Source: Paraphaeosphaeria minitans (lineage: Eukaryota > Ascomycota > Dothideomycetes > Pleosporales > Didymosphaeriaceae). From it: a stretch of 64,000 bases of DNA. Under the pieces are notes generated by a model. That model was given only the letters and a program-made list of their open reading frames with translations, had not been told where the DNA came from and made no database searches. The DNA lies in the NCBI GenBank assembly GCA_015832175.1, contig WJXW01000016.1, forward strand, positions 620,001-684,000, given 5' to 3'. Positions within the stretch are counted from its first letter, which is position 1. Each line of letters starts with the position of its first letter. The position numbers and the translations under genes are program-made. Positions 1 to 64,000 of the stretch are shown here, one piece after another.

Positions 1-2323
1 TGTATGCGAGCATCGTCTTTAATAGCTCGTGGAGCTGTCCTGTGAAGTCAGTACTCTGGCTTCCTAACAGGCCCTTCCGCGTAATGCTGTTCAAGTACTT
101 GGCATGTGCTTCTATCATGTCGTCCAGCGTACTCTCTGGTTTGTGCAAAGCTTCTTGAAGCTCGTTCCACGATGCCTCTATGACTTCGAAAAGAATGTAG
201 TATTGCAGCTGATCGATGAAATGCACCATCTCTGCAATACCGCAGCGAACCTTTTTCCAGTCTGAACCGACCTTGTCAGATACTGTGCCTAGCACGCCGC
301 GAGCACCGGTCATGCAGCGTCGCCACGTTGAGCCCAAAGCAAACTCGACGCGTTTGACGCGCCATAGGAAGTTGAATACTTTGAGATACTGCTTCGAGCC
401 AAAGGGCGTAACGATTACATCCACAGGCGCGTCTATCTTATATTCGAGCGTGAAGACGTCCCAGCCGATCTCGCCGTGGGACAGCTCAAGCATGCGAGAG
501 TCGAGTCGGCGCAATACATCGGGCGAATCAAACTGTGCGTTGGAGTTTCGCACGGCGTGCTCGAGTTGTGCTGTGAGTGTATGTCTGTACTGCGTATTCG
601 CGGGACGATCTAGATTTGCCGACAACGATTCCATCAGGACTGCGATGAAATCTCCGGCTCCGAGAAGTAGGTATTTCTTGAGCGCTTGTAGATGCTCAAA
701 CAACTTGAACTTGTTCGCCATCAAATCGATTAAGCGGGCCATTGTAGTCTTGTATGCGTCGCCAATCGACTGCTCCAGATTGGCCGTATCTCCATAGTGC
801 AGCTCTTTGGACGCCTCCTTGGAATAAGTGTCGACCCACGCTGCATCTCCACAGCCGTAGCGAATGAAATTGAGGGTCTTTCCGATCAAGAAGACTTTGT
901 TTGCAAATTCTTGCGTGATGATGGTTGGGATCATGTTGTCGTTCAGCTTGTACTTGTCTTCCCAGACGCTGGTCGCACCTCCCTTGCCTTCGTTGCTGTT
1001 GGCTAGCGCTGCTGCGTGGATCTCCTCTTCGCTCTGCTCGTAGACGAAGAATTCGCCAAACGGGTCTGCAAGCTCGCCGTCGTAGATCCATTGTCGCAAC
1101 ATATCGTAAAACGGGCGTGTGACATGCGATAGCAGCCGCTCGGCAAATGCTCCCACATAAGGATCGCCGTGAGAAAGAGAGAAAGAGTGTATGAGTGATA
1201 TGAGGGCCCCACCCTTCTTTCTTCTGGATTCTTCCACCATCAGGCTCATCAGGCGAAGTCCTTGGGTGGCTTCTCGAGTCCATATGACGCAACGCTTGAG
1301 CGTCACACCAGCCTTTCCGATGCCGTGATGTGGCTGCGCTTCGTCCAGCTGTGCTAGAGCCCTCCGTACCTGCCCTTCCAAAGTGGCGACGAGGCCTAGG
1401 TACGACCTCAGCTCTTTCCCTAGTGCCGAGCGGAAACTCTGTCCGACCAAACCGCCTTCGGTCGACTCGACGAATTCCGAAAGCCCGCGATACAGCAAGG
1501 AGGGCTCGGCGAGGGTGTGAAGCAGGCTCACGAGGGGCACTGGTAAGGACGAGGGTAGTTTGATGACGGTGGACGATGAAAAGGCGAGATTGGTGGACGA
1601 TAGGCCTTGCAGCGTGAAGGGCAAGTCTCGCAGAAGCGCAGGCTCAGTTGGGCCTTCTGTCCCGTCTGCTTGTTCTCCGTCGCGAGGGCGCTCTGGTGCC
1701 GAGTCTTGTATGCGTCGTTCGCGCTGCCTTTCTGGTCTTTCTGGCCTTGGCACCGCCGCTGAACGGATCGTCGCCGCCTTGCTCACTTCATCGGGACCTC
1801 CCTCGTTGACAGGTATCTGCGAGAGACCGGGCCGTGCGAAAGCATCGCGGAACGCCGGGCTGCCACTGGTGGCTTCATGCCGTGGGGGAGTGGCAGGGTC
1901 ACGTAATCGCCCGCGGCGTTCTGAAGGCTCGGGGGCTCGCGGTATGCCAGAGAGCTCGTGGAGAAAGTAAAGCATACGCCATTTCTGGTCGAGCACCGGC
2001 TGCGACACCAGCCGTGACAGAAGATTGTTGAAGCGTGCGCTCTTCTGCGCTCCGCCCGCGTCGGACAGCACTGCGCAATGTAAGTGAAAGCCCAGCACTC
2101 ATAATGCATCCTCACATCGTCGGTCGATTTGGCTGGCGACGTGATTTATGTCGGCGACAACGCGAAGGTCGCCGGCCTCACTGAGCTCTCCGTAGGCGTG
2201 GTCGTAGGCGGCATCGTAGCGCTCGTTGGCCACCTCCTCGTCCTCGTCGGGGAATTCGGGCACAATGCGGACGAGCAGCTCGTTCAACGCGTGTTCGACG
2301 CGTTCCCGGTTGAAGGAGGCCAT
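1..2323 (-). CDS. Gamma-tubulin complex component, GCP3/Spc98-like (3' end cut by window)
   Basis: Subunit of the gamma-tubulin complex that nucleates microtubules at the spindle pole body. Reading leftwards, the start is the ATG at 2323-2321 (MASFNRERVEHALNELLV), an N-terminal helical segment. A 45-nt intron follows at 2115-2071 (donor GTGAGG, acceptor GCGCAG), then one long open frame runs off the window at base 1. The grip domain is recognisable: RQWIYDGELADPFGEFFVYE near 1110-1030, FNFLWRVKRVEFALG near 375-335, and LNSITRKGLL near 95-65. I see about 750 residues. The missing end is the last part of the C-terminal gamma-tubulin-binding region. The wording of the WIYDGEL block fits GCP3 better than GCP2, but I cannot exclude GCP2. 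The gene is divergent from the one at 2999, with a minisatellite between them. Confidence 0.88.
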
Positions 2324-2998
2324 CACGACGCGTCCATGTCGAGGGTTTCTGCCGATGTTTGGTTTGGCCGGACGCGGCCGCGGGGTAGGAAGGTACGGGC
2401 CGAGCGGGTCCGTGCTCCCATCCCATCGCACCTGCTGCTCGTTATCTGCAACATTACAACATGATGGACACCAATGCTCGTAAACCGACCTCCATGTTTT
2501 TGCTAACCTCGGCCGTCGACGGAAGAAACACATCCTCGACTGAAGAAACACATCCTCGACTGAAGAAACACATCCTCGACTGAAGAAACACATCCTCGAC
2601 TGAAGAACCACATCCTCGACTGAAGAACCACATCCTCGACTGAAGAACCACATCCTCGACTGAAGAACCACATCCTCGACTGAAGAACCACATCCTCGAC
2701 TGAAGAACCACATCCTCGACTGAAGAACCACATCCTCGACTGAAGAACCACATCCTCGACTGAAGAACCACATCCTCGACTGAAGAACCACATCCTCGAC
2801 TGAAGAACCACATCCTCGACTGAAGAAACACATCCTCGACATCACATATGGGCAGCAGCACAGAACTCATGCAAGACTGTTCGTTCCTCTTGTCACAGTG
2901 ACTTCACAGTGACTTGCTCACTACCCTACGCAAACCCTCAAGGACGCCTGAAAAGACCCTACTGACGCCTAGCCATATCTCTCGCCCGCCCGCTTCAT
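2324..2998. other. Divergent intergenic region carrying a minisatellite
   Basis: This 675-bp spacer separates the start of the gamma-tubulin complex gene (minus) from the cysteine-rich gene (plus). Nearly half of it is the 20-bp tandem array at 2521-2840. No other gene is visible. An open frame on the minus strand passes through the whole array into the gamma-tubulin complex exon, but this follows from the array lacking stop codons in that direction. Confidence 0.6.
2521..2840. repeat. Minisatellite, 16 tandem copies of a 20-bp unit
   Basis: There are sixteen head-to-tail copies of a 20-bp unit of the form tgaagaaMcacatcctcgac, with no indels. The first four copies and the last carry 'aaaca' in the middle and the eleven central copies (2601-2820) carry 'aacca', so the array probably grew by amplifying one variant internally. 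The first copy begins gg instead of tg. Because 20 is not a multiple of three, the minus strand is open through the array and encodes a 20-residue period (three DNA units) rich in Ser, Val, Phe and Cys. It starts about 200 bp upstream of the gamma-tubulin complex start codon. Confidence 0.97.
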
Positions 2999-3955
2999 AT
3001 GGCGTACTTTGACAACGAGTGGGATCAGCAAATGAGCGACGTGAGAGACCGTCGGCTGCCGCCGTTGTCTGCGTACTATAGATGGTGCATCATGTGTGAA
3101 GTCTTTGGACACGCGACTGGTGAAATGGTTGATTGCGATGCCGCCAAGTGGGACTCCAGATGTCCCACAGAGCGCAGATTCCAGGTAACCGGGGCGCGCC
3201 CGTTCGTTTCTAGGGGGTTCCAAGCTCCAACGGCCCACGTAAATAACATACCTGTGGCGTACGGCACCAAGTGGACCACTTGCTCCATGCTAGGTTGCAA
3301 TAATACGCTCGGCCCATGGACATTGCCAATGCCACAAATGGGCGAATGGATCACCTGCCCCAGTTGCGGCACTATGCAGTCCCATTCATCAAGCCTTTAC
3401 CAGCCTTCGCAATCGGGCCAGGTTGACTTTTTCAAGGCCTTCGAGGCCTTGGGGGCTGCCATACTCGGAGCTCGAACCAGTGTTGACAAGCCAAGGTCAA
3501 GATCGACAACCCTACGACATGAAATGTACCTGAAGCGACCCTCGCTCAAACTGCCGTGGCTCTTCGCAAATCGCGAGAGGCTCGGCTTCCTCGGCACCCC
3601 CGATGCGCACACGTACCGCTACACTGATGGCTCGCGCCAGGGTAAGTGGTCGCCCGTCCTGTGGGAAGACGGCCGGTACTTTAACGCGGACTAGAACGGC
3701 GGGGGGAACTACCAAGAGTACTTCCCTGCCATTACCTTCGTCGTTACGCCGCAGATGCGAGCGGATTCCGATAACGACGCGTTGCCTATCAACCGGGCAG
3801 GCAGGCAGGGACTGATACCGAAGTGTACGGGTTGCCAGACGCCGATCGTGGTGCTGGACGACGAGGACGATGTGGTCATGTGCGGTACGGCGCGGACCAA
3901 CACTCTCGGCGAGGGCGCAGGGAAAGGGTACTTCATACGTGCAGATGGGACCTAG
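2999..3955 (+). CDS. Cysteine-rich (zinc-ribbon-like) hypothetical protein with in-frame TAG
   Basis: I do not recognise the family. The frame opens at ATG 2999 and encodes several paired cysteines, including CIMC near residue 23, TTCSMLGC, CPSCGT and, after the stop, KCTGC; these suggest metal-binding ribbons. The frame meets TAG at 3692-3694 and then continues in the same frame, still protein-like, to a stop at 3953-3955. Two readings fit. (1) A nonsense change, for example CAG to TAG within NAD-stop-NGGG. (2) An intron starting at the perfect donor GTAAGT (3642); ending it at 3716 (AAG acceptor, 75 nt) removes the stop and keeps the frame. Ending it at the better TAG acceptor (3694, 53 nt) shifts the frame and terminates soon after. 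A readthrough product is a third, weaker option. Nothing indicates its function. Confidence 0.55.
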
Positions 3956-4126
3956 CACCCGAACCAGTGCGAGTGTCTTTGGCTGGTAGGGCAACGAGGA
4001 GTGGTTGGGTGGGAAGACGGACGGACGGACAGGAAATCGAACTGTGTAGGATAATTGTTGGAACCATTAGCGTTTGAAGAATATTCTGACGACTTCCCTC
4101 CCACCTCTTTCCACCTGCACCATCGC

Positions 4127-4624
4127 CTACGACCCCCTGTACGTCGTGTACCCAAACGGACTCAGCAGAACCGGCACGTGATAATGCTCCCCCTTCGCGT
4201 CGTCCCTCACCACGAATTTGACCTCCACCTCGGGAAAAAACGTCTTCACCTCCCTCTCCCCGAAATAACTCTCCGTGTCAAACGTCAGGCTGTACTTCTG
4301 GTCGCCCTCCCTCTGGAAGACGACATCCAGGGCGTCGGCGCTGAACGGCGACGACGGCGCCCACGAGGTGACGCGGCCGTCGGCGTTGGTCGTGCCGCTG
4401 AAGGTGAGGCCGGAGGAAGAGAGGGAGGACGGCGGGTTGTGCAGGGTGAGGGTGACGGGGATGGAGGAGGCGGGGCGGCCGAGCGAGGTGTCGAGGACGT
4501 GGCAGGTGATGGGGGGTTTCTTTTCTGAGGCAGACATTGTGGGTGGTGGGTCGGAGGGGGAGGAGGAGAGGTGGGCGGAGACGGCGTCGAGGCGTTGGGC
4601 TGCTGTTGAGGAGGGGTTTGGCAT
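4127..4624 (-). CDS. 5-hydroxyisourate hydrolase (transthyretin-like)
   Basis: Hydrolyses 5-hydroxyisourate, the product of urate oxidase, to OHCU in purine (ureide) catabolism; active as a homotetramer. The single-exon frame gives 165 residues. The family signatures are clear. ITCHVLDTSLGRPA (about residues 39-52) supplies the first catalytic histidine. TNADGRVTSW (about 79-88) supplies the arginine. The protein ends HYHVPVLLSPFGYTTYRGS, with the third histidine and the C-terminal YRGS tetrapeptide that separates the hydrolase from transthyretin. About 30 residues precede the core; a second methionine (MSASEKK) at about residue 30 could be the true start. It is divergent from the phosphatase gene, with about 250 bp between the starts. 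Confidence 0.93.
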   Translation of the reverse strand: MPNPSSTAAQRLDAVSAHLSSSPSDPPPTMSASEKKPPITCHVLDTSLGRPASSIPVTLTLHNPPSSLSSSGLTFSGTTNADGRVTSWAPSSPFSADALDVVFQREGDQKYSLTFDTESYFGEREVKTFFPEVEVKFVVRDDAKGEHYHVPVLLSPFGYTTYRGS

Positions 4625-4876
4625 GCGGGAATTGTGAGGCCGGAGCTTTAGGAGAGAAGGTGGATGTCTAAGGAGCGCGGATTTGGGAGGCTCGGGTTGA
4701 TCGCGAGGAGAAATTGGGGTTGGGTGGGCAGAAGGTTGGAAAAATGTAGTATGGAGGGGTCTGATACGCAGCTCAGGGGAGCAGGGGAGCTACGTCGGCG
4801 TGCCCCGCCAAACCTCCGGGCCCCGCCGACCTCCAGACTACCTACTAGAAACAACTTCCTCCACGCGCATTCCACA

Positions 4877-5512
4877 ATGCCGGACGGAGAACCACGCGCG
4901 CCCCCAGCCCAGGGCCAGGGCTCGACAGCACCCGTGTCCGTCCTCTTCGTCTGTCTCGGCAACATCTGTACGCACGCACTGTCCTCCCCGTCCACCCATG
5001 CCCACCCACTAACTCACCCAGGCCGCTCCACCATGTCTGAAGGCGTCTTCCAAAGCCTCACACGGCCCCCACACGCGCAGTGGCATCCTCTGGTCCGAGA
5101 CTCGGACTCCTGCGGCACAGGCGCCTACCACGTCGGCGACGCTCCAGACTCCCGCACCATGCAGACCCTCCGCAAAAAAGGCATAACCTCGTACACCCAC
5201 GCAGCCCGCAAGTTCAAACCTGTCTCGGACTTTGCCAGCTTCGACTACATATTGGCCATGGACGACAGCAACCTCTCGGACCTGCTGGAGCTGCGCGCGC
5301 GCGAGGTGAAGCGCCGGGGTGGCGAGGAGCAGGGCGTGGGGAGGGTCATGTTGTTTGGGGAGTTTGGGGGGAAGACGAGGAGGGGTGGTAGGGGGGAGGA
5401 GGTCGAGGATCCGTATTATGGGGGGAAGGAGGGGTTTGAGGTGGCCTATGCGCAGGCGGTGAGGTTTTCGAGGGCATTTTTGGAGAGCTTGGAGAATGGG
5501 GAGCTGAGTTGA
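4877..5512 (+). CDS. LTP1: Low-molecular-weight protein tyrosine phosphatase
   Basis: Cytosolic phosphatase that removes phosphate from phosphotyrosine and small phosphoesters through a cysteinyl-phosphate intermediate. The CX5R loop reads VLFVCLGNICRST once a 54-nt intron (4968-5021, donor GTACGC, branch CTAAC, acceptor CCAG) is removed; the intron splits the second cysteine codon of the loop. Because it is a multiple of three without a stop, unspliced DNA still looks open but the loop is broken. The general-acid Asp is in EDPYYGG near the C-terminus. I chose ATG 4877 (MPDGEPRAPP) because it lies about 20 residues before the P-loop; the frame also extends upstream to 4664, but that part is low-complexity. 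Family members usually have Pro after Arg-Ser; here it is Thr. Confidence 0.92.
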   Translation: MPDGEPRAPPAQGQGSTAPVSVLFVCLGNICTHALSSPSTHAHPLTHPGRSTMSEGVFQSLTRPPHAQWHPLVRDSDSCGTGAYHVGDAPDSRTMQTLRKKGITSYTHAARKFKPVSDFASFDYILAMDDSNLSDLLELRAREVKRRGGEEQGVGRVMLFGEFGGKTRRGGRGEEVEDPYYGGKEGFEVAYAQAVRFSRAFLESLENGELS

Positions 5513-5979
5513 GTTGGTTCAGGAGCGTTGGTGGGATGGAATGAGATGGTGAAGGGAGTGAGCGGCTGGAGATGTTGTGATACCCCGGATAGACATGATT
5601 GCACGGCTTGGTGGAGGAATTAGATCACGAGGTCCGTATTGGACTCGGTCAATAGACCAGCCTCAGGTTGCTGGGGAAGATGTAACGTGCACCAACAAAA
5701 AATGCAATGAACACAACGAAAGAGATCCACGTGCGCTGGTTGAGAGTGATGGAGCGGCTCGAAACTATCCTAGAAATCGGTTGACCCAGAATCCCGTGAA
5801 AACATATCTCTGTTGATGACCAACCTGGTAGAAGTGGGTAAACACGAATTGAAATCCACCTCGAGCTGAAATGCCAGATAAAATCTATTGTCCTTCAAGT
5901 GCCTAGGCAAGTCAACCTGATAATTATAAGAGGGAGACCGACCGTCCCACCGTCCCATCCCCATCCCCAACCCGCCCCC
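5513..5979. other. Convergent intergenic region, no gene seen
   Basis: 467 bp between the ends of the phosphatase (plus) and the TmpA-like gene (minus). It should hold both 3' UTRs. Only short frames are present. Confidence 0.5.
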
Positions 5980-7632
5980 TCAAGAATCAAACACCGGCCC
6001 CATCGCAGGCACACCCCTGCCCCTGAGCCCACACACCACCCTCCTCGTGACCCTCTCGTTGCTCAGCACAAACACCGCCTCGGCCCGCAGCGCGCGAAAC
6101 AGCGCATGTCCCACGCGCACGAGATCCGGCCGCCCCATCGCATCCGAGTCCACGACCAGCGCGCCCGGATCCGCATCGTACACGGCAGCGACCAGCGCCG
6201 CGCCGTACGTCGCCGCCGGCGCGCGCGTGCTCCAGACCAGCCGGACGAACTGGGCGGCGGGCCGGGCGAGCAGCGATGAGAGGCAGGGCCCGATGCCCGA
6301 GCCTGTGGTGATGAGGAGGACGCGGGGGAAGAGCGTCGTCAGGGAGAGGACGCCGGGGATGGGGGTGCGTTTGACCCAGAGGCGGAGTTCGGGGGGTTGG
6401 AGGGCCCCGTGGGTAGATAGGTGGGCTGGGGAGCGGGTTGTGAGGGTTTGGGCACGGCGGATGAGGGCGTGGGTCCAGTCGCCTGCGTCGGAGATGAGGA
6501 GGGAGGTCTCCCGGTGCGAGGTTTGGGTGTGTGTGGGAGGCGTGGGAAACGTGGCGAAGGGGTGCCATTCTTTTAGTGGGGAGCTGGAGATTGAGAGACA
6601 GGAGAATTTGTGGACGGGCTGGCTGAAGTGCAGGCGTATAGCGTGGTGGGAGAGAACTGTGGGGTAGAAGACCCAGGTGCGGAGCGTGAGCCAGGGGTGT
6701 ACAACCAGAACGGTTATGCAGGTGAGGTTCCAGAATGTGGGTGTATAGACCAGTGTCTTTAGAGGTTGAGCTGGTGGAGCGGTCTGGTTGACGACGAGCA
6801 GAAGCTGTGCCCAGAATAAAAGGATGGAGGCCCAGCCTAAGAAGCGATGCGTGAATTCAAAGATGTTGTGGTGGGCTTTCCGGAAGCCTGGCAGGGCGAA
6901 TACAATGACCAGTGCCAAAGTCGCTAGGATTGTCCAGGTGGTCATTAGAAGCGGTAAGAAATACAGTCCTTGTTTGGCCATCGAAATGGTCAACGTAATG
7001 CTGTAACCGATCCACCATGCTGTCCCTGTCACGGAGGCTCCACTATGGATCCCCCCATAACAGTAGCATTTCGCGATCCACCTTCTCACTGCGAGTGGTA
7101 CACGCCATGGAACGAGCCAGGCTAGCCGAAAAATGCCATTGATCAAGAAATCTTGCCTGACAATGATAGCGACCAAGATATTAGTCGATGCGGCTGTTGC
7201 TAGTGTGTCAAGTCGGATAGTTTTCTGGTGAAGGACAATATATAGGGCTATCAGGTTGAGGAAGACGATGAACGTGAATAGGCGACGATAGACGGTGAGA
7301 CATGTGAATCGTAGATATCGAACAACAGACGGGTATCGTTTCTCGATTGACAATGCGGAACTGTCTTCTCCCTTTCGTATGGCAAATGACGAATACGTGC
7401 CGCTGCTGTGGTGAGGAAGGTTCGTGTTGACTCGAAATTGTCCGGATCGCATGAGTGCTTTCTCAAGTTTGTTGGAGTCTTGACAGGCTGAGCTAAACTC
7501 TTTTGAATCCATATGGTGCGGCAGTGTGGATTTTGGCAGTGAAAATGAGGCCTGCGCAACGGGTATCATGAAGTCTCGGACGTGTATTGCTTGCCGGTTT
7601 CCCTGCTCTTGGTGTTCGAAGAAGTTATGCAT
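5980..7632 (-). CDS. TmpA-like transmembrane flavoprotein (ferric-reductase-type oxidoreductase)
   Basis: Single-exon frame of 550 residues. After a polar N-terminus of about 110 residues come several hydrophobic helices (FTFIVFLNLIALYIVL; LTISMAKQGLYFLPLLMTTW; ILATLALVIVFALPGF; WASILLFWAQLLLVV). The conserved block CYCYGGIHSGASVTGTAWW and the helix NIFEFTHRFLGW carry histidines typical of this family. The C-terminal half is a reductase-like domain, with RVLLITTGSGIGPCLSSLL as the nucleotide-binding loop. The layout is that of A. nidulans TmpA, a membrane flavoprotein that influences conidiation, and of the membrane part of some NRPS-like proteins. Substrate and role here are not known. The start follows a short AT-rich leader. 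It is convergent with the phosphatase and about 1.8 kb from a P450 gene. Confidence 0.8.
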   Translation of the reverse strand: MHNFFEHQEQGNRQAIHVRDFMIPVAQASFSLPKSTLPHHMDSKEFSSACQDSNKLEKALMRSGQFRVNTNLPHHSSGTYSSFAIRKGEDSSALSIEKRYPSVVRYLRFTCLTVYRRLFTFIVFLNLIALYIVLHQKTIRLDTLATAASTNILVAIIVRQDFLINGIFRLAWLVPWRVPLAVRRWIAKCYCYGGIHSGASVTGTAWWIGYSITLTISMAKQGLYFLPLLMTTWTILATLALVIVFALPGFRKAHHNIFEFTHRFLGWASILLFWAQLLLVVNQTAPPAQPLKTLVYTPTFWNLTCITVLVVHPWLTLRTWVFYPTVLSHHAIRLHFSQPVHKFSCLSISSSPLKEWHPFATFPTPPTHTQTSHRETSLLISDAGDWTHALIRRAQTLTTRSPAHLSTHGALQPPELRLWVKRTPIPGVLSLTTLFPRVLLITTGSGIGPCLSSLLARPAAQFVRLVWSTRAPAATYGAALVAAVYDADPGALVVDSDAMGRPDLVRVGHALFRALRAEAVFVLSNERVTRRVVCGLRGRGVPAMGPVFDS

Positions 7633-9402
7633 GATCGCCTATTCCGCGAGTGGGTCGCTTTGAGAATCAAGGGAGATAAAAACAAATGGGTGAGTTGACA
7701 TGCGAAGATGGATATGACTCTGCTTAGTAGGTTCGAGCAGAGAAACAATCAAAAGACCGCACAGATAAAAGCCAGCTGCCGGTCATATATAGCCGCATTG
7801 TGTCGAGAAATGCAATGCCATGCTACACGCCACACTCTCCACGTGAAAACCAACTGGGAAAACACAACATTATATTCACATGCCGAATCGCTAAAGAACC
7901 CAGGTTAGCCATAGTACTTCCTTATTGGGTCGTTGCAGCACCGATATGACGTGTAAGAGCCGCACTTGGCGATGTACGTTCTGTGACTTATTATTTCAAC
8001 CTTCCTGAGAGCGTTTGAGAGGGCCCCTTCACTCGCTCATCGGACAAGGACTCTTGATGCTTTCGGAAATAAACGCTTGTTGGCTGTTTCATGTTGGTCG
8101 AAGAAGAGCATTCCAGGGGCTCGCTTGAGTCGTTGTTCTTGAAAGACCATAAACGGCGACCCGCTATCAGATCGGGTGAAACGGTCTGGCAGTTGGAGAC
8201 GAATTGACAAGACGGTGTCTTTGAGATGGGTAACTCAGCTAGGAGAATTTGGTGCAGATAGCGTAGCCAGGAGTGATGAGCGGCAATTCGGATGCATGCG
8301 ATAGACCAAGCCGCTATTCCGAGTTTATGGTATGGTGTGCTCTGCAAGGAGTTATCTTTTGGATTCCCAGTGCCTCAATTCGCTGCAGGGATAGAAGTAT
8401 CTCAAGAGCGGGTACTGCATAATGGTTGACGTGGACCCGTTGTGAATACTTATTACGAAATTCTGGATGCGCAGACGATAGTTTAATTCAGAAGCCCCCC
8501 ACCTCTAGGATCATGTAGGTAGGCTGATACCTCACAATATCCCGATTGTTTTGAGTACCTGGGCGTTTTGATGCGGGTAGCTCGTTTGGTGTAAGACATC
8601 TGGAGGCCACGCTCTAACGGTCTGCTCAACCCGGTAGTCGGGATCTGTGAAGTCTTGTTTCAACTTGTTACACACTAGGAAAACTCAATCAAAATTTAAC
8701 AGGGTTGTACACGTTTTGCAGAACTGTTGCTCTGGGCTAGACATGACTCTGGCGTTTTCATCCAGGCCAGAGTGGTCGTTCCAGTCCGGCCGTCTGGGTT
8801 GCAGTGTGACGGCGGCGGGTGCAGCGGAAGTCGTCCCAAGACTGTAGATAGAAAAAAAGTCTGCGTACAGTGTACTAGCCTTGGTTAGGCAATGCGCATT
8901 TACAATTTACAGAGTTGCGTCAAAGTTGTAGCACGAAGTGTGCAGGTGGTTGCAGCTTCTCAAACATCTAGGTACGGTACCTACCCCACACGGTAGGTAC
9001 CTACCGAGCCAACGTCTTCGCCCCTCTTGACGCCCCTCCCGCATTGTACATGCTACATCCTATTTTCCTCCACTTTCCGTTGCTTACTACTCTTCTTCGG
9101 TATCCTGGCTCCACAGCGCGTCGACCCCAGTAACCTATCTATCGGGAAGCACCCTCCACCCCGCAAAGAGTGGACTCACATCCGTTAGGTAGGTAGTCGA
9201 ATCGGATGCCGCGGGCAGTGGAGAAAATATGGCATGAGAGTTATCCTCCGAGCCCGAGATCGTCTTCATCGAATACAGTCACTTTCGGAGGCCCTTAATC
9301 ACCGCGTCCCCCGAGTGACAACTACTTATTTCAGCACAAGCCGCACCCTTTACCCGACTGTGGATATCATCGAGAACTTTCCGTGTACAGAGAGCCGACA
9401 CG
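7633..9402. other. Long divergent intergenic region (1.77 kb)
   Basis: Separates the TmpA-like gene from the first P450. The longest frame (7991-8347, minus) has no recognisable motif. Towards the right end there are several copies of the short motif TAGGTA/TACCTA and a 16-bp perfect palindrome (listed separately). Their placement about 400 bp before the P450 start suggests promoter sequence, but no factor can be named. Confidence 0.45.
8991..9006. promoter_or_regulatory. 16-bp perfect palindrome upstream of P450
   Basis: CGGTAGGTACCTACCG is its own reverse complement. A related near-palindrome (AGGTACGGTACCT) lies about 20 bp to the left and another TAGGTAGGTAG lies near 9187. A dimeric activator could bind CGG-type half-sites such as these, but TAGGTACCTA-like strings are also common in fungal intergenic DNA, so function is a guess. 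Confidence 0.3.
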
Positions 9403-11007
9403 ATGCTCTCTCCCGTGTTGGTGATACTGCTGGCTATCGCTGCAGTCTTCGTCAAAGTGCGTCAGACTGACTGGAATGATTCACTGACCGCTGAGTCAAG
9501 TTCATAGAGTGTCATCAGAGGCGTCCGGTCGCCCTTGGCACATATACCAGGCCCATGGCACACACGATACACCAACCTCTCCCTTCGCATCGCCACCATC
9601 AAGGGCCGCAGAATCCACCATGTCGAGAGCCTCCACCAGAAGTACGGACCCATCGTACGCTTATCGCCAACGCAGCTCGATGTTTCTGAGCTGTCTTCCT
9701 TTTCTCAGATTCACCGAATCGGTAGCCATTTCCACAAGTCGTCGTGGTATGAGAGTACGCATAGGGGCAGGAAACAAGGCATCTTCGCCATGCAAGATCC
9801 GGGCCAGCATGCGCAAAGACGACGTCTGTTTGCAAGAGCTTTCAGCTACACCAGCATATCCACGCATTGGGAGGCTGTTATTCGAGACAAAGTTTCTCTA
9901 GCTGTCCAACGCATCAAGGAATCCGCAATCGAAGGCGGCAGGGATCAATCTCTGGCTACAAATGATACCTTAAGCGTGGAGCCCATCAATGGTGCTGATG
10001 TCCTAAAGTGGTGGACGCTAATGGCTACAGACGTCATCGCACACCTATCCTTTGGCGAAAGCTTCCAGATGCTGGAGCTTGGACAGCAGTCTGCGTACAT
10101 CGATGCTCTCCAGAGTGCGAATTTGAGCAGTGTACTACGGACCGAAGCCCCACTGGTATGGCATATTGCATACTGGGTCCCTTTTGGCAAGCTCCACGCC
10201 ATCACACAGGCGGAAAAGGTAGTCTTAGAGTATGGCGCCAAAGCGATCCAAAACATGAGACGAGAAGGTGGAGGACTCAAGAATCTCTTTGGCCAAATGG
10301 AGGCAGCGGCCGAAAAGGATGATGGAGGCATCACGGACGACGAGGTCAAGACCGAGGCGGGCAATCTGATCATAGCGGGTAGCGATACAACTGCAGTGAC
10401 GCTCACGTATCTGGTGTGGGCGGTCCTGAAGCAGCCTGCTCTGCAGAAGGAACTTGAGGCTGAGGTCGCAAGGTTGAGCGACGCCCTCCGTCTGGAGGAG
10501 CTTAATCAAAACATGCCTCTGTTGAACAGTGTCATTGAAGAGACGCTAAGATTATATGGTGCTGCACCGGGTGCCTTGCCAAGGTCTGTACCTAAAGAAG
10601 GTGCAGTATTTGGAGGCTACCAAATTCCCGGAGGAGTCGAGGTTAGCACGCAGGCGCACACCATCCACAGGCATCCAGATCTATGGACTGATCCTTTGAG
10701 GTACGCATTTATCTTTGCAGCCACGAATCTGCTTGCGACTAACCAGATCAGTTTCAACGGCTACCGGTTCCTCGAAAAGTCCACCATGACATCTGCGCAG
10801 AAGACCGCGATGCACCCTTTCGGCGCTGGTTCCAGATCTTGCATCGGGCTGCATCTGGCATGGATGGAGCTGAGGCTAGGAGCAGCCATGTTCTTCAGAG
10901 ATTGTCGAGGTGCACGGCTTGCACCATGCATGACGGACGAGATGATGGAACTCGACAACCGCTTTTTGATTTCGCCCAAGGGTCACTGCTGTTTTATTGT
11001 TTTGTAA
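9403..11007 (+). CDS. Cytochrome P450 monooxygenase (first of a convergent pair)
   Basis: Haem-thiolate monooxygenase, probably ER-anchored. The joined model has three exons and 500 residues. Exon 1 (9403-9456) is an 18-residue hydrophobic anchor (MLSPVLVILLAIAAVFVK). The 51-nt intron 9457-9507 ends in TAG. Exon 2 begins SVIRGVRSPLAHIPGPW, with the Pro-rich hinge. A second in-frame 51-nt intron, 10701-10751, interrupts the PERF-like region (DPLS/FNGYRFLEK). Motifs: I-helix IIAGSDTT, K-helix EETLR, and haem loop HPFGAGSRSCIG with the axial Cys. Reading from TTG at 9535 would lose the anchor. The family is fungal-specific and the substrate cannot be read from sequence. It ends 138 bp from the end of the second P450. 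Confidence 0.9.
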
Positions 11008-11145
11008 AATGGAGACGACTGGAAAACCTGTCTACGGGTGGGACCAAAGAGATTGTCCGAAGCTCTACAGCTTCTAATTTCAAGTACTTTTCGGCACTGT
11101 CTCGAAGTTTGCCGTCTCATCTTTCCATGTCACTTGGACGTACAA

Positions 11146-12824
11146 TCAGTGCAGCGAGCGTCTCCGCAAAGCCACATTGAGAGGACGCTTATCCTTTTCA
11201 GAGATCAGTAGCAATGTGATCGTCTTTCTCAGACCACTTACCCAAAGTATGTACGTGTTTTGCTCCCCCCAGTCCCATCGGTCATTCTCGTCTGCCAATC
11301 GCATGTCGAATGTGAAAAGCAGCCTCGCTAAAGTTACACGCAATTCCGCATAAGCAAGCTTCATTCCAATGCAAACATGCCGACCCGTCTGGAACGGCTG
11401 GAGTGACGAGAAGTTGTCGTCCTCAGACTTCGGATCGAGAAAGCGTTCGGGTAAGAACGAATTTGGATGGTGGAAGTTGCGCTCCTGGCGATTAGCGGAG
11501 TACTGGTTGTAAGCCACGTATGTCTGTGATTTTGTGAGAGTTGTACTGAGGAGCAGCCGTGCATACTCACACCTTCTGGCACCCATCGACCGCAGATTGT
11601 GTCGCCTCCCTTGGGCACCACTCTTGGAACGCCAATGGCGGAAGGGGGTGCAATTCGCAAGCTTTCGTTGATGACGGCATTGAGATAGGGCAGATTCCCC
11701 GTGGAAGCGATCTTAATCTCGCTCTCAGTTGCGTACGCAGACCGAATCTCCTCTGTTACTCGATGCAGCGCACCGCGATTCTGTAGCAAGTGTCTCGTGA
11801 TTGCGCATAAAGCGCTTGCAGTGGTCTCTGCGCCGGCGAATATGATGATGGTCATATTGATCGCCCATTCTCCTTCCGATAGAGCGTTTTTGGAGTCGGC
11901 ATATTTCTTCGCTGGGGTGACCCAATCCGGTCGTTCTATGTTTGAAGACAATCTCTTCTTGACCATAGCTGCACTCATCTCGCGGTGCGCTATTTGTCGC
12001 TGTCGAATGCGTTTCGGGATGACATGGCGTAACAGCTTGTCGAGAGGCTGGTACAGATTGACCGATGCTATGAGGGATAGGCCTTTGCCAAAGTCCTGAG
12101 CAATCTCTACCCAAGGGTGTGCTTTTCCAGTTGAGAGGCAGCCGAAGGATTCTCCAAATGAAAGATCTCCCGAAATGTCGAACATGAGGAAAACGAACCA
12201 CTGGGATAGATCAACGGTCTTGTCTGCCCACCGCTGGCCTGAAATACGAGCTCTGAGCTGGCTTATCAAGCTATCAAGATAACTCTCGATAACGGGAGAC
12301 TGGTCGCGCAAGCTCTTTTCAGAGAATGAGTTGGCAAACACCCGTTTTTGTCGAGCGTGTGCTTCTTCGCTGTATCCCATCAACGAGTGTGGATCATCGG
12401 GAGACATCTTCTTGAACCAGGTGCGGTTGCGCTCAAATGGCTGGTGACCGGGACGATTACCGTAGATGTCTCTCCATGCGGAAGCATTGGCATAGGATAG
12501 CTCATTGGGTGCAACGCGAACAACGGGTCCATACTTGTCATGCAATGTCTTCAGTCGCCGGTGTATGTCACCGCTGTGTATCGCAACAACGTATGGGAAC
12601 CGGTAAGCGGTCCAGAGAAGTGGTCCTGGGTATCGATGGAGAGGGTGGATGAATGCATTGTAGATGCCATATAAGACTCCCAGCTGATGCGGTGAGTATT
12701 GAGTAGGTACAGCTTTGATGCCTGCACTTACTGTTAACAAAGACAACAAGGTGACGCCGGCCAAGAGGATCCCTTGCGATACCACATTCCACCTCGAAAA
12801 CGCATCCAAGATAACGTTGCTCAT
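11146..12824 (-). CDS. Cytochrome P450 monooxygenase (isotrichodermin C-15 hydroxylase-like type)
   Basis: Three exons and 527 residues once introns 12684-12731 (48 nt, GTAAGT) and 11524-11570 (47 nt, GTGAGT/CACAG) are removed. The N-terminus has a membrane helix (GILLAGVTLLSLLT), then YNAFIHPLHRYPGPLLW. Motifs: FAGAETTAS in the I-helix, INESLRIAPP for ExxR, and FLPERFLDP for the PERF region. The haem loop reads PFQTGRHVCIGMKLAYAEL; the usual Arg two residues before the Cys is His, with an Arg just ahead of it, a variant I believe other fungal P450s share. The NPPE-type 'WVPEGTYVAYNQYSANRQ' segment resembles CYP65-like enzymes. Substrate unknown. The convergent pair suggests a two-step oxidation, but no backbone synthase lies in the window beside it. 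Confidence 0.9.
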
Positions 12825-15020
12825 ATTTGTAGGAACATCCGAAAGTACGGCCGACCACAGAAATCACTCAAGGCATTGCTGTTGTTGACAGCGCGTTACC
12901 TACGACAGCGGGTCGCCGCCAAGTCCGAGGTTCGTTGTTCTTGCCCCTCAATGATCTGCTGGCCTTGGAATTTAGCGCAAACGTGAACTCCACGTTCACT
13001 CCCCTTTTCCTTCCGTCTCTACCCCTTAGACAGACACGGGCCGCACACATTGAAACATGTTCACGTCTAAGAGCCGTGTATGACCATGCTTCTGGATACA
13101 GGCCAGACCAGAGCGTCGCAGGCAAGCGGGTGGAGTCTACGAAACACTTGCCTCCTGCTTCGACGGCACATGTCTTCGGGCGGCCATGACGGGTTGCTGT
13201 CGTCGCTGGGCAGGGCAGACATGAACTCGAGACAGTAGTACGGCTCTTCAAAGTATCACGAACGCGCATTCGACCGGCTATGGGCTGTCTCAATAGTCTT
13301 GAAGTCGACGTAAACCCAAGGCAGGATCCGCCTGCAGAGTGCGGCACAAGCAACACCTGCATACCTCCGTTCAAAGTCCAACATACGGGGTGCATGTATG
13401 GTTCTGGTTCCTGTATCAGATGCTGCCGTCACGGCCCTGAAACTACTCGCTAAGGTTTCGACACAAGCTTGAATCCTCCTCTAGGTACGGTAGTCTACAA
13501 GTCCAGGTTTCGAAACACTCCCCGCGCCGTTGCCGCGATATCTAAACGAACCTTGGACTGGATTTTGAGAACGGCGGTCCTGGGCGCAAGGCCCGCCATG
13601 TCTGCGCTGTACACGATGAGTAGTGCGGCCGAGGCGTTTTCAATATTCAATAAATCCCTCGAAATGGCAGGCTATAGCGCTTGGGTTCATTCCCTCAGGC
13701 CCATAGATACACCAGGCCATACATGCAGGCTGTAGCCCGCGAAAAGGCCAATGCTTCCTTCTTCGACCAACGCTGCTAAGAGCCATGTCTAGTTACGGAA
13801 AGCACTGATCCAACATCACGCTGCGCATTCGTTTTGCGACGATCGACGCATCGGATCTTGCAATCAACACGAGACATCTCATCCCATATTCCAGGATGCC
13901 GTCAGTAAGTGAGAGGGTAGACGCCATCATCTGTCGGGTGCTGCAGCCGAGATGGACAAAGGAATGCACCGAAGCAAGCCATCATGTCCGTTAATATCGA
14001 ATATGCAGAGCTAATTATCCCATATTCTGGCTCAAAGCGGGGCATTTGCTATAGCGCCGCACTCGTACTCAGGTTATTTGCTGGCTATTTTCGGCCCCCG
14101 CTGACCGCAAATTGGCCCACGTTGATGTCGGTTGACGGCATGCACGGCGGGTGAATGAGGCCCGGGTTTCTCGACACTTAAAGTTTTTCACCAAACAGGC
14201 ATCGTTTGAGCTTTCGACTGCACTGCAAGGTGATTGATGAAACTCTCAGAAATTCCATACAGTTACCATGCAGGATGCACAGTGATAGTGGTGCTCGAAC
14301 TGCGTACGGGGCTCATAGTCCACCATCAGGTTGGTATTGCCGATTCGCTCGAGGAAAGCCTTACCACGACCGTGCTGCAGAAATGCGGCTCAGATCGCAC
14401 CGTGGTAGAGCGCTGGCGCTTCACCACCCCAGTTCAACCATGCCCCCGATCTCGTAGATTCAACCTATCAGATACGGCCTCGAGCACAAGCATTTTGCCG
14501 CTATGGCCGGTTTAAGAACAAAACGCGAGGCCATCGGTTGGCCCCTGGGGTTCTAATTCCATCCCATGTCTCATCAGTCTAACCATGCAGGTCGCTTCAA
14601 GGATGAGGGTCGCGGCCTGCATGTACAGCGCGCATGGAAGGTGCATGGACTGGGTTGTCTAGTCTACTCCGTGGCCGCCTACCTACTTTTCGGGAAACGG
14701 TGCAGACCGGGAAAGGTTATAAGGAAAGCAATCTCTACATCCAGAAGCACTCGTAGGTACAGGGACACCACTCTTCTAGCTTCGCCCCCGGAGGTTCCAA
14801 TCGCGGCACACATCACCTTGTCCGATACTTTATTGCTTTGAACACACTATATTCGTCTTTGGTATTGCTCACGTCAACTACTATTCCTGTAGCGTCTCAC
14901 TGTTACTGGACGACCTACGCCTCATCACCCCAAAGAAACCACTGAGAAGTTTTCCACGACCTCAGAAGCTTCCCCAGTCGCCTTCGTCTCCGAAACGACA
15001 GCGCAGTTCTACGCATTACG
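12825..15020. other. Long intergenic region (2.2 kb), no convincing gene
   Basis: Divergent promoters of the second P450 and the DUF3455 gene must lie here. Frames of up to 175 residues exist (12868-13395, minus), but they lack motifs, have mixed base composition and overlap other frames equally well. I see no RNA gene. Confidence 0.45.
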
Positions 15021-15793
15021 ATGTTGTTCCCAACCTTTTCTACCGTTGTCATGGCTCTCCTTGCCTTCACATCCACAGTCGACGCATTGCCCCCGCGGCC
15101 AGGATCGACCAACAGCCTCAGCAATCTTGCAAAGAAGATGCCCGCAAACACTCTTCCAGCCCCTACAGGACTAGAACTCAAATACGTTCTGCTTGGCGTC
15201 GGCACACAGAACTACACCTGCTTGACCAACAACGCCACAGCCGAGCCTGACACGACCGGAGCAACTGGTAAACCCAGCCACAAATCCCCCAGGCCTAGAA
15301 CCCCTTCTAACAAACCGCAGCAAAGCTCTACGATCTCGGCACAAGACTCAACACCGACCCCCTCGCGCAGTGGAAAATCCCCGCCATCTCGGGCCTCGCC
15401 CTCTCCCTCTCCGCATTCGGCACCTGGCAGCTCGACATGTACCTCAGAGCCGAAGGCTACAACCAATGGCTGGGCAACCACTTCTTCACGCTCAAGACCC
15501 CGACCTTCTCCCTCTACAAGACAAAGTCCACGCCGCACCCCTTAGCCATGGTGTCGAAGAAGGCCGACCAGGACGCGCCCAAGACGGCGTGCCAGGGCAC
15601 CAAGGGCGAGGGTGCCGTCAAGTGGCTCTATCTCGTCGACGAGGCCGTGCCCGAAGTCTCGCAGGGCGGCGTCAACACCGTGTACCGGGTCGAGACGGCG
15701 GGCGGCAACAAGCCCGCCACGTGTCGGGGCCAGGGGAGGTACTTTGAAGTCTCCTACGCGGCCCAGTACTGGTTGTACGGTCCCAAGGCGTGA
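15021..15793 (+). CDS. Secreted DUF3455-family protein
   Basis: Two exons and 239 residues after removal of a 53-nt intron (15268-15320; branch CTAAC, acceptor CGCAG). The first about 20 residues form a signal peptide (FSTVVMALLAFTSTVDA). The body has the family pattern: LPAPTGLELKYVLLGVGTQNYTC near residue 50, AKLYDLG after the intron, TWQLDMYLRAEGYN, VKWLYLV, VNTVYRVETAGG and a Cys near the end. Such proteins are secreted by many ascomycetes; their biochemical role is not settled. Reading straight through the intron gives a Ser/Pro-rich product in the wrong frame, so splicing is needed. Confidence 0.88.
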
Positions 15794-16068
15794 GCGCTGG
15801 AGGTCTGACGTTGTTCTTTTTTGTTCTTTTCTTATTTTTTTTTTCCACATCCCGCGTTTCGATCATCTCACGCCGTCCATGTGCGTATCATCGCTCGCTC
15901 GCTCCCTCTGCCGTTTCTGCATCACGATACCCTGTATATATTCTTTTCTTCACTCTCGCTCGAGACGCGCTTTGAAACTTCCTCGCCACGGCATGGCCGG
16001 CTCCACGTACACGTACGAAGGCGGCGTTTGGGGCCTTGTATTGGGTGGCTGTCTCATATTGACTTTTT

Positions 16069-16084
16069 GGGGGGGGGGGGGGGG
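16069..16084. repeat. G16 homopolymer
   Basis: Sixteen consecutive G on the plus strand, followed by TGGG, about 275 bp past the DUF3455 stop codon. It is prone to slippage and to assembly error, and could form a quadruplex. Confidence 0.95.
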
Positions 16085-16598
16085 TGGGATTCAAAATAGA
16101 CTTAACATACCCGAGTAACTTACAGTAACCAAACCATCACTTGCTTCCACGTCTGTGTGTGTGTGTGTGCCTTTGAGCACGCTGTGACGCTCCTCGTACG
16201 GTAATACTGAAGCGCTCGCTCGCCTGCCCTTGCTACTAGATAGGTAGGTAGGTAGGTAGACTACAACACCCCACAACCTTCACACCCACCCCACAGCAAC
16301 CGTTCCCCACGCGCAGACTTCTCGCTCCGGAACAAAAAAAAAAGCCCTCCCACTTCCCTTTGCAAACCGGCACATCGATGCAATTAGCCCACAGTCAGTC
16401 ACCCACTCAGTCACTCCGCACCCCCTCATCCCACGCACCCGACTCTGCATCAATGACCCGCATCCCCACCTGCAGCCAAGCACCCCAGCCGCCGACCCCC
16501 CGTCGACGCATCCCCCAATCTACCTAGCAATCTAGCACTCTAGCAATCTAGCAGTGTCGCAATCTCGCCCTCCCTCACACTCCAGCACGCATACCCAT

Positions 16599-16633
16599 CC
16601 TCCCTCCCTCCCTCCCTCCCTCCCTCCCTCCCC
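16599..16633. repeat. CCCT microsatellite (GGGA on the minus strand)
   Basis: About eight uninterrupted TCCC units. The minus strand has more than four spaced GGG runs, a quadruplex-compatible pattern, in the 3' flank of SNF1. Confidence 0.93.
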
Positions 16634-17010
16634 AAGCCCAGGTAAGCCTCGCGCTCCCCAGACCGACAGACCACCGCAGACATCACGGACAGGTAGACAG
16701 GTAAACAGCCATCTACAGTGCACACCAGACACCTAGCAATAGCAATCAACACCGCCATCCGGCCTGTTTCGTCGCACGGTACGGTACGGTACGGTATCCG
16801 CCACCCCGGCCATCCCGGCCCTTCCTGTGCGCCACCCCGTCCCGTCCTGCCCGATCTAACCACCCATCCACCCACCCACATCTCGTGAGCCGATCCTTGT
16901 CCACGCCCACACCACACCACACCATACCCATCCGCGATACGCCCAGCAGCAGCGGCGACAGCGGCTGCGCCGGGCGCGCCCGCTTTTGGTACCCAAATAG
17001 CGGGATTGAG

Positions 17011-17046
17011 GTGGGTGGGTGAGTGGGTGGGTGAGTGGGTGGTTGA
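17011..17046. repeat. GTGGGTGA-type tandem repeat
   Basis: Short tandem of GTGGGTGGGTGA units on the plus strand, again with several GGG runs, about 400 bp from the SNF1 stop codon. Confidence 0.85.
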
Positions 17047-17444
17047 GTGTTTGTGCGAGGCTGGGTGCTAGGTAGACTAGGGGAGGTGGGTGTGCTCGGG
17101 GAGTGTCGCGTGCGTGGTAGAGGTTGAGGAGTGGCTGAGGGGGTTGGGGATGGGCTGGGCTGGGCTGGGAGGCAAGACGAAGCCCCTGTTTGCTGTATAC
17201 CGTACGGTACCTATCTACAGGGAAATCTTCGCCTGAGACACGACACGACACGACACGGCGTACCTCTCATGTGCATGTGCACGATGCGAAACGCGATGCA
17301 GTCGGGTCAGCCATCACAGCACCCCACGGGCGCCACAAGCAGGTTGGCATGGATTGCTTCACGTTGGAATCAGTTTCAGTACGCTCGCTCTATGGAGATC
17401 CGACATACGCATTGCAATCGCACCTCGCACCCATCGTCCGCCGG

Positions 17445-20287
<2,843 letters not shown>

Positions 20288-21061
20288 GGCTGAGTGTCGG
20301 CGATTGTCGCGCAGCTACGGAAGCTATGAGCCTGCGTCAATCAGGCCGTCGACGTGCTCCAGCAGGCCGTCACAACCCCGCTACCGGACCGCTGGCGCAT
20401 GCACCATGGACTGACAGAGAGTCCTTTGACCGATGCTTGGAAGCTGCGTGCAGTGTGTGCGTTTCTTGCTAGCCGAATCAGTGGAACGAGGTCAGGCACG
20501 GCGGGGAAAAGCTGGGGGACGCGGCAATCGTGGAGGCGTGGTGGATGGAGCGGAAGTGGGGCGGACGACTCTTCGATGTTGTGCACAGACCCGTTCGCGC
20601 CTGCAACACCACGATTTCGTACCAGGTGAAGCACTGGCAACGCGTCGTCCCTTGAAGATGTGCGAGCCGTTCCTCAGTGGCAGCATAGTGCAGTTGCGGG
20701 ACAAATACCTGCCCTTGCAGTCACGTCTGCGAACCTTTTTCATCGCCTTCAACAGGTGCTTTCCATTTGATGCTGGGTGCTTGCATGTGATCTATCTTGC
20801 CACACTAGGTAGCAGTCCATCCAGAAGATTCTCGCAGCTGCTGTGATACATTGCTCCGTGAAGCCCACCAATTTGGAGCATGATGGCATGATCAATAACT
20901 TGATCTCCAACACCGTAGCGCACATACCATCGCATGCGGGACCAAGTCGAACATTTTCCTCCCCCTTTTTGCTCGATTCCAAGGTTTGTGCATTGGCCCG
21001 TGGTCAAGCTTCCAAACCCATCAGGTGCCAACCGACAGTAGGTAACACCCGGTCGTGAGAT
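20288..21061. other. SNF1 promoter/intergenic region
   Basis: 774 bp between the SNF1 start and the end of the CCHC gene, both on the minus strand. It should contain the SNF1 5' UTR and promoter. Frames here have no motif. Confidence 0.5.
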
Positions 21062-22718
21062 TTACCAAGCAGCGCCGCCACCGCTACCCCAGGAATCCTC
21101 ACCTCCACCTCCACCAGCAGCAGGAGCGTTGCCAGAGGCACCAGCATCACCCCAGTCACCACCGCCTCCTACGGCACCACCATTGCCGGCGGCATCGCCT
21201 TCTGCGATGGGCTCTTTGCAGCGCTATGATAGTCAGAGGAAGCTTCGTTTTATAGATGAGAACGCTCACCTTGATGGTATGACCCATCTCGCCACAGTTG
21301 GAGCACTTGACCTTGGACCAATCCTTCGGCTCGGGGCAATCGCGAGAGAAGTGACCCTGCTTCTCGCAGTTGCGGCAAGTCACCATGTCAGGGTTGCGCG
21401 GCTGGTCACACTCTTTGGCGATATGGTCTTCGGAACCGCAGTTGCGGCAAGTTCGAGGAGGACGGGCTTCGACGTTCGGGCACTTTGAAGAATATCAGTC
21501 GGTGTTTTTTCCACAAGTAGAAACGGAACCAACTTACGTCTCGCGAGAAATGGCCGGTCTCGTTGCACTTGCGACACTCGACACCCTCAGCTGAGCGAGG
21601 CTCCGGGCAATCGGCTGCTTTGTGGCCCTCCTGTTTACAGTTCTTACAGGCGTAATGGTTAACGCGCTCCTTCGGGCAGTCACGCGCACGATGGCCTTCC
21701 TCCTCGCAGTAGACGCAAGTGACAACCGGAGTCATCTTCTCGCGCTCAACGATCTCCTGCTTGCAAAACATCTTGATGTGGCCGAGTTCGTTGCAGTTGG
21801 AGCACAGAGGTACACCGCGATCTTGAACGAAACCCGCAGATTTGAGCCGCTCCAGATTCTCGGCAGCATCAGCAGGCCAGCCTTTTCCCAGCTTCGGACG
21901 GCGAGGCTTCGCAGAGAGCTGGAACGTGAGAACATACTCTCGGTCGGGATTGCCAACCATGTCCACGATGGTCATTTGCGGGGCAACCTCTTGATTGAGA
22001 GCAATCAGGAAGACCTTGAGACCCGATTCGCGAAGGGCCTGTTCGACCTCGGATGCGTTGAAAGCGTCGCCGATGGCACGAGCGTATGCACGTAGGGCGA
22101 TACGGAAAGCATCGAGCTCCGATGCATCGACAAGCTTCATCCAAGCTTCCTCAGGGTCCAGCTCAGGAACACCCGTCCAGTCGATCTTACGGCGAGACGT
22201 GCACTCGAGCGCCTTGTGACCTGCCTCACCGCAGAGTTTGCAAGTGGCGCTGGGGCAGTTGCGGGCGCTGTGGCCTTCAACACCGCACAGATTGCAAGTG
22301 CCAGTGAACGGACGCTCGACCTTGGGATTGGAGCAGTCGGCCTTGTTGTGACTATGGATGAGTTAGCGACCACTGATCAATGCCAATGGACCGGTGCTCA
22401 CTCACCCAACTTCGCCGCAGTTGTAGCACTCTCCTGTCAGACCACCGCCCTCAGGCTTTTGAGGACACTCGCGAGCGAAGTGGCCGACTTCATTGCAGCT
22501 ATGGTACGTTAGTACAAAATGTAGCAAAATGCGCCAAAAGGGAGCGTACATTCGGCAGGCCCTGTCGCCAGCATCGCCGGAGGCACCGTGGTCAGCACCC
22601 CAGGAATCGCCGCCGTCGCCGCCACCACCGGAGCCCCAGTTGTCCGCACCTGCAGCAAAGTCAGCAGGAGTAGATCTATCATTGGGAGATCCATACCGTC
22701 AGTTTCCCATCCAGACAT
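21062..22718 (-). CDS. CCHC zinc-knuckle protein with eleven knuckles (Gis2/Byr3-like)
   Basis: Probable single-strand RNA/DNA-binding protein of the Gis2/CNBP type. Six exons give 467 residues; the introns are 22650-22696, 22499-22549, 22352-22405, 21483-21537 and 21224-21269 (46-55 nt). It starts MSGWETDG with a Gly/Asp/Trp-rich leader. Eleven CX2CX4HX4C knuckles follow: four before and seven after an insert of about 120 residues without Cys that begins near DPEEAWMKLVDASELDAF. Examples: CRICNEVGHFAREC, CKLCGEAGHKALEC, CVYCEEEGHRARDC, CSNCGEMGHTIKRC. One knuckle has SEDH in place of the usual Gly-His. The tail is Gly-rich and ends GGGAAW. Yeast Gis2 has seven knuckles, so this is an expanded form with a helical insert. 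Several introns fall inside knuckles. Confidence 0.92.
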
Positions 22719-23674
22719 CGTAGTCGTATCGAGTGAGAGACGTGGTAAACCTGGAACAGCTACTCGCGAAGTCAGTTGTGTACGTCCCTCGACCAAAACA
22801 CGAGGAGAAAACTCGGCAGAGCTGTGACGGTTGAGAGACGGTCGAGAAACGAGTTGAAGGACGAGCTCTCCCGTTTTTGAGCGGATTCGTGTGCGGAGGG
22901 GGACATACCTTGTCGTGAAAGTACTGATCGCAAAGGGTGTCTCGCGGGTGCACTTGGTGAAGTAGGGAAGGAGCAATAGTTGTTGAGGGCGAGGAGACGG
23001 CGAGGAGACGGCGAGGAGATGGCGGCGTCGGGTCGCTGAGTAAGTCCGGGCCGTGAGAGGTCGAGGCAGGAACGGGCCGCGCCAGGTGAAGCAGGCGCGG
23101 TTGCCATGGAAGGCACGAGAAGCGCTCGCAGTGAGAGACAGCTCCCGTTGTGACTTTACTGGTCTCTGCCAATAGTGATTGGGCCATGTATTGAAGTGTG
23201 GACAGACAGATTATGACCATCCACGACTCGAGCCATCTCGAGAGCACCCAGGGCGTAAGAGCGTCGCAGGAAAGTGAGTCGACAGGCGAATTGCTACAGT
23301 GTCAACAGATCAATCTTCTCGAGCAACATCCTAGGGAGCAGAGGAGGATAGACAAATTCACGAGAAAAGCAATCAGCATGCTGTCACACACTTTGCATAA
23401 GAGGGTAAGGCAATGGAATAGCACAACAAAAAGACAGCGAAGAAGTAGGCACAAACAATAACGCAAAAGAACGCACTTCATTGGTATTGGTATCATAATC
23501 ATGCACGCAAGTCATCATACCCAACATGCGTATCCAAGACAACAATCGACGCCGACGTAAAAACGACATGGTATACATACCTGTGCAGACTGGAGGCCAG
23601 CCCAGAAAAATATCCAAACAGCTACTGAGACATTCAGCAAGGACTGTAGATTACCAGCGTAAAACACTTCTATT
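22719..23674. other. Intergenic region upstream of the CCHC gene
   Basis: 956 bp between two minus-strand genes. It holds the CCHC gene promoter/5' UTR and the chitin synthase 3' UTR. There are three imperfect copies of GGCGAGGAGA near 22985-23025. No gene seen. Confidence 0.5.
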
Positions 23675-26580
23675 TTACACGCCGCGGAACTGTTCAACGT
23701 TAGCCCATATCCCAGCACGACTAAGAACCGGGAAATACTCACCATCCTCACAACCAGGAACCACATCGCCCCGATGAATCTGAAGAGAGACAATCCCGCC
23801 ACGCTCCACAACACAACTGCGAGATAGATCGTCGCCGCATCTGTCCTCTTCTGTGCGGCCTCATCCGGATTGCTGACCGTAACCTCCAGTCCACCCGTCT
23901 GCAGCACGGCCGCACAAAGCGCCAGATTGCAAAACATCCAGAACAGAACAACACCTGAACGGAAACCTTTGTAGTAGTCTTCCTGCTTGTCCGAGTCCGA
24001 CACGGTCTTTTCCGGCTCTTTGTACTTTGTGGAAAAAACCTGGATCTCCGTTTCGTACTGGGTGTTAAGATCAGCGTCATCGGTAGGAGCATGAATTTCG
24101 GCTTTTCCGTCTGCTTTCGTTGTGACGGAGGGCAGTTTTTCGGCCTTGGTGTCACCCTTGGTGCCCCAGGTAATATCGTGCGTGTTGCAGAACGCGTAGA
24201 CGTTGAGGATGTTGATATAGGTCGGCGTCATGAGAAGGTATTGGATGAAACACGTAAACATGTGCCATGGGTCCAGGAAGAGAATCGAGACGACAAACCA
24301 CATGAGGTACGTCGAAGCAAGCGACACCACCAAGGTAAAGAAAATTTTATCCGCAAAGATGTCGGCGACATTGAACCCTTTCTTCTCGGCAATTTGCTTT
24401 TGGATCGACTTGACGGTGATGAATATCGAGGCGAACATGAGATAGGCCATGATAATTGCCCAGAAATACACCATACTCATATACCATCGATTTGATCCTT
24501 GTGGTCGGTTGCCGAGTGCAAGGATGAAACAAGTGATCAGAACACCAATGTATAACCATTCGAAGACGATGAAGAGTACTTTTCCAGCGGTTCCGATTTC
24601 CGAGGAGAGTGACTTGGTCAGAATGGCGAAAACCAAGAAGAAGTTACCGAGAGCGAACCACGCGAAGAGCATGTTGATAGTTTGGTACAAAAATTCCACG
24701 AGGAACATCATCTTTCGAAGGAGCGAGTGATCGCTGCGAAAGATGTCGAAAGAGTGAGCCAAGGCGTACACGGCGGCGAAGAAAGAGCCGTTCAGCCATC
24801 GTCTTCGCTGTAGAATAAAGTCGGCCATCTCCACCGGGACGTCGGTTTCGCCGTTGGCAGACTTGACGTACTGCAGAATCCAATGGCAATTCCTCTTGGA
24901 GACAAGTTCAAAGCAAAGGATTCGATCTTCAGCAAGATACATGTTAGCTGTGAACACACCAGCATCCGTTCCATGCATCTTTTCACCAAGGAAATATTTC
25001 TCCAAGGGTCCGGTGCCAGTCTTGTCGTTCTGCAGAGCTACGTAGCGGTAAGCGGAGAAAGCGCCCGGAAGCACAGAAATGAATCCGAATGCGGATTCCA
25101 GCGGCTTGTCCAGGATATTGCTCATCTTGTACTCAAAATTTTGAGTCGCAACAAGCGGGTTCAGCAGCTTCTTTCCGTGGACCAACATGGCCTTGATCTC
25201 ACCGCAAGCGCCGGCGCACATGGGCTCCAGATCGAACGCTTTCCAGAGGTGGTAAATGGAGTCTTTGCCAGGTTTCGTTCCAGCATCCAGAAGCACGCAA
25301 ATGTTCGGATCTAGCACCGCCCCGAACGCTTGGAAGAACCATCTGTGCGAATTGATCTTCTTCTGATTCTTCTCTTTCAGGCAGAAAAGCATCTGCACAG
25401 GGGTGTTTCCTTTCTTAACACCAACCACACCCTTCTTGATGTCGAGGGTCATTTGGGTAGTATACTATGAATGCGTCAGCTCCGCGTAGAGATGGTTCAA
25501 GTGTCATGGCTACCTCATAGATATGCGCAGTCACGTCTTTGCCGTTCACTTGCTGCTTGGCAATGCCATCTTGATAGACACCGAGCGCTGCTAGAACAGC
25601 CCGCGTTCTTGGGTTGATCTTAGCACGTCCGTCGCTGACGACACACACCACAATCTTCTTCCAGGCGTCCTTGCCCCACGTCTTACTGTTTGTCCGCGAA
25701 TTCATGTACTCGATGTTCTTGATGACGCCAATCATGGTCCGCGCAAACAGTTCGTCTTCCTCGTTGTACATGGTAATGACGATGAACAACTCAGTGTGCC
25801 TGGGCTTTGCGAACAGCTTCTGCCGCAGTGTAAAGCGCTCCTCATCAAAATTAGAAGGGTCGCACGTGGCGGCTGAGTAGCGCATGTGCGTGAATTCATC
25901 GCGCTCTGGGGGTTGTGCATGCTGGACCTGGTTGAGTAGCCGGGGCGGAATCGGGCAGTCAAGCACCAGGTTGCCCTTGAACAGCTGGACCTCCTTGACT
26001 GTCTTCCATCGCTTTAAAGGCGCAGGGCTCGGAGTGGGCTGCGGCTCGTCGTGGAACGGGCTCTCGGCGTGCAGGTGGCTGTCGTCGCCCCGGTGGTATT
26101 CATCGTGATCGAGTGGGTCATGCGGATCTGGCCCGTACGAGGTCGCACCGCCTATCATGGGCCGCCTATCGTCATCTTGCCAGTATTGGTCGGGCTGTGA
26201 GCCATATGGATGTGGACTCTCGTCGTGCGGTGAGGGATCGTAGGGCGGGTTGTAGTAGGCATCGTGATGGGCCTGGGGATCAAGCGAGTAATTGCTGTCC
26301 TGACGGTGCGGCTGCGGATGCGACGTGTAATCTTCGTGGTAATCGGTTGCTCGGTAGGGCATGTTCTCCACCGAATACTGGGTGCAGTCAGTTCCAGGTC
26401 CGTCCTACTCATTGCATGTACACATACACTCGGCTGTATTTGGAGCCTGTCGCCTGGTCCCGGCACAGGTCCCATGGGAATTTCTAGGGGACCGGCTTGC
26501 GAATGTGAATAGTTGTCAAGCTGGTAGTTCTGCAGCGGGTGCCCTGGTGAGGGCGTGCGACCTGGACGTCGCGGATCCAT
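23675..26580 (-). CDS. Chitin synthase, division I (class I-III)
   Basis: Membrane glycosyltransferase that polymerises UDP-GlcNAc into chitin for the cell wall. Four exons give 917 residues; the introns are 26378-26427, 25465-25513 and 23690-23742 (49-53 nt). Exon 1 encodes [20 protein letters not shown], the usual leader; the region after it is His/Asp/Pro-rich. Catalytic motifs are intact: VVSDGRAK, the LLDAGTKPG block, [22 protein letters not shown] and the product-binding [10 protein letters not shown]. Multiple membrane helices follow. The last exon is only 15 nt (Phe-Arg-Gly-Val-stop); reading past its donor gives a false 70-residue extension. The [14 protein letters not shown] and [12 protein letters not shown] blocks are division I. 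I cannot assign the class with certainty. Confidence 0.95.
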
Positions 26581-27674
26581 GCTTTCGTCTATGTGGTGAG
26601 CGATTAGCGACTGTGACAGCGCGCTCGGCGGGATAGCGATAGTTGAGGTTGTTGAGCAGGCGAATGCAGCGCAGCACCGGCAACAAGGTCAAATGGCAGG
26701 GTGGGTGTCCGGCTATAGGGCAGGAATGATAGGACCGAGCGAGGGAGGCGCGGACAGACAGGGCCACGCGGCATCCGCAGCACCATGTATAAGCCTTCTT
26801 GAGGGGTTCAAAGCGACGTACCAAGGCGATTGTAATGAGCCATTGCCGAGGGAAGGATGGCTGTCTATGTTGCTGTGTCCTCGAACTTCAAACGCTCCGA
26901 ACAGAAGCGGGAGAATGTGATGCGATGGCTCGGACGGGTTGCTTGTTTACCTACGACAACGCAGCCCACTGGGACACCCGGGTGATGCTCGACGATGCCG
27001 GCCAAGCGCCTTCGTTTCAGGCGGGTTTTGTGGAGACAGGGCTGTTGACGTAGTGCGACTGTTTACCCAGCAACGGCGCGTGTTCGACCGAGCACAGCGC
27101 AGCACAGCCCAGCCCAACGCAGCGAACGTGGAGCAACGTGGAGTAGATGAAGCTCGACAACGGATTTCCTGTGCGAAGTCTGCGGGTATGAGTGCGCCTG
27201 AATTTGAACTCTTTGCACCGGTCTGCCTGCCCAGGTGCTCAGCTGAAACCTGCACCGTCCCGTTGGCTTGCTAGGTAGCTTTCCTTCCCAGGGTGCGCCA
27301 CACGCCACACGCCACACGCCACACTCCGTGCACCGCCGCAATCTCTCCGCTTTCTAAATATACACCTTTAACCCGTCTGCCCCCGAGCGTCCCCAGGTCG
27401 CAGCCTACGCAACTATAGATATACATAGTAGGTGTACTGCTCGATCCAGTTCATTCTCGTCACTGCACTCGAAAACTACACACGACCGACAGCGACGCAA
27501 TGCCCTTCCGGAAGCCTGAAGGATTCATGCTTGCACATTTGATGGACGAGGAACCATTGCTGCACGGAGAAATGTTTTGGTGGTATCATTTGCGTGACTG
27601 AGCGACAATGCTAACACCGATGCCTAGCCGGACATGATATGCAATACCTCAAGGCCAAGACACTGCCTAGCCTA
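26581..27674. other. Intergenic region upstream of chitin synthase
   Basis: About 1.1 kb between the chitin synthase start and the end of the TrpRS gene. It contains a 7-bp tandem (CACGCCA, about four copies near 27298-27323), a TATA-like TAAATATACACC at about 27354, and a possible tiny plus-strand gene (27500-27637). Confidence 0.5.
27500..27637 (+). CDS. Possible micro-gene with one intron
   Basis: ATG 27500 opens a frame beginning MPFRKPEGFMLAHLMDEE. A standard intron can be drawn at 27583-27627 (GTATCA donor, TGCTAAC branch site, CCTAG acceptor, 45 nt), after which the frame ends at 27637 for about 30 residues. Without splicing it ends at 27601. A TATA-like element lies about 145 bp upstream. 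It runs towards the TrpRS stop on the other strand. The intron signals are good but the product is too short to recognise. Confidence 0.25.
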
Positions 27675-29156
27675 TCACGACTGCGCTGCCGCCTTCGCCG
27701 CCTCCTTCTCCTTCTTCTTGCGCTCGCTCTCCTGTGCCTTCAATAGCTTCTTGAGCTGGTTCTTCGTCATGGGCTTCCCGTCCTCGCCCAACTGTGCGCC
27801 ACCCTCCGCTGCCTCCTCCACGACTTCTTTCTTCTCAACCCTCGGGTTTCCCACCCACTCGAGTTTGCGTGGTCGCATAAACTCATCCAGCACCTCATCC
27901 GTGACCTTTGATCTCGCCTCTTGAAAGGCCTTGACGTATTTCTGCATCAGCGTGATGCACTCCTTCTTCATCTCGCCAGTCAGGATCTCGCCCTTTCGGT
28001 ACCCGTCGGCCAACTTGCGCAACTTTTCATCGTCGTCTTCGAAGTACGCAAGATACTGGTATGGGACATCGATGTCTGGGTTCCCGCCCTTTTCCCTGTG
28101 CAGCGTCTCCGTCTCTTGCCCACCGCTGAATGCATGGCTGTTGATCTTCTTCTTGACCTGGTTCTCGGTATCCGACATGAAGATGGCCGAGTTGGGGTTC
28201 GAAGCGCTCATCTTGCCACCAGCACCCTGCAGAGCGGTCAAGAACTTGGAATGTATCAGAGCCGGTTTGGGCGAAGGCTGTGCCATGCGGGAGCAGTTGT
28301 CGCGCACGAGGCGGAAGTAAGGGTCTTGGTCGATACCGCAGGGAATCAGGCAGGGCATGGCAGCGAGTTTGGCTGAGCGATGGTACGTCTTAATATCGTT
28401 GCCCCAGATGAAGGGGTACGAACTGGCGAAGGCAGCGACGCATTGTTTCGCAGCAAAAGCATTGCTGCCGATGTTGGTAGAGCCGTGGAAACCGAATGCG
28501 CCCCGGACTTGGTTGTTGGTGATGAGCTTCTCAAACTCCGTCGCATTGAGCGAGAAATGGCGGTTGTACCCGCTGGTGAAGAATTCAGAGTCGATGTATA
28601 TGAAAGTCTTCTTCGGGTCGAAGCCGAAAGAAATGATGTCCTTTGCGTTGTCGCGAGAAAACTCGTACACATCGGGCTGTGTGAGCTTCTCCTTGAAGAG
28701 GAACTTCTCGTCGTCAGTCAACATGATGACCAGTGGCACGTCGAAGACTTCTTGTAGCCACTTGGTGAACTCGAAGGGGATCGTGTGGCCAATGTGCATG
28801 GAGTCGCTGGAGGGACCACGTCCAGTGTACAGCAGAAACTCGCCATCCCTCTCGTAAGTGTCCAAAACGAGCTCCAGGTCACGGTGCGAGAAGAAGAGTC
28901 GGCGTCGTAGCCAGCGGTGCGGCTTGTGGCCTGTTACGCGCTCGAAGCGGGCGAGGAGTTCGTCGTCGATCAACTTGGTGGCCCATTTCTGCGAGATGGC
29001 CGCGTAGTCGAACTCGAGGACATTTCCCTGCTCGTCTGTCGCGGCTTGCACATCCCAGGGATTGATTTCTTGCTCCGTCTTCTTTCCCTGCACAGGTTCA
29101 GTCGCCGTCTCGGCGAGGCTGAGGGCGGCGACGGAGGGGGGCTGGGGAGCTGTCAT
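27675..29156 (-). CDS. WRS1: Tryptophanyl-tRNA synthetase, cytosolic
   Basis: Charges tRNA-Trp with tryptophan in the cytosol. The single-exon frame of 493 residues has the length expected of the eukaryotic enzyme. It has the class I signatures: the HIGH-type loop SSDSMHIGHTIPFEF and the KMSKS-type loop GGKMSASNPNSAIF. NIGSNAFAAKQC, CGIDQDPYFRLVRD and the DDEKFLFKE segment match eukaryotic TrpRS. The C-terminal tail is lysine-rich (KKKEKEAAKAAAQS). I see no mitochondrial presequence, so this is the cytosolic form. It is divergent from the PRELI-domain gene with about 500 bp between starts. Confidence 0.96.
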   Translation of the reverse strand: MTAPQPPSVAALSLAETATEPVQGKKTEQEINPWDVQAATDEQGNVLEFDYAAISQKWATKLIDDELLARFERVTGHKPHRWLRRRLFFSHRDLELVLDTYERDGEFLLYTGRGPSSDSMHIGHTIPFEFTKWLQEVFDVPLVIMLTDDEKFLFKEKLTQPDVYEFSRDNAKDIISFGFDPKKTFIYIDSEFFTSGYNRHFSLNATEFEKLITNNQVRGAFGFHGSTNIGSNAFAAKQCVAAFASSYPFIWGNDIKTYHRSAKLAAMPCLIPCGIDQDPYFRLVRDNCSRMAQPSPKPALIHSKFLTALQGAGGKMSASNPNSAIFMSDTENQVKKKINSHAFSGGQETETLHREKGGNPDIDVPYQYLAYFEDDDEKLRKLADGYRKGEILTGEMKKECITLMQKYVKAFQEARSKVTDEVLDEFMRPRKLEWVGNPRVEKKEVVEEAAEGGAQLGEDGKPMTKNQLKKLLKAQESERKKKEKEAAKAAAQS

Positions 29157-29662
29157 GGCGGAGAGAAGGTACAGAGGATGACAGTGAAAGGAGCGAGGGC
29201 GACAGTGAAAGGAGCGAGGACGACAGTGAAAGGAGCGACACGACCCAGGTCAAGTACGGCAACACGAATTTGAAGCACCACCACTGAGTCAAACATCCAA
29301 CCGTGGCAGGAACGACCGAACGGCCGAATGTGTCCCGCACCTGCCCCGCCATGGGTCGGCCATTTCAACCGCCGACATTGCCCTGGCGGGCTAGCCCATT
29401 TGGCGAAATCTCGTGAGCACTGCGCAGCTCTGAGCTCATCGACATCGAACCACGCACACATCCTGTCTCTCCACATGTCCCCGCCCGACATCTAACTTAA
29501 CTGTCCGACCTGCCACCCTGCAATTGGACGCGCATGATCATGCACATTCATCGCACTCACAACACCACGCGTTTCTAGCTTGTTGCTGCGGCAGAGCTCC
29601 GCACCACCTCCCCCTTCTCCACCCACAATAACCTCGACGCCAGACCAAACACCACCGCCAAC
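29157..29662. other. Divergent promoter region WRS1 / PRELI gene
   Basis: 506 bp between two start codons. Just upstream of WRS1 are three tandem copies of a 21-bp unit (29180-29240). No further gene. Confidence 0.55.
29180..29240. repeat. Three tandem copies of a 21-bp unit
   Basis: Unit GACAGTGAAAGGAGCGAGGGC, three copies with small changes at the ends, starting 24 bp upstream of the TrpRS start codon on its 5' side. It would lie in the 5' UTR or core promoter. Confidence 0.93.
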
Positions 29663-30523
29663 ATGGTCAAATTCTACTCTTCCACCGACACCTACCCGTA
29701 CCCCTTCCCCGCCGTCACCCTCGCCTACTTCCTCCGCTACCCGAACCCCTACTCTACGCACGTGATCTCCACCGACACCATCGCCCGCGACTTCGACCCC
29801 GAAACCCAGCGCCTCACCACCATCCGCCTGCATCTCAAGCGCTCCAAGCTGCCCTCCGCCGTCACGAAGCTGCTCCCCCGCTCGCTGCTCGGCGCCTCGG
29901 CCGCCGGCGACACGCAGGCGTACATCCTCGAGAAGTCGGTCGTCGACGTGAAGGAAGGGTGGATGGACACCGAGTCGCGGAATCTGGAGTGGACGGGCGT
30001 GCTTTCCGTCATCGAGCGGCAGGTCTTCCGGCGCCCTGTGCCCGACGTACCCGATGACATCAAGGTTTTCCAGGGCATGGAGGGCGCCGCACGACGACAC
30101 GGCTTCCTCAATTTCGGCGGCAGCGGTGCTGGTGCGAAGGTCGGTGTCGACCTCAATGGCGAGACGACCGACGTCGAGAGCTCGGTGACACTGCACTCGC
30201 ACGTCGGCGAAACGTGGAGGAAGAAGCGGGCAGCTGCCTCCGAGGGCTCCTCGTCTTCCTCCGAGGAGGATCAGCCCCAGAAGGTTGGCTTTCTGAGGAG
30301 CTGGGGCACCGCCGCGCTGCAGCGAAACATCGAGAAGATCGGACTGACGAGGACGCTAAGGAGCCAGCCGAACGCGCGGGAGGGCATGAAGGTCGTGCTG
30401 GAGCGAATGCGCGAGGGCGGGCTCGTCGGCGTGCTGGAGGGCATGCGGAAGGACCGCGAGGCCATCCTGCAAGGTCGGGATCTCCTCAACAAGGACAATC
30501 CGCCGCGCGCGGACGACGAGTAG
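29663..30523 (+). CDS. PRELI/MSF1 (Ups-type) mitochondrial lipid-transfer protein
   Basis: Intermembrane-space protein family that, with an Mdm35-type partner, shuttles phosphatidic acid or phosphatidylserine between mitochondrial membranes. The single-exon frame of 286 residues begins MVKFYSSTDTYPYPFPAVTLAYFLRYPNPYSTHVISTD, the MSF1 N-terminus, with RHL-type strand LTTIRLHLKRSKLP and W-containing ESRNLEWTGVLSV. The second half (from about residue 190) is charged and low in complexity, longer than yeast Ups1 (175 residues). Which of Ups1, Ups2 or Ups3 it corresponds to cannot be told. The start lies in a CAACATGGTC context. Confidence 0.9.
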   Translation: MVKFYSSTDTYPYPFPAVTLAYFLRYPNPYSTHVISTDTIARDFDPETQRLTTIRLHLKRSKLPSAVTKLLPRSLLGASAAGDTQAYILEKSVVDVKEGWMDTESRNLEWTGVLSVIERQVFRRPVPDVPDDIKVFQGMEGAARRHGFLNFGGSGAGAKVGVDLNGETTDVESSVTLHSHVGETWRKKRAAASEGSSSSSEEDQPQKVGFLRSWGTAALQRNIEKIGLTRTLRSQPNAREGMKVVLERMREGGLVGVLEGMRKDREAILQGRDLLNKDNPPRADDE

Positions 30524-31272
30524 CCACGCCTCTTTGCACTTCCACTGCCCCAGGCTGTCCGAGGTACCGCAAGGCCTCCATCGCACGAAGGCACGCAACA
30601 GCGGAATTTTCTGAACTGTTTTGATTAGCGATGGCGTTTGGAATTCTCCCTCTCCTACTACCCCGAGACATATCATTTATGCGTCTGGCTTTGACTTTCA
30701 CTTTCCTTCCTTGCCCTTCGCTCTTCGTCTCGAATGCTTGGGTCTTTGTTTTACTACCATCTTGCTCCTTCAGCCATGACTCTTTTGTACATGAGCTCGG
30801 CTGCTTTTGTATCATAGCGCACGTGGTACGAGGGCGGCACGCGGTGGGCGCAACTTTGTAGGGCGGCAAAAATGTGAGATAACGGAATGACATATTAAGA
30901 AAAAGAAAAAAAATTCACCAAATCGCACTGCATGGACTGAAGAGTGACAGGTGATGCTGCAAAAGCTGAGATGTCTTTTCATTCACGCATTAAAGACGTC
31001 TACATCCCGCCCCCTTCGTTTTGTACACATACCCAGCCACAGCAAACCCCTAATCATACATGGCAAGATGACCCCGAACAAGCGCAACGCGATCCAGTCC
31101 GACCCCACCAATCTAAATGTGCATGCCATATGACAGGTAGGATCAGGAGAATATGACAAAGTTTTGTACAAAGAACCACCAAGGTCCTCTCGACCAACTT
31201 TCTTCTCGGCCGGCTAAAAGCACGTGAGCGAGATGCAACATGGAACACAGGACGATGAATAGTCATGCAGTT
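30524..31272. other. Convergent intergenic region
   Basis: 749 bp between the ends of the PRELI gene and TOM70, AT-richer than the flanking coding DNA, with A-rich runs near 30897-30913. No gene seen. Confidence 0.5.
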
Positions 31273-33367
31273 TTACCGCATGCCAGCTCCCAGTCCAGCG
31301 CCCATCTGGCCCAGCCGTGAGGCAAGCCTAGGGTACTTCTCTTGCACCTGTTTGTCGTTAGTTTAGATTCATGTTGAAAGAAAGATGCGAAACTTGCCTC
31401 CAACTGTGTCCGTGTGGCCTCCGCATAGCTGAGGGCATTTACGATCTCGCCTTCTGTTCGAGACAGCTCCGCGGCCCGCTCGAAATACTTGAGTGCCTCT
31501 GTGACCTTTCCTTGCTGCAGGAGCAATTGCGCCATGGTTGCGACTGCAATGTCGCACTCCGGGTCGATGATAAGTGCCTTCTGGCAGAGTTGCTCAGCCT
31601 CGGCAAAGTCGTTCTTCCATTGGAACAGCGCGAGCGCCTTGTTGATGAGCGGAAGGACGTTGATGAACAAGGGCTTGTTCTGTTGCTCCATCTCCACGGC
31701 TGTGTCAAACTTCTCAATAGCTTCTTGATACTTTTGCTGGTCGAGAAGAAGCTCGCCGTAGTAGTTGTACACATCCGGTACATGTGGGAAGTTCTTCATG
31801 CAGCGACGGAATGTTGCCATGGAGGATGCAATGCTGCCCATTTTGTATTGCGTGACACCCAACTGAATGTGCGAGAAGATGAAGTCTTTGTCCAGGTCGA
31901 TAGACTTTTGGTAATCCTTTGCAGCCTCGCCGAACTCGGCCTTGATGAAGTGTAGTTGTGCGCGGTGGTAGTAGATATCAGGGTCGTCTTTGTTCTGGGT
32001 AAGAGCCGCTTCGAAGTCGGCTTCGGCAGCGGCTGGATTTGCGAGTTCCAAGTGCATGCTGGCACGCTTGATGAAGCTCTGAGTAAGCGACTGCTGGAGC
32101 TCGACGCTTTTGTCCATGTCGTGGAGCGCATCCTCGTTGTCGCCCTGGAGGTATCGGAAAGTGCCGCGCATGTTATACGCAAAAGACTCGTGCTCCCCGA
32201 GATCTCCGACCTCAAGCGCCTTCTCGAATGACCCGGCAGCTTCGGTGTACCCTTCAGCGGTCTTGGTGCTCATGGCGCGAAGACCTTTCCTGAGCTGGCC
32301 CTTGCCGCTCTCTTCGTCGAGCTCTGCGTCATCGTCGAGACCGGACGGTGGGGGCTTGGGTCGGAAGCTCTGGAGGTAGTTTGTAACAAACGTCGGGCTC
32401 GGCAACTTCTTCTCCTTTTGTGCGAGGATGGCCTTGCCCTTCGCCTGTGTGGGTATCAGCATTTGCGTCGTACATCTTGGGGTGGGGAGGTCGTTCATAC
32501 CTCGGCGACCTTCTTGAGTAGACGCTCGACGCTCTGGGCACTGCTCTCGTTCCTGAAGCCATCGATGATACAGCTAGCAGTGAAATCCAAAAGCGCCTCG
32601 CTGTTGCGATCGACCTGCTCGTACGCATTTGCACGGCGGTTGAGAGCCTTGACGTATTCGTTGTCAAGGTTGATGGCCGCGGTAGTGTCGTCGATGACCT
32701 TGTCCCAGTTGCTCATGGCATTCCAGCACGCAGCACGGTTCGAGTAGAAGACGGGATCCTGCTTGCACAGAAGCGCTTGTCCGTAGAGGTCTATGGCGCG
32801 GTTGTACTCCTTGGAGCCGTATGCCTTGTTTCCGGCGGCCTTGAGCTTGGCCGCATAATCTTTCCGCTCCTGCACATTGTCAGTACAATCTCCATCGCTG
32901 AATTAATCCAGCAACATCGGTCTTCATAGAATACAGCAGAAGACCACGCGCTGACTCTGCGTCCGCTCACATACCTCGTCCGATAGCGATCCAACGGTGC
33001 TCTCGTCCACATGCGGCAGCTCGTCTTCAACGGCGGGTGCGACGGTTGCCGTCTTCGGCTCAGGAACGGTTTCCTGTTCCTTCGCAGCCTCCTTCTCGGC
33101 GCGCTCCTTGGCCCGTCTCTTCTCGCGCTTGGTCTTCTTCTTGTTTGTTGACGGCGACTGGGCGCCCGTGTCCTTCCTGTCGTCTGATAGGTAGTAGATC
33201 ACACCTCCAGCGCTGACCACGAGCGTGAGACCCGCGACTGTGTAAACAACGCCCTTGTGTTCGGATGCCCATGACGATATACGGTCCCACAGGGAGCTGG
33301 AGCCTGCTGGTGGAAGTGTGACGGGAAAGGGACCCGGTCCGACCGGAGCTGCTATGTTGGCCGACAT
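31273..33367 (-). CDS. TOM70: Mitochondrial import receptor Tom70
   Basis: Outer-membrane receptor of the TOM complex that takes Hsp70/90-bound precursors such as metabolite carriers. Four exons give 627 residues. Exon 1 (33367-32975) has the N-terminal anchor ([21 protein letters not shown]) followed by a Lys/Arg-rich stretch. The clamp TPRs start [23 protein letters not shown], with later TPRs such as [21 protein letters not shown]. Introns: 32870-32974 (105 nt), 32445-32500 (56 nt) and 31348-31397 (50 nt). The last begins GCAAGT, a GC-AG intron with a good branch site (CTAAC) and CAG. Using it restores the conserved end [16 protein letters not shown] and a stop at 31275-31273. The nearby GTTTCG donor gives an early stop. 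Confidence 0.94.
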
Positions 33368-34184
33368 GTTGAGTGGCAGAAGAGGGCACGAAAGCTCGCG
33401 CAAGTCGGCTGGTGGGAAGAATTACAATTACAACGGCTGTGGGCCCGAAAGGAAGCAATGGGAAGAGATGAAGCTAGGAAAGACCGGACGCAGCCAATGG
33501 TGGGAGTTGGTGGTGAAGGTAGGTGTTGGCCTCGAGGTTGAAGCTCAGGGTCAGAGAAGTTTTGGTGCTCAGACCATCACACGTCATCCAATCCACGCGC
33601 CAGCAGCTTCATATTATGCAGACTCGCCAACAGCACCTCTTGCTAAAGCATATCTTTGTCAGTTGGGAAGAGTGATGGACGTCTCTTTGCTTTACTTCAC
33701 AATCCACGCAGTACCCCAGTGGGTACTAGAGGAGGCATAGAGGTACTTTGCGGCGCATCGCTTCTTTCATGTCTATACATGCGATAGGCAATGCTTTGAT
33801 GGTATCGATCCCGCGTGCCCTGTTTATTTCGCGGCCTGTCCTGGTTATGGACGTGAATGCGCGAAGTGCACAGCATTTATCTTCGAGTGTGCAACCGTCT
33901 TCTGCGACTGGAGACCATTGAGCAAGATCAATCACGTGACTCACCTCACCTCAAGATACTCTCCCCGTTGGCTATACTTCGTAGTTACGGCTTCTCCAGG
34001 AGCGGTCTCCAGACTTCCTGGCTATGTTCGTATTGATGCACGCGGTTCGTATCCTATCGCATTTCCATGCCATGTTGAGCTGCGGGCGCTACGTCAGCTC
34101 CGCGAATCATATTCTGCTTCGTCCTGAATACTCATCATCAGAGTCAATACTCACCGGCTGCATTTCCACCACGTCCGAAGTACC
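33368..34184. other. Divergent intergenic region TOM70 / ABZ2-like
   Basis: 817 bp with promoters of both genes. Frames are short and lack motifs. Confidence 0.5.
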
Positions 34185-35271
34185 ATGGAGTCTGAACCAT
34201 CATTTCACTTATTTACCTCTATCCGTTATGACCCTTTGCTTCTGGAATCGGCCGAAAATTCCCTGCCCATCTTGAACTATGTGGCCCCCTCCCCATTCTA
34301 TATGCTCATCTACCACCGCGACCGCATGCTCGAGGCCGCACAGCATTTCGACTTCCATGCTGTGGCCCAAAGGCTCGAACACGGGGAATCACTACATCAA
34401 GAGTTGTTACAGGAAGTAGCGGAATATCTGCATCGAGGAGGACACGATGGGCCACTAAAGGTACGCCGTCAATAATGTCCTAGTAGTTCACACAAACTGA
34501 GACAACCCACAGATGCGCATCCTATTCGACAAAGCCGCCAACATGACCATCGACTTCGCTCCCACGCCCGCAGTCCCCCTCTCAACCCTCTACCCCGCAT
34601 CCTTCGGTCCACCACGCCCAAAACCCACCCGCCATCCCGCAAACCCCCTTTCCCTGCCCTTCCGGCCCTCCCCCCTGACAGGCGGCGCCCTCACCCTCGA
34701 TCCCACCGACACCCTCCCTCCAAACCCACCATCAGACCCTCCCGCACCCCCAGAATACCACCTCCGCCTCGACACCCAGCCCACGCCCACCTCTGCCTTC
34801 ACCCGGCTCAAAACCACCGTAAGAGAACAGTACGACGCGGCCCGCGCCCGCGCGCTCCCCGCCAACCCCGCCGGCGCTCCCTACGCCGAAGTTATCCTGT
34901 ACAACTCCACGCTCGAGCTCACCGAGGGCACGCTGACCACCATCTACGTGTTCCGCGGCGGCCGCTGGGTGACGCCGCCGGTCGGCGTGCCGGCGGGCGA
35001 ATTCACAGCGCAGATGCTGAGAGATGCCGAGGGCGAGAGCGTGGATCTGGATGAGGGCGAGCTGAGGAGGCCGTTTGCGGGGAGGTGGGGGCACAGTGTG
35101 AGGAGTGCGAAGGTGGGGGCCGGAGGGCAGAGGGGTACGTCAAGGAGATGGGCGCTGAAGAAGGGGTTCTGTATGGAGGAGCCGATTAGTGTAGGTACGG
35201 TGGAGGTGGGGGAGGGCTTGTGGATTAGTAGTGGGGTGAGAGGTTTTGCTTTTGGGAGGGTGGTGGCGTAG
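34185..35271 (+). CDS. ABZ2: Aminotransferase class IV-like protein, probable 4-amino-4-deoxychorismate lyase
   Basis: Family IV PLP enzyme; the fungal lyase releases pyruvate from aminodeoxychorismate to give p-aminobenzoate for folate synthesis. Two exons (34185-34460, 34513-35271; 52-nt intron) give 344 residues. The N-terminus FHLFTSIRYDPLLLESAEN and the block MLEAAQHFDF match fungal Abz2-like proteins. The late block EVILYNSTLELTEGTLTTIYVFRGGRWVTPP is the class IV motif that contacts the cofactor. The middle (about residues 110-180) is an unusually Pro-rich stretch. The expected PLP-binding lysine is not obvious to me by eye, so activity is inferred from family only. Confidence 0.75.
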
Positions 35272-35428
35272 TATGGATAGCTTGGATGGCATGGCATTTG
35301 TTTTGGCTTGAGCTTGAGATGGTGTGGTGCATATAGACAATCTTGCTGCAGATTGATGGGCGGGGTATCATTCGTAAAGCTGATGTTACATATGTTTACA
35401 CAGTGCGTTGGGCAGTAGATCAAGCGCA

Positions 35429-36217
35429 CTACTTGCCGCCGGTTTCGAGCTCCTTCAGTCGCCGGACGAGCTTCTCTCTCAGGTAGGGGGTGAGGCCGAG
35501 GCTGTTCAATCGTGTCAGTAAGGTCTCAACAAAGTAGCTATGCCGTCTGTTACGCCACGCTGTAGAAGATGGTACTCACATTCCCTCGCGAGTGACAATC
35601 CTGTATGTTCCGCTATCCTGCCAATTCCCGATCAACGACCCGTTCCCGTCAACCTCGACGCTCCCGAAGATGTCTTCGGGCCACGCGATCCTGCCCCAAT
35701 CGGGAGGATTCCGCTCGTCACTGACGTGAATCCAGCCACCCTTGTTGGCACCGCCCATGCCTGCTTGCTGGTTGGCGGCGCCGGCTCCATCACCGCTGCG
35801 CTTGTTGGGTTGTCCAAGGTTGAAGCCACCGGGTGAAGCAAAGGCAGCGGCTTGTTGCTTGACCGAAGGGTCGTTGATGGCATGCGTAGCCAGGACGGAT
35901 TGCAGGATTGGATGGAATTGGCGATTTTCTGTGAACGAATCCGGGGTCGGTGGAACAGACGTGGAAGCTCCCAGCGCCAGTTGGACATTCGGAGGCTCCG
36001 TGGGCAGTAGTGTGAGGAGGGAGCGCGTCGCGTCGAGCGGATGTTCGAAGACGTAGATGTGCGGATTCGATGGAAGCGTCGAGAGGGCTCGCACGCTGAG
36101 TGTAGGCTTACATACGGCCGGGAGGCGCACCGTTCGCACTGCAGCGCGGTAAAGCATTGCGCAGATGGAGTGTCTGTTGGTGAAGTATGCGGCCAGCATT
36201 TTGGAGCGTCGCGCCAT
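35429..36217 (-). CDS. Conserved-looking mitochondrial-type protein of unknown function
   Basis: Two exons give 236 residues: 36217-35580, a 78-nt intron (35502-35579; GTGAGT donor, CTGAC branch, AACAG acceptor), then 35501-35429. Splicing changes the end from EGM-stop to GILGLTPYLREKLVRRLKELETGGK. The N-terminus is Arg-rich and lacks acidic residues (CAMLYRAAVRTVRLPAV, SVRALSTLPSNPHIY), typical of a matrix presequence. A second ATG at 36157 (MLYRAA) could be the start. The middle has a Gly/Asn/Gln-rich linker, then WIHVSDERNPPDWGRIAWPEDIFGSVEVDG. I cannot name the family. Confidence 0.7.
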
Positions 36218-36366
36218 TCGTCAATGACGTTCGAGACGCCGACAACGCTTGCCCAAATCACCACTAGCGTAAACCCCACCAAAGAAGTCTGTACATTGTG
36301 AATCCTACCTGCTTCGTGCTACCACATCTTTTCAGATTGCGTCTTATATTACAGCATCAGTATAAA

Positions 36367-38229
36367 ATGTCTGCCGATGCGACTGGGCGGGGTCCCGTGG
36401 AGAAAAACACAGCCGAGTCGTCACAAAGTAGACGTAAGGCCGATGATGTTGAGGAGCAAAACGTTGACCGAGAATCGGAGGTAGACATTGATCGCATCGA
36501 AAAGGTGTATAGGTATGTAGAACGCTGCTTCTGGTTATACGATGCCTGACAAGAAGCAGCAAACTCGATCGACGGATATTGCCAGGTACCACCAGTCTTC
36601 CAACCCAAGCCCTGCCATCTGAAACCTAACATCGCTCAGCCTTTTGGATCCTCTACTTCATGTGCTCTGCCATCCGCTCCAATGTTGGCCTGGCGCAGAC
36701 TATGAATATCGCCCAAGGACACGATCTTGCTTCAGAGCTCAACCTGAGCCCCAAGCAAGTGTCTACTGGTCTGGCCTTGTTCTATGTCTGCTACGTTATT
36801 TTCGATATGCCCAGCAACTTGCTCATGTCCAAGTTGAGTCCGCATGTATGGATGAGTAGAATTGTCACTGGAGTGGGCATCATCGGTATCGGTTTGACTG
36901 GTATGAAAGCTGCGTGGAGTTTCTAGTGCGCTTTCTCTCTCCTCTCTACAACATGGACTGCCGCTGACCCCAATCTAGCTTGCTCCGACTATTGCTTGGC
37001 ATAGTCATTGCAGGCATGTGGCCTGGCATGTCGTACTACCTCACGCTCTTCTACCCGCCTTCAAGGACTGGTAAGCGAATTGGCCGCTACTTCACTGCAT
37101 CCCAAGTTTCTGCTGCCGTCGTTGGTCTTGTTTCTGCTGGCTTCCAGGAGATGGACGGCTTGGGCGGCCTCGTAGGGTTCCAATGGATGTTCCTTCTCTA
37201 TGGTATCGTGGGGACTCTTGTGGGCATCTCTCTTCTATGGTGGCTTCCGGATCGGCCTTTAGCGCCTGGCGAGGTTCGCGATAAATCGTCCTGGCGCAAA
37301 TACATCCCGGACAGCGCACCTGCGCTGACAGGCCAGGATGCTCGGATCCACTATGAAGACCTGACTCGCGTGTACCGTCGTAAGGCGTGGACGATGAAGG
37401 ACCTTTGGTATGTTGTCATCGACTGGCGTTTGTGGCCATTGGTCGTTATGTACTTCGGTGTCGTTGGTGTCGGTATCGGAACCCAGGCGTATGCTTCGGT
37501 TATCATCCGTGGCATCAACCCTGATCTCTCTGGTATCGACCTGTCGCTATTGACCGCTCCTATCTGGATCGTAAGTTCCTTTCACCTGTTGACTAGGTTT
37601 GTACGACGACTAACACCACCCAGATGGATCTCATTGCTATTCTCATCTTCACCCCACTATCAGACAGATTCCACCACCACCGCGCTGCTTTTTTCTCCTT
37701 TGCAGTCCTCATCCAGATTGGCGGCCTCCTCATGACCACCTTCGGAGGAGGCGCAAAATCTTGGACTCGCTACGGCGGCCTCCTTCTCGTACGTATCTCA
37801 CCCAGCACTTGCTTACAGCAGTCCACTAACCACTACGATCAGGTCGGCTTCGGCCTGGGTCCCACAGTGCCCATCTGTATGACCTGGACGAACGAAATCT
37901 TTCAGCCCCGCCACGGCGAAGTGGGTGTCGCTGCCGCATCCGCACTCGTCTCCGGACTGGGTAACCTCGGCTCCATCCTCACTACCTACGCGTTGTACAC
38001 GGGATGGCCCGAGGATGCGATCGGCCCGCACAAGTACCGCAAGAGTAACCTCGTCATGATTGGGATTCTTTGCGGGAGCCTGCTCGCTGCTGGGATGATG
38101 GTGGTGTTGTTAAGAGTGTTTGGCGACGGCATGTCCAGAGATGGTAACGGTGGCGAGTTTGTAGATGGGGCCGCGCGCAGGGAGATCCAGCAGAGGGGAT
38201 TTAGGAAGATCTTGCCTTTCAAACGGTAA
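36367..38229 (+). CDS. MFS transporter, anion:cation symporter (allantoate/nicotinate permease-like)
   Basis: Plasma-membrane secondary transporter with about 12 helices, 533 residues from six exons. Introns: 36513-36559, 36586-36639, 36926-36978, 37571-37623 and 37789-37842 (47-54 nt). Exon 2 is only 26 nt and encodes the conserved KLDRRILP, giving VYRKLDRRILPAFWILYF. Splicing at 36926 dissolves an apparent TAG (TA/G). Family motifs: NIAQGHDLASELNLSPKQVSTGLALFYVCYVIFDMPSNLLMSKLSP, LLRLLLGIVIAGMWPGMSYYLTLFYP, WWLPDRP. The substrate class is small carboxylates, amides or vitamins, judged from family only. It lies about 1 kb from the first UstY gene, so it may belong to the RiPP cluster as an exporter or be a housekeeping boundary gene. 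Confidence 0.9.
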
Positions 38230-39267
38230 GAGAAACGCACGACACATTGTAGAGGCTGTCGAGAGTCCTGCACTGCACAGGACATCCGATTTACGAGGGG
38301 ACAGATAGGTGGTGTGGGGGCAGTTGCCCGCATTGAAAACATCACTCATTGGTTTCAAGTCACGGCATACATCACACTGTGGTGATCTAGAACGCTTTCA
38401 GGACTTATGTTACTACAACAGCGCCATTTCTTGTTGGGAATAGTGCGTAAAATATGATTGGCCATGCACGCGGTCGTATCAACTACGATCGTGAAAGCCA
38501 ACTATAATACCCTTCGAAGACGCCGCGTGTTGTGATTCTTTAGGTAAGACAGGCGTTGTTTTAGCTTTATGTTGCGTACGGGCGCAGGTGCAAAAGAGAA
38601 CCCTATCACACGTACGCGATAGATAATCTACAGTATATACCATGGACCTTGTTTCCACACTTTAAGAATCACATCTTATTTACCCTTAGGAAGCTAATTT
38701 GTCGACACTGGACAGTCACATGGATAGAAGAGGCTATGTCTGAGTTTCCAGATTTGATGGTAAAGTCTATGCATCCGAATTTGTATCTCTTATGGTATCG
38801 AAGCAACTAAGAAAACGTCTTAATCCACAAGGAGTCTTCAGACGACCCAAAGTATAGGACAGTTCTTTTCCACTACCACTATAAGAATTTTCGCAGCGCT
38901 ATTCGTCGGTTTCCTGTCCGTAGCATACAAAATCCTCATCACATAGGGTATGTTATCAGTACAACGAAGAATGAGTTCTGCAGATCCCTTACAGCTACAG
39001 TGATGGATTCTAGAAGTGTACAGCGCGGCTCACCGACCATCCGCGATGCGACTTTTGTTTAAGAGAACGTCAGCCTCTACACTCAGTAGGCTTATTATTG
39101 GACCGAATATTATAAGATTATGAACAGTTTCTTGAGCATGGATTCAGCCACCTCAAGATCGCAGTGCACTTGTTTCAAAGGCAACTCCAGATCCAGGATC
39201 AAGTGGAGCTCAATCAATGGAGCATAACGTACGTGACAGCGTCTAATGTATGTGATCATTATCTTCC
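38230..39267. other. AT-richer convergent intergenic region at the cluster's left side
   Basis: About 1.04 kb without a frame of interest. Composition is visibly more AT-rich than in the MFS gene, which may mark the change from core to accessory DNA. Confidence 0.5.
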
Positions 39268-40258
39268 TCATGCGCCATGATTATTGGGGTGAAACTCGGG
39301 CACGATGATAGCACCTGGCGGCGGCTTGTCGGCAGCTCTGAAGAATCCATCGCTATCCACCCCGTTCTCCACAGACCACTCCCTCAACGCATCAAAATCT
39401 CGACAAACCTTTTTGTTGTTAAAGTCCGGCTGCGGCATCCGATGCCCCTCGACCCAATTAAAAGTAACCATATCCACGCTGCCCGTACACCTCAATGCCT
39501 GCGCAAGTACGTCAATACAGTGATTGATATGTGCCTCGTGCAACTCCGACCCAGGACTCGGTCCTTCATCAGCCTCGTGATAGTGCTTGTATGAGATCTC
39601 CCGGCGGAGCTTATCCAGGCAGTGTAAGTGGTGGAAAACGTCCATGCCTGCGATGTACGCGTCTGAGCCGAGATTCAGTTCGGGAGGTGCCTTCACGGCC
39701 ACCGACGGGTCTTTACCGAGCGCGATGACTTCGGCACCGTTGATTATGATGGGAGCGATGTGGCTCCCGATTGAATCCCATGCTGCATCTGCTTCGGTCC
39801 CTGTACGGGCGCGCCAAATTGACGGAGGTTCTGTATTCCAGAATGTGCCGTTCGTAACTCGCGTGAGCTTCGGGATGCTGAAGCGATCGAATACTGGGGC
39901 TAGAGTCGAGGTCAGTCGCTAAATCAGGTAAATAAGTGAGGACGGGCTCACAATAAAACGATGTAGCTCTCCAATAGTCCTGGTCAGAAAGAGAACCTTT
40001 TCTTGACAACGATAGTATCACTATCGAGGTCAAGAACAAGAACGCATTCAGAATTGTCACGGAAACCAAGATCCTAGTGGACCAGGACCAGGAACTTCTC
40101 CAAGATGCTTTTCGAACACTTTCGCTGCCCTCGCCCAGCAGAAGAAAATTCTCCGTATCGTCGTCCCCATCGCGCAACGACCCTTCCGACGAACGAGAAT
40201 GTTTGTCTAGAGTAATGTTCGAATGTTTAAAGCTCGGTCGATCACTTCGTGATTCCAT
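39268..40258 (-). CDS. UstYa-family (DUF3328) oxidase-like protein 1
   Basis: Membrane-anchored protein of the family that makes oxidative ring closures on ribosomal peptides (UstYa/UstYb for ustiloxin). Two exons (40258-39952, 39899-39268; 52-nt intron) give 312 residues. A polar N-terminus precedes one membrane helix (STRILVSVTILNAFLFLTSIVI). The domain has both hallmark motifs: FHHLHCLDKLR and, about 30 residues on, HINHCIDVL (HxxHC twice), presumed metal ligands. The middle has the usual PPSIWRARTGTEADAAWDSI (the 'W..L/I' signature). Splicing gives SFYS-PVFDRFS; without it the frame ends early. The neighbouring gene on the same strand is the repeat precursor, about 0.6 kb upstream of its start. 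Confidence 0.92.
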
Positions 40259-40867
40259 CTCCGAAAAAACAGCACAACGCTATCACAATGCTCGATTTGA
40301 CCTCAAACTAGACTATGAGGTTTGGATTTTATCTCTCAGGCGAAGAAAATTGACAAGAAGTTACGTCTGCGAAAGAAACCTTAACTGGCGGGGCACAAGG
40401 TGATGATTTTGTCGGGTACGCAATCCTTCGCACCTGGGCAGAGTATCACCGATACATGTGCAGATCGCCCCTACAATCCCTCATCGCCAGGAGCACAGCC
40501 AAGGCTACGATCCCAAAGCTAAAAGGTGTGATATAAGACCGGAAAACTTGTCATAGACAAGATCGAAATAGCCCGGCTACTAGAGTATGCGTGTTGATCC
40601 TTGGACTTTGCCAAAAGAGGAAGGTGTGAGGCTTCCAGCGAGCGTCAGAGTTGCCCCGCATGGAAGGATCGATAACAGATGTCACACAAGAATTAGTATG
40701 TAGTTCCAATTAGCACGACAACAGTAGTCACATAGGCCCATTGAATATCAGTGACAAAGCCATACAGCTACACGTGTCTATCAAATTGGTGCTCCTTCGA
40801 TCCACCACCTTGTTCAGACAAGACTCCAGGTGAATCCCCAGATTTCACGTTCTATTGAATATCTTTT
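40259..40867. other. Intergenic region between precursor and UstY 1
   Basis: 609 bp between two minus-strand genes: 3' UTR of the precursor and promoter of UstY 1. No gene seen. Confidence 0.55.
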
Positions 40868-41448
40868 CTACTCAGCCCGCTTGTCAACGTAGGTAGTGTC
40901 ATACCACTGAGGGTCTGCTTTACGCTTCTTCTCTTCCTCTGCACGCTTGTCAACATAGGTGATGTCGTACCATTGAGGATCTGCCTTGCGTTTCTTCTCT
41001 TCTTCCGCACGCTTGTCCACGTAAGTGATATCATACCACTGGCGCTTCTTCTCCTCCTCAGATCGCTTGTCGACGTAGGTAGTGTCGTACCATTGAGGGA
41101 TGGCCTTACGCTTCTCCTCGTCGGTGCGCTTGTCAACGTAGGTGATGTCGTACCACTGAGGGTCGGCCTTGCGTTTCTTTTCCTCCTCAGCCCGCTTGTC
41201 GACATAAGTGATGTCTGTTAACGTAGTTAGTATTCAATTTGTACAAACGTAATGCTTGAAAGGGGGTACTTACCGTACCATTGAGGGTCGGCCTTACGCT
41301 TCTCCTCTTCGGTACGCTTGTCAACGTAGGTGATATCGTACCACTGGGGGTCCGCATCACGGTTCTGGACTTCTTTGGACTGAACTGGAGCCGCGCTGGC
41401 AAAGCCGGCAGTCAGCCCGATGATGGCGGATACGGTAGAGACACGCAT
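40868..41448 (-). CDS. Repeat RiPP precursor peptide, UstA-like (Kex2-processed)
   Basis: Secreted precursor of a putative dikaritin-type cyclic peptide, 173 residues from two exons (41448-41274, 41214-40868; 59-nt intron, GTAAGT...CTAAC...ACAG). A signal peptide (MRVSTVSAIIGLTAGFASA) is followed by a short propeptide and seven repeats. The usual unit is 21-22 residues: an acidic/basic spacer (A/T-EEEKKRKADPQ) and the core WYDITYVDKR. Five cores read YDITYV and two (units 4 and 7) YDTTYV. Unit 5 has a shortened spacer. Each core ends in Lys-Arg and each spacer carries another Lys-Arg, both Kex2 sites. Tyr-x-Ile has the same spacing as in ustiloxin (YxIG). Adjacent UstY genes on both sides make the assignment strong. 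Alternative: a linear Kex2-processed repeat protein without ring closure. The cyclised form is inferred, not seen. Confidence 0.9.
40877..41358 (-). repeat. Seven core-peptide repeats within the RiPP precursor
   Basis: Imperfect 63-66-bp direct repeats (one of 54 bp), each encoding a PQWYD-I/T-TYVDKR core. Repeats differ mainly at synonymous sites while the amino acids are kept, which points to selection on the peptide rather than recent copying. An intron (41215-41273) interrupts the second copy after the first base of the core Asp codon. Confidence 0.92.
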
Positions 41449-42014
41449 ATTGAATATCGGACGATATGTAGAGTGAACGACAAGAAGATGACGATTGAGA
41501 GAAGCTCGATATATACATGTCCAAAATGGCTCGCGGTCTGAATCCTGTCACGAAAGCATTGCGTATGGTAACATTTTTTATTGGCTGTGGTGTAGTCGTC
41601 CTACATAGGAGTAACTTGATCCTGAAGGAAGCGGGGTGGTAAGCCAAGTTGACGGCGACCCACCAAGTAGCTCTTATGGAGGCCTTGCAAGGGTGTACAA
41701 TCTCACCTTCCTCATCTATCAGGCTCTGACATCTTTGTCTGGTTGGCAGCTGTCTCTCGCGCACACTTGTTGCCTCATTTCCCAGCCGCACTGAGATACG
41801 TGTCCAGAGCTCCCGTTGTCTCTTCCATGCTCTCACCTTACCTTCGGTAGATGCATTGGGATCATCCCAAATTTTCCCGATACGGTAATCGCCCCTTGAC
41901 ACGGTCCGAGTTGGCTAGCCAATTGTTCGGTCCAACATTCAAAATTACAATGTGCGAGAACTCTTTTATTTATTGCAGTTGACTTTCGAGCTATCCGTTT
42001 CACAGTTTCGAACC
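41449..42014. promoter_or_regulatory. Shared divergent promoter of precursor and UstY 2
   Basis: 566 bp between the start codons of the precursor (minus) and UstY 2 (plus). TATA-like ATATATACATG sits at about 41509-41519, roughly 65 bp upstream of the precursor start. A shared regulatory region would coordinate substrate and enzyme. A 180-residue frame (41357-41902, minus) overlaps the precursor start and lacks motifs. Confidence 0.5.
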
Positions 42015-43059
42015 ATGCCAGGCCAAAAGTATAGCCAGCTTCGAAGCGAAGAAGATGGCGAAGAGCTCATGTCACACGGACACCTCGACAACAAAGGCTG
42101 GAGCGGCCCATTGAACATTCGATGTCTGGCAATCAATGCGATGTTGTTCACATCTGGAGTGTTTGTCGGAATACTGCTTAGCCATGCGCGCCCGCGGGGC
42201 GCTAGCGACCAACTCACTCAGTATTCTATGGTGCCTTGTATGTTTGAGTCTTTCCCCATCAGTCACTTTGAAATATTCCATGTTAAGGCTGACCTAGACC
42301 ACTAATAGCACCGGCATTTGAGGCCGTATCTTCGCAGCCATTGATGCTGACACATCACGAACTTGAGGGCCATGGCCACTTGAGCCCATACCAAGGATTT
42401 CCAACTGAAGAGACGACAGAACGATGGATGGAGCTCATGAATGGTAAGTAAATTCATATCTTCTTCACAATCTATCGCTAATCGAGTGATCTATCCAGGA
42501 TACTCCATACGCGTTCCGTCAACGTCTCTAGCTGCTTTAGATCTTGAAAGCATCCCCCTCAATGATGCCTCTGGCGACGTGTGGGTCTCCATGAACGTTT
42601 ACCACCACCTCCACTGTTTGGATTCTATCAGACATCAGATAGCAGGAGTACGCTGCTCGAACCCCCACGATTCGGCAGCAAACCATACGGGCCACTATGA
42701 TGTGGAAGAAGAGCACTATTTCCCGCCGCATATAGATCACTGCATTGAAACTCTTCGAAAGAGACTCATTTGCCAGCCTGACCTCGGTGTCAGGGCTATT
42801 GCTTGGAATCCCGACAAGCCTGGCGTTGCATTCGCAAACAACACCGTAGATTCGGCGTGCGTCAATTGGGATGCTGTTCAAGATTGGACGAAAAAGCATT
42901 CCTTTTCAGAGGAAGAAAAGCTGATTACTACTCCCGAAGGTGAGAACATGTCCTCATGCTAACAGCATTTCGTTACTGCCTCAGGGGGTGCTCACTAACG
43001 TTTATGTAGGGCATACCTACATTGGCCCAAGAACACCACCTGCTCGGTGCGGAGAATAA
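42015..43059 (+). CDS. UstYa-family (DUF3328) oxidase-like protein 2
   Basis: Second candidate ring-closing enzyme, 282 residues from four exons. Introns: 42238-42308 (71 nt), 42444-42498 (55 nt) and 42940-43009 (70 nt). A short cytosolic tail (MPGQKYSQLRSEEDGEEL) leads to one membrane helix (LAINAMLFTSGVFVGILLS). The luminal domain has YQGFPTEETTERWMELMNGY, then YHHLHCLDSIRHQ and HIDHCIETLRKRL, the two HxxHC motifs about 50 residues apart. Exon 4 ends the protein as GHTYIGPRTPPARCGE. I chose ATG 42015; an upstream in-frame GTG does not matter. The longer gap between the motifs than in UstY 1 argues they are not recent duplicates and may act at different positions of the peptide. Confidence 0.92.
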
Positions 43060-43563
43060 TCTGGGTATTGGCGCGACTGTATGATTGTACGATTTTACGA
43101 TTTTCGGATAATAAATCTTGGGACTGGGGTTAGACGAGATCTATGATCAATTTAGGCCTAGACCGAAGGAAATTGTGTGAAAAGAATGCTGATCAGCAAC
43201 CGCAAGCTTGTCCGATGCTTGGGTAGGTACCTTGCCACCTGAATTCTCAAGCTCCATCAACCTTCGCGCGACAAGTAACAGTATCTCTCGTACGACGCTT
43301 AGTATCATTTCCAAGATCTTGTCAAGTGCTTGGCGTCTTTCCCCCGCATCTGACCGAAGGATTGTCATCCATGAAGGCTAAAGAATTAGGCTAGTCTTGT
43401 CAGACCTGTGGGACTGCAGCCAGCCCGTGCTACACTGTTGACTCCTCCATGCCCCCTTCGGCGGGTTCATTGATCATACACCGCTCTCTTTGTCCGTCTT
43501 CGATTGCCCGACATTGGATCACGCGACTGTCACCATGCGATAGTTCCACTCAATCGAGTCACC
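43060..43563. other. Intergenic region between UstY 2 and RTA1-like gene
   Basis: 504 bp between two plus-strand genes, with UstY 2 3' UTR and the RTA1-like promoter. Nothing else seen. Confidence 0.5.
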
Positions 43564-44785
43564 ATGACTTCATACGGTCATTCACTGGTCTCGACCCGTT
43601 CAGGATCAGAAGAGCCATCAACATCACGCAGTTGCCCTATTACGACTGTGAAGCCGGATGCCAATGGTTGGGTGCCTCCTGGGTCTTGCGGATACATTTC
43701 TCGGCCCTACTACCCTTCATTCGTTTCAGCCTTGGTTTTTTGCGCCGCTGCGGTCTTGGTGCTGCTAGGGTTTGCATTGCCGATATTCCGTTCGGTCTCT
43801 CGCCGTGGTCACCAGCCGCGAAATGGAAGATGGCCGTCATGGAAATTCTGCCTCTTACTGCCTTGGATTGGGGCTCTTATCGCGACGTGTCTCTTGGCAG
43901 CCTACGTCTTGCGTGCATTTGGAACAAGATATCAGCAAGTGCTGGAGTTCGTGGCTATCTCTGACACCTTTGTCTTGATCTGTCCGATATGTGAGTTCTT
44001 CTCTTCGGCTACTCTCGCTCGCCTCGGCTTCTGTCAAATCCTTCTCTTTCTACCTGTGTGCTTACTCACTTTTTTACGCAGTGATATTCTTACTTGACTG
44101 CACTGTCCTTACAAGAATAGTGACAGCTTCCTGCCAAGATGAGAAGATTGTCGGTGTCACCGGACAGGTTCTCTCACGGGCACTCCTCCTTACTATCCCT
44201 TTACTTGCAATCGAACAACTCACTGCCAGTGTGTTTATCGCTCCGAAGCACCGGGTATCCTCTTCAGGCAGTGGCTCTAGCACAGCAATGCTCGGGCTCA
44301 AACTTTACCTTGTCGGCATTGGCGTTCAAGAAGTTCTCGTGGTGTACGTGTCGATCATAGCAGTATCACTGTTCAAGAAGCTGGGAGCCAACGAGGCCGC
44401 TGATCTGAGAGCAAAAATGACTGATGGTCTAAGCCAGCCGTCGAACAGATGGCGCTCGACTATGTACTCTTTGATCTTCAGCCTTGCAGCCATAGGAATC
44501 AGGATAGCATATCGCCTGATTGAACTCTCTGGAATATTCACGGGATATCTTCTGGTACTGATGCAAAACGAGATTTTTTTCTACACACTTGAATGTCTGC
44601 CAGTTTTAGCTGCGTTGGGGGTTTGGACAGTTGTAGGATTCGAGGATATGATAGACAACCTTGACACCATGCCTGTTGGTACACATATCTACCATGAGCT
44701 TAGCGGAGTGCCCGAAGAGGGTCACAGTGTGCCACTGGAGAGAGAATCGTCTGAAGATGACGATCGCCTACCTAAATGTATTTAA
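43564..44785 (+). CDS. RTA1-like integral membrane protein
   Basis: Seven-helix fungal membrane protein of the RTA1/Rsb1 family, members of which are linked to lipid translocation and tolerance of toxic compounds. Two exons (43564-43990, 44082-44785; 91-nt intron) give 376 residues. The N-terminus has the family pattern CPITTVKPDANGWVPPGSCGYISRPYYPS. Late motifs IRIAYRLIELSGIFTGYLLVLMQNEIFFYTLECLPVL carry the Arg/Tyr/Glu pattern of the RTA1 domain. The ATG at 43564 was preferred over an upstream TTG. The tail is acidic. In cluster context it may help tolerance or export of the peptide product, an inference from position only. Confidence 0.82.
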
Positions 44786-47700
44786 ATGTTCGGAACACAC
44801 ATATTGATGAATGCCAACACATACTAAAGCGGGGAAACTATGGATTCGAGGCTGTCACCTTGTTCATGTGTCCGCCAATCTCGGTTTCTCACGATGCAGA
44901 TCAAATCTAACGACGCAGAGCGCTCGAAAACCCATATTCCTCGCTAGCCCTCATATGTAGCCATTGCTTGTATCCGTGCATGATATGGAAGATCAAAGCC
45001 CAGAAGCAATATTGAATGGCGATTGATCTCGGCGTGGCGTGTTCAACCCTGCTGTGAAGGAAGCAGGATCTTATTGTGTGCCAGCCTTGTCTGCAGACGA
45101 TGTGTCGATTGTCAGGCCCTTCTCCACGACCAAAGCGGCTGTGATAACCATCTTGGGCCTACACTGAAGTAGCAACGCAAATCAGGCGCCCTGTAAGATA
45201 ATCACCACAAACCTCATCATGGCCATCTGCCAGTCTTGTCTGGAACTAGGTTCAGGTCCAAGACATGCAAACAGTTGTCGAGTGTTGGCCATCGAGTCGG
45301 GACTGCGTGTTGGAGATCGCCAATAGCGTGAGTATGTGAGAGTCAAAGTGAGCAATATCAGAACTTATGACGTCTACCACCACGCAGACTTATCTACGCA
45401 CAGAGGATTTACGGCCTACCGCATTGGACCCGACGGCTGATCTCAAGCGGGCAGATTGCACCTCCAAAACCCCCCTGTCGACCTCTAAGGCGTTCATAGC
45501 TTCGACGCTGGATGCAACGATGGTGGTGTGTCTTTCATCTTGGCATAGGTGTTGGAACGACAGTACAGATGACTGCGGTCCAGAAAGTCTTGCCTTAGAG
45601 CTCGTATTCAATGTCAGCTTCTGATACGCTGACTGAGAGAGAGAGCTCAGCTGGACCTATGAGAAATTAGCATGAACCTTTTGGTGGGTAGGGGACTTAT
45701 CCGTGATTCGCGAAGCGCAGCAATGGGTAACATGCGTATTACACGCACTGGTGATCGTCTCTCACGCGATAATCCAAAGCACATCTTCAAAAAAAGACGA
45801 TGGCTACAACTCTTCTTTTCCAGGAAGAGAAATTTGAAATGTAAGAGTTCGGGATACCCACCCAGAAGACCACCAAAGCTGCCTCCAAGGGGAACCTTCC
45901 CAACGTCTACACAACCCGCCGTTTTTCACACCTAGAGGCGGCCTTCATCCTGTACCCCCAGTACCCACATGAACTTTTTAAAATAGGCGTCAAGCTTTGG
46001 TTGAGCGACCCCGGAGTTCTTGACGGACTTTTAAGGAGATGGCGACGGCGGGAAGTGGTTTCTCGTTCATATTGGCAGAAAAGGAATTCATGAGTTGTGG
46101 TATTTCGACCCAATCTCATGCTTCGACTGCCGTGATAGCATTCGTGCGTTTCTTGCGTTTGGTTCGCTTGAATCCAAGCTATCCAGAAGACACCACGAGG
46201 AGGCGCAAGAATCCGACTTCCGTCTTCCGATCCTGTAGCAAAGGTTAGCAATGTCTGGAAATCGATTTATAAATAAAGAAAAAAAATGAAGAATGTAGGA
46301 GCACGAGCTACCGTCGAGAGTGACCGCGTGGCCGCACCCGATGGGACTGCTCTGCATCCAACCGCACCGCCGTCTAGGAACGCGCACGAAAGGCGCTGGT
46401 TCCCAATTTTCCCTTGTATTCACGAGTCGGCCATAGCGCTCGAGACTTGCGAAAGACGGCAATTCGCGCTCCTTGTCAGCGTGCTTGGTCTCCTGCCACC
46501 TGCTCTGATTTTATGAGATGGTGGCGGTGCGGTTCTCATCCATCTGGGCAGTGTTGTTCAGGGAAGAAATATGGAAGATCGGATCCCAACAGCCAAAGGT
46601 CCGGTGCCCAGAAGCTGTAAAAGCACTGCCCGCTCTTGTGTTTGATCTAGCTTGCATGTTCAACTCTTCTTGTGTTTGATCGAGGTCGTCGAATGCCCGT
46701 TGGCATTGGTTTATGCCGGTGCGCGATCGTTGGCGTAGAAGGGTTGTCTCGATGAGTTATCACATTGAACATGTTAGCATTTGCTCTTGAAGAGGGAAAG
46801 CACTCACCCATTGACACACAAACCATCTTGAACAATTCCGATAAAAGTTGGAAAGTTCTGAAACTGCACAACAGTGCGTTATCTTGCGGAGCATGGCGAT
46901 TGAGGAAAACGTGTCCGATGTCCAATGTTCATACCTAGATGGAAGCAAAGTTGTATAGCTGGAGAGTGTTGAACTCTGAAGTAGCAGTTGCTATCCAGGT
47001 GATCAATAATTGGAGATAGCTCGCAAGGAATCTGGCCTCAGGACAGCTGCCTCAATTGCCGTGCTTGGCTTTTTGAAACACAGGAAAGATTGCGACGCTG
47101 TAAACCAGTCAGTGAGGATGGGGAAACATAGCATTGTCATACATACTTCTCCTGAGCTTTATGAATCTAGGGGCGCCACGTGGAGGCACAGAGTCGGATT
47201 TTACCGCCCGGAGGACTTGACCGAGAGACGCTGGGATAACACGCCAGTCAAGGCCTCAAAGATCCCGGTGTATATCTGAAAGGTGAGAAATTTCGATAGA
47301 TACGAATGGGTGAATGTGTGAGTATGGAATACCGACAGGAGAATATGGTTGATTCTCTGCGGCCAGCTTCCGATGCGACGGCTACACCGGTGCCAGTTGG
47401 ACGGCTCAACCGGCTTTCTGTTTGTTCCAATACTCAGTCTCTCAGGCGGACGGACTCATGGTCTAGACGGCAATAGACCACCCACCCCACACGCATCTTG
47501 AGTCTCAAGTCCCATCACAGCACTGGTGCCCGGGCTTGCTTGATCTCGGCCCATGGCCATCTGAGCAGCGATATGGAAGATCACGAGCTCGGGGAGTATG
47601 ACCATGGGCCTAATGTTGTATTGATCGAATAAACAAAGGGATCTGTGAAGGTTCAGTGGTCGTCAAGGTTTGAGTGAGCGAAGGAGTACTTACTTTTTTG

Positions 47701-50700
47701 CGCACTGTGAGCGACATGGTGTGAGATCGGTGTTGGAGTGTCTTTACACAAGAGACAGGCTGTGTCTGTGTGTGTTAGTTGACAAACGACAAGAGGTGGC
47801 GTACAACGGCGTGCGACGCCGTGCAAAACTGCGACTTACCAAGGCTTGGTTTGTTGTGGCAGGAAGCCAGATACCTAGCGAGGAAGGCAGCAAGTGCGAT
47901 TTGGTCAAAGGAGTAGAATGTCGCTGATTGGACTGACTGTCTTTCCTGTAGAGGATGGCACTGTCAGCTGGTGCGTCCGCAGTGAGAGTGACTCGACACT
48001 CATACACGCTAGCACATAGAGCGTAGCTACCGCAGCCCACAAGTGGGAAGTATGTAAGCTAGCTCCATAACTGTCTTGTGAGGTACGGTCAGCGTGGTGG
48101 AGGATGCGGCTCGCGCGACGTCGTGGCGACGCCGGCGGAGCTGCAACAACTGCGTTTCTCCAAAGAGGGGAGTGAACTTACAAGAACTTCTTCGTAGTTG
48201 AAGAATGTAGAGGATCATGTGCAGAGAGTCTGGAACGTGTTAGCAAGAGCGCTGTAGACATTTGAAAAATGTGCGGTTGTTGTTGTGGAGTGAGTGGAAG
48301 ATGGGAGATGGCGGGGGTTATTTGGCTTTTATGTGCGGGATAGAACGCACGGACGGGACCAGTCCAAGGCAGTGTGATAGCGAGGTGAGGGGCGTTTGGC
48401 TACGCCGGTGTGAAGGAGGGTCGGACTCCCTGGGTGCCCCATCAGAGGCCTCTGCAAGGATAGGGGATGGGCTGCACCGAGAGGACAGGCTGCGAGAACC
48501 TCCAGATGACCTTTAATACTACACTAAGAGGCATAGTTGCATCAGAACGGACTCGAATGAAGGTAGTGGGACTCTAGAGTCGCCGGACAGTGTGTGTCGC
48601 CTCTGAGACCGCATGCAACAGAAACTTTGCCCTGTGAGCCGAGCCAACAACTCCACCAAATGATGAGGTGCAGATGCCGGTACTGGGACACCCAGCTCAT
48701 ACATCAAATGGGAGGGAGGAGACTTGCATTGCAGGGGCGAAAATTCCAAGGATTGGAGCGGAGGTCGGGCGACTGCCGTAAAGCGTCTCCTCACTGGGGC
48801 GAGCGACTTGATAGGCATACAATTGATCGATGGCTACCCAGAGCATGTACTGCTTCACTACCCATCATCCTCGTTTATGACTTGGACAAGTGCAGAATTG
48901 TAGGCAATCGCGTGCGTGAACAGGGCGCGTCAACGACTGGAACCTGGCTGCAACGCGGTGTCCTTCATTGATGAGACCGGGACAAGAAGCAGAACACGAG
49001 AATTTGCATGCAAAGAGTGACTTGAGCCAGCTGCACAGATACTTAAGAGTCTCAATGGATACTTTCGATATGACCGAGGCGGAACTTCGCAAAAGACATC
49101 GTGACGCTCAACACCAGAACGCTAGGCGCAGATCAATCGGGTAGGAACTCCTTGGGCGGCTCTATCAGATCATGGATCACATCTAACAGCTGGCTCTCCT
49201 ATGTAGACCCGGCCCCGGGCCGCGGGAGACGCTCGATCGCCGCTCTGAAGTATTGAAGCGGCAAAAACGTCTCAGCGCAGGACCATTCTCGGCCTCTTCT
49301 AGCCACAAGTCTGAAGCAGCAATTCCGCATGCCATTTTATATGTTCTGTAGCTCCCCTGGCGTGATCTTGCAACGCGCCTCTGCTCCAGCTGAGCGAGTC
49401 TGGACGAGACGGAGAACACCGATATCGAGTGCGAGAACCAAACTGGCAATTGCACCTTTCTAGAACCTCACAATTTGATTGAATACCCACTGATTGTTGG
49501 ACGGAGCTTGTATTGACCAAAGACTTGCGCTTCTAGCTACGAATGCCCCCCGAACCTAGCTTTCCTGCCAATGTAGACCCCAAGCGCATCCAGCACTATG
49601 CAAACAATACCCTACTCCGCTATCAGATCGTACATGATTCCAGCGAAGAGGACTTTGTGCCGCTGTGCAAGACGCTTGACAGTCTAGCGGGGAATCACGA
49701 CCAGCGGGAGGGGGGAGCAGGAGGACGAGACCCGCGATGGCGACGGCGGGCGCCATTTTCGAATGAGCAGGGCGCGGGCACGGGATCGGCGGGGGCCTTG
49801 CGAAGAGCGTATGATCGGGGCAGGCGGATACGGCCGAGCAGAAGACAGTCACGGTGCTGGTCTTTTGTGTAGATGGTAGGTAACGGTGGAGGTTCGTACG
49901 ACGAGGTCGCTTGAGGGAGGGACTCAGCGAAGAGTATCGTTTCTTGATTGGCAATTGAGAGCGAGAACGTGTTTGCATGGTGCGTGAAGAGCAAATTGAG
50001 CTGTGGGGAGGCTGCATGCGGGAGGACTTCGAGCACAAACACTCGAACGCCAAAGGTGGCCAGGTCGACAGCCAGCCCAGGAGTGAACCCAGTCCAAAGC
50101 CTTCAGCAAACCCTTCAACACAACAGCACAACAAAGCCCCTTCGTCTCCACCGGTTGGAGGTGCGGGTCCTGCTGACAACTTTTGCACCTCTACTTGCAA
50201 GCGTAGTGTAATCACACCACGCCATAGCAACGTAAGCTTCAGGAGAGAAATTCTCTATACGGCCATTGACAAACTGCTCACATCTCAACGCGCAGTGCCG
50301 ATGGCACCAGGATGGCTCAATCAGCCGCGTCTTCTCTGCCGCGTGCACATAGTCCAGCAGCGTCTCCACGCCTCTCTCGGCCACGCGCCTCGATTGCCAT
50401 CGTCTTTCTGATCGAGCTCGACTTCGACGAATTCGCAAACGAACGTCCCTTCGAATCCTGACCCTCGAGCTCGCATCGTCTTCGCCAGACACCGCAAACG
50501 CAATCATGCACTCTAGCATGGTTTCCATACATGATAACTGGGAGCTCGAGCTTGTTGGACTTTTCGGGGAGACCAAGGACGGCAGAAGGCGAAGGCGATG
50601 GCGAAGGCGGCTGACCCCAACGGAGGGGCAAGTTCGAGCTGGTGAGACATCCAGAATGCGACCTCCTCAGAGCAACGAGCTTGTTGTTGCTTTACATGAC

Positions 50701-52694
50701 CTAGGAGCTGACAAATTCGCGCCAACAATTGCCACGCGCCGCCGGAGCAAACATCTCCTCTGACGAGCCCCCGCATCGGAGCCGGCGCAAAGCCTTCGAG
50801 TCGAACCAAAACAGCCTCATTTCGAGAACAGCGTACACAGCTTAAGCAGCGCCCAACCAGGCATGTTCTTCGACGCACTGATGGACTCGAAGGACTTGAT
50901 CTCACATCATCGTCCGCAGCTCGCAAATGGAGGAGGCATCATCGGAACATGGAAAGCTTTCGCACCCAAGAACACCAGCAGCAGCGCCATTTCTCCGGCG
51001 GACGAAAGCATCTGTATGCAAGAGATGTGTTGTGAACGAAGGCAGTCGGTCGTGATCCTGACGTTCAAATAGGCCGGCGGCTGCTAACCAGATGTAGGAC
51101 GACAAGATCCCCACATTCTGAAAATCTCCGCCGCACATCCTGCCGACGACCGCCGACGAACACTCCCAGACCTACTTCGAGCGATCATCGCAAGCCTCCA
51201 GAATCGTATCTGCCAAATATTTCCAGACTTGTGGCCGCGCAACGAACACACTGAGAGAAGTTCATACGGCGTTATCGAGCAATGTGTACGCCGAAGGGTA
51301 CCTACACGGCAAGGCCTTAGATGCGTCAACGCTTATCTAGAGGATCACAATGTCGGCCAGCACATCAAAAGCAGCTTTGTCTTTGAGATGAGCGAGGCTT
51401 GAACAGCTACGAGTAGCTACACAATGGACCGAGGAGAAAGAGTCACGTGGAGTCCACGTGATTTTCTTCCTCGAATAGCGTCGACAGAATAACCTCCGGG
51501 AAGATCCAGGTGGATGCGAGGCCCTAAAGTAGGATTTATAACGGCAACTTGCCTCCAATGAAGCAAGGTTCTTGCTCTGAATTGACGCCTCACCGGGGAC
51601 CAACCTGTACGGATAGTCTAGGCAGCGAATACCCAGCGAGAAGAGCACGCTCGCGATCCAACAAGCTATAGCTGAGAACCTTTCTTCCTGCATCTTGGAG
51701 ACGACAGGGGTGGGCCGATCGATGTGCACCATCCTCAAACTGGCAGCCCGGCAGAGCCGACGACCAGCTCTTACGCTTCGGAACAGCGGCTTGTGCCAGC
51801 TGTCATCTGGGTTACAAGTCAGCGATAGCATGACCACCAGCTTTGATCAACAATTCTTGTAGCTCAGAAATCGATGTGCTTCCGTATTTGCGATTGGTAT
51901 GTATTTAACAAGTAAGCATCATCCTGGGCCCGGAGCTCTATATTGACGGATACTGACTGTCCTGGAGACGCAGCACGATATACTTGCGAGAACCGGCTCT
52001 CTGCGTCCAAATGGTTACCCCGACCGCCGCTATCGGTTGAATCGCGCACAACCCACACGCTTGGGAGCCTCCTGTACTGAGACACAACGCAGCTTGCATT
52101 GCAATATGTGCCGCTCAGTATTGGGTTGTAGCCAGAATGCCACTCGTGGACCCCACAACCGGAAGCACAACCTCGTCGAGAGTCCACAGAGATACTATTT
52201 TTGACATGAGAAGCGTTATCCTTGAGCGTAGAAAGTCGGAGATGCGACTGGACTTATCTGAGCGATCTAAAGGCCTTCGACACACGAGTCAGCAAAGTCG
52301 CAAACCGGAAGCTGCATTCAAAGTGGAACTAGATATTCTCAGGAGCACATATTTCAACATCGGGAGCGTTGAGCGTTCAGAGGAACCACGCATAAAAGAT
52401 TCATCACGGGAGTGTGAAGGGTTGGATATGCTGCCGTACTTACCAACGTCGACCTTGGATCTTGACCAACCTACTAGGCTGCCCAGTCGATCTTCTTTGC
52501 TAGGATCAGTCATGGAATATGATACTCCAGTAACGATGGCCCGTAAAGAACTTGTCGAGCTGACAAGACGGAAGCGTTCTCGTTCCTAGCGTGAATACCT
52601 CATGACAAGACGAACGAAACGATCCATGCGATATGTCTATGAATGTCAGCATGACTCTTCCCAATAATTTCAATAACGGAGTCAAGGTTTCTGT
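44786..52694. other. Gene-poor region with relic splice signals
   Basis: 7.9 kb without a supportable gene. Frames are short and motif-free, yet isolated splice-like signals are frequent on the minus strand (GTAAGT-type donors near 47693, 47839 and 48178; GTGAGT near 46805; TGCTAAC near 46771). The phrase GATATGGAAGATCA recurs near 44980 and 47570. A frame at 49543-49872 (plus; MPPEPSFPANVDPKRIQHYANNT) looks like a gene start but loses sense after about 60 residues. I read this as decayed duplicated DNA, or genes with very short exons I cannot rebuild. Confidence 0.45.
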
Positions 52695-52775
52695 AAATGT
52701 ACGGGCGCGAGCAACCAGAAGCGGCACAGCAGGCGGTCTTCTGCCAAAGCCTCCCTGGATCTGCTCCGCATCGAT
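52695..52775 (-). repeat. Degenerate exon-intron element, copy A
   Basis: Read on the minus strand: an exon-like stretch encoding IDAEQIQGGFGRRPPAVPLLVA, a GTACAT donor and, about 70 bp on, a branch/acceptor TGCTGACATTCATAG (near 52630-52650). It is the best-preserved coding form of a family that recurs at 53092, 53470, 55313 and 55839. Confidence 0.6.
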
Positions 52776-53091
52776 CTTAAGCTTATTTCTTTTCGATGTC
52801 CCACCACTAAGACATTACGGGTCTCCCCGTGTTCTCATCTGATAAAATCCCATATTACTCACTGCTTAAGGTTCGCATTAATCTAGGCACCCGGTAGAGC
52901 TCCATGATCCGCAATGGGGGTTCGAGAACCTTTTCCTGGGCCACAGAGAGAGTCGACGGGTGCTGGGAGAAGAAGAAAAACGTCAAGAGAAACTTACCTG
53001 TGCGATTGATATTGATCAATGGGGTGGAATTCCTGCGACAAGTGTTACCACCGTTTCTCCGTGCTTCATCAAATCAAAGCTGTCGGGATCA

Positions 53092-53173
53092 AAATGTACG
53101 AGCGCAAGCAACCACAAGCGGCACTGCAGGCGGTCTACTGCCAAGGCCACCATGGAACCACTCCGCGTCGATA
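53092..53173 (-). repeat. Degenerate exon-intron element, copy B
   Basis: More than 80% like copy A by eye over 80 bp. It encodes a related IDAEWFHGGLGSRPPAVPLVVA, followed by GTACAT and an acceptor with TAACACTTGTCGCAG near 53030-53050. The next exon-like piece ends in a GTAAGT donor near 52994. Confidence 0.6.
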
Positions 53174-53469
53174 TTGAGTTTGGGTCCGCTCAACCCACCG
53201 CTGGGAGTCTGAGATACTACATGATCCGAGGAACCCGACTTCTCAAAGTTTTACATTATTCTAGGCCTTTGGGATTTTTTCAAAGATCCATCATTCATGG
53301 GAAAAGGGAGTGAGGATCTTATACTCTGGCCACAAGTAAGGTTGACGCATGCTGGGGGAAGAACCACGAGATACGTACTTATACGATTAAAGCTGGTCAA
53401 TCATGCGGATCCCTGCGAGAAGTGTTAGCATTGCACGGCTGTACTTCGTTGAAACAAAACTCGATATAA

Positions 53470-53547
53470 AAATGTACGAGCAGCAGAGACCAAAGAGTAT
53501 ACTATGCTGAGGCTGCATCACTACTCCTGGAACTACTCTGCGTCGAT
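53470..53547 (-). repeat. Degenerate exon-intron element, copy C
   Basis: More diverged than A and B; the GTACAT donor, TGCTAACACTTCTCGCAG acceptor (near 53411-53428) and the CGACGCAGAG block are kept but the frame is broken. Confidence 0.5.
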
Positions 53548-55312
53548 GCAGTCTTTCCGCCTTGAATCGGCTTGAGCCTCGCCGAACGATTGTAGTTTTC
53601 AACGTTTCCTTGAGACTTTGCTTGACTGCGCATTATCGTTGATCTTGGCCTGACATGCCTCTCAAGAATGAGGTACACGGGATTCTGGAATCAGAGATGG
53701 GAGCTCATGTTCCAGGCACCACGGCCGTCGAGGTATCGGAATGACGAGTCTAGCTCACCTTGACTGCAGTGGGCTGATTCTGTGCATCGTTTCAGCTTCT
53801 GTGGTTTTCAAGTACCCTTACGAGAAAGAAACGCGACAGGCAATAGGCTCAGAGGCTGATATATTTGTTTTCCTCAACGAGATCCTCAAGAGAGCTTGAA
53901 GTATTGAGGGATCTCTGAGGAGAACCCATTTTGATCATCATCGCCAATATAGCGTGCAAAACACGCGGGAACGGGGTGACGTACCTTTATGTGAACAGCA
54001 AAGTAGCCAAAAGTCTGCATCCGGGATTCTTATTTTGTCCTGCGAGCCATTGGTCTTGCCTGAAGACACATATTGGCACGGTATTGCCGCCTGTGAGCGG
54101 TCGTGTTACACCAAATAGGGGCCCCGTGTCTCTACCTGTCTCCCGAAAAGATTTCTGTCGAGCACGTCAGGTGTCCTTGCGTTGAGATGATGCGGATGTT
54201 TCAGGTGTAGTGCATGCCTCGGCCATGATGCCGACATGTCTTGTTCCTTGATCATCCCCATATGGTTCTCCTGGTTCGAGAGACATTTGCCTAATCATCG
54301 CCAATGGAGAGAACTGTGCGTAATACCAATAAGAGCTGAGGATAAAGGCCCCAACGTTCGACCACTCGGAGTGGTTACTTTCAACCGACAGGAAACCAGA
54401 CGATTCTCATAATATTGAGTAGCAAGACACCTGCAAAGTTGTTAGCTCCGCAAGCAACTGGATCGATATTTGAAGGGAGAAAAAACAGCTAAGGCTCAGA
54501 TCAATTTCGCATTTTGAAATCGTGCATTGCGAGCCGCCTCTAAGAAAGAACTTTGGCGGCCCCTCCACGACGCTACACTTTTTGCTTTTTTCATCATTGC
54601 CAAGGTTTTCATCAGACTTGGGAAATGGAGGTGCAACTTACCCAACGAGCTTGTCTGTTACACATGAGCTTGGCAGGGTTCGTTGCATCGTAGCTTAGAT
54701 GGTATCAAGAAGTCGCGCGGTCGAAGAGGTAGTATCTGGTGAGAGGTAAATGGCTGGTTGTGATGAAAGACATTGGAAGTATCGGGGACAGATGGTTCAG
54801 GGAGTGTACCAGAGGTGTTATCGTGCAAAGCGAGCCGCTTAGTGTTCTAAGCTAGGTTCGTGGGCTCTCTGCAAGCGCAGCTCTTTTTTCATCATGACCT
54901 TCTCTCGTAATTGGGACTCCCGAAGGATATCGACTTACATGCGACAGCAAGAGAGCAAAAAGAAGTCTGCAAACATCAACCAGTCCATGTCAACCGCGTT
55001 GTGTTGTGGCACTGGTCCTTTTCCGATTTGACAAGTCGCACTGGGGAGCGGCCAAACCAGAGTCCAACTTTATTCGGCCCACGCGCGAGCATTGCAGTCT
55101 CTTGCATCAACAACGGGATATAGTTGAATGGGACGATGAACGCTCAATCCAGATTCCAGGGCCTAGCAATTGACCGACAATGGGAAATCATGGTGTGCCA
55201 AATGGGCTATATGGTGTGCTCGGATTTTCGAGCTGGACAGATGATCTTCGATTTGATACCTTTCAAGTGTTAGCATTTGCCGAAAGACCAAAATGAAAGA
55301 ACAAAAGCATGG

Positions 55313-55392
55313 AATGAACGAGCATGAGAGACCAGAAGCAGCATAGCATGCGGTACTACCAACGCTACTCTGGGACTTCTCCGCGTCGATTC
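55313..55392 (-). repeat. Degenerate exon-intron element, copy D
   Basis: Same order of blocks (ATCGACGCGGAG, then GCTCGTTCATT, then TGCTAACACTTGAAAG near 55257-55275). The reading frame is shifted relative to copies A and B. Confidence 0.5.
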
Positions 55393-55838
55393 GATCCGTG
55401 GGTAGTCTATCTCTACACCGCTCGAGGTCTTCAAAGAACAGTCTACACGGGTATAGTATCTGTTTTTTCCAGTCGGATCGGTTGCTGCTCGCCAACACAG
55501 TGGGTACCACCATATCAGAGAACAGCCTTGGTCTCGGCTATAAGCCCTAGGATCTATTATATGGGAAACCAAAGCCATTGGGACAAAGCCTGAGGGGAGT
55601 AAATCAAGGAGAATGTAGCGAGGATTGAAGGACCTTTCGGAATATTGCCAGGCGGTGCCATGAGAGTCAGGGCGTCATGCACGGCTTACCGGGCTGTTGC
55701 TGAATCGATTGATGGGAAACAGGGAACTCGGTGAAGTGAACAAAGTCCGGACTCTTTCGCTAGCACTGCTGTAGCAGTATCTTTCGGTCCTATCATCAAG
55801 TGTCAGCAACTGTCGAAGCCCCATTAGAAGTTTGAGTA

Positions 55839-55900
55839 CGAAATGTACGAGCGCGATACACCACAGTCGTACGGTAGACATGGAACTTATCGGCATCGCC
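55839..55900 (-). repeat. Degenerate exon-intron element, copy E
   Basis: Shortest copy, with GCGCTCGTACATTTCG and the acceptor TGCTGACACTTGATGATAG (near 55789-55807). Little coding sense remains. Confidence 0.45.
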
Positions 55901-56132
55901 ACCGGATGAGGGAGAGAACAAGCGGGACATCCTGAGAAGTGAGCCAACCCTTGACCTAGACCCAGATGATGGATAACACTTCATCCTTCACGGGAAAAGG
56001 CTGCTTGAAATCTATCAATACAGTGGTAGTTGTTCTATCTGCGCCTCTATGGCTACACTACGACCACGCTATGGGAGAGCGAGCCCGAAGGAGCGGCGGC
56101 GGCTTTAAGGGGAAAAACAAAGTGAGCTTACC

Positions 56133-56520
56133 TTAGTCGTTGTGAAGCTCGTATCCAGGCATGTACACCTTGCCGGGAAAACCGAGGCAGACGCGCAGTA
56201 AGGCAACACGAACGAGCCATGTGACGTGGGTATCGAGCATGTCCTTGGAGGGATCGCTCGTACCGAGAGATGGTAGGCGATCCTCGAAGGCCGATGCCCC
56301 ACGAAGATATTCCAGCGACCTGTTCAAGAGTTAACCCAAAGCTTTCCAAAGATACTGGTGGAGGCGGAGAGTACACAGTGAGAGGAATTGTACTCTGCAC
56401 CTTGTAGAACGGGTCCGCACGGGCTATCCGATGAATAGCCGCCATGCCCGAAGAGCCAGGAAGGGCAAGAGCCCACTGTTGTATCGGAGCATAGCGCTCG
56501 ACGTTTTTCGCAATGCGCAT
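56133..56520 (-). CDS. Small hypothetical protein, two exons
   Basis: ATG 56520 opens a frame MRIAKNVERYAPIQQWALAL. A 55-nt intron (56320-56374, GTACTC donor, GTTAAC branch, GAACAG acceptor) joins it to SLEYLRGASAFEDRLPSLG and on to a stop at 56135-56133 (GYELHND), 110 residues in all. Codon order makes sense across both exons, better than anything else in the surrounding 12 kb. A GTAAGC donor just past the stop suggests that a longer gene once continued, or a 3' UTR intron. The family is unknown. Given the nearby decayed elements, it may be a remnant. Confidence 0.4.
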
Positions 56521-57809
56521 GGTCTTGAGTCTCGTTCAAACTGCATCGTGGCAATGTGCAACGGGCTCTTCATCTACACAATCCGCCATGGAGGTAGAGC
56601 AAGAGGCCAGTGATACGAGCTTGATCGCGATACCGGCACAAGATGTTAGCGAAGACCTCAATGATATGGAATTACCATGAGGGAGGTACTGCATACCATG
56701 TTGGCAGTCGTAACGGCTCCGAAGGCCGCGTCGGAGCGAGGCGAAGACGCGCCTCCCTCAGAGACAAGGAATCGGATACAGTATCCGCTGCAGGAAGCTG
56801 ATGCTGAAGATCTGAAACGGTATAACTTACTGAAGAGACTCCATGTATGCGAGCTTCAGCTGTTTTGCTGTTGTGTTGCTGGCAAAGGAGGGGTCGCGCC
56901 TCGAGCGTCGCCGTCAAACGCGAGATTTCAGCATCACCACCACGCCGCTAGACGACGAAACGAGCCATGGCGGGCTCTCAGTAGCAATGTGAGACTTCGC
57001 GACGCCCTGGAAGTTATCATAAGGGTGCTGGTGAGCTTACCTTGGGGTGGTGGGGATTGAGAGGGTGTCGACCGAGCCGCCGCCTGGCGGTCGCATGCGC
57101 GTCTTCCGGAAAAGTAAAGAAGGAGAGAGGAGAGATTAGAATGCACGCCGCCTTCTCTGTCACGCCCTGGGAATCTAGAAGCGAGACTGTTGGTGGTGGT
57201 GTTGTGGTGGTGTTGTGGTGTTGTTGTGGAGGGGAAGGCGAGAGAAGGGGCAGGAGACACGACGGCCACGCAACGCAAAAAAAGGACCGCGCATCGTATT
57301 ATTCACCAGCACAACAAACGGAGCAGGGATCAGATCTGTCCCCACCCGGGCAACGCTCTTGCCTGGTCATGCGGCTGAAACCTGGAACTCGGCATTATGC
57401 ATACATATTGGCATTACTTCCTAGCCATGCAAATCAACCACGTCCATGTCACCATTCGAAGGATTGTCCCTCAAACATGTTCAATAATCCATATCTCCCT
57501 TTTACGCCGGCACCGGACCTAATCTCGAACCTTTACAGATGCAGCTGCACCACCGATGCTGCACATAATTGACCGTACCATAGCTATTATGATCACCGCA
57601 TTAAACCGCTGAACTTATCCTTACATTCTGTCCGGATAACGCCCTTGCTCTTGATATACTCCGGCTTGCATTGGTGGCGGCCGACATGCGAAACCTTCCG
57701 AAAATATGGCGATAAACTGTATCGATATGCTGAGCGCCGTTGCGCAGAAAGAAGAAACCTCCGTGCTACGACGGAACAGCGACGCGAAGCAGTTTCCCGA
57801 ATGTACCGT
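56521..57809. other. Intergenic region, no gene supported
   Basis: 1.29 kb between two minus-strand units. It contains a GTG/GTT-rich simple repeat at about 57189-57229 and a GTAAGC donor-like site near 57040. No supportable coding sequence. Confidence 0.45.
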
Positions 57810-60800
57810 TCAAAGCACCTGACGACTGCTTCCTAGTTGAAGCTCTCGGTCGAACATCGCGTCGTACTCGTTGTTACATTTTCTACCTGTGCCGCTCAAG
57901 TTAGCTCGGTTCTAGAATGGACATGGAAGGATATACCTTTGGAATGGCGGTTTCGAGGCGTCGGTATCATGTATGGGCCTTGCAATTGACCTTGGGAAAT
58001 CTGGGCAGGCTGGGAAGACGACATCGACTGTGACGAGCCCAGCTGGGAGGAGCCTCGATGACGCTTCGACGGTTCGTTCTCCTGAGAACGATCGCCCCGT
58101 CCCTTACGCTTCATCGTGGTGCCCTTCGCATTGGATCGAGGCGTTTCGGAAGGTGCACTACTGGCATGGTCTGCAGAAGCAATGCCATGATTACCATAGG
58201 TCTTGTGGCTGGACATAGGTCGATGGACATAGTCTGGTGAACTGGATTTGGGAAGTCCAGATCCTACAAGCCGAAACTGCACATCTCTGGACGGAGTAAC
58301 TCGAGCTGTCTTCGTAGTAGGCCGGCGATTCCTTGTAGATGATGCAGTTGAGTCGGTTGGAGCCAGCATTCTGGAGCCAGTATTTGCCTGCGATTTGGGG
58401 CGGTCTTGAGAAAAAGACGATGCGCCGTGTAGGGAGTTGTGCGACAGACGTCGCGGTGTCTCTTCACCAGGACGATTGTCGCGTAAAATCTTTCCGACTT
58501 CCTGGTGTCTGTGATCATTTCCGGGACTCAGTTGTAAAGTTCCTTGCTCGAGTGGACCCATATCAATAAGCTCGTCAGATGAAAGAGCCTCAGAGAGCGC
58601 GCTGGAAATGCTGTCCGCTTTTCCGGAGTTGGTCATGGCCCTCATGCTATGGTCAAAGGCATCCACAGAACATGTAAGCGTGCGCTGAGATCCTTGATAC
58701 TCTTCCGCAGCAAGCTCTATGAACGACACGCCATTCTCATCAAGCATCTCATAAGCCCCGAGTTCATCAGTAGCTTGAGCATTGATGAAGCTGGACTGGT
58801 ATCCACCTTCTTCATGTCCGTGGGGGTGATCGTTCTTGGCATTGCTGGCTCGTGGCAGCCGTGCAGAGTGCGAATGTGACATTCCTTCAGCTTTTCCCAC
58901 TGTTGTGTTAAGGCGAATGGGCTTTTTCCTAACTTTTGTTACAGTAGAATCCAACAGGTCATCATTGCGCACAACCACCTCTGTGGTGGAACGTGGGCAG
59001 TGAGGCTGCGAACCGCCCGCTTGCACTGATTCCGACTTGTGGAGACGTGGGTCTTTTACCACTATGTTGGTGCTTGGCTGCTCGTGCGACGCATGCTCTC
59101 GAAATTTCTCTGGACGTCGAGCCTCCTGAACGAGCTTTTCGAATTTCTCCAAGGTGGTTCTCTTGTGGGCCTCAAGCTCACGGGTCTTGTGCTCGGCAGC
59201 TTTTTCCGCCGCTCTCATGCCGGCTTCAGCTTGGTTGATTCGACGCTTGAGCTCGTCAGATTCCTCTGAGTGCTGTTCTGAAATTAGCTTTGACCTCTCT
59301 ATAGCTTCAGTCAGAGCAAGTTGCAGTTCCCTCTCCTTCCCTTCCAGCAATGTATGCGATTTGACCAGTTCGAGTTGCATATCTCCTTTCTCAGTGGAGT
59401 ATGCCGCTTGAGCTTCGCTCAATTTGACTTCATTGGCTCGGGATCGTTCCAACCTAGCTGACAATGCCTGATTCTCCTCCTGTAGACAATCTATTCGACG
59501 TTGTAATTCTTTCAAGGCGTCCATATCCTTCCGGTGCGCATCATCCCTTGCATCCAGTTCTGTTTCCAACTTGTCCAATCTGGAACGGTCAGCAGATATC
59601 TGCGTCTTCAGCTGATCTTTCTCCTTCAGCTTCGCATCTGCACCAATTCGAAGCTGTTGCAGTGATCTGGAGTTTTCCTCCTGGATTATATTCGCAGCAT
59701 TGATCTCGTTCTTGAGAGTTGAGACGGTTGCGGTTTGTTCGTCAATTCGGTTCTTGAGAAGCTCCTTCTCTCTCGCAAGGCTGGTTATCTTGTCAATCAG
59801 ACGCGTATTGTCTGCCTTAACGCTCTTGAGATCTTCCTCTTTAGATAGATGCGCTGCCGATGCTTTTTCCATATGTTTTTCAAGGCTTGAAAGCTGAGAC
59901 GATAGCGAAGTAGCCTCATCAATAGCTGCTTGCGCCTCTTTGGACTTCTTTACCGTCTGTGCTCTCATGGCGGTGAGCTCGGAAACTGCCGATGAGGCTT
60001 CTTTGGCAATTGATCGAGCCTTTTGTAGTTCTTTCCTCATCTGACTGTCTGATTCGCGTAACTTCTCTACTTCTGAAGTCATCTCGGACATCTTGCTTCC
60101 CATGTGGTTGAGATCATCCGCCAGCTTGTTCTTTCCCGTTCGCAGTTCGCCAAGACGGTCATTCTGACCGTTGCTCTCCTGCCTGAGCTTGTGGATCTCT
60201 TCGTGATACGCGGTCTCTTTCTCCTTCAATGTTACCTAAAAGATCAGCCCTAATACCATCTTCGCCTCCAGTAGATTGTCTTACCTTCGTGGTAGCCAGT
60301 TCCTTCGCTTGGTCCGTAAATCGTTGTTGCAACCGGCCTAGCTCAGTTTGCGCTTCTCGCGAGTCTTCTTTGGCACTTTCGACCTGGGTTCGAAGGTTTT
60401 GGGTCTCTTGTTCAGCCTGAGTTGGGTCCGTATTATGGTTGCAGGCTTTATCCATCCAGGTCTCGAGTTCGGACTTCAAATGCGAATACTGTGCTCTCAC
60501 TTGCTTCTCATCTTTCTGAGAGCTGCGCAAAGACTCCTCTAGCTTAGAACACTTTTCTTCCAACGTTTCGAGCTGCTGATGGAGACTGTCATTCGACTGC
60601 TCGGCTTTGCGACAATTCTGGAGAGCTTCTTCATATTTCAACACATCGGCACGCAGCGTGCCAAGCTGGCTGCGAATGTAGCTTTGGATTCCCTCGGTGG
60701 GATCTTGGATTGTCTCCATGGACTGAACGATGTTGCCCATGTTCGAGCCAATGCTGCAGAAGCTATCAGCTGGTGACCAATACAATCACAGAAAGCAGAT

Positions 60801-63303
60801 CACCTCTCCTGCATTGATTGTAGCATTTCCTCCGTCTTCCGTATATCATTCACAGTAAGCACCGGGACTGGCCGGAGGCTGCGAATGACGTCTAGGCATT
60901 CCTCCACACGAATGTCACGCTCTCGCTCTGCCGACCCATTGTTCAAAGAGCCTTGGATATTACCCGCCTTCTCGAGCATGGCCCGATGATTCTCTTCCAG
61001 GCTGTTCTGTATTCCTTGTACCATAGGCAGAATTTGCTCTTCAAGGTCTGAACACTTTTTCTTTTGTGCATCATATGCAGCAGACACTTTGTGCAATTCC
61101 TCGCTGACCGATTGATGCTTGCTCTCTGACACTGCTAGCTGGGTAAAGCAGTCGTTCATGACATTTTTCATATGTCGCTGACTGTTGTTCAGGACTTCGA
61201 GAGTTTGCAAGAGATCATGCTGCAGAACTAATCTCTCTTGTTCGAGCTCGTGAACTGCACCTTTCACAAGCTTGTCGGATTTGTTACGGTGAATGTCGTT
61301 TTGGCTTTTCAGCCTAGCATAGTCGCCCTCCATACCTTTCACATACTTTTGTAACTGTGTGGTCGATTCGGAAATCTTCTGCACCCGAGCACGGAAGCTG
61401 TCATTCTGAGATTGTAGGTTCTGTATGAGACAGTTCTGCTGAACAATGGTCTCATGCAGCGAAGCAATGGCAGTTTCATGGGCTTTTTCTTTTGTGTCAA
61501 CGATATTGCGGGCTTTAGAATCACCGGCCCGGAGACACATAGCCATCATGTTCAGTATGACCTCATTTTCAAGCGAGCTGGAGTTAGCAGCCCCGTCGCC
61601 CAAGTTTTTCGAAGCTGTCGAAGCTGTCGGACCATTGGAGCGCTTCTTATTTCGCGGTTTGCTAATGCGACTGGATGAGCCCCGGCTAGATTTTGCACGG
61701 AGCACTGACTGCTGGAACTCATGCGAGAGAGTAGAATCAGTGGGAGCGTCTAGTAAAATGGCGTGGGCCTGTAACTGTGGGAAGTCGGGGCGAACAGAGA
61801 GATCCTGGGGTTGAGGCATTTCATGAGTATAGTTCATCTGATCATGAACCTCTTGCATATTCAGGTTGACATCGCTGTTGCTGAGATTCTCATGTGCATC
61901 CGCATGGGGGCTTCCGTGACCGCAGCTCTCAGGGTCCGCCGCATCATTTCCTGCCTGATCGTGTCCGGACATGACGACTTCAGAGTTGTCAAGGTAGCGA
62001 TTGACGTGGGAACCCAACCGCTTCGACAAATCATCGTTGTGAGCCCGAAATACAGGCGGCATGTTCGAGTCCACTCCTGATGCGGTCTCTCCGACGAGAT
62101 CTACATGTGTCGGACCGGCACTTGCTTCCACAACTCCCCCAAGATTCCTGGTCAATGTTCCTTCGTGAGGCTGACCAGCTGCAAGATGGTCATTGACGTT
62201 TTCGTGTCCACTGGCGGGACAATATTCATGATTATGGACCCCGGGTGTCCGGTTTGGTGCTCCGTGGCCATCGTTTGCCACTGTTGCCTCGTTGCCCTGT
62301 AATGTTGGCCCGACATGGTCCTCCGTCCTCGTGTGACCGTTGCCCGAGGCGACTGAGCCTTGGTCTGCAGTGAATTCAGACCTTGGTGGGCCGGTGACAG
62401 CGGCTTGAGGGCGTCTTGTTCGAGGCTTTCGTCCCTTCTTCGGCTTTTTTCCTTTGGGTCCACGGCCGGGAGGTGGTCCGGCGGCTGCGTGATCGGGCTT
62501 GATTGGGGATCGCTCGGGACTATAGAGGTAAGTTACTTTAAGCCTTACAACATAGGCAGTTAGACCTGGAGTGTTCCACGTACATGATCTTCTCGTTCAC
62601 CAACGTAGTGTTCGTAGTGGGAGGGGCCGCGTTTGTCACAGCGTTCATTTCTACCGTAAGGGGAAGGTTTTGATTCTCTATCAAGTCTTGACTGCGCCCC
62701 TGAAAGACAGAAAATTCCGGGAATGTATCCTGTTGTCCTTGTCCTGAAGTTCTAATTAGCGTGGTGTCAGTATTCGAATCTAAGGCACTTGCTACTTGTG
62801 GGACCTCTGCTGAGATCTTGAGAAGCAGATTTGTGAAGCTCAGGAGGAGAAGGCGTTGAAAAGACTGCTGAGGTGACCTCTGTGCTTAATTGGGGCGGCA
62901 GCTTCTGCGTTGCCTTTCCGTGGAAATTGGGCGTGGAAAAAGGTGAGGGGACAGGTTTGTTGATGTATTTAGGTCTAACAAGCAGTCCAGCATCGAATGT
63001 GAGATCTGCTGCCTGGGGCAAATTTTCCTTGAGAGTGGCATGACGCGAATGGGCCACTTCATCTGCTGTGCTCAGCCGCTCTGAACCCTCCCTGTTAATG
63101 CGTTCACAATCGTGATCAAGGTTATTAGTTGCATCTTCGAGTTGCAGGTCGGATTGTGACTCCGGGGCGATGCATTGGCTGTCTGGCACCTGGAATTCAC
63201 TTCTCTCGTTGTCACTAGACTCTACAGTGACTTCGTTACGTAGACGCGAAGGCTGCGAGGGATGATGGTGCCTGCTGAGATGGGCTTCCGTTAGAACAGG
63301 CAT
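57810..63303 (-). CDS. Large coiled-coil protein of unknown function
   Basis: Multi-exon gene of roughly 1,700 residues. It starts MPVLTEAHLSRHHHPSQPSRL at 63303. Clear introns: 62520-62583, 60754-60803, 60237-60285 and 57887-57936 (49-64 nt). One more intron or frameshift must lie near 62660-62790; 37-nt and 97-nt choices both keep the frame. Regions in order: a disordered N-terminus; a basic NLS- or AT-hook-like patch (GPKGKKPKKGRKPRTRRP) near 62450; a His/Asn-rich stretch; long heptad coiled coils from about 61500 to 59150; a Ser-rich tail; and a C-terminus reading IPTPRNRHSKGRKCNNEYDAMF. The layout suggests a structural nuclear, spindle-pole or meiotic-axis protein, which is speculation. 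No ATPase motifs, so it is not an SMC protein. Confidence 0.75.
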
Positions 63304-64000
63304 CGCGTCAGCGAGCTGATGCGGATGCCAAAAGCACCAGCGAACTTTGATGGAGACAGAAGCAACTTGGGCAAGAAAAGCCGATCGGTATGAGGGATGA
63401 AAAGTGCAGAGGTAGGCAGAAGAGTGTGTTGTTGGAGTGAAGAGGAGTCGAGTTGTGAGAGGCTGTTGGGGCAGGCACCTTCCACCGTCAACGAGGAAGT
63501 CGAGTAGGTTGAGGAAGTCGCGATTGCCGATAATGCGTCCCCGCACCAGCTTTTACCAAATCTCCATGTTAGGACATGGTATCCCTCAATATTCCAAACT
63601 GGAAAGTATCATCAATGGGTCGATTGGGGTCATCATATTTTCCGTCACTGAGATGGAACAGTCGTCACCGTCGGGGATCATCACGTGAACACCTAAGATC
63701 GCATCGACAGCGGACTGATGCACTTCAGCCCATTCCATGAAGTGGTGAGAGTGAAGGTTGCAGATATGGACCGTGTATTTATCCTGCTGCGAGCTCCTAT
63801 ACAAACTCTCTGCCGATGTGACGTGGTCAGGCTTTCATGAGCTGGTGAAGAGGGTGGCATGCTGGTTACAGAGAGAGTTCGCGACGAAGTACGAGCAGTG
63901 CATCTTCGTGGAAGTCTGCGAGAACAAACGAGACTCGCCATTAACTTTTCCGGGGCGAAATTGATTGCTGGTGCGGACGGAAGTTGCTTGACGGGACCTG
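63304..64000. other. Edge region with one weak candidate gene
   Basis: 697 bp upstream of the coiled-coil gene. Overlapping frames on both strands look partly coding. Only the minus-strand model at 63586-63941 is listed. Confidence 0.35.
63586..63941 (-). CDS. Possible small protein with mitochondrial-type N-terminus
   Basis: ATG 63941 begins MASLVCSRRLPRRCTARTSS, Arg/Ser-rich and without acids, as in presequences. A weak intron (GTAACC donor near 63869, branch CTGAC, acceptor near 63810) leads into SSQQDKYTVHICNLHSHHFM and a stop at 63588-63586, about 98 residues. The opposite strand has a rival frame (63758-63964, FHELVKRVACWLQREFATKY). Both may be chance. Confidence 0.25.

Follow-up and report, generated by a model that had tools for sequence, protein, structure and literature searches.

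A conserved, probably dikaritin-type RiPP locus with a Ste13-type spacer signature in Paraphaeosphaeria minitans

INTRODUCTION

Repeat precursors with UstYa-family (DUF3328) genes nearby are well represented in fungi: 1758 of 7878 catalogued fungal KEPs are reported to have DUF3328 neighbours (PMC7329392), and nine dikaritin clusters are described for Venturia inaequalis alone (PMC9632046). The copper chemistry of the family has been illustrated by CctR, in which the motif HxxHC(x)nHxxHC builds a binuclear copper centre (PMC12435403). According to a 2019 review, it was still unknown which proteases trim the ends of the ustiloxin core (PMC6514808).

The locus described here lies within a stretch of 64,000 nt, referred to as the window. 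The DNA comes from Paraphaeosphaeria minitans, which we take to be the same fungus as Coniothyrium minitans. Under the latter name it has been studied as a mycoparasite for biological control (PMC7026392, PMC12428990). Judged from its sequence, this is very probably a conserved dikaritin-type (ust-RiPS/KEP) RiPP locus, the product of which would be a trimmed peptide oxidised or cross-linked by UstY proteins. This assignment is well supported because a Kex2 repeat precursor, two UstYa genes that both have the two HxxHC motifs, and linkage in other fungi point in the same direction.

RESULTS

Genes of the locus

The original prediction had assigned five genes to one pathway. The part that stands is the precursor with two UstYa-family genes, one on each side of it; the MFS and RTA1 genes belong to the locus by position only. 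The features are as follows:

36367-38229, forward strand: MFS_1 transporter of 533 aa with five introns, a possible exporter
40258-39268, reverse strand: UstY1, UstYa/DUF3328 protein of 312 aa (exons 40258-39952 and 39899-39268)
41448-40868, reverse strand: intact precursor (KEP/UstA-like) of 173 aa (exons 41448-41274 and 41214-40868)
41392..41448, reverse strand: putative signal peptide, precursor residues 1-19, ending in FASA before AP, placed by hydropathy only
41273-41215, reverse strand: phase-1 intron of the precursor, interrupting core 2 at a Tyr-Asp junction
42015-43059, forward strand: UstY2, UstYa/DUF3328 protein of 282 aa (exons 42015-42237, 42309-42443, 42499-42939 and 43010-43059)
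43564-44785, forward strand: RTA1-like membrane protein of 376 aa (exons 43564-43990 and 44082-44785)

The introns of all five genes were placed by hand, and every frame is open with usable splice sites. An identical database protein backs the UstY1 model only (PMIN06_007616 of P. minitans, 100% identity across all 312 aa); the best matches of the precursor and of UstY2 showed 59% and 76% identity, respectively. Pfam recognised the transporter (MFS_1, 110.5 bits; cut-off 33.4) and the RTA1-like protein (RTA1, 54.8 bits; cut-off 24), the latter belonging to a large family in this genome (26 matched stretches).

The window also contains two P450 genes (at ~9.5-12.9 kb), which raises the question of a larger cluster that takes in these, or genes to the right of 45 kb that carry no annotation. 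We consider this very improbable: genes with tRNA synthetase, PRELI, TPR, chitin synthase and SNF1-type kinase domains separate the P450 genes from the cluster, and in the part scanned to the right, ten of the larger frames at 48.5-57.6 kb and another three at 57.9-63.6 kb had no match to a Pfam family above cut-off. Further, the window holds no tyrosinase and no S41 peptidase; the sole PF00264 stretch of this contig lies ~195 kb beyond the window, and the matches listed include no PF03572 stretch on the contig.

The precursor and its repeated core

The precursor contains seven cores and 13 KR sites. The predicted core sequences were found as five copies of WYDITYV and two of WYDTTYV, the first core being preceded by a single Arg rather than KR, and Ile/Thr is the sole variable residue of the unit QWYDxTYVDKR. 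When the core units were compared pairwise (21 pairs, which are not independent of one another), pS was 0.75 and pN 0.018. With seven cores and these values, the repeat is not a chance product, and the substitution pattern indicates that strong purifying selection acts on the cores. The N-terminus has a mean hydropathy of 1.56 over residues 3-19 versus -1.05 for the best 15-mer past residue 20, and an A-x-A type site. Pfam gave nothing above threshold for the precursor, the only match being a sub-threshold one to Abhydrolase_2.

Related precursors were found in other fungi (n = 10, including Kalmusia and Periconia); at the position of the precursor intron they show a read-through WYG/FYG. When sites were picked on [WFV]YD alone, Tyr was present at core position 6 in 33/33 sites of 11 precursors, and DK followed the core in 32 of the 33. 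This is the fair count, since another core table demanded Y, D, Y, [VI] and DK by pattern and is circular. Several relatives have DKAKR, DKVKR or DKLKR after the core, which makes the C-terminal end of the mature peptide uncertain.

The UstY pair and its linkage to the precursor

The assignment of both flanking proteins to DUF3328 was borne out by Pfam (UstYa, PF11807; 178.6 bits for UstY1 and 116.1 for UstY2, cut-off 25). Both have a hydrophobic segment (near residue 63 in UstY1, near residue 37 in UstY2) and the motif HxxHC(x)nHxxHC, as HHLHC at 192 and HINHC at 226 in UstY1, and HHLHC at 155 and HIDHC at 197 in UstY2. The H, H and C of HxxHC were invariant in alignments with 16 of the 37 UstY1 matches and 11 of the 25 UstY2 matches. 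UstY1 matched no PDB sequence, and its AlphaFold model was too weak for a fold search (mean pLDDT 65.8, pTM 0.51); in that model its HxxHC motifs would sit on two predicted helices (189-201 and 221-239), similar to the description of CctR. Some UstY1 relatives are named DOPA-dioxygenase, and one relative (P0042) is predicted to be fused to PF08883. A DOPA-dioxygenase partner was considered and rejected; in this genome the PF08883 family sits on another contig.

The pairing of two UstYa genes here is not due to chance. With the density of the other UstYa loci (18 in 47.45 Mb), the probability of two or more in 10 kb is ~7e-6; the 18 loci are our own collapse of 27 genome-scan rows and represent a lower bound.

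Shared contigs in other fungi were deduced from an equal size of the longest contig, and a contig of 0.6-3.7 Mb is no proof of adjacency. Precursor and UstY2 relatives fell on one contig for P0001/P0063 (size 6733), P0002/P0057 (39246) and, in Periconia macrospinosa, P0007/P0052 (53507), that is, in only three of the ten precursor matches. UstY1 and UstY2 relatives shared a contig in Periconia digitata (P0013/P0049; 3687698) and in Bimuria (P0019/P0048; 625023). For Kalmusia, in which the precursor lies on a 1.53 Mb contig, the UstY2 protein search gave no match. UstY1 relatives were also present in Colletotrichum, where the precursor search gave no such precursor. Judging by these matches, the precursor-UstY locus is conserved in other fungi.

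The UstY proteins might act without forming a ring, by hydroxylating, desaturating or chlorinating the peptide of a dikaritin-type locus. At 25% identity over 244 aa, the two UstYs differ enough that they may catalyse different reactions, and DUF3328 members have been linked to halogenation, hydroxylation, macrocyclization and isomerization (PMC12435403). We nevertheless regard this as unlikely, as the two Tyr residues of the core show an asperipin-like spacing (WYDITY versus FYYTGY; PMC6514808).

A Ste13-type dipeptide signature in the spacers

X-Ala/X-Pro dipeptides stand before the Gln in six of the seven cores of the window, a Ste13-type trimming signature otherwise known chiefly from mating pheromones such as the alpha-pheromone. 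This dipeptide grammar holds at 7/7 window sites if the fifth repeat, which has no spacer, and the site after a single Arg are counted. Of the 40 core sites in the 11 precursors, 29 conform to it, one of them having an empty spacer; the other 11 deviate, namely eight KSDP sites in P0003-P0005 and three sites in P0007. Directly after KR lie 27 of the 40 sites, 17 of which follow the grammar; the other 13 come after a lone Arg, which is part of NR in eight cases, at the first core, and of PR/TR/AR in five, in P0001. A single Arg is no classical Kex2 site, and much of the spacer variety stems from such sites. Among 11 distinct four-residue spacers, Ala or Pro occupied 21/22 even versus 1/22 odd positions, a count that is no true probability because the spacers are homologous. 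The genome has one kexin-type locus and two DPPIV-type loci. The signature had been overlooked in the original prediction.

These spacers could also fit a different product, namely a linear pheromone- or hormone-like peptide matured by Kex2, Kex1 and Ste13, the neighbouring UstYs acting on something else. KEPs with a Ste13 signature are regarded as good peptide-hormone candidates in a 2019 survey, which reports the signature to be absent from the ustiloxin, phomopsin and epichloecyclin precursors (PMC6339444). Several observations nonetheless make a linear product improbable: two UstYa genes flank the precursor, a UstY2 relative lies on the precursor's contig in three other sources, and Tyr6 is retained at every one of the 33 sites. 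Further, DUF3328 neighbours are reported missing for 98.6% of the putative fungal pheromones (n = 216) and for 100% of the putative yeast alpha-factors (n = 227; PMC7329392), and the core differs from PYG[L/M]P[I/V]G, the pheromone core of Pleosporales (PMC6339444), which is absent from the precursor. Scanning the whole genome with a DNA pattern that encodes PYG-x-P-[IV]-G yielded one match; it occurs just once in a frame of 45 aa and was regarded as a chance match. The pheromone gene proper was not found, and this genome therefore provides no positive control for the signature.

DISCUSSION

Proposed pathway

For the dikaritin-type locus, the following route is proposed. The precursor would enter the secretory pathway, where Kex2 would cleave after KR and Kex1 would strip the KR. 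A Ste13-type dipeptidyl aminopeptidase would remove KA-DP (or DA-DP, KA-IP), exposing a Gln that probably cyclises to pyroglutamate, giving (pGlu)WYDITYV(D); taken on its own, this trimming step is about as likely as not. UstY1 and UstY2, as membrane-anchored copper-type oxidases, would act on the core in the Golgi. A ring would most likely join the conserved Tyr2 and Tyr6, with an asperipin-like bond from Tyr-O to C-beta, or involve Trp1; ring formation itself is not certain because UstYa proteins catalyse other oxidations too. The peptide would be exported, perhaps with some help from the MFS transporter, and the RTA1-like protein might conceivably shield the producer.

A hybrid of two peptide classes that the 2019 survey keeps separate is also conceivable: an ascomycete peptide trimmed along the pheromone route (Kex2, Kex1 and a Ste13-type enzyme) and oxidatively cross-linked by a UstY pair, yielding a pyroglutamate-capped cyclic peptide that is possibly a signal, not a toxin. 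This is more tentative, and we place it somewhat below even, a rating lowered slightly because 13/40 core sites follow a single Arg. If correct, the view that a Ste13 signature denotes a linear hormone and UstY a cyclic toxin would offer no clean divide.

The locus represents a testable candidate for core trimming, in which a dipeptidyl aminopeptidase of Ste13 type would act on spacers of alternating XA/XP dipeptides, and the spacer-less fifth repeat offers a built-in natural control.

The original prediction had called the product new. WYDITYV, WYDITY, FYDVSY, WYDLTY, WYDISY, WYDTTY and FYDISY were not found in the papers searched (article text without supplements, the KEP tables of PMC7329392 and PMC6339444 being among the latter), and for P. 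minitans the product would be a peptide not described before. The novelty of the locus was overrated, such loci being common, as the KEP catalogue indicates. This genome itself has three further KEP-like/UstYa loci, which suggest more such peptides; in the KEP scan, seven rows came from other loci, and four of these (three from L023 and one from L027) were discarded on visual inspection as simple repeats or repeats without Kex2 character.

Comparison with known systems

As described in the 2019 review (PMC6514808), the asperipin-2a cluster (aprA/aprY/aprT/aprR) resembles this locus in having a UstYa-family oxidase and a transporter gene in a small cluster with no tyrosinase, and in its core, FYYTGY and WYDITY both being aromatic-Tyr-x-x-x-Tyr. 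It differs in having one UstY instead of two and Tyr rather than Asp at core position 3; the Ste13-like spacer of the present locus is a further difference.

Ustiloxin B and phomopsin share a signal peptide (putative here) and Kex2 repeats with this locus; UstYa-family proteins number two for ustiloxin, as here, and more for phomopsin. Their cores are YAIG/YVIG or YVIP, and a tyrosinase joins in their cyclisation, whereas this window has none (PMC6514808, PMC7329392). The Ste13 signature present here is also reported absent there (PMC6339444).

The ascomycete alpha-pheromone precursors likewise have XA/XP dipeptides after KR and a repeated peptide. In contrast to the proposed product, these pheromones are unmodified, with DUF3328 neighbours nearly always missing (PMC7329392), and the Pleosporales core (PMC6339444) does not occur in this precursor. 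A further likeness is offered by KEPs homologous to putative Ste13-type pheromones: although these are of basidiomycete type, 17 of 76 have a DUF3328 gene nearby (PMC7329392).

Organization of the locus

As the original prediction had it, a repeat precursor gene (seven cores, 13 KR sites) lies between two UstYa-family genes. The window covers positions 620001-684000 of contig C16. Introns were placed manually in all five gene models; the locus and its immediate left-hand neighbours are as follows.

34501-35271: aminotransferase class IV frame (Pfam), left of the locus
35579-36220: frame without a Pfam family, left of the locus
36367-38229, plus strand: MFS gene, Pfam-supported
40258-39268, minus strand: UstY1, Pfam-supported, identical protein in the database
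41448-40868, minus strand: precursor, nothing above any Pfam family cut-off
42015-43059, plus strand: UstY2, Pfam-supported
43564-44785, plus strand: RTA1-like gene, Pfam-supported

Pfam backs four of the five genes. Across 312 aa, UstY1 matches PMIN06_007616 from Paraphaeosphaeria minitans at 100% identity; judged by this one protein, the host is P. minitans itself or a very near relative. No identical protein was found in the database search for the precursor (best match 59%) or UstY2 (76%). The proposed grouping of all five genes into one cluster is supported for the precursor, UstY1 and UstY2, the MFS and RTA1-like genes being candidate members by position only. Farther left lie TPR, PRELI, tRNA synthetase and chitin synthase genes. 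On the right, Pfam returned nothing above cut-off for ten of the larger frames at 48.5-57.6 kb or three at 57.9-63.6 kb, in a scan that began at 48.5 kb. Elsewhere in the window, two P450 frames on opposite strands converge at 9508-12863, with ∼0.4 kb between them, and minus-strand tandem units resembling SVEDVVLQSRMWFFSRGCGS (2102-2903), open in more than one frame, are probably a DNA minisatellite.

The precursor and its relatives

The precursor (173 aa, hydrophobic N-terminus) contains WYDITYV five times and WYDTTYV twice. Comparison of its core units (QWYDxTYVDKR; 21 pairs, not independent) gave a pS of 0.75 and a pN of 0.018, indicating that conservation acts on the peptide and not on the DNA. 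Scanning the window for repeat frames with at least three dibasic sites yielded the precursor and one short row at 29123-29284. No second copy was found in its own genome (47.45 Mb, 30 contigs), where a search at E <= 1 returned its two exons alone.

A search for relatives at E <= 1 yielded at least ten proteins (7987 candidates scored). Among the matches listed, two have species names: Periconia macrospinosa, and Kalmusia sp. IMI 367209. Across 11 precursors, including that of the window, core position 6 was Tyr in 33/33 sites and positions 8-9 were DK in 32/33, the sites being picked on [WFV]YD only; residue 1 was Trp or Phe, and Val once. The core had been proposed to differ from known ones; the core strings of the precursor and its relatives were absent from the paper texts searched. 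An intron within one core (41215-41273) occupies the same codon in the relatives P0001, P0003-P0005 and P0009. P0009 reads as though the intron were present in each of two successive repeats; judging by this arrangement, repeat units may duplicate together with their intron.

A common contig was read from equal longest-contig sizes, which says nothing on adjacency. By this measure, precursor and UstY2 relatives share a contig for three of the ten precursor matches listed, as do UstY1 and UstY2 relatives in Periconia digitata and Bimuria. The remaining seven listed precursors had no contig match to UstY2 relatives; six are on contigs shorter than 7 kb, and that of Kalmusia is on a 1.53 Mb contig.

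A pheromone-like spacer

Six of the seven window cores are preceded by two Ala/Pro-ending dipeptides and then Gln (DADP, KADP four times, KAIP); in the fifth repeat the spacer is empty, KKR directly abutting QWYD. Over 40 core sites in the 11 precursors, 29 fit this dipeptide grammar, eight have KSDP and three (P. macrospinosa) do not fit. KR precedes 27 of the 40 sites (17 fit) and a single Arg the other 13 (12 fit), the latter being NR at the first core (eight) or PR, TR or AR in P0001 (five). Among 11 distinct four-residue spacers, which are homologous, Ala or Pro occupies 21 of 22 even but one of 22 odd positions, and one relative has the reversed order GPEA. From sequence, the pattern looks like a requirement for X-A/X-P dipeptides more than mere common descent, although the spacers are homologous.

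According to PMC6339444, such dipeptides are the STE13 signature and are missing from the precursors of ustiloxin, phomopsin and epichloecyclin. A motif conserved in Pezizomycotina and listed in that paper, DADAATXYV[A/V]D, may be a comparable case. The combination of Ste13-type precursor and DUF3328 has some precedent: of 76 KEPs with homology to putative Ste13-type pheromones of basidiomycetes, 17 have DUF3328 neighbours (PMC7329392). In a mushroom KEP expressed in yeast, XA/XP dipeptides were cut off and pyro-Gln ends found (PMC9769878).

Other KEP-like loci in the genome

Among the genome's 18 further UstYa regions, as retrieved, three contain KEP-like repeats, none with a Ste13-like spacer after KR by eye. 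L015:5900-6810 (contig C1, ∼82.3-83.2 kb) has five repeats with QAFYNAAYYGL, which also show aromatic-Tyr-x-x-x-Tyr; a signal-like segment just upstream is in a different frame, suggesting an intron. L024:6500-7181 (C1, ∼271.0-271.7 kb) has a signal-like start and four TEF[AS]PWYRATNILP[AV]SDDK repeats. The HHKGRK repeats of L018:2398-2715 (minus strand; C13, ∼427.6-427.9 kb) may be of the di-histidine KEP type G-8. In the literature searched, Paraphaeosphaeria and DUF3328 occur together in PMC7329392 alone, whose excerpts give the genus once, as di-histidine type G-8; nothing joined P. minitans with RiPPs.

The UstY enzymes

Protein and Pfam searches bore out the predicted family of both UstY proteins, with 37 matches for UstY1, many from Colletotrichum, and 25 for UstY2, the close named ones coming from Bimuria, Periconia, Paraphoma and a member of the Phaeosphaeriaceae. 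Both UstY proteins carry a strongly hydrophobic segment and a pair of HxxHC motifs, whose residues are invariant in an alignment of 16 of the 37 UstY1 matches and in one of UstY2 with 11 of its 25; the two proteins share 25% identity over 244 aligned aa. Since the UstYa-family member CctR is a copper-dependent homodimer working via HxxHC (PMC12435403), UstY1 and UstY2 appear to be active oxidases, each from its own subfamily. Some UstY1 relatives carry the name DOPA-dioxygenase, and P0042 (Colletotrichum scovillei) joins a UstY1-like domain to a DOPA-dioxygenase domain (PF08883) in one gene model.

Proposed maturation and comparison with known systems

The precursor would be secreted and processed by Kex2 and then Kex1; a Ste13-type protease would trim it back to Gln, which would become N-terminal pyroglutamate, and the UstY proteins would oxidise the conserved Tyr2 and Tyr6. 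Candidate loci for these steps in the genome are one of kexin type and two of DPPIV type.

We conclude that the locus is real, conserved and of dikaritin type; the precursor is unusual, but this kind of locus is already known and common. Excerpts of the lichen survey PMC12048977 do not name a core of this kind. Asperipin-2a (FYYTGY; PMC6514808) and the window core share aromatic-Tyr-x-x-x-Tyr, which makes Tyr ether macrocycles, by analogy, a first guess at the product. No tyrosinase or S41 peptidase stretch was found within the window, so the make-up of the locus is closer to asperipin than to ustiloxin.
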